This document shows, piece after piece, positions 1-39,891 of a DNA stretch of 39,891 nucleotides. The notes beneath the pieces were generated by a model, which saw only the letters and a list, made by a program, of their open reading frames with translations, had not been told where the DNA came from and searched no databases. The position numbers were made by a program, and so were the translations under genes. Every line of letters starts with the position of its first letter. Positions within the stretch are counted from its first letter, which is position 1. The DNA lies in contig JAFGRV010000297.1 of assembly GCA_016934975.1 (NCBI GenBank), forward strand, positions 1-39,891, in the 5' to 3' direction. The stretch is from Spirochaetales bacterium. GTDB lineage: Bacteria > Spirochaetota > Spirochaetia > SZUA-6 > JAFGRV01.

Positions 1-228
1 ACAGAGAAAAGAAAATGCATACAGAGCGATTATGAAACAAGTTTTTATTACGACAACTACCTTGACACCAACCGACACTTCACCGATAAACAATCCGTAT
101 ACATCTGTGAAATCTGTAGTTTGAATACCTTTTGTAATCTTACTCAAAAATCTATAATTTTGACAACAGGCCGGTATTCGTTCCTCTACAGGGATGGAAA
201 AATAGATTATCTTGAACAAGGAAAATAA
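1..228 (+). CDS. 3' end of an unidentified protein gene (partial at window edge)
   Basis: Frame 1 is open from the window edge: TEKRKCIQSDYETSFYYDNYLDTNRHFTDKQSVYICEICSLNTFCNLTQKSIILTTGRYSFLYRDGKIDYLEQGK*, stop at 226-228. A fragment is repeated at ~490-545. Confidence 0.45.
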   Translation, partial: TEKRKCIQSDYETSFYYDNYLDTNRHFTDKQSVYICEICSLNTFCNLTQKSIILTTGRYSFLYRDGKIDYLEQGK

Positions 229-623
229 AGGAGGCCTCACCTGTGGCAGGTTTGTTGAAAGGTTTATCTGAGGGAGGAGGGGAGTAACTACGAATAATTT
301 GGGTAAGGCCATGCCGTTGAGATAACGGGATGCAGATGGAGACAGATAGTATGAAACTGTTATTTAAGATTTTGTGTTAACAGAAAATCCTGTAAAAAAA
401 TGAACGATTGTTAAACTATCAGCTTTAAAAATAAAAAATGGAATAATTAAGGAAAAGAGGAAGTTTGTTATATGCCTGACACCTTTACCGTTAAACAATC
501 CGTTTACATCTGTGAAATCCGTAGTTTGAATACCTTTTGTCATCTGTTGCGGTCAGCTTTAGCATCAACCTTTCCATATTGACTATATTCGATATTATGT
601 GTATATCTGAGAGAGGTGAGATT

Positions 624-1673
624 ATGAATGATATAAAGATAGCGTTTTTTGATGCGAAGCCATATGATAAAGAATCCTTTGATTCTGAGAATTGGGATTC
701 TCGGTATTCGATTACATATTTTGATTCCAGGCTTACTGAGCAGACAGTTTCTTTGACGAAAGGCTTTGACGTGGTATGCGCCTTTGTGAATGATACGATT
801 AATGCTCCTGTTATTGCTGCTTTAAAAAATAATGGAATAAGGCTTATTGCCCTCAGATGCGCGGGATATAATAATGTGGATTTAAAACAGGCGTATAAAA
901 ATATTCATGTTGTCAGGGTTCCGGCTTATTCACCCTATGCGGTGGCGGAACACGCGGTGGCTTTAATGCTTTCCCTGAACCGGAAAATACACAAGGCTTA
1001 TTCCAGAACACGGGATAGTAATTTCAGTATAAACGGATTTCTTGGTTTTGATATGCATGGAAAAACAGCGGGAGTTATCGGTACGGGTCATATCGGACAA
1101 ATATTAATCTCCATTCTTAAAGGCTTTGGGATGAATGTTGTGGCCTATGATAAATTTCCGGATCATGAGAGAGCAGAGGAACTTCAATTTTCATATACCG
1201 ATCTTGATACGTTATTAGGAACTTCGGATATAATTTCCATTCATTGCCCTCTTAATAAAGAAACTCATCATGTTATAAATGAAGTATCAATCTCGAAAAT
1301 GAAAGATGATGTCATGATAATAAATACAAGCCGCGGGGGATTAATCGATACTAAAGCACTTGTGGAGGGGCTGAAGAGCGGGAAAATCGGTTCGGCAGGG
1401 CTGGATGTGTATGAAGAGGAAAGTGATTATTTTTTCGAGGACTTTTCATCCCACATTATTTCAGATGATATTCTTGCGCGGTTACTGACGTTTCCCAATG
1501 TCCTTATAACGTCGCACCAGGGTTTTTTTACGAAAGAGGCTTTGAGTACCATCGCGAAAACCACCTTGAACAATATTGCGGATTTTATTAAAAATGACAG
1601 TCCGGAAAATGAAATCTGTTACCGCTGTGATTCTGTCAGCTGTAGACGAAAAAAGGAAGGGAAATGTTTCTGA
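624..1673 (+). CDS. D-isomer-specific 2-hydroxyacid dehydrogenase (D-lactate dehydrogenase-like)
   Basis: Rossmann motif GVIGTGHIGQ, catalytic regions NTSRGGLIDT and LDVYEEE, and the fermentative D-LDH-like C-terminus. ATG at 624 is preceded by GAGAGGTGAG; the ORF-track start at 537 is probably too early. Confidence 0.93.
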   Translation: MNDIKIAFFDAKPYDKESFDSENWDSRYSITYFDSRLTEQTVSLTKGFDVVCAFVNDTINAPVIAALKNNGIRLIALRCAGYNNVDLKQAYKNIHVVRVPAYSPYAVAEHAVALMLSLNRKIHKAYSRTRDSNFSINGFLGFDMHGKTAGVIGTGHIGQILISILKGFGMNVVAYDKFPDHERAEELQFSYTDLDTLLGTSDIISIHCPLNKETHHVINEVSISKMKDDVMIINTSRGGLIDTKALVEGLKSGKIGSAGLDVYEEESDYFFEDFSSHIISDDILARLLTFPNVLITSHQGFFTKEALSTIAKTTLNNIADFIKNDSPENEICYRCDSVSCRRKKEGKCF

Positions 1674-2788
1674 ATAAACGAAAAAAAATCGTATTTATTT
1701 GTATATTAACCTGTCTCACACTGACTATAACTTTTTTTACGGCTGAAATATTCATACGGATTGCTGCTCCCGTACCATTGGTTAAATACTCGTACTCACC
1801 GACTCTTAAATGGGAGCCGGTTCCCAATTCCCGTTTTTCTTATTTTGATTTCAGGAACAGGAAAAAATCATATTCTAATGTTATCTCATATAATTCCAAC
1901 GGGTGCCGGGGGAAAGAGCGGGTAATACCGAAACCGGATAACATATTCAGGATTGTGTGTCTGGGGGATTCTTTTACCGAAGCATTACAGGTACCGGAAA
2001 ATACAATGTACACGACATTATTGGAGAATCTTTTAAATAACCCGGGGGGGATCTCTTCCAGAACAGTCGAGGTTGTGAATCTTGGTATAAGCGGGCAGGG
2101 GATCGTGCAGCATTATATCAATTTTATCGAGCGTGGAATGGCTTATGAACCGGACCTTGTTATTGAACAATTGTGTATAAATGATTTTATTGATGATGAA
2201 ACCATAACAACCGCACACCTGGATGATTCCACTCATAATGTAATCATCGTACCGGAAAAAAAGAATTTCTTTGCTCTTATGGGAATTTATATAAAAGATT
2301 TTTTAAAAAATAATTCCGTATTTTATAATTTTATTCAATCCAGGTTTATTCTTTCCGAGAGAGCTCAATTTCTTGAAGAGGAAAAAGAAATCCTCCTGGC
2401 CCTTTCCAGGGAGAAAGCAGGTAAAATAACAATTCCTCCTCATAGATTGATGAGAAGCTCCGGTTTTATTATGGCCCTGGGAAAAAAATGCAGGGAGAGG
2501 GGGATATTATTTGTTCCTTTTTCTTTTGTCATGCCCCCGGAAGTTGCCCATGGGGATACATTACGCTCTCTTTATAAAAAAATGAATAATCCTTTTATTG
2601 AACAATTGTCGCCGGTATTAGCTGCCGGGGGAATAACTTTGTATGATTTTACCGGATCCTTTGTTGAAAAGGAAGAAAAAGGGGAGTTTACGACAATTGA
2701 ATCCGACGGGCATTGGAATAAAACAGGCCACGAAGTCGTTGCTGCATCTCTGAAGGATGTACTTCTCAGGATTACCGGCGATAATTAA
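1664..2788 (+). CDS. SGNH/GDSL-like hydrolase family membrane-anchored protein
   Basis: N-terminal hydrophobic segment; CLGDSFTEALQVP (block I GDS) and DGHWNKTGHEVVA (C-terminal D-x-x-H block). Overlaps the upstream gene by 10 bp. Confidence 0.85.
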   Translation: MFLNKRKKIVFICILTCLTLTITFFTAEIFIRIAAPVPLVKYSYSPTLKWEPVPNSRFSYFDFRNRKKSYSNVISYNSNGCRGKERVIPKPDNIFRIVCLGDSFTEALQVPENTMYTTLLENLLNNPGGISSRTVEVVNLGISGQGIVQHYINFIERGMAYEPDLVIEQLCINDFIDDETITTAHLDDSTHNVIIVPEKKNFFALMGIYIKDFLKNNSVFYNFIQSRFILSERAQFLEEEKEILLALSREKAGKITIPPHRLMRSSGFIMALGKKCRERGILFVPFSFVMPPEVAHGDTLRSLYKKMNNPFIEQLSPVLAAGGITLYDFTGSFVEKEEKGEFTTIESDGHWNKTGHEVVAASLKDVLLRITGDN

Positions 2789-2815
2789 GACAACTAATGA
2801 AACATCTAAGGAGAT

Positions 2816-3115
2816 TCAATTCAGATATTCAACTAACATCTCCGTATAGTTTTTGTTTATATAAAAGAAATCAATCCCATTCTCGTAGAATTTGGAACCT
2901 AAATCCAGGCTCCACATTACCTTGCCTTTTATTTTTAATTTTTCCCTGCCGGGGAGTGAGATTTCCAGGGTAAGAAATTTCCCCATTTCCAGGGGTTCGT
3001 GGGTTGTAATGCAAATACCCTTATCCCGGACATTCTTTACTTGTGCCTTTATCTGTTTTTTTAAATTTACAATGACTTCCACCATGATCCTCGGTAAATT
3101 ATTTTTTCTTCTCAC
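2816..3115 (-). CDS. PilZ domain protein
   Basis: Compact ~100 aa protein with PilZ-like layout (VRDKGICITTHEPLEMGKFLTLEISLPG...GKVMWSLDLGSKFYENGIDFF). Confidence 0.7.
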   Translation of the reverse strand: MRRKNNLPRIMVEVIVNLKKQIKAQVKNVRDKGICITTHEPLEMGKFLTLEISLPGREKLKIKGKVMWSLDLGSKFYENGIDFFYINKNYTEMLVEYLN

Positions 3116-3312
3116 CCGTTATTACTCCTTTTTCCGGCTGATTTTTTCGAATCAATCTATTTCAAATTTTATACAATTCTCTCCGAAAGGCAAGCAATAA
3201 ATTCGTTTTCCCGAAAAATATTATTTCCTGACCTGAGAGAGAAAAGAAACTGTTGCATTATTCAGGTTGCGGGGTTATTCTTGATAATACTAATCATAAG
3301 GATTATAGACGA

Positions 3313-3720
3313 ATGATTCTTTATGAGTTTCTGGATATATTTTTTATAGTTTTTCATACACTCTTCACCCTCTTCGGCACCTTCGGGTGGATTTGGCGGA
3401 AAACACGAAAGCTCCATCTTTTTCTGATTCTCCTTACCGCCGGGTCATGGGTCGGACTGGGATATATCTTCGGATTGGGCTTCGGGTATTGCCCTTTTAC
3501 CGACTGGCATTGGCAGATAAAAATAAAACTGGGACATCATTATTTGCCCAGGTCATATATTAAATACCTCATTGATTTATTTACCGGTTGGGACGTGGAC
3601 CCGGATCTGGTTGATGCCGGGGTTGTTATTATATTTATCATTGCTCTTCTCCTTTCTGTCATCCTGAATATCCGGGATTTTATTAAGAAGAAACGGAAAA
3701 CCCAATTGAAAAGAAGATGA
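3313..3720 (+). CDS. DUF2784-like small membrane protein
   Basis: Hydrophobic helices, FHTLFTLFGTFGWIWRKTRKLH...GYCPFTDWHWQIKIKLGHHYLPRSYIKYLID pattern. Likely start ATG at 3313 inside the ORF. Confidence 0.65.
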   Translation: MILYEFLDIFFIVFHTLFTLFGTFGWIWRKTRKLHLFLILLTAGSWVGLGYIFGLGFGYCPFTDWHWQIKIKLGHHYLPRSYIKYLIDLFTGWDVDPDLVDAGVVIIFIIALLLSVILNIRDFIKKKRKTQLKRR

Positions 3721-5095
3721 ATTGAAAGGGATTATCAGCACATAACCGGAATCCCTCTTTTGTTAATGGCAGCGGTTTTTTCATTGAACAGGAAGTCCAT
3801 ATATCAACCTTGTCTTTATGGAATGTATACTCCAGTTTTCCTTTCCAGGAAGTAGCTTCATTTATAAAAAGACTGTTTTGTAGTGAAAGGCTGTGGTTTT
3901 GTTTACACCATTCGAATCCCGCGGTTATTTTTGTTTCAAAGGTTGATGTTTCATCGATTGAAAGAGAAATCGCACTCTCTATTTCTATTTCCGGGTTTGT
4001 ATACCCGAATGCCAGGGTGAGTTCATGAGTTTCTTCTTTTGTATTGTTTTCATCAAAGGACAGGGATGATTTTTCACGGACCATGAGGTCGATTTCCTCT
4101 TTTTTTCTCAGGGTGTGAGCTGCCGTCAGTTTTCCATCGATAGTGTTTGATGTGTCAAGATGATCCCGGGGAACCGGGGAGGGATGATTAATATCAAGAT
4201 AAACCATGAGTTCTCCTTTTAACCACGCAACCGGCGACCACTGAACCGACCCCCCGGTGCGGACCATTTTCTCTGTGGATGACCCCCCGGGTGTCACATA
4301 AGAGGGGGAACAATAGCCGAAGACGGAAGAGAGGGTGACTTTATTAAGCATGGCTGCTATATAACTATGGATAAAAAATCCCGGGATGATGAGATCCCCC
4401 GCCGAAAGGCTCCCGGAGATTGATATTTCCAGATGGTGTGTTTGAAGACGATTTTTCATGGAAAGATGTGAGAGTGTACCGTCGGGAAACTGATGTTTCG
4501 GTGAAAACCAGGAATCCACGGGAGCGGGCTGTAAAGGCCGGGATAGGGAGAGGAGGAGGTCTGTTTTTAAACTCTCCCGGCAGGTAAGACTGACCTTTGT
4601 CCCGAAAAAATAAGGAACGTCCTCCCCTGTTTGAAAAAAGAGGGAGCACATATCCGGGATGAGGATGAGATTAAGAAACCTTTTGGGGCCTGGTTCAAAG
4701 GTTTTTTTTAGTCGTAATTCCGTCTTTTCCTGATAAACCGCACTCTGTGGAGAGTATCCCAGGGGATTGTTGATTTCCGTAAAAAGCCCGCAGGTATACA
4801 TCGGTCCGAAGGAAAAAAGGAAAGTGGTAATGCCGAAAGTAAGGTGATGTTCTTCCGTGGTCTTTGATTCATCTATAAGAAATAAGGCAAGATTGTCCAT
4901 GGCATAATAAAGCCGGACCCTGAATTCCGAGTTTTCATGTATCTCGCAATGCATGCTTTGGGCTTCTTCCGTAAAACCGGGGGTACTCCATAATAAAAGA
5001 AAGAATATCATAGGTGAAATCATGATTATTTGTTTTTTCATAGGGGAAGATGTGCAAAACCCGTGCCGTAAAATTGATTCGAAAGGCCTCCTCAT
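3683..5095 (-). CDS. Hypothetical secreted/outer-membrane beta-rich protein
   Basis: Signal peptide-like start (MKKQIIMISPMIFFLLLWSTPGFTEEAQS) within the ORF, then alternating beta-strand character and C-terminal aromatic-rich strands. Confidence 0.6.
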   Translation of the reverse strand: MRRPFESILRHGFCTSSPMKKQIIMISPMIFFLLLWSTPGFTEEAQSMHCEIHENSEFRVRLYYAMDNLALFLIDESKTTEEHHLTFGITTFLFSFGPMYTCGLFTEINNPLGYSPQSAVYQEKTELRLKKTFEPGPKRFLNLILIPDMCSLFFQTGEDVPYFFGTKVSLTCRESLKTDLLLSLSRPLQPAPVDSWFSPKHQFPDGTLSHLSMKNRLQTHHLEISISGSLSAGDLIIPGFFIHSYIAAMLNKVTLSSVFGYCSPSYVTPGGSSTEKMVRTGGSVQWSPVAWLKGELMVYLDINHPSPVPRDHLDTSNTIDGKLTAAHTLRKKEEIDLMVREKSSLSFDENNTKEETHELTLAFGYTNPEIEIESAISLSIDETSTFETKITAGFEWCKQNHSLSLQNSLFINEATSWKGKLEYTFHKDKVDIWTSCSMKKPLPLTKEGFRLCADNPFQFIFFSIGFSVSS

Positions 5096-5216
5096 TTACA
5101 TTTATTTACAGAAATAGTGAGCCGGAAGTGAAAATGATGAAAAAAAAGCTTGATTGTCGTTGTAAATTGTTGTATGATGCAACAATTTGAAATAGCAATT
5201 AAGGAGTAAGGTAAAA

Positions 5217-5654
5217 ATGAAAGACAAGATGAATGATTTTTTAAGTGTTACCAGAGATTTAATGAAAAAATTCCACATCATTAACCGTGAACAGCGGTAT
5301 TGTCATAAAATCACCCTGTCCCAGGGCTATGCCATAAGTGTTCTTGCGCAAAAAGGAAAAATGAGCATGAGTTCCTTAAGTCAGGAACTTGGGGTTTCCC
5401 CGAGTACCATGACAAGAATTGTGGATGTCCTTGTGCGGGAGAATATTATTACCCGGGCTGTGGAATGTGATGACCGCCGTCAGGTCTGCGTGGAATTGAC
5501 GGATTATGGCCATGAACTTCACGCCTCCCTGGAGCAAAGCTCTACCGAATATTTATCACTTTTTCTTAAAGCGCTTCCCGAGGATAAGCAGGAAGATGTC
5601 ATCGCGTCCCTTATGCTGCTCAATAAAGCGATCGGCGAGGTCTGCCCTCCCTGA
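5217..5654 (+). CDS. MarR family winged-helix transcriptional regulator
   Basis: GKMSMSSLSQELGVSPSTMTRIVDVLVRENIITRAVECDDRRQVCVELTDYGHEL is a MarR wHTH-wing; RBS aaggagtaagg upstream. Confidence 0.92.
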   Translation: MKDKMNDFLSVTRDLMKKFHIINREQRYCHKITLSQGYAISVLAQKGKMSMSSLSQELGVSPSTMTRIVDVLVRENIITRAVECDDRRQVCVELTDYGHELHASLEQSSTEYLSLFLKALPEDKQEDVIASLMLLNKAIGEVCPP

Positions 5655-5689
5655 CCTTTTTTTCATGCTCCCCGGTTCCTCCTTTTCTC

Positions 5690-5717
5690 TTGACATCCTC
5701 ATTTTTTTGCATAGAAT
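5690..5717 (+). promoter_or_regulatory. Sigma70-type promoter of the tRNA-like/structured RNA segment
   Basis: TTGACA (5690-5695), 16 nt spacer, TAGAAT (5712-5717); expected TSS ~5724. Confidence 0.65.
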
Positions 5718-5739
5718 TCATATCAGTCTGTATTTGTCA

Positions 5740-5824
5740 GTAAGCTTACCGGGCAAGGATTTCCGTATGGTCCTGCAGTGCTTTCCGCCTTGAAAGAGTC
5801 GCGGGAAAGTATGCTGAAGCTTAC
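5740..5824 (+). ncRNA. Predicted structured 5' domain of the tRNA-like transcript
   Basis: GTAAGCTT (5740-5747) pairs with AAGCTTAC (5817-5824), enclosing hairpins GC(A)AGGA/TCCTGC and CTTTCCGC/GCGGGAAAG. Confidence 0.4.
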
Positions 5825-5834
5825 GTGAATGCAA

Positions 5835-5876
5835 ACTAGCCGAACGGATGACAGGGGTTCGATTCCCCTATTAGTG
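5835..5876 (+). ncRNA. tRNA-like module 1 (canonical T-arm, no anticodon arm)
   Basis: T-arm AGGGG-TTCGATT-CCCCT (5853-5869) followed by acceptor-like ATTAGTG. Only 13 nt (CCGAACGGATGAC) lie between the 5' acceptor-like ACTAG and the T-arm. Confidence 0.6.
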
Positions 5877-5878
5877 TA

Positions 5879-5942
5879 AACTGATTCGTCTAGTGGCAGG
5901 ACATTCGTTTCCAAAAGTGAAGGTTCGAATCCTTCATCAGGC
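5879..5942 (+). ncRNA. tRNA-like module 2 (D-arm plus T-arm, reduced anticodon region)
   Basis: AACTGAT-TC-GTCTAGTGGCAGGAC (D-arm), short TTCGTTTCCAAAAGT region, T-arm GAAGG-TTCGAAT-CCTTC (5919-5935), acceptor strand ATCAGGC (5936-5942). Confidence 0.65.
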
Positions 5943-5946
5943 TTCG

Positions 5947-5990
5947 GCCTGATTGGCGGAACGGTAGACGCAATAGACTGATAATCTATC
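5947..5990 (+). ncRNA. tRNA-like module 3 (5' half: acceptor strand, D-arm, intact anticodon arm with GAT; no downstream T-arm)
   Basis: GCCTGAT-TG-GCG(GAACGGTAGA)CGC-A-ATAGA(CTGATAA)TCTAT: 3-bp D stem, 5-bp anticodon stem, 7-nt loop with T33 and anticodon GAT. Confidence 0.65.
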
Positions 5991-6274
5991 TTTTTACGTG
6001 TAAGTGGCGGTAAAGAAGGGTTGGTCTTCCATGAAGGCTTCGGCTTTTGTGTAAGAACAATTGTATGTGCTTTGCAGGAAGGCGGATGATGGATCCGGCC
6101 ATCCGGCTGCGGCTTGCGGGAAACAGGTATGGTGACCCGGCATATTCAGGTGCCGGGAGGCATAGGTGTTGAACATGGCCCCAACCGGAAAAGAGGTTTC
6201 CACCCCCCTTGCTCCGTACATCCGATTGAGACCCTCTTTACTTCCGCTTATTTTTATGAAACCAGGAGGACCGG

Positions 6275-7378
6275 ATGATTATAAAGAATGATGAACGGGG
6301 ATTATTATTTAAAGACGGGAGTTATGTAAAACACCTGAAACCGGGGAATTACTTTTATTTCGGTTCTCATAAGAATAAAATAACAGTTCTCGATGTGAAT
6401 AAACCCTTTGAAACGGAAAAGGATATTTCGGTTTTTCTGGGAGATGAGGAGCTTAAAAAAGAACTTGATATCCTTGATGTCAGGGATAATGAGATAGCTC
6501 TTTATTATCAGGATGGGAAATTTGTGAGGATTTATACCTCCGGGAAATATGCCTTCTGGAATGTATTAAAAAAGAATACCTTTAAAATCCTCGACAAGAA
6601 TAACCCCGAGTTGGATGATACAATTGAACGCTCTTTGTTTTCTCATCCGGCTTTCGCCAATCGTTACACTCTCCTGGAAGTCTTTAATTTTGAGAAAGGA
6701 CTTCTCTTCTATAATAATACCTTCCAAAAATTACTCGATCCCGGGAGATATTATTTTTTAAACGGGAATATCGCCGTTACCGCGCTAAAAGCGGATCTGC
6801 GGCGTCAGCAAATGGATGTGGCGGGGCAGGAGATCATGACGGAAGATAAAGTCACTTTGCGCCTTAATTTTGTCTGTCATTTTGTCATTGTAGATCCCAT
6901 AAAGACCTATCTTGAGACAAAAGATTTCCAGACTCAGGTTTATAATCTGCTCCAGCTCATTTTACGGGAGTATGTAGGGTCCATGAAACTGGACGAGCTG
7001 CTGCGGAAGAAAAAAGAGATCGGGGATTTTGTTCTTGAACAGCTGAAGCAGCAGAGTGACGTATTTGGTATCGAGTTTCTCTTTGCCGGATTAAAGGATG
7101 TGATTCTTCCCGGTGAAATCAAGACTATTTTAAACACGGTGATTCTGGCGGAAAAAAAAGCCCTGGCAAATGTCATTACACGAAGGGAAGAAACGGCATC
7201 TACCCGGAGTCTTTTAAATACCGCAAAATTGATGGATGAAAACAAAACCCTCTACCGCTTAAAAGAATTTGAAGTCCTGGAAAAGATCTGTGAAAAAATA
7301 GGAAATATTTCCCTTATGGGAGGGGGATCTTTGATTGAGCATTTGAGCGCCCTTTTTACTGCCCGGAAAGAGGAATAA
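6275..7378 (+). CDS. SPFH/Band-7 domain protein (slipin family)
   Basis: Stomatin/slipin-type features: two N-terminal repeats (NDERGLLFKDGSYVKHLKPGNYFYF / FEKGLLFYNNTFQKLLDPGRYYFL), then DVAGQEIMTEDKVTLRLNFVCHFVIVDPIKTY...LQLILREYVGSMKLDELL and ...FGIEFLFAGLKDVILPGEIKTILN. RBS aggagg. Confidence 0.92.
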   Translation: MIIKNDERGLLFKDGSYVKHLKPGNYFYFGSHKNKITVLDVNKPFETEKDISVFLGDEELKKELDILDVRDNEIALYYQDGKFVRIYTSGKYAFWNVLKKNTFKILDKNNPELDDTIERSLFSHPAFANRYTLLEVFNFEKGLLFYNNTFQKLLDPGRYYFLNGNIAVTALKADLRRQQMDVAGQEIMTEDKVTLRLNFVCHFVIVDPIKTYLETKDFQTQVYNLLQLILREYVGSMKLDELLRKKKEIGDFVLEQLKQQSDVFGIEFLFAGLKDVILPGEIKTILNTVILAEKKALANVITRREETASTRSLLNTAKLMDENKTLYRLKEFEVLEKICEKIGNISLMGGGSLIEHLSALFTARKEE

Positions 7379-7452
7379 TTCTAACTATTCGGCTACCAGT
7401 AGTTCGCATTATGGCGCCCCCTCCGGGCCGGGCTCTTCGCTTCAGATTCCTT

Positions 7453-7567
7453 ATTAAAACGCTTCTGCATTTTAATTTAGCATAACCGGATAATGTCCGG
7501 TTATGCACGGTTTAGTTTTATATGGTTTAAAAGAACGGCTCTGTCGCCGCCGCCCTTTTAAACTGTA
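7453..7567. other. Three consecutive strong hairpins downstream of slipin
   Basis: ATTAAAA/TTTTAAT (7453-7476); GCATAACCGGA-taatg-TCCGGTTATGC (7480-7506); TATGGTTTAAAAG/CTTTTAAACTGTA (7521-7533/7555-7567, includes G.T pairs). Confidence 0.55.
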
Positions 7568-7663
7568 AACCTGCGGGATTTTCGCTACGATCCCTGGCGC
7601 AATTGGTCACATCATATCAGAATTGCTGTCCACTATCAGCAAATCTAAATGTATAAGAAATTT

Positions 7664-8046
7664 AACCACAGAGACGCCTGGGCGTCTGAACACGGAGCCT
7701 GCGCAAAGAGGCCAACGCACACGGATATAAATTTCAACTATTCTCTTGCATCATTTGTTGGTGAGCTAAAAAAGAGGGAAATTGTGTATGAAAAACGGAG
7801 AACGCAGAGAGACTGGCATCGCGTATTGTATAGACACAATTCTTCCCATTCCTTTTATCAGGAAAAATCTTAATTGCAGATTCGAGAAATTCCATAAGTT
7901 TTAAAAAGGTGCTTTCGCTCCCTTCCATGAGAAAAAAATAGCATTAAAAAAAATAATTAATACTTTATATTTGTTATGTATTTATCCGTGTGCGTGGATT
8001 TGTGCGCAGGCTCCGTGTTCAAGGCTCCCCGGAGCCTTCCGTGGTT
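7664..8046. repeat. Large inverted repeat pair (~65 bp arms) bordered by near-identical 18/19-bp direct repeats
   Basis: AACCACAGAGACGCCTGGGCGTCTGAACACGGAGCCTGCGCA..ACGCACACGGAT (7664 on) is the inverse of ATCCGTGTGCGTGGATTTGTGCGCAGGCTCCGTGTTCAAGGCTCCCCGGAGCCTTCCGTGGTT (7984-8046). AGAATTGCTGTCCACTAT at 7619-7636 and AGAATTGCTGGTCCACTAT at 8067-8085. Confidence 0.7.
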
Positions 8047-8176
8047 CTTTAAAATTTTTTACTTTGAGAATTGCTGGTCCACTATAAAAATTACTTTTCA
8101 TTTTCTAAAAAATAGTATATACTCATCCCTCCAAGAAAATAATTGGAAATTAATATATATCCTGAGGAGTTCAAAA

Positions 8177-9436
8177 ATGAAAAAATTACTTTTATTAAAT
8201 TTATTAGTTTATTTATTTTTTTCCTGCACTTTGGAAAAGGAAAAATGTTTTATTGATCTGAAAATTGAAAATGATACACCGAGTGCCATTGAATTCTATA
8301 CACAACCAGTTAATTCTCCTTCGGAAGAATGCATAAATCATGGAATAATAGAAACCCATAAAACCAAAATTTTTAAAAAAGAAAGGATGTCGGGAGAAAC
8401 ATATCTCATGTGGTATGTTGATTTTGTAACAGGGTATATTTATCCTGCGAGTGAAGTATATATCGCCCCCGGGCAGGATTATCAGATGACAATAAGTACT
8501 CCCAGTAATGTTCCAACGACACCAACTCCGGTTCCGCGAGCGAATATAACAATTAATAATAATTCTTCCTGGAATTTAGATATTAGTATCGGGGGGTTAT
8601 CAGCAGGAATTCTGGATGCGGGAAAAAGTATGTCTTGTATAAAAGATATAGGTCATTATGCCCTTTTAGCCAGGGTGAATACTGATAAATACTGGTCGGA
8701 AAATATTAATTTAAATACCACAGGCTACACCTGGAATTTAAATACAAATGCAGAACCATACCCGCCTGGAAATTTCCGTATCTGGAATTTTGAAAATAAT
8801 TTCGGAGATCAAATGGGGATTGATGATTGGGCAGAAACGGTTGATGTAACATGTGCAATAGCCTACAAAAAATTCGGAAATTTTAGCTTAATGTCAAATT
8901 CGAATGCAACCGGACATTTAATTAAGGAGAATTGCTGGACAGTAGGGAATTCAATCTCCTTTGGCGCGTGGGTTTATATTGAAAAAGCGGATTCCGGTTC
9001 GATTTATTTGGGTGTTAATTATCACGATGCGATTTCCGGCAGGTCTTACGAACTCATGATATTTATAGGGGGTGCGGCAGTAACTTTTTTTATTACCGAA
9101 GGAAATGAGACTGTTCAAACAGATGCTTTACAACTGAATGTAATAGATAATGTCTGGCATTATGTTGCGCTATCCTATAATGCGGTGAATAATATGTTGT
9201 ATGGAGTTGCCGATAATGAAATAAAGAGTGTTCTGGGAAATGCCTATGGCAATCCTGAAAGTAACTGGACCACGGGAGTCGGGAATTTCTATATTGCGGT
9301 AGAAAATTGGGGTGATATGGATGAAACCTGCTATGTAGATGAAGTGGTTTATATTCCTAATCAACATATCGATCCCGGGATTTTTGTGAATCACTACAAT
9401 CATGGGATGCCATGGGGTGAGGAATATATACCATAA
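8177..9436 (+). CDS. Lipoprotein with LamG/concanavalin-like domain
   Basis: Lipobox signal MKKLLLLNLLVYLFFSC; C-terminal half ISFGAWVYIEKADSG...DNVWHYVALSYNAVNNMLYGVADNE...YVDEVVYI typical of LamG/Laminin_G_3. Start ATG 8177 (ggag upstream). Confidence 0.75.
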   Translation: MKKLLLLNLLVYLFFSCTLEKEKCFIDLKIENDTPSAIEFYTQPVNSPSEECINHGIIETHKTKIFKKERMSGETYLMWYVDFVTGYIYPASEVYIAPGQDYQMTISTPSNVPTTPTPVPRANITINNNSSWNLDISIGGLSAGILDAGKSMSCIKDIGHYALLARVNTDKYWSENINLNTTGYTWNLNTNAEPYPPGNFRIWNFENNFGDQMGIDDWAETVDVTCAIAYKKFGNFSLMSNSNATGHLIKENCWTVGNSISFGAWVYIEKADSGSIYLGVNYHDAISGRSYELMIFIGGAAVTFFITEGNETVQTDALQLNVIDNVWHYVALSYNAVNNMLYGVADNEIKSVLGNAYGNPESNWTTGVGNFYIAVENWGDMDETCYVDEVVYIPNQHIDPGIFVNHYNHGMPWGEEYIP

Positions 9437-9630
9437 TTATGGGAGTATTAACCGATTATAATGACTGGGCGAATATCGACCTCGTTTTTATACGTGGCAG
9501 GGGCGGGGAGGAAGAAGGTGCGGGACCGGAGACAAGAGCGATTGTTCCGGACGGACCTGTGGGGGATGAAATGGAGCCGATTCATGTGGAAACCCTCCGG
9601 TTACCCGAAGAACCGGGAAAGTAAGTTGAT

Positions 9631-10356
9631 ATGGGTAAAAACAGACCATTCAATGTAATAACAGACACTATTCTGGCGGCTGCCGTTCGTTTGACGGCAG
9701 CCGGTTGTATCTTCATTATTCTTATAACGTGTATGATTGTCTCATGTAAAGAAGAGGTATTTCCTCTGAATCTTGTGATATCCGGAATCACCGGGGAGAC
9801 TTTATCCGGGGATATTGTGACGATGGAAGAAAAACAGAAGGAACTCCGGCTGCTGGTCCGGGGTGAGGCAACAGCCCAGACACTATCAATCTCACCATGG
9901 AAAGACTTCGGGGTGTTTAATGATCTTCCGTATACTATCGAGGCCCGGCAGTATTATGAGCCCGGCGGTCCCATAAAGACCCTGAAATTCTTTCAGAATT
10001 CCGGCCTGGTTGTCCTGATATGTGATAATGTGGAGAGACTGCCCGCGCCTTTGGGGGAGGTTCGTTTGCTGCCGGGGAAAACAATAAAAGGAAAAGAATC
10101 GTCGAACAGGACCTGGGTGAATATAGTGGTAACGACCGGTCAAACTGAAAAAACATTGGCCCCGGGTAACTCCTGTGACATAGCCCTTGGTGAAACTAAA
10201 TGGAAAATGGTTCTTGTCGGCGCGTCTATACCGGCAGATAAAGGCGGTGTATTGTCCGGTAAAAAAGGAATTTCTCCGGAAGAGGGAGAACCGGAGGGAA
10301 TTGCATCCGAGGATTCCCCGTTTGCAGTGGACTGTATTATTTACAAAAGTGAGTAA
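9631..10356 (+). CDS. Hypothetical lipoprotein
   Basis: Hydrophobic leader IFIILITCMIVSCKEE with lipobox; no family recognised. Confidence 0.55.
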   Translation: MGKNRPFNVITDTILAAAVRLTAAGCIFIILITCMIVSCKEEVFPLNLVISGITGETLSGDIVTMEEKQKELRLLVRGEATAQTLSISPWKDFGVFNDLPYTIEARQYYEPGGPIKTLKFFQNSGLVVLICDNVERLPAPLGEVRLLPGKTIKGKESSNRTWVNIVVTTGQTEKTLAPGNSCDIALGETKWKMVLVGASIPADKGGVLSGKKGISPEEGEPEGIASEDSPFAVDCIIYKSE

Positions 10357-10510
10357 GGATTTTTTTTACCCATGAAATCCCGGTCTTTCTGAGCTGAATA
10401 TAAAAAGCAGCGACATTATACCTTTTTCTCTTGAGCTTTTTTATGTGACAGGGTAACATATTTTCATACCTGTAACGGGGTGGAATCCTGTGGAATAAGA
10501 AGTATAAGGT

Positions 10511-11650
10511 GTGAATAAAAACAAATTCTTGCTTTACCTTCATGTAGTATGCTCATTATTTTTCTTTATCCGGGAGATTCTTCTTGGGGAAAATCTTACT
10601 CCAGTTACTATTCTTTGTTCAATTGTTTATTTCATTATAATACTGCTTCCGGCGGTTTTTTCATCGACCATTGTAAAAATTGTTTTGTACGGTGTTCAGT
10701 TATGCGGCATCGTTTTTGCATCAATCTTTATTCCTGAAATCCTGGTGCTTATGCCATTACATATAACGAGGATTATCGCCCTTTTTTCTCTTTCACCTGT
10801 TATTGAGTTTTGTATCCTTGCGATACCTGTTTTTTTTGTCGCCCGGGAATATATGTTCTTCTCCCTCGTATCTTCTTTTCTGGTTTTTTTTGTTTACAAA
10901 ATAATAGCGGAATATGATAAGAGTGCCCTCATGCGTGAACAGAGGATCGATAAACTGGAATCGGATAACCAGATCCTGAGTAGAAAAATCAGCAGGCTCA
11001 TGGAGCTGGATCGTGAAAAAGAATTGCTTATTAAGCTTGAAGAGCGGAACCGTATCGCCCGGAATCTTCATGATGAACTCGGGCATACGATTACGGGAAG
11101 TATTGTGCAGCTGGAAGCGGTAAATACAATTATCAGGGACGAACCGGAGAAGGCGGAGAGGATGATCGGGACGATTGCTTCGGTATTAAACAAAGGAATG
11201 AATTCCATCCGCCGGGGATTAAAAACCTTAAAACCGGATTCTCTTCAGATCGGAATGCACCAGGTAAAGCAACTCCTCGGGAATTTTGAAAGGCGGACGG
11301 GGATTGCGACACAGGTGAAAACCGGAGGCTCTCTGTCCGGTATATCGTCGAACCACTGGCAGGTGGTGTTGATGAATCTTAAGGAAGCCCTCACCAATAT
11401 GCTTAAGCACGGCAAAGGGACGGAGGTGGTTGTCGACATTAATGTATTTAATAAAATAATCAAAGTTGGTATTAAAGATAATGGCCGGGGGTGTGAGTCA
11501 ATCCGTCCGGGAATGGGAATAATGGGAATGGAGGAGCGTACAAAAGAAGCCGGGGGAACTCTCATTCTTGACGGTTCCGATGGTTTTGCCATTATCATGA
11601 TTTTTAAAAAAGGAGACGAACATGGCGATCCGGGTATTAATAGCAGATGA
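10511..11650 (+). CDS. Sensor histidine kinase (HisKA_3/NarX type)
   Basis: N-terminal TM helices, coiled-coil, EERNRIARNLHDELGHTITGSIVQLEA (H-box), HATPase GIKDNGRGCE...GMGIMGMEERTKEAGG. GTG start. Confidence 0.93.
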   Translation: MNKNKFLLYLHVVCSLFFFIREILLGENLTPVTILCSIVYFIIILLPAVFSSTIVKIVLYGVQLCGIVFASIFIPEILVLMPLHITRIIALFSLSPVIEFCILAIPVFFVAREYMFFSLVSSFLVFFVYKIIAEYDKSALMREQRIDKLESDNQILSRKISRLMELDREKELLIKLEERNRIARNLHDELGHTITGSIVQLEAVNTIIRDEPEKAERMIGTIASVLNKGMNSIRRGLKTLKPDSLQIGMHQVKQLLGNFERRTGIATQVKTGGSLSGISSNHWQVVLMNLKEALTNMLKHGKGTEVVVDINVFNKIIKVGIKDNGRGCESIRPGMGIMGMEERTKEAGGTLILDGSDGFAIIMIFKKGDEHGDPGINSR

Positions 11651-12242
11651 CGACCCTCTTATCCGTGAAGGTCTGGAAATTATTCTGGGAAAAGACGAGG
11701 AGTTCAAAGTCGTGGCTTCTGTTCAGGATGGAAAACAGGCTGTGGATGCATGTATTTCCGGCAGGGTTGATGTGGCGTTAATCGATATTCGAATGCCCGT
11801 ACTGAATGGTGTGGAAGCCGTCAAACAAATAACACAACACTCGGAAACGAAAACCATTATTTTGACAACCTTCGATGAAAACGAGCTTGTCCATGAGGCG
11901 GTAAAGAACGGGGCGAGGGGGTATCTTTTAAAAGGGAAAACAGCCCGGGAAATCAAGGATGCAATTAAACTGGTGTTTGGCGGGAGTTCGGTGTTTCAGG
12001 ATTCGGTCTTCGATAAATTGCAGGCCGGTGCAGGACCATCTCACATCGATGAATCGAAGTTTACCGGGCGGGAGATTGACGTTATAAAACTTATCGCGGA
12101 AGGATACTCGAACAAGGAAATCGGGGAGGAGCTTTTTTTATCCGAAGGAACAATTAAAAATTATATTTCCTCTATACTTTCAAAGCTTAACCTTAAACAG
12201 AGGACACAAATAGCGGTGTATTATCTAAAGGGGAAGATGTAG
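11622..12242 (+). CDS. NarL/FixJ family response regulator
   Basis: Receiver IADDDPLIREGLEIIL...VALIDIRMPVLNGVEAV and LuxR HTH FTGREIDVIKLIAEGYSNKEIGEELFLSEGTIKNYISSILSKL. Overlaps the HK by 29 nt. Confidence 0.95.
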   Translation: MAIRVLIADDDPLIREGLEIILGKDEEFKVVASVQDGKQAVDACISGRVDVALIDIRMPVLNGVEAVKQITQHSETKTIILTTFDENELVHEAVKNGARGYLLKGKTAREIKDAIKLVFGGSSVFQDSVFDKLQAGAGPSHIDESKFTGREIDVIKLIAEGYSNKEIGEELFLSEGTIKNYISSILSKLNLKQRTQIAVYYLKGKM

Positions 12243-12319
12243 GAGGCAATTAAGTAAATTATCTCTATTTTAATTTTAATTTCTCCATCCGGGCATTATG
12301 AGATAAAGACTGTATTGCT

Positions 12320-13582
12320 ATGTCATTAAAAAAATGTTATAATTATGGCAATAGTTTCGCCATAATGGAGGCAAATATGGCATTTATAGGAAGATTTTTA
12401 CAGAAGAATAGTACAAGTTTTTTTCTGTTTGGGCCGCGGGGGACAGGAAAAACGACATGGCTCAAGGAAATATATAATGATGCATTATATATAGATTTAT
12501 TGTCCCCGGATGTTTTTCGGAGGCTATTGGCGAAACCGGAGCGATTACATCAACTCATAGGAGGTAATCCGAATCGAAATGTTATAATCATAGATGAAAT
12601 CCAGCGTGTTCCTGAATTATTAACTGTGGTGCATCAATTAATAGAAGAAAATAAAAAATATCAGTTTATCTTAACAGGATCATTTTCAAGAAACTTGAAG
12701 TCCAATTATAGTTTAAAAAGGTGTTCCTCCAGGAAACTAAAGCGTTCCGGAATCGATCTGTTGGCCGGAAGGGCGCTGAATATAACTATGCATCCATTTA
12801 TAGCAAGTGAATTGGGAGATCATTTTAATTTTGAAAACTCCTTAAACAATGGGATGCTGCCTCTTGTTTTCAATGCGAAAGATAAGGCAATTACCTTGGA
12901 AAGCTATATTACATTGTATATCAAAGAAGAAGTACAGCAGGAAGGAATTATTAGAAATATAGGCAATTTTACCAGATTTTTGGAATCTATTAGTTTTTCC
13001 CATGGCAATGTTCTTAATGTCGCTGAGGTTGCACGAGATTGTGAAGTGAGCAGAAAAACAGTAGAAGGCTATATAGCAATATTGGAAGATCTTCTTTTAT
13101 CTTTTACCCTCCCTGTATTTTCTAAACGGGCAAAACGGATATTGATAAAACATGAAAAATTTTATTTTTTTGATGCAGGGGTTTTCCGTTCTCTTCGTCC
13201 CGGGGGGCCATTGGATTATCCTCATGAGATAGATGGTGTCTGTTTGGAAGGCCTGGTTGCTCAGCATCTCCGGGCATGGATATCATATTCGTCCGGGAAA
13301 CATACTCTCTATTTTTGGAGAACAAAATCCGGAAATGAGGTTGATTTTATTCTCTATGGAGAAAAGAGCATCTTGGCAATAGAAGTAAAGAATTCGGCTA
13401 AAATTCATAAAAAGGATTTGTCCGGCCTAAAAGCATTTAAAGAAGATTATCCTCAAGCGCAGTGTTTTCTCCTTTACCGGGGAAATGAACAATTAAAAAT
13501 GAATGACATTTATTGTATACCCTGTAAACGATTTCTCATGTCTCTTGTTCCGGGAAGGGAGATCGAAGCGGGATGTATTTGA
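12320..13582 (+). CDS. AAA+ ATPase with DUF4143 C-terminal domain
   Basis: Walker A FGPRGTGKTTWLKEIY, Walker B NVIIIDEIQRVPELL, sensor ILTGSFSRNLK, C-terminal YFWRTKSGNEVDFILYGEKSILAIEVK (DUF4143 nuclease-like). Likely start 12365 or 12377. Confidence 0.92.
   Translation: MSLKKCYNYGNSFAIMEANMAFIGRFLQKNSTSFFLFGPRGTGKTTWLKEIYNDALYIDLLSPDVFRRLLAKPERLHQLIGGNPNRNVIIIDEIQRVPELLTVVHQLIEENKKYQFILTGSFSRNLKSNYSLKRCSSRKLKRSGIDLLAGRALNITMHPFIASELGDHFNFENSLNNGMLPLVFNAKDKAITLESYITLYIKEEVQQEGIIRNIGNFTRFLESISFSHGNVLNVAEVARDCEVSRKTVEGYIAILEDLLLSFTLPVFSKRAKRILIKHEKFYFFDAGVFRSLRPGGPLDYPHEIDGVCLEGLVAQHLRAWISYSSGKHTLYFWRTKSGNEVDFILYGEKSILAIEVKNSAKIHKKDLSGLKAFKEDYPQAQCFLLYRGNEQLKMNDIYCIPCKRFLMSLVPGREIEAGCI
12342..12366. 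promoter_or_regulatory. Inverted repeat overlapping a -10 element (putative operator)
   Basis: ATTATGGC-aatagtttc-GCCATAAT beginning inside TATAAT (12338-12343), directly upstream of the DUF4143 ATPase. Confidence 0.5.
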
Positions 13583-13611
13583 ATATTATAAAATAATTTT
13601 TTAAAACATGA

Positions 13612-13655
13612 CTTTCGTCACTTCCGAAAGGTTCTTTCGTCACGGCCGAAAGTGA
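13612..13655. repeat. Two tandem hairpin units
   Basis: CTTTCGTCACTTCCGAAAGGTT followed by CTTTCGTCACGGCCGAAAGTGA; each contains CTTTCG/CGAAAG. Confidence 0.5.
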
Positions 13656-13736
13656 CTTTCCGTACTTACGCTATCTCCTCCTCATCCATTATATTTAACA
13701 TAGCATACAGAAATAATGATAAGGAGGATACTGTAT

Positions 13737-14666
13737 ATGATCCGGATCGAAGGGCTTACGAAAAAATTCGCCGAGGTAACGGCTGTGAATAATGTTTCTC
13801 TTACCATTGAAAAAGGGGAAATCTTCGGGCTTCTCGGACCGAATGGCGCGGGCAAGACCACCCTTATCAATATTCTTTGTGGTCTCCTGCCCCTGACAAA
13901 GGGATCGGTCTTTATCGGCAACTACGATATCAAAAAAAATATTCATCAGGTTAAAAAGATAATCGGTGTGATTCCCCAGGACCTGGCAATTTATGATGAT
14001 TTAACAGCCTACGATAATGTAAAGTTTTTTGCCGGTCTTTACGGGATAAAGGGCCGGGAATTAAAAGATGCCGTGATGAATACCTTGGCGTTTACAGGGC
14101 TCGAAGATTCGGCGAAAAAATATCCCAAAACCTTTTCCGGGGGAATGAAACGGCGCTTGAACATCGCCTGCGGACTCGCCCATGGACCGGAAATTATATT
14201 CATGGATGAACCGACAGTGGGTATCGATCCTCAATCCAGGAATTACATTCTGGAAGCGGTAAAAAAAATAAACAAACAGGGCTGTACAATTATTTATACG
14301 ACCCATTATATGGAAGAGGCCGAATCCATATGTTCACGAATCGCAATCATTGACCATGGCAAAATTATCGCACAAGGTACAAATGAAGAACTAAAGGTTC
14401 TCATCAAAGATAAGAGCAGATTTATTATATCCATGAAATCGGATTATTATGTTGATGTAAAAGAATTAGCCGGGATCCACGGGGTCCTTAACGTAGAGAC
14501 CCTTGGAAACAAGGTGTTCATTGATAATGACCAGGGGATAAACAATCTTACACAAATATTATCCTATTTTACTGCACATAATATACAGATGAGTAATCTG
14601 GAATTGGACGCCCCCAACCTGGAAGCGGTATTCCTTACCCTTACCGGAAGAACACTGAGGAATTGA
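13737..14666 (+). CDS. ABC transporter ATP-binding protein (ABC-2 exporter type)
   Basis: Walker A LLGPNGAGKTTLIN, signature TFSGGMKRRLNIACGL, Walker B IIFMDEPTVGIDP. ATG 13737 after AAGGAGG. Confidence 0.95.
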   Translation: MIRIEGLTKKFAEVTAVNNVSLTIEKGEIFGLLGPNGAGKTTLINILCGLLPLTKGSVFIGNYDIKKNIHQVKKIIGVIPQDLAIYDDLTAYDNVKFFAGLYGIKGRELKDAVMNTLAFTGLEDSAKKYPKTFSGGMKRRLNIACGLAHGPEIIFMDEPTVGIDPQSRNYILEAVKKINKQGCTIIYTTHYMEEAESICSRIAIIDHGKIIAQGTNEELKVLIKDKSRFIISMKSDYYVDVKELAGIHGVLNVETLGNKVFIDNDQGINNLTQILSYFTAHNIQMSNLELDAPNLEAVFLTLTGRTLRN

Positions 14667-14688
14667 GGATGTCCCGCAACCCCAAACA

Positions 14689-14801
14689 AGGTTGTCCAAT
14701 AACCTCCTTACACTATATATGGGGGTTTTGATTAAACTTATACGCTATATATGGTATGATTGTAGAACAATTTTGTCACAATAGAGGTTATTGGACAACC
14801 T
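14689..14801. repeat. MITE-like element or attenuating hairpin with perfect 18-bp terminal inverted repeats
   Basis: AGGTTGTCCAATAACCTC (14689-14706) and GAGGTTATTGGACAACCT (14784-14801) are exact reverse complements; interior holds CTATATATGG twice. Confidence 0.7.
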
Positions 14802-14827
14802 AAATTAGTGCTTTCACCGGCTGTTTT

Positions 14828-15979
14828 TTGTTAGAGACACAAAAAAGGAGAAGCTATATGACTATTGTGCATATTGCCTGGAAATATATTATTCAGAATA
14901 TCAAACGTCCCATAGGGCTCGGCCTGCTCATTCTTGGGCCAATTTTCCTTATATTTATTCTCGGCCAGGCCTTTTCGGTCATTTTTGCTCCCGGACAAGT
15001 TTCCCTGGAGATGGACATCGGCTTTTACAGCCGGGAAAAAGGGGCGTTTTATTCCGGATTCAGGACATACATTCGCCGCCTTGAAGTAAATAAAATTCGC
15101 GGACATGAAACTGCAAGTATTGAGGATGGAGAAGCAAAGACCAGCGAGGGAATCTATCAGGCCTTTGTAATTCTTGATGAAAAACAAAAAAATTGCGAAG
15201 TAGTTGTGAATAATAATAGCGGCCTGAAGGCCGGTATAATAGAAGGAATCCTCAAGGGATTTTCAGACCAATTTCATTTTTATGAACTCATTGCCCGTTA
15301 TAAACCCGAAGCTCTCAATTCTGTCCTTACGGTAAAAGAATCGGATTTTGTTATCCGGACGGCCTTGGATGCTTCACGGCGTCCCCGGGCTATTGATTAT
15401 TTTGGCATCACCATTCTTACCATGGCCATACTTTTCGGTGCCATATTCGGTTCTTCTCTTGTTGAACGGGAAAAAACAGTAAGAACCCTCGATCGTATTT
15501 ATGTTGCCCCGGTAACTAAAATGCAATTTCTCCTCGGCACCTGTATCGGTATCTTAACACTCTTATTATTCCAGCTGGGAGCTGTTTTTATGACATTGAA
15601 ATATATCCTGGGTATTTATTATGGTGAAAATAGTATTACCGTGTTTATTTTATTACTCTCTGAAAGTTTTTTTGCCCTGGCCCTTGGAATCGGGTTTGCC
15701 ACTCTCTTTAAAAACAGTAAAGCCTCAATCGGATTTTTGAATTTCCTCATCCCGGTGATGATTTTTCTGGGTGGCGGATACATGAAACTGCCGGATACGA
15801 AGCTCTTTGAAATCCTCTCTGCTTTTTCTCCTTTGGGATGGATTAACAAAGCCCTCTTTGAAATGATTTATAGTACCAGTCATATCTATTATGTACCTGC
15901 CGTTGTTATCTGTATAGCGGGGGGTGCCTTGTTACTCGGAATTTCCGGACTCAAATTCTCAGGGAGGAGATCACTATGA
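14828..15979 (+). CDS. ABC-2 type permease
   Basis: N-terminal TM, extracytoplasmic domain, DYFGITILTMAILFGAIFGSSLVEREKTVRTLDRIYVAPVTKMQFLLGT. Likely start ATG 14858. Confidence 0.9.
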   Translation: MLETQKRRSYMTIVHIAWKYIIQNIKRPIGLGLLILGPIFLIFILGQAFSVIFAPGQVSLEMDIGFYSREKGAFYSGFRTYIRRLEVNKIRGHETASIEDGEAKTSEGIYQAFVILDEKQKNCEVVVNNNSGLKAGIIEGILKGFSDQFHFYELIARYKPEALNSVLTVKESDFVIRTALDASRRPRAIDYFGITILTMAILFGAIFGSSLVEREKTVRTLDRIYVAPVTKMQFLLGTCIGILTLLLFQLGAVFMTLKYILGIYYGENSITVFILLLSESFFALALGIGFATLFKNSKASIGFLNFLIPVMIFLGGGYMKLPDTKLFEILSAFSPLGWINKALFEMIYSTSHIYYVPAVVICIAGGALLLGISGLKFSGRRSL

Positions 15980-17121
15980 GAACATTATTACTCATTACAG
16001 CCAATTTTTTAAAATTGACCCTTTATAAAAAAATTAACTATCTGTTATACCTGGCAGCCCCCATAGCAAGTTTTCTGATTGTCTTCCTTATTTTCGGAAC
16101 GACCTCCTCCGGGGGAGTATCAGTCGGGTATAGTAATAATGATGATGGGGAGATAGGTGCCGAATTAATCGCCTATCTTCAAAAAACGGAAAAAAATAAG
16201 ATAATACAGGTTGATGAAGAGGAGTTGGAAAGCCGTATTATCGAGGGCAAAATCGTTATGTCACTGGTTATTCCCGAAAACTTTTCAGAAAAATTGCTTT
16301 ATGGAGAACATCCTGAAATCAGGCTTTCTTCTCTACAGGGTGAAGGTGCCGATGTATTTATTCAGGGAGAGATAAATTATTTCATGAACAGTCTGTTAAA
16401 ACTCAAAATCGCGGCAGGAACTGATAAAAAAGTCTTCACGGAAATGTACGATGAGTTTTTAAAAAGCAGTAATTCGATAAAGATCCGGGAGGTCCGTGAT
16501 CCGGGGACACAGAAGATAGTCGGTTCAATGGGCCTGGGATTCTTTTTGTATATCCTGTTGATGCAGGCAACGGTCATTACAGGACTCATGCTTACGGAAA
16601 AACAGAACAGGACATTTTTTAGAATCCGCATTGCCCCGGTACGAGAAGTTATATATTCTCTCGGAAATATGCTCGCCGCATTTATCATCCTTGGATCTCA
16701 GATTGTGTTTACATTTTTTATCATTCTCTGTATTTTTAGAATAAATCTTGGTCTTTCTCTATTTGCTGTCATTCCTCTTCTGCTGGCATTCAGTATCGCA
16801 GCCATTGGTTTCGGGATTATGGTGACCGCAATCGCCGGGTCGACGCTTCAGGCGGCATTACTATCAAACCTTGTCATCATAATCACATCCATTCTTGGAG
16901 GATGCTTCTGGCCCTTAAGTTTTATGCCTGATTTCCTCCAATATATCGCGGGAATATTTCCCCAGAGTTGGACCATGCGGGCTATTGAAAAACTCCAAAG
17001 CGGGGCTTCATTGTCTTCCACCGGGTTTACCATACTCCTCCTTATCTCCTTTGGCGGACTCTTCATATCAGTCTATGCATATAAAATGAAACATGGTAAA
17101 AATATCCGGACCATAACCTGA
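15976..17121 (+). CDS. ABC-2 type permease
   Basis: Same architecture (GLMLTEKQNRTFFRIRIAPVREVIYSLGNMLAAFIIL); start overlaps the upstream stop. Confidence 0.9.
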   Translation: MRTLLLITANFLKLTLYKKINYLLYLAAPIASFLIVFLIFGTTSSGGVSVGYSNNDDGEIGAELIAYLQKTEKNKIIQVDEEELESRIIEGKIVMSLVIPENFSEKLLYGEHPEIRLSSLQGEGADVFIQGEINYFMNSLLKLKIAAGTDKKVFTEMYDEFLKSSNSIKIREVRDPGTQKIVGSMGLGFFLYILLMQATVITGLMLTEKQNRTFFRIRIAPVREVIYSLGNMLAAFIILGSQIVFTFFIILCIFRINLGLSLFAVIPLLLAFSIAAIGFGIMVTAIAGSTLQAALLSNLVIIITSILGGCFWPLSFMPDFLQYIAGIFPQSWTMRAIEKLQSGASLSSTGFTILLLISFGGLFISVYAYKMKHGKNIRTIT

Positions 17122-17133
17122 TGCAAGAGGTGT

Positions 17134-17241
17134 TGCTACGGAATAATAGCGAAACGCAGGTTCACAAGAAATCAAGAATTTTCATAACGGTAACCTTGTT
17201 ATAAATTAATTATTTGGGTTGCGGGCGCAGCCTGCGTAATG
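17134..17241 (+). repeat. Dispersed ~105-bp intergenic repeat, copy A
   Basis: Shares long matching blocks with the reverse complement of 28835-28942 (GTAGCGAAACGCAGGTTC..GAAATCA..AATTTTCATAACGG..TAAATTAATTATTTGGGT.GCGGGCG). Confidence 0.75.
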
Positions 17242-17429
17242 ATTTTTCAGATTAAGATTTTGTAAAATCCGGGAAATGAGTGTAATCTGTGGTTAACTCT
17301 TGTTAGATTATAAGAAAATCGAAATTCATAGACAAGAAAATAGAAGATTTTATAGCTGTTCAATAGAGTTATGACTTGGGTTGGAATCCTGTTTTTACAG
17401 AAGAATAATTTATTTTTCTATAAAAACTA

Positions 17430-17456
17430 TTGACAGTTTTTATTTTCTGTTATAGT
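17430..17456 (+). promoter_or_regulatory. Promoter of leuL-leuA
   Basis: TTGACA 17430-17435 and TATAGT 17451-17456 (15 nt spacing), upstream of leader peptide. Confidence 0.45.
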
Positions 17457-17490
17457 TTTAGTTAAGCAATGTGATTGTTGAAGTAAATAT

Positions 17491-17628
17491 ATGAAAAAAA
17501 CAGGCATTACATTAATAACACTATTAAGTTTACTCCTTACTCTACTAATAAGCGAGCTTCTAGGCTTGCTAAGGAAAATCTCGGTAGTGGCAAATGGGTG
17601 CCTGGGGTTACAAGGAAGTAACATGTAA
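17491..17628 (+). CDS. leuL: Leucine-rich leader peptide of leuA attenuator
   Basis: Manual translation: MKKTGITLITLLSLLLTLLISELLGLLRKISVVANGCLGLQGSNM*; many Leu codons, directly upstream of a terminator and leuA. Shorter than the ORF-track cutoff. Confidence 0.7.
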   Translation: MKKTGITLITLLSLLLTLLISELLGLLRKISVVANGCLGLQGSNM

Positions 17629-17648
17629 CCGGACGGCAGATAAAGAAC

Positions 17649-17690
17649 AAAGCCCGCTACTGAGAATACTCGGAAGCGGGCTTTTTTTTT
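17649..17690 (+). terminator. Intrinsic terminator/attenuator before leuA
   Basis: AAAGCCCGCTA-CTGAG-aata-CTCGG-A-AGCGGGCTTTTTTTTT; alternative pairing of CCGCTACTGAG (17654-17664) with CTCGGTAGTGG (17580-17590). Confidence 0.8.
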
Positions 17691-17721
17691 AAAAAATTTT
17701 TGATACAATAAGGAGGAAAAA

Positions 17722-19383
17722 ATGCCAAAGTATCAACCATTTCCAAAAGTCGGGCTTAAAAACAGAAAATGGCCGGAAAACAGTATTCTTAAAGCGCCTT
17801 TGTGGTGTAGTGTGGATCTACGCGATGGTAATCAGGCATTGGCGACACCAATGAAGATTGATGAGAAACTGAAACTATTTCAACTGCTTATTGATATCGG
17901 AATTAAAGAAATTGAGGTAGGCTTTCCATCTGCATCGCAGATTGATTTTGATTTTGTAAGGACACTCATCGAAGAAAACCTTGTACCCGATGATGTGTGG
18001 CTTCAGGTACTTACTCAATCAAGGGAGCACCTGATTAAAAGAACTTTTGAAAGCATTGCCGGGGCGAAAAAAGCGATACTTCATTTTTATAATTCGACGT
18101 CGCCGCTTCAGCGTAAAGTGACATTCAAAATGTCGAAACAGGAGATTAAAGAGATCGCACAAAAAGGAGCGAAGTATATCAAGTCTCTGATTCCAACTGT
18201 AAAGGGTACGGAGGTCCGGCTGGAATATTCGCCGGAAAGTTTCTCTGATACGGAGCCGGATTACGCTCTTGAGGTATGCGAAGCAGTCATGGATATCTGG
18301 CAGCCCACGGAAGAGAATAAAATCATCCTTAATCTTCCGGATACGGTTCAGTGGTCGACACCGAATATCCATGCGGACCAGATCGAATGGTTCATTACTC
18401 ATATGAAAGAAAGAAATAAAGCTATTATTTCTTTACATACGCATAACGACAGAGGCACCGGAGTGGCGGCGACTGAACTGGCACTTTTAGCCGGAGCAGA
18501 CCGTGTGGAAGGAACACTCTTTGGTAATGGTGAGCGTACCGGGAATGTCGATTTAATAAATGTTGCATTAAATATGTTTGCGAATGGGATTGATACGGGA
18601 CTTGATTTCAGTGATATTATGAAGATAAGAAAAGTATATGAAGAGTGCACCGGAATGTCGGTGCACGAGAGACATCCCTATGCAGGAGACCTTGTTTTTA
18701 CGGCTTTTTCCGGATCCCATCAGGATGCTATAAAAAAGGGTTTGGATTTACGGGAAAATATAAGTGAATCGGATTCAAAATGGGAAGTTCCCTATCTTCC
18801 GATAGATCCCCAGGATATTGGCAGAACCTATCAGGCAATTATCCGTATCAACAGTCAGAGTGGGAAAGGGGGTGTCGCGTATATTTTATCTCGAAATTAC
18901 GGTATCGATCTGCCGAAGGCCATGCATCCGGAAATTGGTGAAGCTGTGAATTCCATCGCAGACAAACTGGGAAAGGAATTAACCTCCGAAGAGATTTATA
19001 ATACCTTTAAGGATTTGTATCTTAATCAGAATTCACCCCTGGAGATAGTCACAATTCATCATATGCAATATGAAGAAAATGGACATGATCTTGTAATAGA
19101 TGTGGAAATAAAGCACAATGGGGAAATCTTAAGGATAAAAGGCAAAGGAAACGGTCCCATAAGTGCTTTTGTTCATGCGATGGATGCAAATAACATTGAT
19201 GATTTTAAGCTTATTGATTTTCATGAACATGCCATCGGGAAAGGTTCCGAGACAGAAGCCATCGCATATGTGCAGCTGGAATTACCCGACGGAAAAAAAC
19301 GGTGGGGTGCTGGAATCGACACGAACATCAGTTTTGCCGGGATTAAAGCTCTTATAAGTGCGTACAACAGACTTAAGTCGTAA
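17722..19383 (+). CDS. leuA: 2-isopropylmalate synthase
   Basis: LWCSVDLRDGNQALATPM, SLHTHNDRGTGVAATELALLAGADRVEGTLFGNGERTGNVDL, C-terminal regulatory domain; RBS aaggagg. Confidence 0.96.
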   Translation: MPKYQPFPKVGLKNRKWPENSILKAPLWCSVDLRDGNQALATPMKIDEKLKLFQLLIDIGIKEIEVGFPSASQIDFDFVRTLIEENLVPDDVWLQVLTQSREHLIKRTFESIAGAKKAILHFYNSTSPLQRKVTFKMSKQEIKEIAQKGAKYIKSLIPTVKGTEVRLEYSPESFSDTEPDYALEVCEAVMDIWQPTEENKIILNLPDTVQWSTPNIHADQIEWFITHMKERNKAIISLHTHNDRGTGVAATELALLAGADRVEGTLFGNGERTGNVDLINVALNMFANGIDTGLDFSDIMKIRKVYEECTGMSVHERHPYAGDLVFTAFSGSHQDAIKKGLDLRENISESDSKWEVPYLPIDPQDIGRTYQAIIRINSQSGKGGVAYILSRNYGIDLPKAMHPEIGEAVNSIADKLGKELTSEEIYNTFKDLYLNQNSPLEIVTIHHMQYEENGHDLVIDVEIKHNGEILRIKGKGNGPISAFVHAMDANNIDDFKLIDFHEHAIGKGSETEAIAYVQLELPDGKKRWGAGIDTNISFAGIKALISAYNRLKS

Positions 19384-19560
19384 GATGATATAAGGAAAAA
19401 TCTATTGGAACAGAAGGAAAATAATTTTTTTTCTTCTGTTCTTTTTTTTTAAAATTTTTGTTACCCACAATCCGGATAAATTTCTTTTAACCTTTGCAGG
19501 CTTAAAGAGGAAAGCAAGCCGGGGAATCATATTTTCTTGAATACCACATAAGGAAAAAAA

Positions 19561-21105
19561 ATGGATAGTATAGGGAGAATAGAACAAATATACAAAGATT
19601 ACGCGCCTTCACTTGTCCGGCGTATTAAATGGTATTTTCCAAATGATTCTTTTTTAGTCGATGATATTTTACATGAAATATTTATATCTTTAATCAAGAA
19701 AAAAATGAAACTTGATTTAGGCGAAAGAATCTTTGTTTATCTGCATAATGCTGTCAGGTTTAAATGCCTGGATATAATAAAAAAAAATAAAAAACGTACT
19801 ATAATAATTAATTCAGAAATAATTGACCTTGTTATAGATCCAAAGGTTCATACTGAACAAGCGATTGTTACAAAGGATTACATTAAAAACATACTTCAAT
19901 TTTTAAAACCAAAATATCGCTTATTATTTATGTTGCGGTTTATCAATCAATATAAAAGAAAAGATATCGCCGAGATGCTGAACAGACCGGAAAATACTAT
20001 TAAAAAGCAGATTCAAAAGATACGTTCCATATTACAAAAATCATTGGAAAGAGATTTGTCAAATATTAAATCTGATATTAAAATGATAATTCTTGATTCC
20101 TGTCATTCCGGTGCTTTTATACAGGCAAAGGGTGGGAGCTTTTATCCTCCTTTTTTAACAACATATAAAACGAGCGGGTATGTCTACTTAACATCCTGTA
20201 CTGCGGATGAAAACTCATATGAATCGGAAAGCATTGAATATTCTCTTTTTACCTTTTCATTATTACTGGGATTAAGGGGGGCGGCAGATTCAAATAACGA
20301 TGGTAATATCACATTGAATGAACTATACCAATTTGTTTTTAATGAAACCTTGAATCAGGCAGAGAAAATTACCTCTCAAATGCAGCATCCTTCATATAAG
20401 ATTAAATTAACCGGCACAGGGGATGTCATTATCACTAATATTCATCAAAATACATCACGCCTTATTATCAAGCCGGAAATCAGGGGAAATGTCATTATCA
20501 AAGATTCATTCAACAATATTATTGTTGATATAGAAAAAAGAAATGAAAAACCATTAGAGATATTTCTTATTCCAGGTGAATATTTTTTTTCCGTATATTT
20601 CAAGGATAAAAAATATAGTAAGAAATTTCGTATCAAAATCAATGACATACAGGAAATAGCTTCTTTAAAGGATTTGGATAGAATAGACCAAAATAAGAAT
20701 GGGGTCAAAGGAGAAACCGCGGACCGCATCAGCATACACTTGACCGGTGTCTATGCCATACCCCTTTCGGAAAATCTGAACACCGAAGTAAAAGGCTTTG
20801 CCGGGTGCAGTCTCCAGGCAGGTTTTACTTTACTGGAATTCGGATTACTGATTTTTAACGTCACTGCCGCCGGGAGTTGTCTGTATCACCCGGAAATAAA
20901 TTCTGCCTCGAACGTGAAAAGTATGTTTATCGCCACCGGAGTAGCAGGTGGTGGAATAGGGCTTGATTTCGGCAGCATCCAACCATTTCTTAACATCGCA
21001 GGGGGTGTATCTTTTTCGGTTGTTGACAGCAGGTTTTATGATCGAACCTTTATCCTCCCCAATCCATCACTGCTGGGTGAACGCAGATGGAACCTGGGGA
21101 AGTAG
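19561..21105 (+). CDS. In-frame chimera: ECF-type sigma factor / C-terminal part of caspase-like peptidase / truncated beta-rich domain
   Basis: aa 1-~165: sigma region 2 and 4 (YKDYAPSLVRRIKWYF...DDILHEIFISLIKKK; LKPKYRLLFMLRFINQYKRKDIAEMLNRPENTIKKQIQKIRSILQ). Then KMIILDSCHSGAF...GYVYLTSCTADENSYES..YSLFTFSLLLGL (caspase Cys motif and p10-like), then a PEGA-like and barrel-like tail. Confidence 0.75.
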   Translation: MDSIGRIEQIYKDYAPSLVRRIKWYFPNDSFLVDDILHEIFISLIKKKMKLDLGERIFVYLHNAVRFKCLDIIKKNKKRTIIINSEIIDLVIDPKVHTEQAIVTKDYIKNILQFLKPKYRLLFMLRFINQYKRKDIAEMLNRPENTIKKQIQKIRSILQKSLERDLSNIKSDIKMIILDSCHSGAFIQAKGGSFYPPFLTTYKTSGYVYLTSCTADENSYESESIEYSLFTFSLLLGLRGAADSNNDGNITLNELYQFVFNETLNQAEKITSQMQHPSYKIKLTGTGDVIITNIHQNTSRLIIKPEIRGNVIIKDSFNNIIVDIEKRNEKPLEIFLIPGEYFFSVYFKDKKYSKKFRIKINDIQEIASLKDLDRIDQNKNGVKGETADRISIHLTGVYAIPLSENLNTEVKGFAGCSLQAGFTLLEFGLLIFNVTAAGSCLYHPEINSASNVKSMFIATGVAGGGIGLDFGSIQPFLNIAGGVSFSVVDSRFYDRTFILPNPSLLGERRWNLGK

Positions 21106-21415
21106 TTCGGATGTAAGGCAGAAGGAAAACATAAAAGATATAAGCTCCGGATTGGATAAAATTTGTGCTATGCGGAGTGTTTCATATAATACTATTGGTT
21201 CCGATCCTGAACAAAAGGATCAGATTGGTTTTATTGCCCAGGAAGTAGAAGAGATAGTACCGGAAATAGTATCCACAGACCGGGAAGGATACAAAGGAAT
21301 TGCCTATGCAAAGCTGACCCCAATTCTGGTGAAGGCAATACAGGAACAGCAGGAACTTATCGAAGAATTGAGAAGAGAGATCGCTGAACTTTCCTTACGG
21401 GTGGATGACTTGTAA
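21065..21415 (+). pseudogene. Fragment of peptidase S74/endosialidase chaperone domain protein (5' part missing)
   Basis: NADGTWGSSSDVRQKENIKDISSGLDKICAMRSVSYNTIG...QIGFIAQEVEEIVPEIVSTDREGYKGIAYAKLTPILVKAIQEQQELIEEL; begins in a different frame inside the upstream ORF. Confidence 0.75.
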
Positions 21416-21547
21416 GGTTCTAAATGTTCATACACCCGTAAGGTTGTGTCGGGATTATACGCCTGAATAAGTTCAGGACGGTTTAGAAACCGGGTGTGTG
21501 ACCGCATTTAAAAATAATAAATGATGTATTCGATGGAATGATAGATG

Positions 21548-21574
21548 AAAGCCCTGTCGTCTGATGGGGCTTTT
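21548..21574 (+). terminator. Intrinsic terminator-like hairpin
   Basis: AAAGCCC-tgtcgtctgatg-GGGCTTTT. Confidence 0.5.
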
Positions 21575-21786
21575 AAAATTCCGGCAATCCGGGTATGGTA
21601 TGTACAGGAAGGCCGGGTAACGTCGATATCGGCACAACAGGGCCAAATTTAAAAAAATGTAAGTAGTACTGCTCATGTCATGGTTTCAGTATCAGAGGAA
21701 CGGCAGGAGCAAGACCAGGACTTTTGAGACTTTTTTGTTGATTTATTATTGAATAAATGATATTATTTTTATGTGAGGTAAAAAAA

Positions 21787-21918
21787 ATGGAAGGAAGAAT
21801 TGAAATAAATCCTAAAATACTTGCTGGTAAACCAATAATTCGTGGTATTAAAGCTGCTATTATATATGCAGAAAGACTTGTTGAAAATGAAGAAGTCTAT
21901 CCAATTATTGTTAAATAA
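21787..21918 (+). pseudogene. Internally deleted DUF433 (antitoxin-like) gene
   Basis: MEGRIEINPKILAGKPIIRGIKAAIIYAERLVENEEVYPIIVK*: DUF433 N-terminal motif fused to its C-terminal motif with the central HTH region missing. Confidence 0.6.
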
Positions 21919-21933
21919 AATCCTTCTCCCATA

Positions 21934-24102
21934 TTATGGTTTTCCTTCCCTGAAAGATTCGAATACTCCTTGCATCTCTTCAGGCAGAGCCCCATACCCG
22001 TATATAATACACACATAATCATTATACTGCACATAATAAATAATCACGGAATTATCGTATTCCCAGGTATACTCTCCCCTGTAGCCCTGGAGAAATGATG
22101 TTTTTACTTTTTCCTTTTTTATCTCTTTATAGGTGACATTTTTCGAATAATCCTCATATATTTTTTCCCGGCTTGTTTGTGCGCCGCGGCGGGCGATGTA
22201 AATGTTTATCGAATACCATGATTTTTTTAAAAGCACTTCCTGCCAATCCCTTTTCTCCATCTTCCAGCCATGAGGTATAATGAAGGAAAAATCATATTTT
22301 TTATCATAGATTGCTGTTCCCTGATTTGTCTCTATCTCACGGCAAATTCCCTTCTTATCATTAATCTTCATGGCTTGTTCACTATTGAATTCCGGGTCTT
22401 GAATATCAACAGGAACTGTTACCTCTTTTAACAGATTATTGACAGCTGTTTCGGCAGGACTTTCCGGTGCAGTATAAAAGATTGATGTATAACTTTGTTT
22501 TTCCCAGGTAAACAGAATAGTATACTGAGAATCCGGTTTTAGGGGGTTCTCAGGCACGATTTCTATAAAATTATCCGGCGAAGCGAGGACATCACTCCGG
22601 AGACAGGGCACTTTTTTTCCTTGGGCATCACATAATTCGAGGTTTCCGTTTTTATACCCGGGAGATGTAAAAGCAAGAGTAATCGGGGGCCCCAATCCGT
22701 GAGTACTCCCGGGAAAGGGATCCGGGGCTTCGCTTCCGGACCAGGCCGCGGGAACATTCCGCTCCTCATTGACCGGGTAGCAATAAAATTCCCGGTTTTG
22801 TGTTTCATATTTATAACCCCACTCGGTTATCCCCGATGTTACGGAGATATCCTTGGTGTCTACCCCATGTCCATGTCCACAAACATATACCCTGAAATCA
22901 AGAAAAGGCCTTCTGTGAAAAATCGTATGAAAAAATGAAAGCTCATCGTTAATCACATCATATCGCCCGATTGTCGCACATTCACCTGCATGAGGACCGA
23001 ATCCGGTATAAACAGTCCTGTCTGCGGGACTCTCCCCGGTAAAACCCGGGTTTCCTTTTGTTTCCGAATGAAGAGAAAGGTAGTCGTTTGTGTTTATTGT
23101 TTGAGCATCCCAGGCGATCATTTGCCGGGCAACATTATTTTGAATAAGATATGCTGCATGGTTTTTCGCTGCCATATCAAGGTTTTTGTCGAATTCCAAT
23201 GAGGGGAGTGAGAGTAAGTTCCTGAACCAGTTTATTGTGTACAATACCAATTTTTTTTCATCCCTTAAATCTATTTTCGATTTCATCGCGTCTTTCAGTA
23301 TTCGGGAAAAATAGTGATATGGAAAATCCATGAGAATGTCCGAAATAACAGATTTTTTTTCCGGTCCTTTATTATCATAAAAAAGGGATCTCCCCAGTTT
23401 GGGGCTTAACACAAGAAGTGGTTCGTCCCGGAAGTAATTGCACATATAGTAATACTCTTCCTCCCGGGGATAATTTATCCGGAACCCTTTTTCCCAGTAG
23501 GTAAATTCAGTACCATCTTCCAGAAGAATAACCATTGTCACGGGTTTATTATTTTTATACCCGACCCCGATTCGCGGCCTGTCGGATTTGTCCTCTGTCA
23601 GGGTTCTGTAATCTACCCAGAGAGTTTCTGTTTCATAATTAATACTGAACTGTTCTGTCTTTGTTCCGGTGGCTGAATAAATAGTAATTCCGGCGGAAGT
23701 CTCTGCAAAGTAAACAGACCTGTTTTCTGTATCAAATCCGTAACTGTTTGTTCCTTTCCACCCCAGCCCTTTTTCAAAATAGCGAATACGGTTTTTCGCG
23801 AAATCCCGCATAAGTCTTAAGCTTGCGATGTACTGCTCTTTTAGAGCAGTAATTTCGGTTAACCGTCCTGTGATCGCGTGGGATGTTTCTGCAGGGGTGA
23901 CATGAAGAGGAAACAGAGAGAATAATAGACAACAGGCAGAGAATGTAAGAAGTTTTATTCGTACCAGGTATTTCCTCCTTATTATGCGATATGCAACTGT
24001 ACCGAGTTTGACAATTTCTATAATTGTCAGCTCACAGGCAGATTCAGTTTGCCTGAAAATACTAGTATGTAATTTTGATACTAATGCAAGATAAGCGTAC
24101 AA
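21934..24102 (-). CDS. CAP/SCP (PR-1-like) domain secreted protein
   Basis: ETINWFRNLLSLPSLEFDKNLDMAAKNHAAYLIQNN-type CAP motif (here YTINWFRNLLSLPSLEFDKNLDMAAKNHAAYL), signal peptide KLLTFSACCLLFSLFPLHVTPAE. Confidence 0.75.
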   Translation of the reverse strand: MYAYLALVSKLHTSIFRQTESACELTIIEIVKLGTVAYRIIRRKYLVRIKLLTFSACCLLFSLFPLHVTPAETSHAITGRLTEITALKEQYIASLRLMRDFAKNRIRYFEKGLGWKGTNSYGFDTENRSVYFAETSAGITIYSATGTKTEQFSINYETETLWVDYRTLTEDKSDRPRIGVGYKNNKPVTMVILLEDGTEFTYWEKGFRINYPREEEYYYMCNYFRDEPLLVLSPKLGRSLFYDNKGPEKKSVISDILMDFPYHYFSRILKDAMKSKIDLRDEKKLVLYTINWFRNLLSLPSLEFDKNLDMAAKNHAAYLIQNNVARQMIAWDAQTINTNDYLSLHSETKGNPGFTGESPADRTVYTGFGPHAGECATIGRYDVINDELSFFHTIFHRRPFLDFRVYVCGHGHGVDTKDISVTSGITEWGYKYETQNREFYCYPVNEERNVPAAWSGSEAPDPFPGSTHGLGPPITLAFTSPGYKNGNLELCDAQGKKVPCLRSDVLASPDNFIEIVPENPLKPDSQYTILFTWEKQSYTSIFYTAPESPAETAVNNLLKEVTVPVDIQDPEFNSEQAMKINDKKGICREIETNQGTAIYDKKYDFSFIIPHGWKMEKRDWQEVLLKKSWYSINIYIARRGAQTSREKIYEDYSKNVTYKEIKKEKVKTSFLQGYRGEYTWEYDNSVIIYYVQYNDYVCIIYGYGALPEEMQGVFESFREGKP

Positions 24103-24202
24103 TCCATAAAAAAATTAAAAAAAAAATCGTAAAAAGCAATGCGCCACGTAACTTTAGGTAGTTATTAATAGTAGAAGAATAAATATTTTTTAGGAGGCGC
24201 AT

Positions 24203-24601
24203 ATGAATAGTTTAAATTCAATTTTACTGGAAGGAAACCTTGTGAGAGATCCTGAGTTTACTCACACACCAAAGGGAACACCAATCTGCAAGTTTGCAAT
24301 TGCATCCAATCGCTTTTACAAAATAGAGGATAAATTCCAGGAAGAGGTTTCATTCTTTAATGTGACAGCATGGGCAAAGGTTGCGGAGCGATGTAATGAA
24401 CGGTTAAAAAAAGGAAAGGGTGTGCGGGTTGTCGGACGACTTAAGCAGGACCGGTGGAAAGGAAATGATGGGATAGCCAAATCATTGGTGTATGTCGTTG
24501 CGGATCATGTTGAGTTTAAACCAAACTTTGTGAATAAGGATCAAAAGGACGAAAAAACCAGAGTTAAAGAGCAGGAATATAAAACAGTTTCTTCTTTTTA
24601 A
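24203..24601 (+). CDS. ssb: Single-stranded DNA-binding protein
   Basis: MNSLNSILLEGNLVRDPEFTHTPKGTPICKFAIASNRFY...FFNVTAWAKVAERCNERLKKGKGVRVVGRLKQDRW OB-fold. Confidence 0.93.
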   Translation: MNSLNSILLEGNLVRDPEFTHTPKGTPICKFAIASNRFYKIEDKFQEEVSFFNVTAWAKVAERCNERLKKGKGVRVVGRLKQDRWKGNDGIAKSLVYVVADHVEFKPNFVNKDQKDEKTRVKEQEYKTVSSF

Positions 24602-24611
24602 CGAGGGGTGG

Positions 24612-24638
24612 AAGGCGGGTGTTAGCACCCGCCTTTTA
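24612..24638 (+). terminator. Intrinsic terminator after ssb
   Basis: AAGGCGGGTG-ttag-CACCCGCCTTTT. Confidence 0.85.
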
Positions 24639-24705
24639 CTATCAAAAGAAAGCTGCCTCTTGGGGAAGTGGTCCATATCTTTTTTACTGACAAAGCCAGT
24701 GATTT

Positions 24706-24827
24706 CCGGTGAACAACCTAAGGTATTTGCATGCCGCCGTCCCGGTCCCCCCACATGAGGATATTATAGGGGGGTGTTGCAGGGAAACAGGCAGCCCGGG
24801 CAAGGGGATTGTTGTTCACCGGGAATT
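24706..24827. repeat. Inverted-repeat element upstream of bioY
   Basis: CCGGTGAACAAC (24706-24717) and GTTGTTCACCGG (24811-24822); AAGGGGATTGTTGTTCACCGGGAATT (24802-24827) recurs at 31377-31402 with one mismatch. Confidence 0.65.
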
Positions 24828-24920
24828 CCGGGAAATCCTGCCTTGCTTGACTATCAAAAAGATTTTTGATACCATCCTCCGATACGCCAGGGAAAATGAT
24901 TTATTTTCGGAGTAACATTA

Positions 24921-25487
24921 ATGAGTCAAGAAAAAATAATACCGGTAAAAATGCTTGTTTTTTCCGCGCTGTTCGCCGCCTGTATAGCTATCGGATCTTA
25001 TATTGCCATCCCCTTTGGTCCGATACCTTTTGTGCTTTCAAATTTTTTTATATTTCTTGCTTCTCTGCTTCTCGGAAGTAAATGGGGATTGTTGAGTGTC
25101 AGCATTTATCTTCTTTGCGGCATAATCGGGCTCCCGGTTTTTTCCCAGGGGGGTGCCGGGATTGCACATCTCCTTGGTCCCACAGGGGGATATCTGTTCG
25201 GTTATTTATTCGCAGTTTGGACCGGAGGTTTTATCGCCGAAAGAGGCAAGTACTCGATTTTAAGAAGCGGGATTGCAGTCATAGTCGCCGCTTTACTTAT
25301 TTATGTGGTCGGGGTTCCCTGGCTAAAGATCCAGACCGGGATGACCTGGGACAAAGCTTTATTAGCCGGCATGATTCCTTTTCTTATTCCGGATGGGATA
25401 AAAATCATTGCTGCAATACTTATCCAAAAGGCTATACGTCCTGTTTGGAATCTTTATATGTCAGACCGGAAAAATGCTGGAAATTAA
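24921..25487 (+). CDS. bioY: Biotin transporter S component BioY
   Basis: IAIPFGPIPFVLSNFFIFLASLLLGSKWGLLSVSIYLLCGIIGLPVFSQGGAGIAHLLGPTGGYLFGY is a BioY signature. Confidence 0.95.
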   Translation: MSQEKIIPVKMLVFSALFAACIAIGSYIAIPFGPIPFVLSNFFIFLASLLLGSKWGLLSVSIYLLCGIIGLPVFSQGGAGIAHLLGPTGGYLFGYLFAVWTGGFIAERGKYSILRSGIAVIVAALLIYVVGVPWLKIQTGMTWDKALLAGMIPFLIPDGIKIIAAILIQKAIRPVWNLYMSDRKNAGN

Positions 25488-26220
25488 GAATCTTAAGCAG
25501 AGGTTCCCTGATAACACACTCGCTCTTAATAACATAAACTGCTCGATTGCAGATGGAGAGTTTGTTGTTATTGCCGGTGAGAATGGATCCGGGAAAACCG
25601 TGCTGGTGAAACATTTTAATGGTCTTTTATCACCAACGGAAGGACAGATCCTTCTGGATGGAGAACCGGTAGGAAAAAACCTCGGAATGGCGCGGCAGAG
25701 GATCGGTTTTGTTTTTCAGAATTCAGATAGCCAGATATTAGGCCAGACAGTTGCAGATGATGTTGCCTTTGGGCCCCGTAATCTCGGGCTTTCCCCTGAA
25801 ATAGTTAATAAGCGTGTCGAGACCGCTCTCGTTGAAACCGGACTCACAGATAAAAAAGACCGCCTTCCCTATACGCTTTCCGGAGGAGAAAAAAGGCGGT
25901 TGGCCCTGGCCGGTGTTCTGGCCATGGAATCCGACATCATCGTGTTGGATGAACCGTTTATCCATCTCGATTATGAAGGGGTAAAGCAGGTTCTCGCATA
26001 TATTGTGACACTTCATAAGAAAGGGAAGACAATTATTCTTATTACCCATGATCTGGAAAAAGTACTCGCCCATGCATCCGGACTCATTATTCTATTCAAA
26101 GGTGAAATTGTTTTTTACGGAAATCCTTCGGAGGGAATAGAGCACGTGTCTCATTATAATATTCGAAAACCTTTCGGAGAAAATAGAAAAATAGAAAGTA
26201 TGACATGGCTTACAATATAA
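25474..26220 (+). CDS. bioM: Biotin ECF transporter ATPase
   Basis: Walker A IAGENGSGKTVLVKHFNG, TVADDVAFGPRNLGLS, signature LSGGEKRRLALAGVLAMESDIIVLDEP. Start ATG 25474. Confidence 0.93.
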   Translation: MLEIKNLKQRFPDNTLALNNINCSIADGEFVVIAGENGSGKTVLVKHFNGLLSPTEGQILLDGEPVGKNLGMARQRIGFVFQNSDSQILGQTVADDVAFGPRNLGLSPEIVNKRVETALVETGLTDKKDRLPYTLSGGEKRRLALAGVLAMESDIIVLDEPFIHLDYEGVKQVLAYIVTLHKKGKTIILITHDLEKVLAHASGLIILFKGEIVFYGNPSEGIEHVSHYNIRKPFGENRKIESMTWLTI

Positions 26221-26966
26221 CGCTTTTTCATTATTTTCCTGGCGACTCATTTCTTCATAGATCGGATCCCGGATTCAAACTCATTATTGTTCTATTCTTC
26301 TGTATTCTTGTTTTTATTTTAAATTTTCCTGCTATTCTCATAGTATTATCCGCTGAAATTGTTTTTGTTATACTTGCAAAATTGAGAATAAGACGTCTTC
26401 TTTCAGAGTTAAGTCGGTTTTTTATCTTTCTGCTCATTATTTTTTTGTTTCGTGCATATTCTTCGGATACGATTATTACTTTTGCGGGGAAAATACCTCT
26501 CCCCTCACTCAACGGATTCGGCTCCGGTGGATTTATCATATTACGATTATCTATGGTAATTTTCTGGGGAGTGTTTCTCACCTCGACAACAAAAGTAGAA
26601 GAACTTCAGAATGCGTTATTTATTTTTTTTCTTAAAATTCCATTCTTTCCGGCTGCGCGTGTTGCCATGCTTGTGAGTCTCACTATTGCCAGTATCCCTC
26701 TGTTACTCGATAAAGTAAACGAGGTAGACGAAGCACGCAAAGCCAGATGTATTCAAAAAAACAAAAACCCGATGTATCATATAACGACTTTTGCCTTGCC
26801 TCTGCTTATTCATGTTATTCAGCAGTCGGATGATATTGCCATGGCTATGGAAGCCCGCTGTTACAGAGAGAATAGGAAACCGATTTCAAAATCATTACAG
26901 AAGAGAGACTATTGCATCCTTCTGTTTTCATTATTAATCGGTTTACTATCATTATGGCTCAATTGA
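26205..26966 (+). CDS. bioN: ECF transporter T component (BioN-like)
   Basis: Multi-TM; DPGFKLIIVLFFCILVF, EVDEARKARCIQ and MAMEARCYRENRKP Ala-Arg-x motifs of EcfT. Confidence 0.9.
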   Translation: MAYNITLFHYFPGDSFLHRSDPGFKLIIVLFFCILVFILNFPAILIVLSAEIVFVILAKLRIRRLLSELSRFFIFLLIIFLFRAYSSDTIITFAGKIPLPSLNGFGSGGFIILRLSMVIFWGVFLTSTTKVEELQNALFIFFLKIPFFPAARVAMLVSLTIASIPLLLDKVNEVDEARKARCIQKNKNPMYHITTFALPLLIHVIQQSDDIAMAMEARCYRENRKPISKSLQKRDYCILLFSLLIGLLSLWLN

Positions 26967-27001
26967 AATTATCCCGTAATCATTCTTGCCGTTTAATTGC
27001 G

Positions 27002-27346
27002 CTATTTTACTTTTCGCTTAAGCTTCTTCTTAATAAACTGCCGCAGGTGTTCTTTGTCAGCGCTTCCCAGGCTGATAAATTGGATACCTGATTCGTATAC
27101 TTTATGTTTTTTAATCTGGCACCACACTACTTTCCCAAATATACTGATTCCTGCTCCTGTGGGAAGAATAAAACTTCTCCGGAAGTATTGGCCTACATCA
27201 AATTGTTCGGAGGTGATGAGGCATAATCCATGTTCATTTACATTCTTTGATTCGATTGCATTTTCTGTTGAATTCGTAATATCAATATTCAATTCAACAC
27301 GTGAAGTACGTCTTCTTTCCGTCAAGATATAACTCCTTTTCTTCAT
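27002..27346 (-). CDS. PilZ domain protein
   Basis: MKKRSYILTERRRTSRVELNIDIT (RxxxR motif)...VNEHGLCLITSEQFDVGQYFRRSFILP...GKVVWCQIKKHKVYESGIQFISL. Confidence 0.8.
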   Translation of the reverse strand: MKKRSYILTERRRTSRVELNIDITNSTENAIESKNVNEHGLCLITSEQFDVGQYFRRSFILPTGAGISIFGKVVWCQIKKHKVYESGIQFISLGSADKEHLRQFIKKKLKRKVK

Positions 27347-27374
27347 TTTTTTTAGTAATAATTTTATTGACACA

Positions 27375-27683
27375 TTACATTGTTACATATTCTGATATTT
27401 TATCTTTTGAAAAGTCATTTAAAGAGAAAAATTCGATTCCTGTTTCAAATCTGCTTTCTGATATTTTTTTTGTCCATACCACCTCTCCGATGGCTTGTAT
27501 TATTCCTTTATCTTTTAATGGAATAACAAGGAAAATTACGACTCCCTCTGAAATGAGATGGTTCGTAACAATACAAATACCACCGATACTAATATCTTTC
27601 GCTTCTGCTTTCTTTTCACTCGAATAATCGATGGCTGACTGTAATTTTTTTCTTTGATAGCATCTTCTCTCCGGTTGCACCAA
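27375..27683 (-). CDS. PilZ domain protein
   Basis: MVQPERRCYQRKKLQSAIDYSSEKKAEAKDISIGGICIVTNHLISEGVVIFLVIPL (RxxxR, D-x-S-x-x-G-x-x). Confidence 0.85.
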   Translation of the reverse strand: MVQPERRCYQRKKLQSAIDYSSEKKAEAKDISIGGICIVTNHLISEGVVIFLVIPLKDKGIIQAIGEVVWTKKISESRFETGIEFFSLNDFSKDKISEYVTM

Positions 27684-27965
27684 TTTGCTCCTTTTCTTTT
27701 TTTTTTATGCATACTCTATCTTTCAAATCAAGAAAGACGGATTTTTTGCATAGACATTCCAATTCCATCTTCCATGCGATAGAGTATTTATCATTTTAAT
27801 TTAAAATTTTATTCCTACCTCTTACTTTATGAGCAAATAATATAGATATAATATACTATTAATATTCACGAAGGGCAACTTTTTTTTACTCATTTGGAAA
27901 AATATTTTTAGTTGATATGATGAGTGGATTGGCGGAGAAATCAATGTTTCGGAACAAAAGGGAGA

Positions 27966-28361
27966 TTACCCATCAGCTACTTCTTCTTCGAGATAAAATC
28001 TCAATATCGTGTTCCCGATAACAATTCTGTCGCCATAGAGAAGATGCATTTTCTTTTTTAATTTTTTACGGTTTAGAAATGTGGCATTTGTTGACCCGAT
28101 ATCTTCCAGATAATATTTACCGTCCTGTCCATTTTCGATTCTGCAATGCTCCGAACTTATAAGCGGATCATTAAGTGATATATCGCACTCTTTGCTTCTT
28201 CCAATTGTAATCAGCGGCTTATTGATAATAAATGCTTTGCCAAACAAATTTTCAGAGAGTATCAGCAGAACCGCTTTATGGGAGCATAATTCGGAACTTT
28301 TCAGTTTTTGCCGGTTTTGTCCTAATAAGGTGTCCTTATCTTCATCTTTGCTGTTATTCAT
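27966..28361 (-). CDS. FHA domain protein
   Basis: ITIGRSKECDISLNDPLISSEHCRIENGQDGKYYLEDIGSTNATFLNRKKL...GDRIVIGNTILRF. Confidence 0.95.
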   Translation of the reverse strand: MNNSKDEDKDTLLGQNRQKLKSSELCSHKAVLLILSENLFGKAFIINKPLITIGRSKECDISLNDPLISSEHCRIENGQDGKYYLEDIGSTNATFLNRKKLKKKMHLLYGDRIVIGNTILRFYLEEEVADG

Positions 28362-28476
28362 ACATTTCCTGTCTTTTCTGTTTCATGTTTAATGACCAAT
28401 TATATACATTAATATAGTAAATCAAGCTTTATTGCAATAAATTATTAAGTCTAAAAGGACTCAAGATCCTTTTTAT

Positions 28477-28794
28477 TTATTCTTTCAGGTAAGAACAACA
28501 ATAATCCGTTATTGTATTTACCTTAAGTTTAAATAGCGAATGAGGTGGAACTGAAAAAGATTGTCCGGACTCAATATGCTCCCAATCCGTGTGTCCCGGA
28601 AGCAAAATATCAAGACTCCCCTGAATTATTTCCATTATTTCTTTATCCTCGGTCTTAAATTCATATTCACCGGGGAGCATAATACCGAGTGTTTTTTTTG
28701 ATGAATCATTGAATATAATGGTTCTGCTTGTTACCTTGCCGCTAAAATAGATATTGGCTTTTTTTACAATTGTAACGTTTTTGAAGTCTGACAT
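28477..28794 (-). CDS. ppnP: Pyrimidine/purine nucleoside phosphorylase (PpnP, DUF1255)
   Basis: [79 protein letters not shown]. Confidence 0.92.
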
Positions 28795-28834
28795 ATGATA
28801 TCCTTTACAGTGATGAAAAAATTTTGTACCTATA

Positions 28835-28942
28835 CATTACGCAAGTTACGCCCGCTACCCAAATAATTAATTTATTACAAGGGTGCCGTTATGAAAATTT
28901 GTGATTTCACGAGAACCTGCGTTTCGCTACTATTCCTGATAT
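28835..28942 (-). repeat. Dispersed ~105-bp intergenic repeat, copy B (inverse of 17134-17241)
   Basis: See copy A. Confidence 0.75.
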
Positions 28943-28977
28943 TCTTGTAAAAAAACAAGAATATCAGGAATAGTAGC
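28926..28977. repeat. Perfect 22-bp hairpin
   Basis: GCTACTATTCCTGATATTCTTG-taaaaaaa-CAAGAATATCAGGAATAGTAGC. Confidence 0.85.
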
Positions 28978-29101
28978 ATAAAGGTCAGGCTTTTGTCTCA
29001 AACATTTTTTAGTATACAAATGAATGATAAAAAGTCAAGATACTAAAATCCGATACAAAGAGGCCATAACTGCAAAGCTTTATGGTATATGACATGGAAA
29101 T

Positions 29102-29142
29102 ACAAAAAAAGGCCTTTGAACATGTCAAAGGCCTTTTTTTAC
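29102..29142. terminator. Bidirectional intrinsic terminator
   Basis: AAAAAAAGGCCTTTGA-acatg-TCAAAGGCCTTTTTTT. Confidence 0.85.
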
Positions 29143-29186
29143 GATATAAAAATGCTCATAAGGAAAAGGTGGAATACAAATAATTC

Positions 29187-30680
29187 TTATGGTTCTATTC
29201 CCCAGATAAGTACATCATTCCAGTAAAGTGTCACATGTTGTGTCTCTTCATAGGGAAAACCTGTTTCCATGTAAGAATAATCATCAGTCTCATTATAATT
29301 TGACCAGTCCGATTTATTAAATCTGAGCTGCAATTCTCCTGAAGAACCCTCTGCCGGAATAACGCCGGCTTCATCACTAAAAGATACTTCGAGATAATAA
29401 TCCGCTCCTTCTTTCGGTTCGGGAGCGGGTGAATTGTTCAGAGATACAAATGAACTTTGTACATAATTATTACCAATATATGCATAATCAACCCAGAATT
29501 GTTGAGGTGAACTACTATCGATTGTATACCAATATTTCATTGTGAGCTCCGATAGAGGAATATCCTGTGCACTTTCATTTTTTATTTGGAGATGGGGTTT
29601 GATATGATTATCCAGGGTCATCCCGTAACCTCCGTCCCTGTATCGGACTTTCAGGTTTATTAAGAAATTTGTCGGAAAAAGTGTCCATGTACTGCCCCTG
29701 TCGATGCTTCGTGCTGTACCCTGGTTTCTAAAACAGATATAAAGGGTATTAAGATAGTAGGGGTTGATACTTATAGAGCATAATTGGCTTTCTGCGGGGA
29801 TCGAATCAGTATGAATATTTTCCCATTCTACGCCGCCTCCCAAACTACGCCATATGCTATCTCTTTCAAAGGGATCGGTTTCTCTGTGGCCGGAGGTGAT
29901 ATAGAGTTTGGGGATACTGCTGCTATGTGTATCGACTGCAATAGCAGTAATTAATCTTTTTGGTATTGTTGATGCAGCGTTGGTGATCCGGTACCAGTAT
30001 GGCTCTTCGGCGTTTATGTCGGCGCATGTGTAGAGCTGTCCATTTTTTGTCCCGACAAATACTTTATTCGTATCATACGGGAGTTGTTCAATAGTGCTGA
30101 TAATATCGCCTGTTTCGAGGGGTATTTGAAAGGGATCATCTGCTATCGATGTTGACCATGTTTTTCCTCTATTTTTGCTTACGAATACAGTATCTTTTGC
30201 AATAACATAGAGTATTTCAGGATTAAGCGGATGAACAGAGATACCCCGAATGTCCGGGGAGGGTGGTCTCATTGTTATCCATGTTCTTCCTCCATCTTCA
30301 GTTTTTATCAGGTTTCCCGCTGCGTCACCTTCAAAACTAATATAGAGGTAAGAGCTGTTTAAGGCATTCATCGCAATTCCTGTGACCATCCGTTTCTGAA
30401 CCGTTACATTTCCGACGGGATAGATTTTTGTCCACGCGGGATAGGGGTCAGTCGCATTTTCAGTGACATACACTTCTCCGGAACTATAACCTGCGAAAGT
30501 TTTTTGAAGATTTCCCGGTGTACTTACGATAATGCTCAGCATCGACGCGTCACCACCTGCAGGGATCATAGGTTCCCAGTCATCTACCTGCTGAATCCCG
30601 GGATCCAATGCGCCTAATAGGCCGGGAATCCATAACAGGACAATTCCACAGAACATGACCGTTTTGATCATTTTTTTCAT
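29187..30680 (-). CDS. Secreted BNR/VPS10-like repeat protein with C-terminal CBM3 cellulose-binding module
   Basis: Signal peptide; SEDGGRTW/SKNRGKTWS/SIDRGSTWT-type Asp-box repeats; C-terminus IKPHLQIKNESAQDIPLSELTMKYWYTID...GADYYLEVSFSDEAGVIPAEGSSGELQLRFNKSDWSNYNETDDYSY..VTLYWNDVLIWGIEP matches CBM3. Confidence 0.88.
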   Translation of the reverse strand: MKKMIKTVMFCGIVLLWIPGLLGALDPGIQQVDDWEPMIPAGGDASMLSIIVSTPGNLQKTFAGYSSGEVYVTENATDPYPAWTKIYPVGNVTVQKRMVTGIAMNALNSSYLYISFEGDAAGNLIKTEDGGRTWITMRPPSPDIRGISVHPLNPEILYVIAKDTVFVSKNRGKTWSTSIADDPFQIPLETGDIISTIEQLPYDTNKVFVGTKNGQLYTCADINAEEPYWYRITNAASTIPKRLITAIAVDTHSSSIPKLYITSGHRETDPFERDSIWRSLGGGVEWENIHTDSIPAESQLCSISINPYYLNTLYICFRNQGTARSIDRGSTWTLFPTNFLINLKVRYRDGGYGMTLDNHIKPHLQIKNESAQDIPLSELTMKYWYTIDSSSPQQFWVDYAYIGNNYVQSSFVSLNNSPAPEPKEGADYYLEVSFSDEAGVIPAEGSSGELQLRFNKSDWSNYNETDDYSYMETGFPYEETQHVTLYWNDVLIWGIEP

Positions 30681-30723
30681 TTTTTTGTCTCCTTACTTTA
30701 TAATTGTTTTTTTTTATACAAAC

Positions 30724-30786
30724 CGAACGCTCTATTGCGAACGCTTTATAGCGAACGCTTTATAGCGAACGCTTTATAGCGAACGG
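30724..30786. repeat. 14-bp tandem repeat array upstream of the CBM3 gene
   Basis: CGAACGCTCTATTG, CGAACGCTTTATAG x3, then partial CGAACGG. Confidence 0.9.
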
Positions 30787-31045
30787 ATTGATTCTTAGTA
30801 AATAAAACTGATAATCCATCTTGTTATTATTGCTTTGACCGCTTATTTCCTAGTTGTTCAATGTTTTTTTAATCTTACACATCCTTACTATGATGGTCAA
30901 AGCTTAGCGTTTTGACGGATTTAGTATTTTAAAATAACCTCCAATGCGTATAGTATTAATTTGAAATACTACAGTCAAAACACTATATTCGATTGCACTG
31001 ACCTTTTTATTTCCCTGTAGTAAAGTAAAAGACCCCTTGCAAAGT

Positions 31046-31075
31046 CCGTTCTGTGAACGGCCGTTCACGGAACGG
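31046..31075. promoter_or_regulatory. 30-bp near-perfect palindrome
   Basis: CCGTTCTGTGAACGGCCGTTCACGGAACGG; perfect core GTGAACGGCCGTTCAC, one T/G mismatch pair. Confidence 0.7.
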
Positions 31076-31472
31076 CGGTGGCTTCCTTTTGATAGTGAAA
31101 GGAGTAATTTATTGTCCAACGGTAAATAAAAAATTCAATAACAATGAGCATAGTCATCCTCATGTTTTTATTCAGCCTTCAAAAAATATGGTTTATTTTC
31201 TTTTTAAAGTAAAACTTAAGTTAATTTTTATTTTCTAGTTATAAGCCTCATTATATATGATTATTCAGGAATAGTCAAGCTTTTTAGGTGAATATACTAT
31301 GTTATTTTTAAAAATTGCCTTTAACGGTTATAAGCTTATTCCCCTATAAGTGTCAATAAAGCAGCTGTTCCTTCATAAGGGGATTGTTGTTCACCGGAAA
31401 TTGCCGCCGATTTTTATATGATCTTGAAATTTCTTAAATAATGAGTATACTTTACCCGGGGAAAAATAATAA

Positions 31473-33638
31473 ATGAAAAAAACAATCGGTTTATTCGTGA
31501 ATACATTCTATGATGAGTATGAAGTCTCAATCTGGGAAGGGATTAAAAAGGCAATAAATGAATACGGATATACTCTTATCTCTTTTGTCGGAGGGTCTCT
31601 CAATAATCCGTATTTTAATAATAAAACGAGAAACACTGTATATGATCTTGCCTGTTCTAAAAATGTTGATGGAATTCTTGCCATATCAGTCTCAATCGCC
31701 TCGTATATAGACAGGGATGTATTACAAACTTTTTTTGCATCATATTCTCCTGTTCCTATAATAAGTATCGGGATACCTCTTGATAATATTCCCCATATCT
31801 CTATAGATAATAAAAGTGGAATGGATGCCCTTGTGACACACCTCGTAAAAGATCATAACTTCAGGCGTATTGCATTTATTTGCGGACCTAAAAAAAACAG
31901 AGATGCAGAAGTAAGATTGTATGCATATAAAAACGTTTTAACTCAATTTAAAATACCCATCAACCCACAACTCATTGTACATGGATCCTTCCATGTAAAC
32001 AGCGGTCAGCTCGCTATTTCTCAACTTATTGATGAAAGAAAAGTTGCTTTTGATGCGATCATCGGAGCGAATGATTATGTTGCGATTAATGCGATCTCAG
32101 AATTGGAGAAACGTGGAATAAGGGTGCCGGCGGATGTCGCTGTTGTTGGTTTTGATGATGTTATCGAGAGTCAATATCTTGAATATCCCTTAACCACGGT
32201 GAAACAGCCCGGTTTTAAGCTTGGATATGAAGCCGCAGTCATGATGTGTTCTCTCTTAAACAAGAAGAAGATTGAGATGGATAAGGAGATCGCCAGTCAG
32301 CTTATTCTTCGAAATTCCTGCGGTTGTGACAATACATATAAAATAGAGAATATTGATAAATATATCCAGAGCAGTACGAATGAAAAGATTAATAAAAAGC
32401 AATTTATTCTTGCTATGACAGATATCATGAAATTGGAATTTGGAGGATCCTTTTCCCCTCTTCAATTATCCAAACTGGCGGAGAGACTTTTTATTTCACT
32501 TATGAAAGAACTGCAGGGAAAAGAAGAAGGGACTTTTTTTAAGAGTTTAAAAGAGATCATAAAGGATACCTCACGATATATTCCGGAACTTTTTTCCTGG
32601 CACACAATTATCAGTTTTTTGTTCATTAAAATTGCACCGGAACTTTCATTTCCGGATAAATCGGATAGTTTATTGAGGTTATTTATAAATGTTTCAAGAT
32701 TGATAGATAGTATTACAATAAGAAATCTCAAATATAGGATTGTAAAAGCGAATGAACGGGAAATGCATCTTTATTCCTTAAAAAAACGGCTTCATACAGT
32801 TTTAGAAGTATATCAATTAAAAGAAATTATGAAAAAAGAATTTCCATTATTGGGGATAAAGAGTTGTTATATTAATGTGTATCATAAATATGAACAGAAG
32901 TCCTCTCCCGGTGCTCAATTATTATTCGCATATGTGAATGAAAGGTTCCCGGACATAGAACCTGATAAGCAACTCTTTGATTCGAAACTCCTTTTACCCG
33001 ACGGAATAAAAAATAATAAGGAAAATAAGTCTTTTATCATGTTATCCTTAAGTTACAAGAAAGAACTATTAGGATTTATACTATATGAACTGGAAAAACC
33101 CCCACTCGGTCCAAAATCTATTTCTTTTACAACCGAGAGAAGTTTGTGTGAGATCCTTACCATAGAGCTGAGTAACACAGTAAAAAGCATCATGCTTTTT
33201 AATCAAGTTGCAGAACAAGTAAAATACATTGATAAAAAAGATTATGAATCGGAAGAGAAATTTGCGAGTAATACTCTCCCCGAAGAAAAACTTCAGGAAT
33301 ATTTTCAACAATTGCTTCTCTATATGGATACGGAGAAACCTTTTGTCGATTTGGACCTCACATTACCCTATCTGGCAGAACAGTTGAATATTCCACGGAA
33401 TCATTTGTCGTATGTCATAAACAAATATTCGAGAGTCAATTTTTATGCCTTTGTCAACAGCTACAGAATCAAGCAGGCAAAGCACTATCTCGAAGCAGCG
33501 TACAAAGAAAAAATAAACATACTCGAAATAGCCTATAATTCCGGATTTAAATCAAAATCAACCTTTTATAAAATATTTAAAAAACATACTCAGTTAACGC
33601 CGACTGATTACCGGAGCAAGTATCTTGCGGGTTTATAG
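31473..33638 (+). CDS. Hybrid regulator: LacI/GalR-type periplasmic-binding-like sensor domain plus C-terminal AraC HTH
   Basis: N-term: TIGLFVNTFYDEYEVSIWEGIKKAINEYGY...VDGILAIS...AVVGFDDVIESQYLEYPLTTVKQP; C-term: LDLTLPYLAEQLNIPRNHLSYVINKYSRVNFYAFVNSYRIKQAKHYLE...ILEIAYNSGFKSKSTFYKIFKKHTQLTPTDYR. Confidence 0.92.
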   Translation: MKKTIGLFVNTFYDEYEVSIWEGIKKAINEYGYTLISFVGGSLNNPYFNNKTRNTVYDLACSKNVDGILAISVSIASYIDRDVLQTFFASYSPVPIISIGIPLDNIPHISIDNKSGMDALVTHLVKDHNFRRIAFICGPKKNRDAEVRLYAYKNVLTQFKIPINPQLIVHGSFHVNSGQLAISQLIDERKVAFDAIIGANDYVAINAISELEKRGIRVPADVAVVGFDDVIESQYLEYPLTTVKQPGFKLGYEAAVMMCSLLNKKKIEMDKEIASQLILRNSCGCDNTYKIENIDKYIQSSTNEKINKKQFILAMTDIMKLEFGGSFSPLQLSKLAERLFISLMKELQGKEEGTFFKSLKEIIKDTSRYIPELFSWHTIISFLFIKIAPELSFPDKSDSLLRLFINVSRLIDSITIRNLKYRIVKANEREMHLYSLKKRLHTVLEVYQLKEIMKKEFPLLGIKSCYINVYHKYEQKSSPGAQLLFAYVNERFPDIEPDKQLFDSKLLLPDGIKNNKENKSFIMLSLSYKKELLGFILYELEKPPLGPKSISFTTERSLCEILTIELSNTVKSIMLFNQVAEQVKYIDKKDYESEEKFASNTLPEEKLQEYFQQLLLYMDTEKPFVDLDLTLPYLAEQLNIPRNHLSYVINKYSRVNFYAFVNSYRIKQAKHYLEAAYKEKINILEIAYNSGFKSKSTFYKIFKKHTQLTPTDYRSKYLAGL

Positions 33639-33722
33639 ACTCATCTGCCGTACCCCCTTATATTTTTGCACAAATTTCTATAGTTATGGCGATGAACTCC
33701 CGATTCTTAAAGAGAGGAGTCC

Positions 33723-34352
33723 ATGCGATTAGGTAAAGATATCTATGAAAAACACGTAAAATATTATGCCCCCGGAGCAGTTATCTTTCAGGAAGGTGAC
33801 CAGGGAGATAAATTATATATTATTATAGAAGGGGAAGTTGAAATACGTAAATCAACATATTCTTCTTCTGCTAAAACATTGATAAGCCTCAATGCTGGAG
33901 ATATTTTCGGAGAAATGGCTATAATAGAAAAAAAAGCCCGTTCGGCGAGCGCGATTGCAATAAAACCGACAAAATTGCTCATTATGAATGATGCCTTGTT
34001 CGAGCGAATGATTGAGAAAAACTCGGATTTTGCAAAAAAAATGATTAGAATTCTTTCCGGGAGAGTTCGCCGTGCGAATAGCATCCTTCAGAATGTTATG
34101 GTAACAAATGTCGAGAATCAGATTGTGAGTGGGATTATTCAATATGCCCATGATTTTGGTATTCCGACCTTTAACGGATATAGAGTAAATGTGGATAAGT
34201 TCGTCAATTGGGCTTGCGACCACCTTGGAATTCTTTCGGAAGATTTATTAGCGACCATCCAGGACCTGCTGCGTAAAGGAATTATCTCCTATTCTGCCCT
34301 GGGGAAAAGCGACGTTGTCATTAAACAACGGCGAAAAGTCTATAAGACCTGA
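33723..34352 (+). CDS. Crp/Fnr-like cyclic-nucleotide-binding domain protein
   Basis: GAVIFQEGDQGDKLYIIIEGEVEIRKS...LNAGDIFGEMAIIEKKARSASAIAI; C-terminal region degenerate relative to Crp HTH. Confidence 0.88.
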   Translation: MRLGKDIYEKHVKYYAPGAVIFQEGDQGDKLYIIIEGEVEIRKSTYSSSAKTLISLNAGDIFGEMAIIEKKARSASAIAIKPTKLLIMNDALFERMIEKNSDFAKKMIRILSGRVRRANSILQNVMVTNVENQIVSGIIQYAHDFGIPTFNGYRVNVDKFVNWACDHLGILSEDLLATIQDLLRKGIISYSALGKSDVVIKQRRKVYKT

Positions 34353-34361
34353 TATTAATAC

Positions 34362-36821
34362 TCAATTATTAAACATCCCTGATAACTTTCTATAAAGCTC
34401 ATTTATTGTCTCTCTGTCCCGTTTTTCCAGGGTTTCATCCGCATCATCGGCAAGAATTTCCAGACTTGAAAGACTCTCTGAAACAGAGGTGTAAAAGTTC
34501 TTCATGGGTTTAAACCAGTACTTCCCTTTACTATCCGTAAAGAGGGTCAGAAACCCGAGTTTCTTATCATTTTTTTTCTTTTTACAGGGAGTCAGGAGAA
34601 AGGTGAGAGATTGTATCAGATTTTTAAGATCCTGATGAAAATCGTAATGCCGCCGCGGCCAGTTTTTGGTTATTTTATCCGGTATCCTGATTTTTGTCGC
34701 GATGTGAAGGAGGGTATTAAGGCTGATACCCTCAAGGAATTCATATGGCCCGATTGTTATTTTGCCATGGAGTCCTTTGTAGTGAGGAAGCAGGGAAATA
34801 TCCAGATTCTTAAGCAAGGGTTTTAGTTTCTCCCAGGGAAGAATGACTGTTTTTTTATTTCCCTTTCGTTTATCTATTCTGAACAAGGATTTTCCGATTT
34901 TTATATTATTGGTAAAATCCCTTGATTTATTTTTCTTTGTTTCTGTTCCTGTTTTAAAAAGGGTGTCTAATAATGGCGAAATATCATGGAGCCATTCTTC
35001 TCTTAATTCGGAGACGGAACGTGCGTACATCCGGGAGGTTTTTACAATTTCTCCGGCAACGATAAAACGGGGATTCTTTCGAAACATCACCGAACCGGGA
35101 TGAATCATGATCTTTCCGGCGGTAAGGCTTCTGAAAATCCCTCTCCCGGAATTAATACAGACAAATTGAATAAGTCCTCGTGCGATGCAGGACAAGTATT
35201 CTCTGAAAGGACCCCCGGAAGAGATCGGTATATGAGCGGCAGATACTATTTCCTCCAGCTGGTTCTTAATATTAACAAGTTCATGCATCGTTTTCAGATC
35301 AAGGAAATGTTCCTCGCAAAACAGGGATTTATCCCTGGTGTTTTTAAATGCACGGTAGAGTTTAAGATACGAGACAAAATCCCCGTGATTATCCCGGAAA
35401 AAGTGGTGGGCCTTTCTTGCTTCGATTTCGAGACCCTGTGGAAGAAGGAAAGGAGAATTGGTAGAGAGAAATGCCGTCGCGATGAGGACTTCCTCCAGTA
35501 CATCGGGGTACGATTGAATTGCTTCGACAATAATTCGTGATTGCCGGGGGAGGAGGGGGAAGAGCACCATCATTTTCCCGATACTCGTGAGGGACCTCTC
35601 TTTATCTATGGCCTCAAGCATCATAAGGGTTTCGATTGCGCTGATGATTCCCTCTCGTGAAGGTGACGAGAGAAAATCGAAATTCTCAAAGTTCCTTATC
35701 CCGATCTCGGCCATCCGGAGGACAACCTCTGAAAGGTCTGTCCGAAAGATTTCTTCCAGGGTAAACAATTGTCGTTTTTCGTAATCCTCATGGGTGTAAA
35801 GCCGGTAGCATACCCCCGGTTGTGTCCGGCCCGCTCTACCTTTCCGTTGGTTGCTGGCTGCTTTGGATATGGGTATTTCTATAAGAGAAGATGTAAATGT
35901 CCGGGGATTGTAAAAGTTCATTTTTGCAAAGCCGCTGTCTATCACTGTTGTAATTCCGTCAATTGTGACACTTGTTTCCGCAATATTCGTCGCAACGATT
36001 ACTTTGCGTTTCCCCGGATAGTCAAGGAAAATCTTCTCCTGGTCTTCGGAAGAGAGTCTGGAGTAAAGAGGGAGAATTTCAAGCTCCCCGGCATAGGGCA
36101 TGCCCGTGAGAAGGGTACTACAGGTCTTGATAGCTTTTTCACCTGAGAGGAAAATAAGGATATCACCTTCTCTTTTTTCCGAATGGACTTTTGTGACGAT
36201 TTCACCGATTTTTTCCATAAGAGAATCAAAATTCTGTTCACCCTCCAGGGGAGAAAAAATAACTTCCACCGGATAAACAATACTATCAATATTAACGATA
36301 GGGCATCCGTCAAAGTACTCGGAAAAAACCTGGGCATTAATTGTAGCGGAAGAAATTATCACCTTAAAATCCGGGCGCAATTCCAAAATCCGCTTTAAAA
36401 GTCCCAGGATAAAATCGATGTTGAGGCTCCGCTCATGGGCTTCGTCCACAATAATCATGCTATATTTATCGAGATTATAATCGGCTTTAATCTCCTGGAG
36501 GAGGATACCATCGGTCATCACCTTGATTTTTACATTTTCATCAGTTTTGTCTTCGAAACGCATTTTATACCCGACAATACCGGGAATAGTGACATTCATC
36601 TGGGTTGCGATAAATTTCGAGACCGATACGGCGGCTATTCTGCGGGGCTGAGTAATCCCGATAATTCCCGAATCGGCATATCCTTCATGATAAAGAATTT
36701 GCGGAATTTGAGTTGTTTTTCCGGAGCCTGTTGGACTCTCAACGACTATGACCTGATTGGATGAGATTTTTTCAAGGATTTTGGTTCTTTGAGTATATAC
36801 CGGGAGATTATTTGGCTTCAT
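34362..36821 (-). CDS. DEAH-box ATP-dependent helicase, HrpA/HrpB-like
   Basis: VVESPTGSGKTTQIPQIL, MIIVDEAHERSLNIDFILGLL, ISSATIN, NIAETSVTIDGITTVIDSGFAK, QRKGRAGRTQPGVCYRLY. Confidence 0.94.
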   Translation of the reverse strand: MKPNNLPVYTQRTKILEKISSNQVIVVESPTGSGKTTQIPQILYHEGYADSGIIGITQPRRIAAVSVSKFIATQMNVTIPGIVGYKMRFEDKTDENVKIKVMTDGILLQEIKADYNLDKYSMIIVDEAHERSLNIDFILGLLKRILELRPDFKVIISSATINAQVFSEYFDGCPIVNIDSIVYPVEVIFSPLEGEQNFDSLMEKIGEIVTKVHSEKREGDILIFLSGEKAIKTCSTLLTGMPYAGELEILPLYSRLSSEDQEKIFLDYPGKRKVIVATNIAETSVTIDGITTVIDSGFAKMNFYNPRTFTSSLIEIPISKAASNQRKGRAGRTQPGVCYRLYTHEDYEKRQLFTLEEIFRTDLSEVVLRMAEIGIRNFENFDFLSSPSREGIISAIETLMMLEAIDKERSLTSIGKMMVLFPLLPRQSRIIVEAIQSYPDVLEEVLIATAFLSTNSPFLLPQGLEIEARKAHHFFRDNHGDFVSYLKLYRAFKNTRDKSLFCEEHFLDLKTMHELVNIKNQLEEIVSAAHIPISSGGPFREYLSCIARGLIQFVCINSGRGIFRSLTAGKIMIHPGSVMFRKNPRFIVAGEIVKTSRMYARSVSELREEWLHDISPLLDTLFKTGTETKKNKSRDFTNNIKIGKSLFRIDKRKGNKKTVILPWEKLKPLLKNLDISLLPHYKGLHGKITIGPYEFLEGISLNTLLHIATKIRIPDKITKNWPRRHYDFHQDLKNLIQSLTFLLTPCKKKKNDKKLGFLTLFTDSKGKYWFKPMKNFYTSVSESLSSLEILADDADETLEKRDRETINELYRKLSGMFNN

Positions 36822-36887
36822 TTGTATGTGAGCATTTCCGCGTTATAGACATTGAGGTCATACTTTTGACTATAGAGATAAAAGATA

Positions 36888-37079
36888 TCAGCATTTGCTT
36901 ACCGCTTTACTATCAGCTGAAAAATCAATATTTATTGCATCGAAATTACCATCCGCATCAAATTCAATATTATTTTTGTCCATAAACTCTTCCGCGATAT
37001 GAATAGCTTCAGTTTCTTCAATTCCGAAGGATTGAATGAAACTGCTTAATTCATCAAATGATGCAACAGCTTTTCCCAT
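36888..37079 (-). CDS. Small acidic hypothetical protein
   Basis: MGKAVASFDELSSFIQSFGIEETEAIHIAEEFMDKNNIEFDADGNFDAINIDF; RBS-like aaggagaaagagg upstream on the minus strand. Confidence 0.5.
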   Translation of the reverse strand: MGKAVASFDELSSFIQSFGIEETEAIHIAEEFMDKNNIEFDADGNFDAINIDFSADSKAVSKC

Positions 37080-37294
37080 GTATCCTCTTTCTCCTTAAAT
37101 GGATTTTAGCATCCTTATTATAGATTGTACAAAGGTTTTGACATTAAATCAAGGAAAAATAAAGAGAAACAGCTCATCTTCGGTAAAGAGTAGGGGTAGT
37201 TTTAAGAGAAAGTGCTTGTCAAGGAAAGAAAAATGAAAGACAATGAACATATTAATCGTTAAGAGGCAGCTTATTTTTAATAGAGAGGGAATAT

Positions 37295-37837
37295 ATGGCA
37301 AAGAAAACAGAGAAAGCAAAAACAACAAAAAAAAAGACTCTTAAGAAAGAATCACCCCGGGATAAGCTGGAAAAGGAATTGAAAGGGTATTTAAAGAAAA
37401 TTGATGAAGAGGGATTGATATTTCTCCTGAAACAGGCACAGGTCATTATTCATAATGCCGAGGTAGATAAAATCAACAAGGAAATTGTTGCCTTTGAGCA
37501 AAAAAAGAAGGCACATGCGGCAAAGAACCCCCCGTCTTCCAAAAAAAGTAAGACCCTCCCCACAGGTTCCGTGGCGATAGAAGAGATCAGTAATGGAAAA
37601 TCCTTTTTTATCACCCTCAAAAATGCCCGGAAGATCTTTGATTTGCAGGAAATGCGGTCTTTGGTCAAAATATGCCACGGAGCGGAAAATGCTTCTCAGG
37701 CCGGCGGCCGGTTGTACACCTGGTTTCACCGCAATAGAACGGATGTCCTCGCCGATTGCGGCTTAAGCGGGAAGGGGGATTCTTTTCTTGCTCTTCTCTA
37801 TAAAACGATTATCAAAACCTATAAAGTAAGTAAATGA
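37295..37837 (+). CDS. Hypothetical protein with Lys-rich N-terminus
   Basis: MAKKTEKAKTTKKKTLKKESPRDKLEKELKGYLKKIDEEG...; single clean ORF with RBS-like GAGAGGG. Confidence 0.7.
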   Translation: MAKKTEKAKTTKKKTLKKESPRDKLEKELKGYLKKIDEEGLIFLLKQAQVIIHNAEVDKINKEIVAFEQKKKAHAAKNPPSSKKSKTLPTGSVAIEEISNGKSFFITLKNARKIFDLQEMRSLVKICHGAENASQAGGRLYTWFHRNRTDVLADCGLSGKGDSFLALLYKTIIKTYKVSK

Positions 37838-37904
37838 CCACCCCGAGACTCAGTGTCAGGAACAGCGGTGGTTTTTAAATATGAATTAATGAAGAGAGGT
37901 TGAT

Positions 37905-39656
37905 ATGGGGCTGCCGAACAATCGCAGGACAATCGCGTTTCTGATTGATGAACTCATCGGTCAGTATCAGGCACAATTGTGGCAGAGTATGGTAAAAACG
38001 GCAGAAGAAAGAGATGTGAATCTTCTGGTTTTTCCCGGGAGAATCATGGACCTCCCGGAACATCATCTTTTCCGTCATTCATCGGTCTATGAACTTATTT
38101 CCGGAAAAAGAATTGACGGATTTATCGCCGCCACGGCGATTTATAGTATATTTCATTCAAAAGAGAAGCTGAAAAAAATTCTCGATAAATTCGCCATACC
38201 CTACGTTTCTCTCGGTGTCCGGGTCGGGGATGAACCTGTTATTCAGGTTGATAATAAACATGGCATGGGTGAACTGGTAGATCATTTTATAGAGGAGCAT
38301 GGCTATAAGCGGATCGCTTTTATCAGGGGGCCGGAGACAAATCCGGAGGCGGAATTGAGGTATGACGCTTATAAAGAATCCCTACAAGCCCACGGTATTC
38401 CCCTTGATGAATCGATCGTTGAAACAGGGAGTTTTTGGGGTCCCACCGGTGCAGAGGCAGTGAAAAGACTCTTATCCAAAAAAGCAAAGTTTGATGGGCT
38501 GGTCGCTGCAAATGATGATATGGCCCTTGCAGCCCTTCATGTACTGGAACAAAAAGGTTATAACGTTCCCGGTGATGTCGGTGTCGGCGGTTTTGATAAT
38601 ACAGACGAGGGACAATATATCTATTCACCCCTGACAACAGTTGCCCAACCGAATCAGGGTCTGGCAGAAAAAAGCATGGATATTCTCCTTGATATGCTCT
38701 CGGGGAAAAGTCCGGAAAAGATTACAATGTTATCAGCCTGTCTCCTTGTAAAAAAGTCCTGCGGCTGCTCTTCACCGGCGTTAACCCGGATAAAAACCAC
38801 TGAACAATTAAAAACGAGCACCCCGGGAATCTCAGCAGAGTCCTGGCGCAGGGAAACAACCGATTCGATGAAAACGGCCCTTGAAACATCCGCAGTAACT
38901 CCTGAGTTGATAAAAGAATTTACGGATTTATTCATGGATTTTATTACGAATAAAAACAAGGGGCAAAAGGATGAGGACCTGCTTCTTTCTCCCTGGAATG
39001 AGATCCTTTGCAGAGAGTTGATGAGTAATGGGGATGTTTCCCTTTGGAATCAGTATCTTACATCAATCTATAATCAAGCCCGCCTGTGGGTGTATCCCGG
39101 TGAACTCGATGCAGTCACTTCCTCGTTGTTTCAGAAGCTCAGGATCCTTGTGGCGGAGGCCATGGAGCGAAAGCAGGGAATCCGGCGGATGGAAAAGGAC
39201 CGGGCGATTTTTGATATGCAGTATACCGGACAAAAAATAAATGTTTCCTTTGATAAGAATGTGATTATCGATAGGCTTGTCCGTGAAATCCCCCGTCTCG
39301 GAATCAAATCCTTTTATGTCTGCCTGTATGCGGCACCCCTTAAGAAATATGAAAACGACAAATGGATCCTGCCGGAGATGAGCGAGCTTCAGGTCGCGGT
39401 GAATGATGAAACTCTCCTTACACCGGAGATGGTGGGGATGAAAATCCCTGTAGTGGAGCTTGTGCCGGATGAATTTCTACCCCGGGACCGGAGAGTAACC
39501 TATATCATTAAATCACTCTTTTTTATGGAGAGGCAGTCCGGGTATATTGTCGTGGAATATGGCTTACGAGAAACGATCCTTTATGAAACTATCAGATCCC
39601 AGATTTCCGGTTTGTTTCACGGGGCAAAGCTGTTAGGCGAAAATGGGCATGTCTGA
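37905..39656 (+). CDS. LacI/GalR-type periplasmic-binding-like sensor protein lacking a recognisable DNA-binding domain
   Basis: RTIAFLIDELIGQYQAQLWQSMVKTAEERDVNLLVF...VDGF/IDGFIAAT...GHKRIAFIRGP-type...GVGGFDNTDEGQYIYSPLTTVAQP; same sensor layout as 31473-33638 but no AraC domain. Confidence 0.88.
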   Translation: MGLPNNRRTIAFLIDELIGQYQAQLWQSMVKTAEERDVNLLVFPGRIMDLPEHHLFRHSSVYELISGKRIDGFIAATAIYSIFHSKEKLKKILDKFAIPYVSLGVRVGDEPVIQVDNKHGMGELVDHFIEEHGYKRIAFIRGPETNPEAELRYDAYKESLQAHGIPLDESIVETGSFWGPTGAEAVKRLLSKKAKFDGLVAANDDMALAALHVLEQKGYNVPGDVGVGGFDNTDEGQYIYSPLTTVAQPNQGLAEKSMDILLDMLSGKSPEKITMLSACLLVKKSCGCSSPALTRIKTTEQLKTSTPGISAESWRRETTDSMKTALETSAVTPELIKEFTDLFMDFITNKNKGQKDEDLLLSPWNEILCRELMSNGDVSLWNQYLTSIYNQARLWVYPGELDAVTSSLFQKLRILVAEAMERKQGIRRMEKDRAIFDMQYTGQKINVSFDKNVIIDRLVREIPRLGIKSFYVCLYAAPLKKYENDKWILPEMSELQVAVNDETLLTPEMVGMKIPVVELVPDEFLPRDRRVTYIIKSLFFMERQSGYIVVEYGLRETILYETIRSQISGLFHGAKLLGENGHV

Positions 39657-39689
39657 TTATGGCCTTTGAATTTGATTACGTGCTTTCGT

Positions 39690-39891
39690 TTAAAACACCG
39701 GCTCTGCCGAATCCGGCTGCACTACTGTATGAATATCATCATCATTTTCATTTTCATCAGGCAAGCGAACATCAAAAGGTGCGGCATATACTTCGCAGGG
39801 TTTGTTTTCCAGGTAATTAAAAAACATTGATGAAATGTACATACTAATCTTCTGGTGCCTGCGGGAAGGAGCGGGGGACATGGCATATGCA
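39690..39891 (-). pseudogene. Truncated Uma2-family (DUF820) endonuclease fragment, extends beyond window
   Basis: MSPAPSRRHQKISMYISSMFFNYLENKPCEVYAAPFDVRLPDENENDDDIHTVVQPD is Uma2 N-terminal half; it then ends abruptly SAEPVF*. Confidence 0.7.

What the first reader, a model, noticed from the sequence alone, without database searches (positions are those of the whole stretch)
5690..7378. Slipin (SPFH/Band-7) gene preceded by a promoter-driven cluster of tRNA-like RNA modules: candidate RNA-repair-type module
Seen: three tRNA-like modules (canonical T-arms GGGGTTCGATTCCCC and GAAGGTTCGAATCCTTC, tRNA D-arms, one intact anticodon arm) sit in a ~550-nt non-coding stretch behind a strong promoter. 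They are in the same orientation as, and directly upstream of, a slipin gene. Known (recalled, not searched): Burroughs and Aravind (NAR 2016), surveying RNA-repair systems, described SPFH/Band-7 modules as possible scaffold cofactors paired with a novel tRNA-like non-coding RNA, parallel to Ro/TROVE with Y RNA. Inference: this locus is such a module in a spirochaete-like genome. No RtcB ligase or partner is visible in this window.
Basis: partly seen in the sequence, partly recalled or inferred. Interest (0 to 1): 0.9.

Follow-up and report, generated by a model that had tools for sequence, protein, structure and literature searches.

The report
Permuted tRNA-mimic RNA beside slipin gene
Just upstream of a slipin gene, this spirochaete encodes a roughly 500-base non-coding RNA holding tRNA look-alikes whose parts are in a shuffled order; the same RNA accompanies this type of slipin across Firmicutes and spirochaetes, often next to RNA-repair enzymes, so it is probably a tRNA-shaped partner RNA of a slipin-based RNA-damage-response particle.

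Summary
The three 'tRNA-like modules' at 5852-5989 are two circularly permuted tRNA mimics (T-arm, then a capped acceptor hairpin, then D-arm, then an anticodon-type stem). They lie inside a structured RNA of about 500 nt (5751-6241 with flanks) behind a near-consensus promoter and ahead of a slipin gene (6275-7378). A covariance model built from Firmicutes alone scores the window at 84 bits; true tandem tRNA genes reach at most 51. The RNA adjoins the slipin in 77 of 80 homologous loci. In two of the three exceptions it sits elsewhere in the genome as a stand-alone gene whose 3' helix is followed by a T-run, so it acts in trans. Slipin and RNA co-occur in 7 of 361 surveyed genomes (one has slipin only, none RNA only). 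RtcB adjoins 37 of 80 loci; RlaP, KptA and WYL regulators recur. In the window's genome RtcB plus archease is unlinked. Rfam has no such family; YrlA (Y RNA) matches its core weakly. Best reading: a tRNA-shaped partner RNA of a soluble slipin assembly in the tRNA-damage response. The RNA and its association are near certain; the mechanism is inferred. Whether Burroughs and Aravind (2016) described this RNA could not be checked.

The parts
5690..5717 (+). sigma-70-type promoter TTGACA-N16-TAGAAT; transcription start inferred near 5724
   Evidence: 11 of 12 matches; start inferred
5753..5776 (+). P1 hairpin of the RNA (GCAAGGA...TCCTGC)
   Evidence: conserved and covarying helix 1
5778..5812 (+). 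P2 hairpin of the RNA (GTGCTTTCC...GGAAAGTAT)
   Evidence: 7 of 9 pairs change on both sides
5845..5907 (+). tRNA-mimic module 1, permuted, YrlA-like: closing stem CGGAT 5845-5849 / ATTCG 5903-5907 in place of the anticodon stem, T-arm 5853-5869, capped acceptor stem 5870-5885, D-arm 5888-5902
5919..5989 (+). tRNA-mimic module 2, permuted: T-arm 5919-5935, acceptor ATCAGGC-UUCG-GCCTGAT 5936-5953, D-arm 5956-5971, anticodon hairpin 5973-5989 with loop CUGAUAA (anticodon-like GAU)
6010..6241 (+). 3' domain of the RNA, closed by long-range helix GTAAAGAAGGGT 6010-6021 / ACCCTCTTTAC 6231-6241; probable RNA 3' end near 6241
   Evidence: 16 of 20 consensus pairs covary in relatives; window strands read directly, the window's 3' domain is diverged
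6275..7378 (+). slipin (SPFH/Band-7) gene, 367 aa: three N-terminal beta repeats, SPFH domain, C-terminal helix, no obvious membrane anchor

Best explanation
Region 5724-6241 encodes a trans-acting structured non-coding RNA whose core carries two circularly permuted tRNA mimics: T-arm, capped acceptor stem, D-arm, then an anticodon-type stem. It looks like a tRNA elbow to proteins but has no free acceptor end, so it cannot be charged. Its partner is the soluble, repeat-bearing slipin encoded next. Together they most likely form a ribonucleoprotein of the tRNA-damage or translation-stress response: the slipin assembly is the scaffold, and the tRNA mimic tethers or gates tRNA-specific enzymes (RtcB, RlaP, KptA or a nuclease), as YrlA RNA is thought to do for Ro. 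Shown here: the RNA, its structure, its association with slipin, its unlinked copies and the repair-gene neighbours. Inferred: RNA-slipin binding, the tether role, and that the window's copy works with the unlinked RtcB.
For: Structure: 28 of 37 pairs covary, 0/500 shuffles, capped acceptor 100% of cells paired; 54 of 62 T-arms are followed at once by a hairpin of 5 bp or more; the permuted acceptor pairs fully in every two-module locus tested, the ordinary tRNA reading in none fully. Out-of-sample window score 84 bits against at most 51 for real tandem tRNAs. Association: 77 of 80 loci adjacent; 7 of 361 genomes have both, 1 slipin only, 0 RNA only. Trans action: G001 and G370 carry slipin and RNA on different contigs, both RNAs ending in a helix followed by a T-run. 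Repair context: RtcB in 37 of 80 loci, WYL about 40, RlaP-cluster proteins 11, KptA 3. Same genes in other phyla: Citrobacter rtcR/slipin/nucleotidyltransferase, E. coli slipin/RlaP, each with a T-arm RNA region upstream. Stress link elsewhere: the Anabaena slipin alr0740 is co-derepressed with rtcB in a mutant of TrcR, which also represses the trn tRNA operon (PMC10272220).
Against: No expression, binding or repair data. In the window no repair gene is linked; RtcB with archease lies on another contig, and RtcB also occurs in G002 without slipin or RNA. More than half of the loci fetched have no RtcB inside the flanks held. One slipin genome (G327) has no detectable RNA, and one locus (L047) has a degenerate one. 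In most loci the RNA lies in the slipin 5' leader, so a cis-regulatory role there is not excluded.
Confidence: 0.6

Rival explanations
1. Bait or decoy: the tRNA mimic is cleaved by, or blocks, anticodon nucleases and other tRNA-attacking toxins, sparing real tRNAs.
For: Many anticodon-hairpin loops follow the tRNA rule C32-U33-NNN-A37-A38 with about ten different triplets; for YrlA the same competitive-inhibitor role was proposed (PMC7790460).
Against: The anticodon arm is not universal: G001, G003, G370, L083 and L085 have only the YrlA-type closing stem, three Burkholderia RNAs have a GAAA tetraloop there, and E. coli shows only T-arm plus acceptor. So anticodon cleavage cannot be the general function.
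Confidence: 0.2
2. Cis-regulatory leader: the RNA sits in the slipin mRNA leader and controls slipin by sensing tRNA-binding enzymes or damage.
For: In most loci the RNA lies between a promoter-like site and the slipin start in the same orientation, with no terminator seen before the gene in the window.
Against: Two genomes keep the RNA away from slipin, with a helix plus T-run at its 3' end; its size and tRNA mimicry exceed what a leader needs.
Confidence: 0.15
3. Decaying or prophage tRNA gene cluster lying by chance upstream of slipin.
For: Canonical T- and D-arm motifs; weak Rfam tRNA hit.
Against: Cross-phylum conservation, covarying permuted acceptors, fixed linkage or co-occurrence, no ARAGORN genes at these RNAs, while real tandem tRNAs score far lower.
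Confidence: 0.02

Closest known systems
YrlA bacterial Y RNA (Rfam RF02553), partner of Ro/Rsr in rsr-yrlBA-rtcBA operons
   Same: tRNA-like domain, neighbourhood of RtcB; RF02553 aligns positions 23-85 to module 1 of the sister RNAs of G001, G003 and G370 (28.6-34.3 bits), which fits the same permuted T-acceptor-D order.
   Different: All matches far below the 69-bit cut-off and none in the window; RNA about five times longer with its own 5' and 3' domains; slipin in place of Ro; no TROVE gene in the genome.
SPFH/Band-7 RNA-repair modules with RtcB, RlaP and KptA (Burroughs and Aravind, NAR 2016; recalled, not readable here)
   Same: Slipin beside RtcB, RlaP and KptA homologues.
   Different: The window itself has no repair gene; whether that paper described this RNA or its permuted fold could not be checked.
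Eukaryotic vault particle (major vault protein plus vault RNA)
   Same: Predicted fold of N-terminal beta repeats, SPFH domain and terminal helix; Foldseek matches to MVP span over 420 columns, E = 8e-10; both associate with a non-coding RNA.
   Different: Stomatin and other SPFH proteins match better (1e-13) over the SPFH part; TM-scores to MVP are low (below 0.4); cage assembly untested.
Permuted tRNA genes of algae and archaea (own knowledge)
   Same: T-half precedes D-half.
   Different: Acceptor stem is capped by a short loop in most cases, without CCA or a discriminator; not a tRNA precursor.

Membership tests
YrlA / bacterial Y RNA | Scores above the curated cut-off of RF02553 (69 bits) | tested here: not met
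   No match in the window or G000; at most 34.3 bits in sister RNAs
YrlA / bacterial Y RNA | tRNA-like domain in permuted order with capped acceptor | tested here: met
   RF02553 positions 23-85 align to the same stretch in G001, G003, G370
YrlA / bacterial Y RNA | Ro/Rsr (TROVE) protein partner | tested here: not met
   PF05731 absent from G000, G001, G002, G003 and G005
Ordinary tRNA | Cloverleaf in standard order with open acceptor end | tested here: not met
   ARAGORN none in the window or at the slipin-linked RNAs; ordinary-order acceptor pairing fails
RtcB RNA-repair operon component | Gene neighbourhood with RtcB | tested here: met
   37 of 80 homologous loci; in the window itself not met, RtcB unlinked
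RtcB RNA-repair operon component | Functional participation in RNA end repair | not testable with these tools
   needs experiment
SPFH / slipin family | Band_7 domain | tested here: met
   PF01145 E = 4e-24; stomatin structures by sequence and fold
Vault particle | MVP-type repeats plus SPFH shoulder plus cap helix | tested here: inconclusive
   Foldseek full-length alignments to MVP but low TM-score
Vault particle | Closed cage containing RNA | not testable with these tools
   needs electron microscopy

The most novel reading that the evidence does not exclude
A widespread but undescribed bacterial ribonucleoprotein: a soluble, vault-like slipin cage that carries a roughly 500-nt RNA with circularly permuted tRNA mimics and handles broken tRNAs together with RtcB, RlaP and KptA. 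Different phyla have rebuilt the tRNA mimic differently (permuted with capped acceptor; ordinary order with a GNRA loop in place of the anticodon; T-arm plus acceptor only), which would mean that the tRNA elbow is the recognised feature.
Probability: 0.25. Interest if true: 0.92.

Novelty: new variant of a known kind. Interest (0 to 1): 0.73.

Why it matters
It replaces 'tRNA-like bits near a slipin' by a defined RNA family with a covariance model, known ends and a protein partner, absent from Rfam 15. It gives a second tRNA-mimicking RNA class beside Y RNAs in RNA-repair loci, with slipin where Ro would be. It makes an open question testable, namely what repair-associated slipins do: about 30% of complete E. 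coli genomes carry slipin, RlaP and the upstream T-arm RNA region as one gain-or-loss unit.

Tried and rejected
Three separate or decaying tRNAs: rejected, the acceptor strands pair in the permuted order with covariation and the ordinary order fails. Ordinary tandem tRNAs as the source of the model hits: the strong hits were separated from ARAGORN-confirmed tRNA arrays, which stay below about 52 bits. YrlA membership: below cut-off, no TROVE. Anti-phage defence label: no PADLOC model matches slipin. Prophage origin: no full-length slipin relative in the phage collection. Free-energy folding of the whole window RNA: only z = -2.2 and not informative. Long-range helix by single-sequence search: the uninterrupted part in the window does not exceed shuffles; it is supported by relatives and by a bulged helix read by eye. 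An early reading that G003 slipin lacked the RNA was an orientation slip: L005 and L006 are not turned to the gene's strand; the RNA is directly upstream in G003. Literature: the 2016 RNA-repair survey is not held; no held paper was found that describes the RNA.

Full report
What was checked. ARAGORN calls no tRNA in the window. Rfam reports one weak tRNA match at 5881-5940, 32 bits. A promoter-like site with 11 of 12 matches lies at 5690-5717. The slipin is a Band_7 protein.

What it is. Eighty homologous slipin loci were fetched from Clostridia, Paenibacillus, Shimazuella and spirochaete assemblies. Nearly all show a T-arm at a fixed distance upstream. Reading the order of elements solved the puzzle. 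Each T-arm is followed at once by a hairpin that is the acceptor stem closed by a short loop, then the D-arm, then either an anticodon hairpin or a strand that pairs with sequence upstream of the T-arm. This is a tRNA opened in its anticodon or variable region and closed at its acceptor end. Of 62 T-arms, 54 are followed by such a hairpin of 5 bp or more. In the window, module 1 is 5845-5907 and module 2 is 5919-5989, the latter with acceptor ATCAGGC-UUCG-GCCTGAT and anticodon loop CUGAUAA.

Strength of the structure. On an alignment of 15 sequences the proposed structure pairs in 94% of cells, 28 of 37 pairs have changes on both sides, and 0 of 500 shuffles reach any of the five measures; sliding the partners by one to three columns destroys it. 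The acceptor helix pairs in 100% of cells. In thirteen two-module loci tested, the permuted acceptor pairs fully (6 or 7 bp) and the ordinary tRNA pairing is incomplete in every one, 1 to 5 pairs. A model built without any spirochaete sequence scores the window at 84 bits. Real tandem tRNA genes, where one tRNA's T-arm precedes the next one's D-arm, are the natural false positive; checked with ARAGORN, they reach about 51 bits at most.

The RNA is larger than the tRNA part. Two conserved 5' hairpins and a 3' domain flank the modules. In relatives the 3' domain has 16 of 20 consensus pairs with double-sided changes and conserved motifs such as GGATACCG and AAGC-N-CTCCGC. In the window the closing helix reads GTAAAGAAGGGT / ACCCTCTTTAC with one bulged base; its 3' domain is otherwise diverged. 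Some Paenibacillus RNAs (L046, L047, L053) keep the flanking domains and have lost most of the tRNA-like part.

Association with slipin. Of the three others, L007 belongs to genome G001, where the RNA is on another contig at 98.8 bits; L028 belongs to G370, where the RNA is again elsewhere at 97 bits; L047 has a degenerate copy. Both unlinked RNAs show the long-range helix followed by a run of T (read by eye; the automatic terminator scan did not flag them). So the RNA is a gene in its own right and acts in trans, at least there. Among 61 genomes of the window's relatives the slipin occurs in three and the RNA in the same three. Among 300 Bacillota genomes drawn evenly, slipin occurs in five and the RNA in four of those, always adjacent; the exception G327 shows no RNA. 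Together 7 both, 1 slipin only, 0 RNA only of 361; the nominal probability of 5e-14 ignores shared ancestry. The three other SPFH genes of the window's genome have no such RNA.

Repair context. RtcB lies in 37 of the 80 loci; two linked regulator genes (one WYL/WCX by Pfam) lie in about 40, RlaP-cluster proteins in 11, KptA in 3. L017 has a 19-tRNA array upstream. In the window no such gene is near; RtcB with archease is on contig C5 of the same genome and a partial RlaP-like match on C287. Beyond Firmicutes, full-length slipin relatives at 34-44% identity occur in E. coli, Citrobacter, Burkholderia, Photobacterium and Subdoligranulum, each with T-arm motifs upstream. In E. coli the slipin is followed by RlaP and preceded by a T-arm plus capped acceptor hairpin behind a sigma-54-like sequence (read by eye); in Citrobacter rtcR is divergent. 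The E. coli RNA region, slipin and RlaP occur in 1627, 1626 and 1625 of 5426 genomes. In Burkholderia the mimic is in ordinary order but carries a GAAA tetraloop in place of the anticodon loop, with compensating stem changes. A published Anabaena study reports that slipin alr0740 and rtcB rise together when TrcR, repressor of the trn tRNA operon, is lost (PMC10272220), and a P. aeruginosa SPFH gene is embedded in the rtc locus (PMC13086221).

The protein. The predicted structure (mean pLDDT 77) has three N-terminal beta repeats, an SPFH domain and a C-terminal helix. Stomatin is the best structural match; major vault protein matches over 420 columns and more, though with low TM-score. No membrane anchor is evident in the sequence (read by eye, not tested with a predictor).

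How it probably works. The elements kept across phyla are the T-arm and acceptor, usually with the D-arm; the anticodon arm is optional. The RNA therefore mimics the tRNA elbow for proteins that read it, while the capped acceptor rules out charging. By analogy with Y RNA and Ro, the likely role is to tether or gate a tRNA-specific enzyme on a slipin assembly during tRNA damage. This step is inference. A decoy for anticodon nucleases is possible in lineages with an anticodon hairpin but cannot be general. A cis-regulatory role is possible where the RNA is in the slipin leader but cannot explain the unlinked genes.

Relation to known systems. It works like a Y RNA but is not one by the tested features: RF02553 stays below cut-off and TROVE is absent. 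It belongs to the SPFH branch of RtcB-associated repair systems; the survey that defined these (Burroughs and Aravind, NAR 2016) could not be read, so novelty is rated as a new variant, not as categorically new.

Noticed in passing
L134, L135, L141 (E. coli, Citrobacter): slipin locus between yjbD and lysC: About 30% of complete E. coli genomes carry an RNA region, slipin and RlaP as one unit; the RNA has no annotation in the three best records shown; the locus of strain WAT is followed by a zeta-toxin-family gene.
   Followed up: partly
L136, L139, L140 upstream of slipin (Burkholderia): Ordinary-order tRNA-like RNA with a GAAA tetraloop replacing the anticodon loop; stem changes are compensated between species.
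   Followed up: partly
L138 4659-4796 (Photobacterium): Two ordinary-order tRNA-like elements, 54 and 46 bits to Rfam tRNA, upstream of the slipin relative.
   Followed up: no
L017 99-2172: Array of 19 tRNA genes about 2.4 kb upstream of the RNA-slipin pair.
   Followed up: no
G001:C250 (L106 8964-9118, -) and G370:C154 (L128 3389-3547, +): Stand-alone copies of the RNA, away from slipin, with a 3' helix followed by a T-run.
   Followed up: yes
G327:C63 (L122): Genome with this slipin but no detectable RNA; 1.7-Mb genome size given, completeness not told.
   Followed up: partly
window 19561-21105 and 20963-21415: ORF joining an ECF-type sigma factor with a caspase-like region; an overlapping ORF encodes a Peptidase_S74 chaperone domain.
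   Followed up: no
L083, L085 (spirochaete assemblies): RNA with only the YrlA-type module and a different 5' hairpin sequence, adjacent to slipin.
   Followed up: no

What the first reader, a model, noticed from the sequence alone, without database searches (positions are those of the whole stretch)
5853..5990. Interlocked or circularly permuted acceptor pairing between neighbouring tRNA-like modules
Seen: the 3' acceptor strand of module 2 (ATCAGGC, 5936-5942) pairs 7/7 with the 5' strand of module 3 (GCCTGAT, 5947-5953), across a UUCG tetraloop. It pairs only 5/7 with its own module's AACTGAT. Likewise module 1 ATTAGTG (5870-5876) pairs 6/7 (one G.U) with module 2 AACTGAT (5879-5885), across 2 nt. 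Joining 5919-5942 with 5947-5989 gives a complete cloverleaf: 7-bp acceptor, D-arm, 5-bp anticodon arm with GAT, 5-bp T-arm, in permuted gene order (3' half before 5' half). Permuted tRNA genes are established in some algae and archaea and permuted tmRNA in some bacteria; a permuted bacterial tRNA would be unusual. Alternative: decayed tandem tRNA genes, or a rigid multi-hairpin tRNA mimic.
Basis: partly seen in the sequence, partly recalled or inferred. Interest (0 to 1): 0.82.

Follow-up and report, generated by a model that had tools for sequence, protein, structure and literature searches.

The report
Permuted tRNA-mimic RNA beside slipin gene
A spirochaete genome carries a structured non-coding RNA that imitates a tRNA whose two halves are in swapped order and whose business end is sealed with a tight loop; relatives across the phylum usually sit just before a gene for a membrane scaffold protein linked to RNA repair, so this is a real RNA and not a broken or permuted tRNA gene.

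Summary
The neighbour pairings are real but are not a permuted tRNA gene. Each module runs T-arm, 3' acceptor strand, tight loop, 5' acceptor strand, D-arm; the acceptor is capped (GUAA in A, UUCG in B), so no free CCA end can form. In module A the "anticodon stem" joins it to the rest of the RNA. This is the topology of the tRNA-like domain of bacterial Y RNA (YrlA). Relatives were found in 13 other Spirochaetota genomes. Covariation is strong: 37 of 42 pairs change on both sides, including all 7 acceptor pairs. An upstream three-way junction is conserved too. Ten of 14 caps are GNRA. Rfam's YrlA model hits 13 of 14 (not the window copy), below threshold. No Ro60 (TROVE) gene was found. In 11 of 13 testable loci an SPFH/slipin gene follows; slipin orthologues in five other bacteria also have tRNA-like sequence upstream, one beside rtcR. 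Best reading: a Ro60-independent, YrlA-shaped member of the SPFH-linked "tRNA-like molecule" predicted by Burroughs and Aravind (2016; abstract from memory, paper not held). Function inferred: tRNA-mimic tether or decoy in RNA repair. The window copy is unusual in having a second, nearly complete module.

The parts
5690..5717 (+). sigma-70-type promoter TTGACA-16-TAGAAT; likely RNA start about 5724
   Evidence: 11 of 12 consensus matches. A -35-like TTGAC/TTGCA lies 45-57 nt before P1 in 8 of 14 homologues, the window included, with a good -10 in window, G001, G003 and G419
5740..5824 (+). 5' three-way-junction domain: P1 5740-5747/5817-5824; P2 5753-5755 and 5757-5761 with 5769-5776, one bulged nt 5756 and a 7-nt loop; P3 5778-5782/5808-5812
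   Evidence: covarying in 3 sequences and in 14; full-length model match 111-121.5 bits
5844..5908 (+). module A, permuted tRNA-like domain: stem 5844-5848/5904-5908 (anticodon-stem position), T-arm 5853-5869, acceptor 5870-5875/5880-5885 capped by GUAA 5876-5879, D-arm 5888-5902
   Evidence: same topology as the YrlA domain
5919..5989 (+). module B, second permuted tRNA-like domain: T-arm 5919-5935, acceptor 5936-5942/5947-5953 capped by UUCG 5943-5946, D-arm 5956-5971, closed anticodon-like arm 5973-5989 with GAT in the loop (5' half Leu-like)
   Evidence: A second T-arm is present in G415, G534, G528, G559, but the complete module B is seen only in the window
5881..5940 (+). alternative in-line tRNA reading (D-arm of A with T-arm of B), mutually exclusive with the permuted pairings; no proper anticodon arm
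   Evidence: Rfam RF00005 32.3 bits, threshold 29; helices of in-line modules 1+2 evaluate to -15 to -18 kcal/mol versus -37 for permuted A+B, and to -23 to -26 versus -41 with shared 3' helices added
5991..6016 (+). possible variable-arm-like helix TTTTTAC 5991-5997 / GTAAAGA 6010-6016
   Evidence: sequence and energy only; not tested in homologues
6034..6047 (+). hairpin AAGGC-UUCG-GCUUU in the 3' part of the RNA
   Evidence: sequence; homologues carry other strong hairpins there
6275..7378 (+). SPFH/Band-7 (slipin-type) protein, 367 aa, with about 135 N-terminal residues without a Pfam match
   Evidence: Pfam PF01145 E 4.3e-24; orthologues follow the RNA in 10 other Spirochaetota loci, one of them cut off by a contig end

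Best explanation
The locus encodes a structured non-coding RNA, probably 300-500 nt, from its own promoter. It has a conserved 5' three-way junction followed by one tRNA-mimic domain (two in this genome) built in circularly permuted order: T-arm, acceptor helix closed by a short loop, D-arm. In module A the 'anticodon stem' joins the domain to the rest of the RNA. It looks like a tRNA elbow and acceptor but has no CCA end to be charged and, in module A, no anticodon loop. It belongs with a slipin-type SPFH membrane-scaffold protein, whose gene usually lies just downstream. Shown: architecture, covariation, genetic linkage, absence of Ro60, linkage of a slipin orthologue to rtcR. Inferred: the RNA acts in trans as the RNA partner of the SPFH scaffold in a tRNA damage/repair response. 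It would work by presenting or tethering tRNA-binding enzymes, or by acting as an uncleavable decoy, as has been suggested for YrlA.
For: The second model (R2: window, G001, G003) found 11 full-length copies in other classes of the phylum, 39-85 bits. On 14 sequences 93.8% of cells are paired against 66.5% shuffled, 37 of 42 pairs have double changes, covariation score 0.728 against 0.222, 0 of 500 shuffles reach it, and slid partners collapse to 0.05-0.16; all 7 acceptor pairs and all 5 'anticodon-stem' pairs covary. Caps: GNRA in 10 of 14, UUCG in window B. No Rfam family reaches threshold in the 11 distant copies. The independent Rfam YrlA model (RF02553) matches 13 of 14 at 28-49 bits over the tRNA-like domain. 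TROVE is absent from all 15 genomes searched and from 26 of the order. A Band_7 gene follows in the same orientation in 10 loci, plus a cut-off N-terminus in G528. The RNA is free-standing in G001, whose slipin lies elsewhere without it. Slipin orthologues in Citrobacter, E. coli, Burkholderia, Subdoligranulum and Photobacterium have T-loop sequence upstream (shuffle frequency 0.002-0.006 each); Photobacterium matches the R3 model at 43 bits. Citrobacter gene order is rtcR / slipin / nucleotidyltransferase. P. aeruginosa PaFlo8, an SPFH protein, lies in the rtc locus (PMC13086221).
Against: No expression, binding or phenotype data. Genomes are incomplete MAGs. The 14-sequence alignment was fitted to the model structure. 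The RNA lies upstream in the same orientation in most genomes, so a cis-acting leader is not excluded. RtcB/RtcA were not searched in the Spirochaetota genomes, and no rtc gene was identified among the window proteins searched with Pfam. The 5'-domain match in Citrobacter and E. coli is not clear. The window copy itself does not reach the YrlA model. RNAfold alone gives the modules only partial probability.
Confidence: 0.6

Rival explanations
1. Cis-acting leader: the RNA is the 5' untranslated region of the slipin mRNA and senses tRNA or RNA damage by refolding, controlling slipin expression.
For: Same orientation and 170-430 nt before the slipin start in 10 Spirochaetota loci; no terminator found between RNA and gene in the window; mutually exclusive in-line and permuted pairings.
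Against: In G001 the RNA stands alone, convergent with another gene and followed by a hairpin with a U-tract, while its slipin gene lies elsewhere without the RNA. In G419 the next long ORF is on the opposite strand.
Confidence: 0.25
2. True permuted tRNA gene: the 3' half precedes the 5' half and a circular precursor is opened at the acceptor to give a working tRNA.
For: The order and a complete permuted cloverleaf in module B.
Against: Acceptor capped by GNRA/UUCG or other short loops across homologues, no CCA or spacer, no splice motif noticed, module A lacks an anticodon loop and is joined to a conserved upstream domain.
Confidence: 0.03
3. Decayed or internally deleted tandem tRNA genes.
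For: Arms resemble the genome's own tRNA-Glu and tRNA-Leu; tandem tRNA pairs mimic the pairing; it is a plausible evolutionary origin of the permuted order.
Against: Strong covariation over 14 genomes including a non-tRNA 5' domain, and conserved linkage to slipin.
Confidence: 0.04
4. Ordinary YrlA Y RNA bound by an unrecognised Ro60-like protein.
For: Same domain topology; Rfam YrlA matches 13 of 14 copies below threshold.
Against: No TROVE gene in 15 genomes (14 with the RNA) or in 26 genomes of the order; extra 5' three-way junction; matches do not reach 69 bits; linked to slipin instead.
Confidence: 0.06

Closest known systems
YrlA bacterial Y RNA (Rfam RF02553)
   Same: Circularly permuted tRNA mimic: T-arm, capped acceptor hairpin, D-arm, with the anticodon-stem position joined to the rest of the RNA (model alignments). 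[quoted passage not shown]
   Different: No Ro60/Rsr; not a 90-150 nt RNA closed by an end-to-end stem as far as seen; has a 5' three-way junction; partner gene is slipin; scores below the Rfam threshold.
SPFH/Band-7-linked 'novel tRNA-like molecule' of Burroughs and Aravind 2016 (NAR 44:8525; citation seen; text not held, abstract from memory)
   Same: tRNA-like RNA linked to an SPFH/Band-7 module; slipin orthologues here lie beside rtcR and a nucleotidyltransferase.
   Different: Structure could not be compared; the permuted capped form, the 5' domain and the Spirochaetota distribution may or may not be in that paper.
Permuted tmRNA (Rfam RF04321) and tmRNA (RF00023)
   Same: T-arm and 3' acceptor strand before the 5' acceptor strand.
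   Different: Only the T-arm matches (12.7 bits); a separate canonical tmRNA is present in the genome (151 bits).
Permuted tRNA genes of algae and archaea
   Same: Order of the halves.
   Different: Here the acceptor is capped, no processing signals were seen, and the module is part of a larger RNA.

Membership tests
YrlA / bacterial Y RNA | permuted tRNA-like domain with capped acceptor | tested here: met
   Rfam YrlA alignments cover the tRNA-like part of the model in the same order in 13 of 14 homologues; the window copy itself gives no YrlA match
YrlA / bacterial Y RNA | score above the Rfam gathering threshold (69 bits) | tested here: not met
   28-49 bits in homologues, none listed for the window
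YrlA / bacterial Y RNA | Ro60/Rsr (TROVE) partner encoded in the genome | tested here: not met
   0 of 15 genomes, 0 of 26 in the order; control Deinobacterium positive
YrlA / bacterial Y RNA | RNA ends pair into a Ro60-binding stem | tested here: inconclusive
   5' end is a three-way junction; 3' end not mapped
SPFH/slipin-associated tRNA-like RNA (Burroughs and Aravind 2016) | tRNA-like RNA next to an SPFH/Band-7 gene | tested here: met
   10 verified Band_7 genes downstream plus one truncated
SPFH/slipin-associated tRNA-like RNA (Burroughs and Aravind 2016) | RNA-repair genes (RtcB, RtcR, nucleotidyltransferase) in the system | tested here: inconclusive
   rtcR and nucleotidyltransferase beside the Citrobacter orthologue; no rtc gene among window proteins searched; whole spirochaete genomes not searched
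SPFH/slipin-associated tRNA-like RNA (Burroughs and Aravind 2016) | structure of the tRNA-like molecule as published | not testable with these tools
   paper not held
Permuted tRNA gene | acceptor ends released to carry CCA | tested here: not met
   short loop cap in nearly all homologues, mostly GNRA, no CCA and no spacer; processing itself not assayed
tRNA gene (canonical) | recognised in-line cloverleaf with anticodon arm | tested here: not met
   ARAGORN 0 genes; the Rfam tRNA hit 5881-5940 lacks a proper anticodon arm
tmRNA, permuted | tmRNA model match beyond the T-arm | tested here: not met
   12.7 bits, T-arm only; canonical tmRNA elsewhere in the genome

The most novel reading that the evidence does not exclude
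A Ro60-independent class of YrlA-shaped RNAs is the dedicated RNA partner of SPFH/slipin scaffolds: a membrane-anchored SPFH assembly carries a permuted, capped tRNA mimic that docks tRNA-repair or tRNA-cleaving enzymes. In some members (this window, perhaps G534) the acceptor strands are interlocked, so the chain could switch between in-line and permuted tRNA shapes.
Probability: 0.35. Interest if true: 0.8.

Novelty: new variant of a known kind. Interest (0 to 1): 0.66.

Why it matters
It gives covariation-based evidence that the tRNA-mimic fold of YrlA exists without Ro60 and travels with another scaffold, SPFH/slipin. That suggests two parallel RNP platforms (TROVE plus Y RNA, SPFH plus tRNA-like RNA) for RNA damage. 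It offers a concrete, testable RNA partner for a poorly understood branch of bacterial SPFH proteins. The RNA family has no match at threshold in Rfam 15 apart from the stray tRNA hit in the window, and its members can be mis-called as tRNAs.

Tried and rejected
DNA similarity in relatives, phages and plasmids found nothing beyond self. The genome-collection pattern scan returned only two Spirochaetales MAG contigs (Zod_Metabat), with the same lengths as the G003 and G001 contigs. R1 hits elsewhere in the class were tandem tRNA-Glu pairs and were discarded; the G010 hit at 40-46 bits is two near-identical tandem tRNA-Met genes. tmRNA and canonical tRNA readings were rejected. Helix AAAAG/CTTTT as a closing stem for module B was considered; it adds little energy and competes with the 5991-6016 helix. 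PADLOC found no defence family for the slipin. The Burroughs and Aravind paper could not be read, and no held paper mentions tRNA-like together with SPFH or slipin. A 3' motif RGATACCG (at most one mismatch to GGATACCG) occurs in 11 of 13 copies but not clearly in the window. No structure prediction was run.

Full report
OBSERVATION. The latter close a GUAA tetraloop rather than a 2-nt gap. ARAGORN finds no tRNA. Rfam finds one in-line tRNA-like hit, 5881-5940, 32.3 bits, which joins the D-arm of one module to the T-arm of the next and lacks a proper anticodon arm. The permuted helices of A and B together evaluate to -37 kcal/mol and the in-line 1+2 alternative to -15 to -18; with the shared 3' helices added the values are -41 and -23 to -26. 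By chance alone the hairpins are only mildly unlikely (0.006 and 0.06), and identical tandem tRNA genes produce the same neighbour pairing, so homologues were needed.

HOMOLOGUES. The downstream gene is an SPFH/Band-7 protein. Its orthologue in G003, same family, has a related RNA upstream with one T-arm followed by one D-arm and a UUUUU-capped acceptor. A covariance model from the window modules and G003 (R1) found an independent copy in G001 at 55 bits, with a GCAA cap. Aligning the three RNAs revealed a shared upstream three-way junction: P1 with eight of eight double-compensatory pairs, P2 with a fixed bulge and 7-nt loop, P3 beginning GUGC and ending GUAU. The P1 partners were first chosen by hand, but the same helix was then recovered in the distant copies. 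Sigma-70-like promoters lie at nearly the same distance in the three. A model of this larger unit (R2) found eleven full-length copies in other classes of the phylum, 39 to 85 bits; no Rfam family reaches threshold there.

COVARIATION. On 14 sequences 37 of 42 pairs show changes on both sides, 93.8% of cells are paired, and none of 500 shuffles comes near; sliding the partners destroys the signal. All seven pairs of the permuted acceptor and all five of the permuted anticodon-stem position covary. Ten of 14 caps are GNRA. The alignment is fitted to the model, which inflates these numbers somewhat, but the cap positions and the independent Rfam YrlA model (13 of 14 copies, 28-49 bits) agree.

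CONTEXT. The RNA precedes an SPFH gene of about 367-393 aa in ten verified loci, and an eleventh is cut off by a contig end (G528). It is free-standing in G001, where the slipin gene lies elsewhere without it, and in G419; G415 cannot be judged. No TROVE protein was found in these genomes. Full-length slipin orthologues outside the phylum (34-44% identity) carry T-loop sequence in the roughly 600 nt upstream in five of five cases. Photobacterium matches R3 at 43 bits and has two in-line tRNA-like units. Burkholderia fits the P2-P3 descriptor; its two tRNA-like units look in-line by eye. In Citrobacter the order is rtcR, slipin, nucleotidyltransferase; the same slipin-nucleotidyltransferase pair occurs in E. 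coli. P. aeruginosa PaFlo8, an SPFH protein, lies in the rtc locus (PMC13086221); whether it is the same SPFH subfamily was not tested. In Anabaena a slipin gene and rtcB are both strongly induced when the repressor TrcR is lost (PMC10272220).

INTERPRETATION. The RNA is a tRNA mimic of YrlA topology without Ro60, belonging with slipin. Burroughs and Aravind (2016) named SPFH/Band-7 modules with a novel tRNA-like molecule as RNA-repair scaffolds; this is from memory of the abstract, and the paper is not held (citation seen). Architecture and linkage are shown. The scaffold, tether or decoy role in tRNA repair is inferred; a decoy role has been suggested for YrlA (PMC7790460). A leader role is the main rival. 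The window is unusual in having a second, nearly complete permuted module (B) with a Leu-like 5' half; four other copies have an extra T-arm. A plausible origin of the permuted order is loss of the outer halves of a tandem tRNA pair; this is inference.

CONFIDENCE. Conserved non-coding RNA with a permuted capped tRNA-like domain: about 0.95. Association with slipin as a system: about 0.85. Trans-acting role in RNA damage or repair: about 0.5.

Noticed in passing
L136 / L125 (G534): The D-arm of the permuted module plus a second downstream T-arm is called tRNA-Arg(tct) by ARAGORN; annotation pipelines may list this RNA as a tRNA.
   Followed up: partly
3' part of homologues, about 80-200 nt after the D-arm: Motif RGATACCG (up to one mismatch) in 11 of 13 copies, not clear in the window; probably another conserved element of the RNA.
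   Followed up: partly
L144 (Citrobacter), L145 (E. coli): slipin-nucleotidyltransferase pair (with rtcR upstream in Citrobacter) and a single T-arm sequence in the leader; no RNA annotated there.
   Followed up: partly
L146 (Burkholderia), about 4656-4730: In-line tRNA-like unit whose anticodon loop seems replaced by a GAAA tetraloop (GCCGGC-GAAA-GCCGGC), read by eye.
   Followed up: no
window 19561-21105: ORF combining a sigma-70 region 4 match with a weak caspase-like (Peptidase_C14) match.
   Followed up: no
L087-L095: Tandem tRNA-Glu duplications in the class score well with permuted tRNA models; a trap for permuted-tRNA finders and a plausible evolutionary route to the permuted module.
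   Followed up: yes
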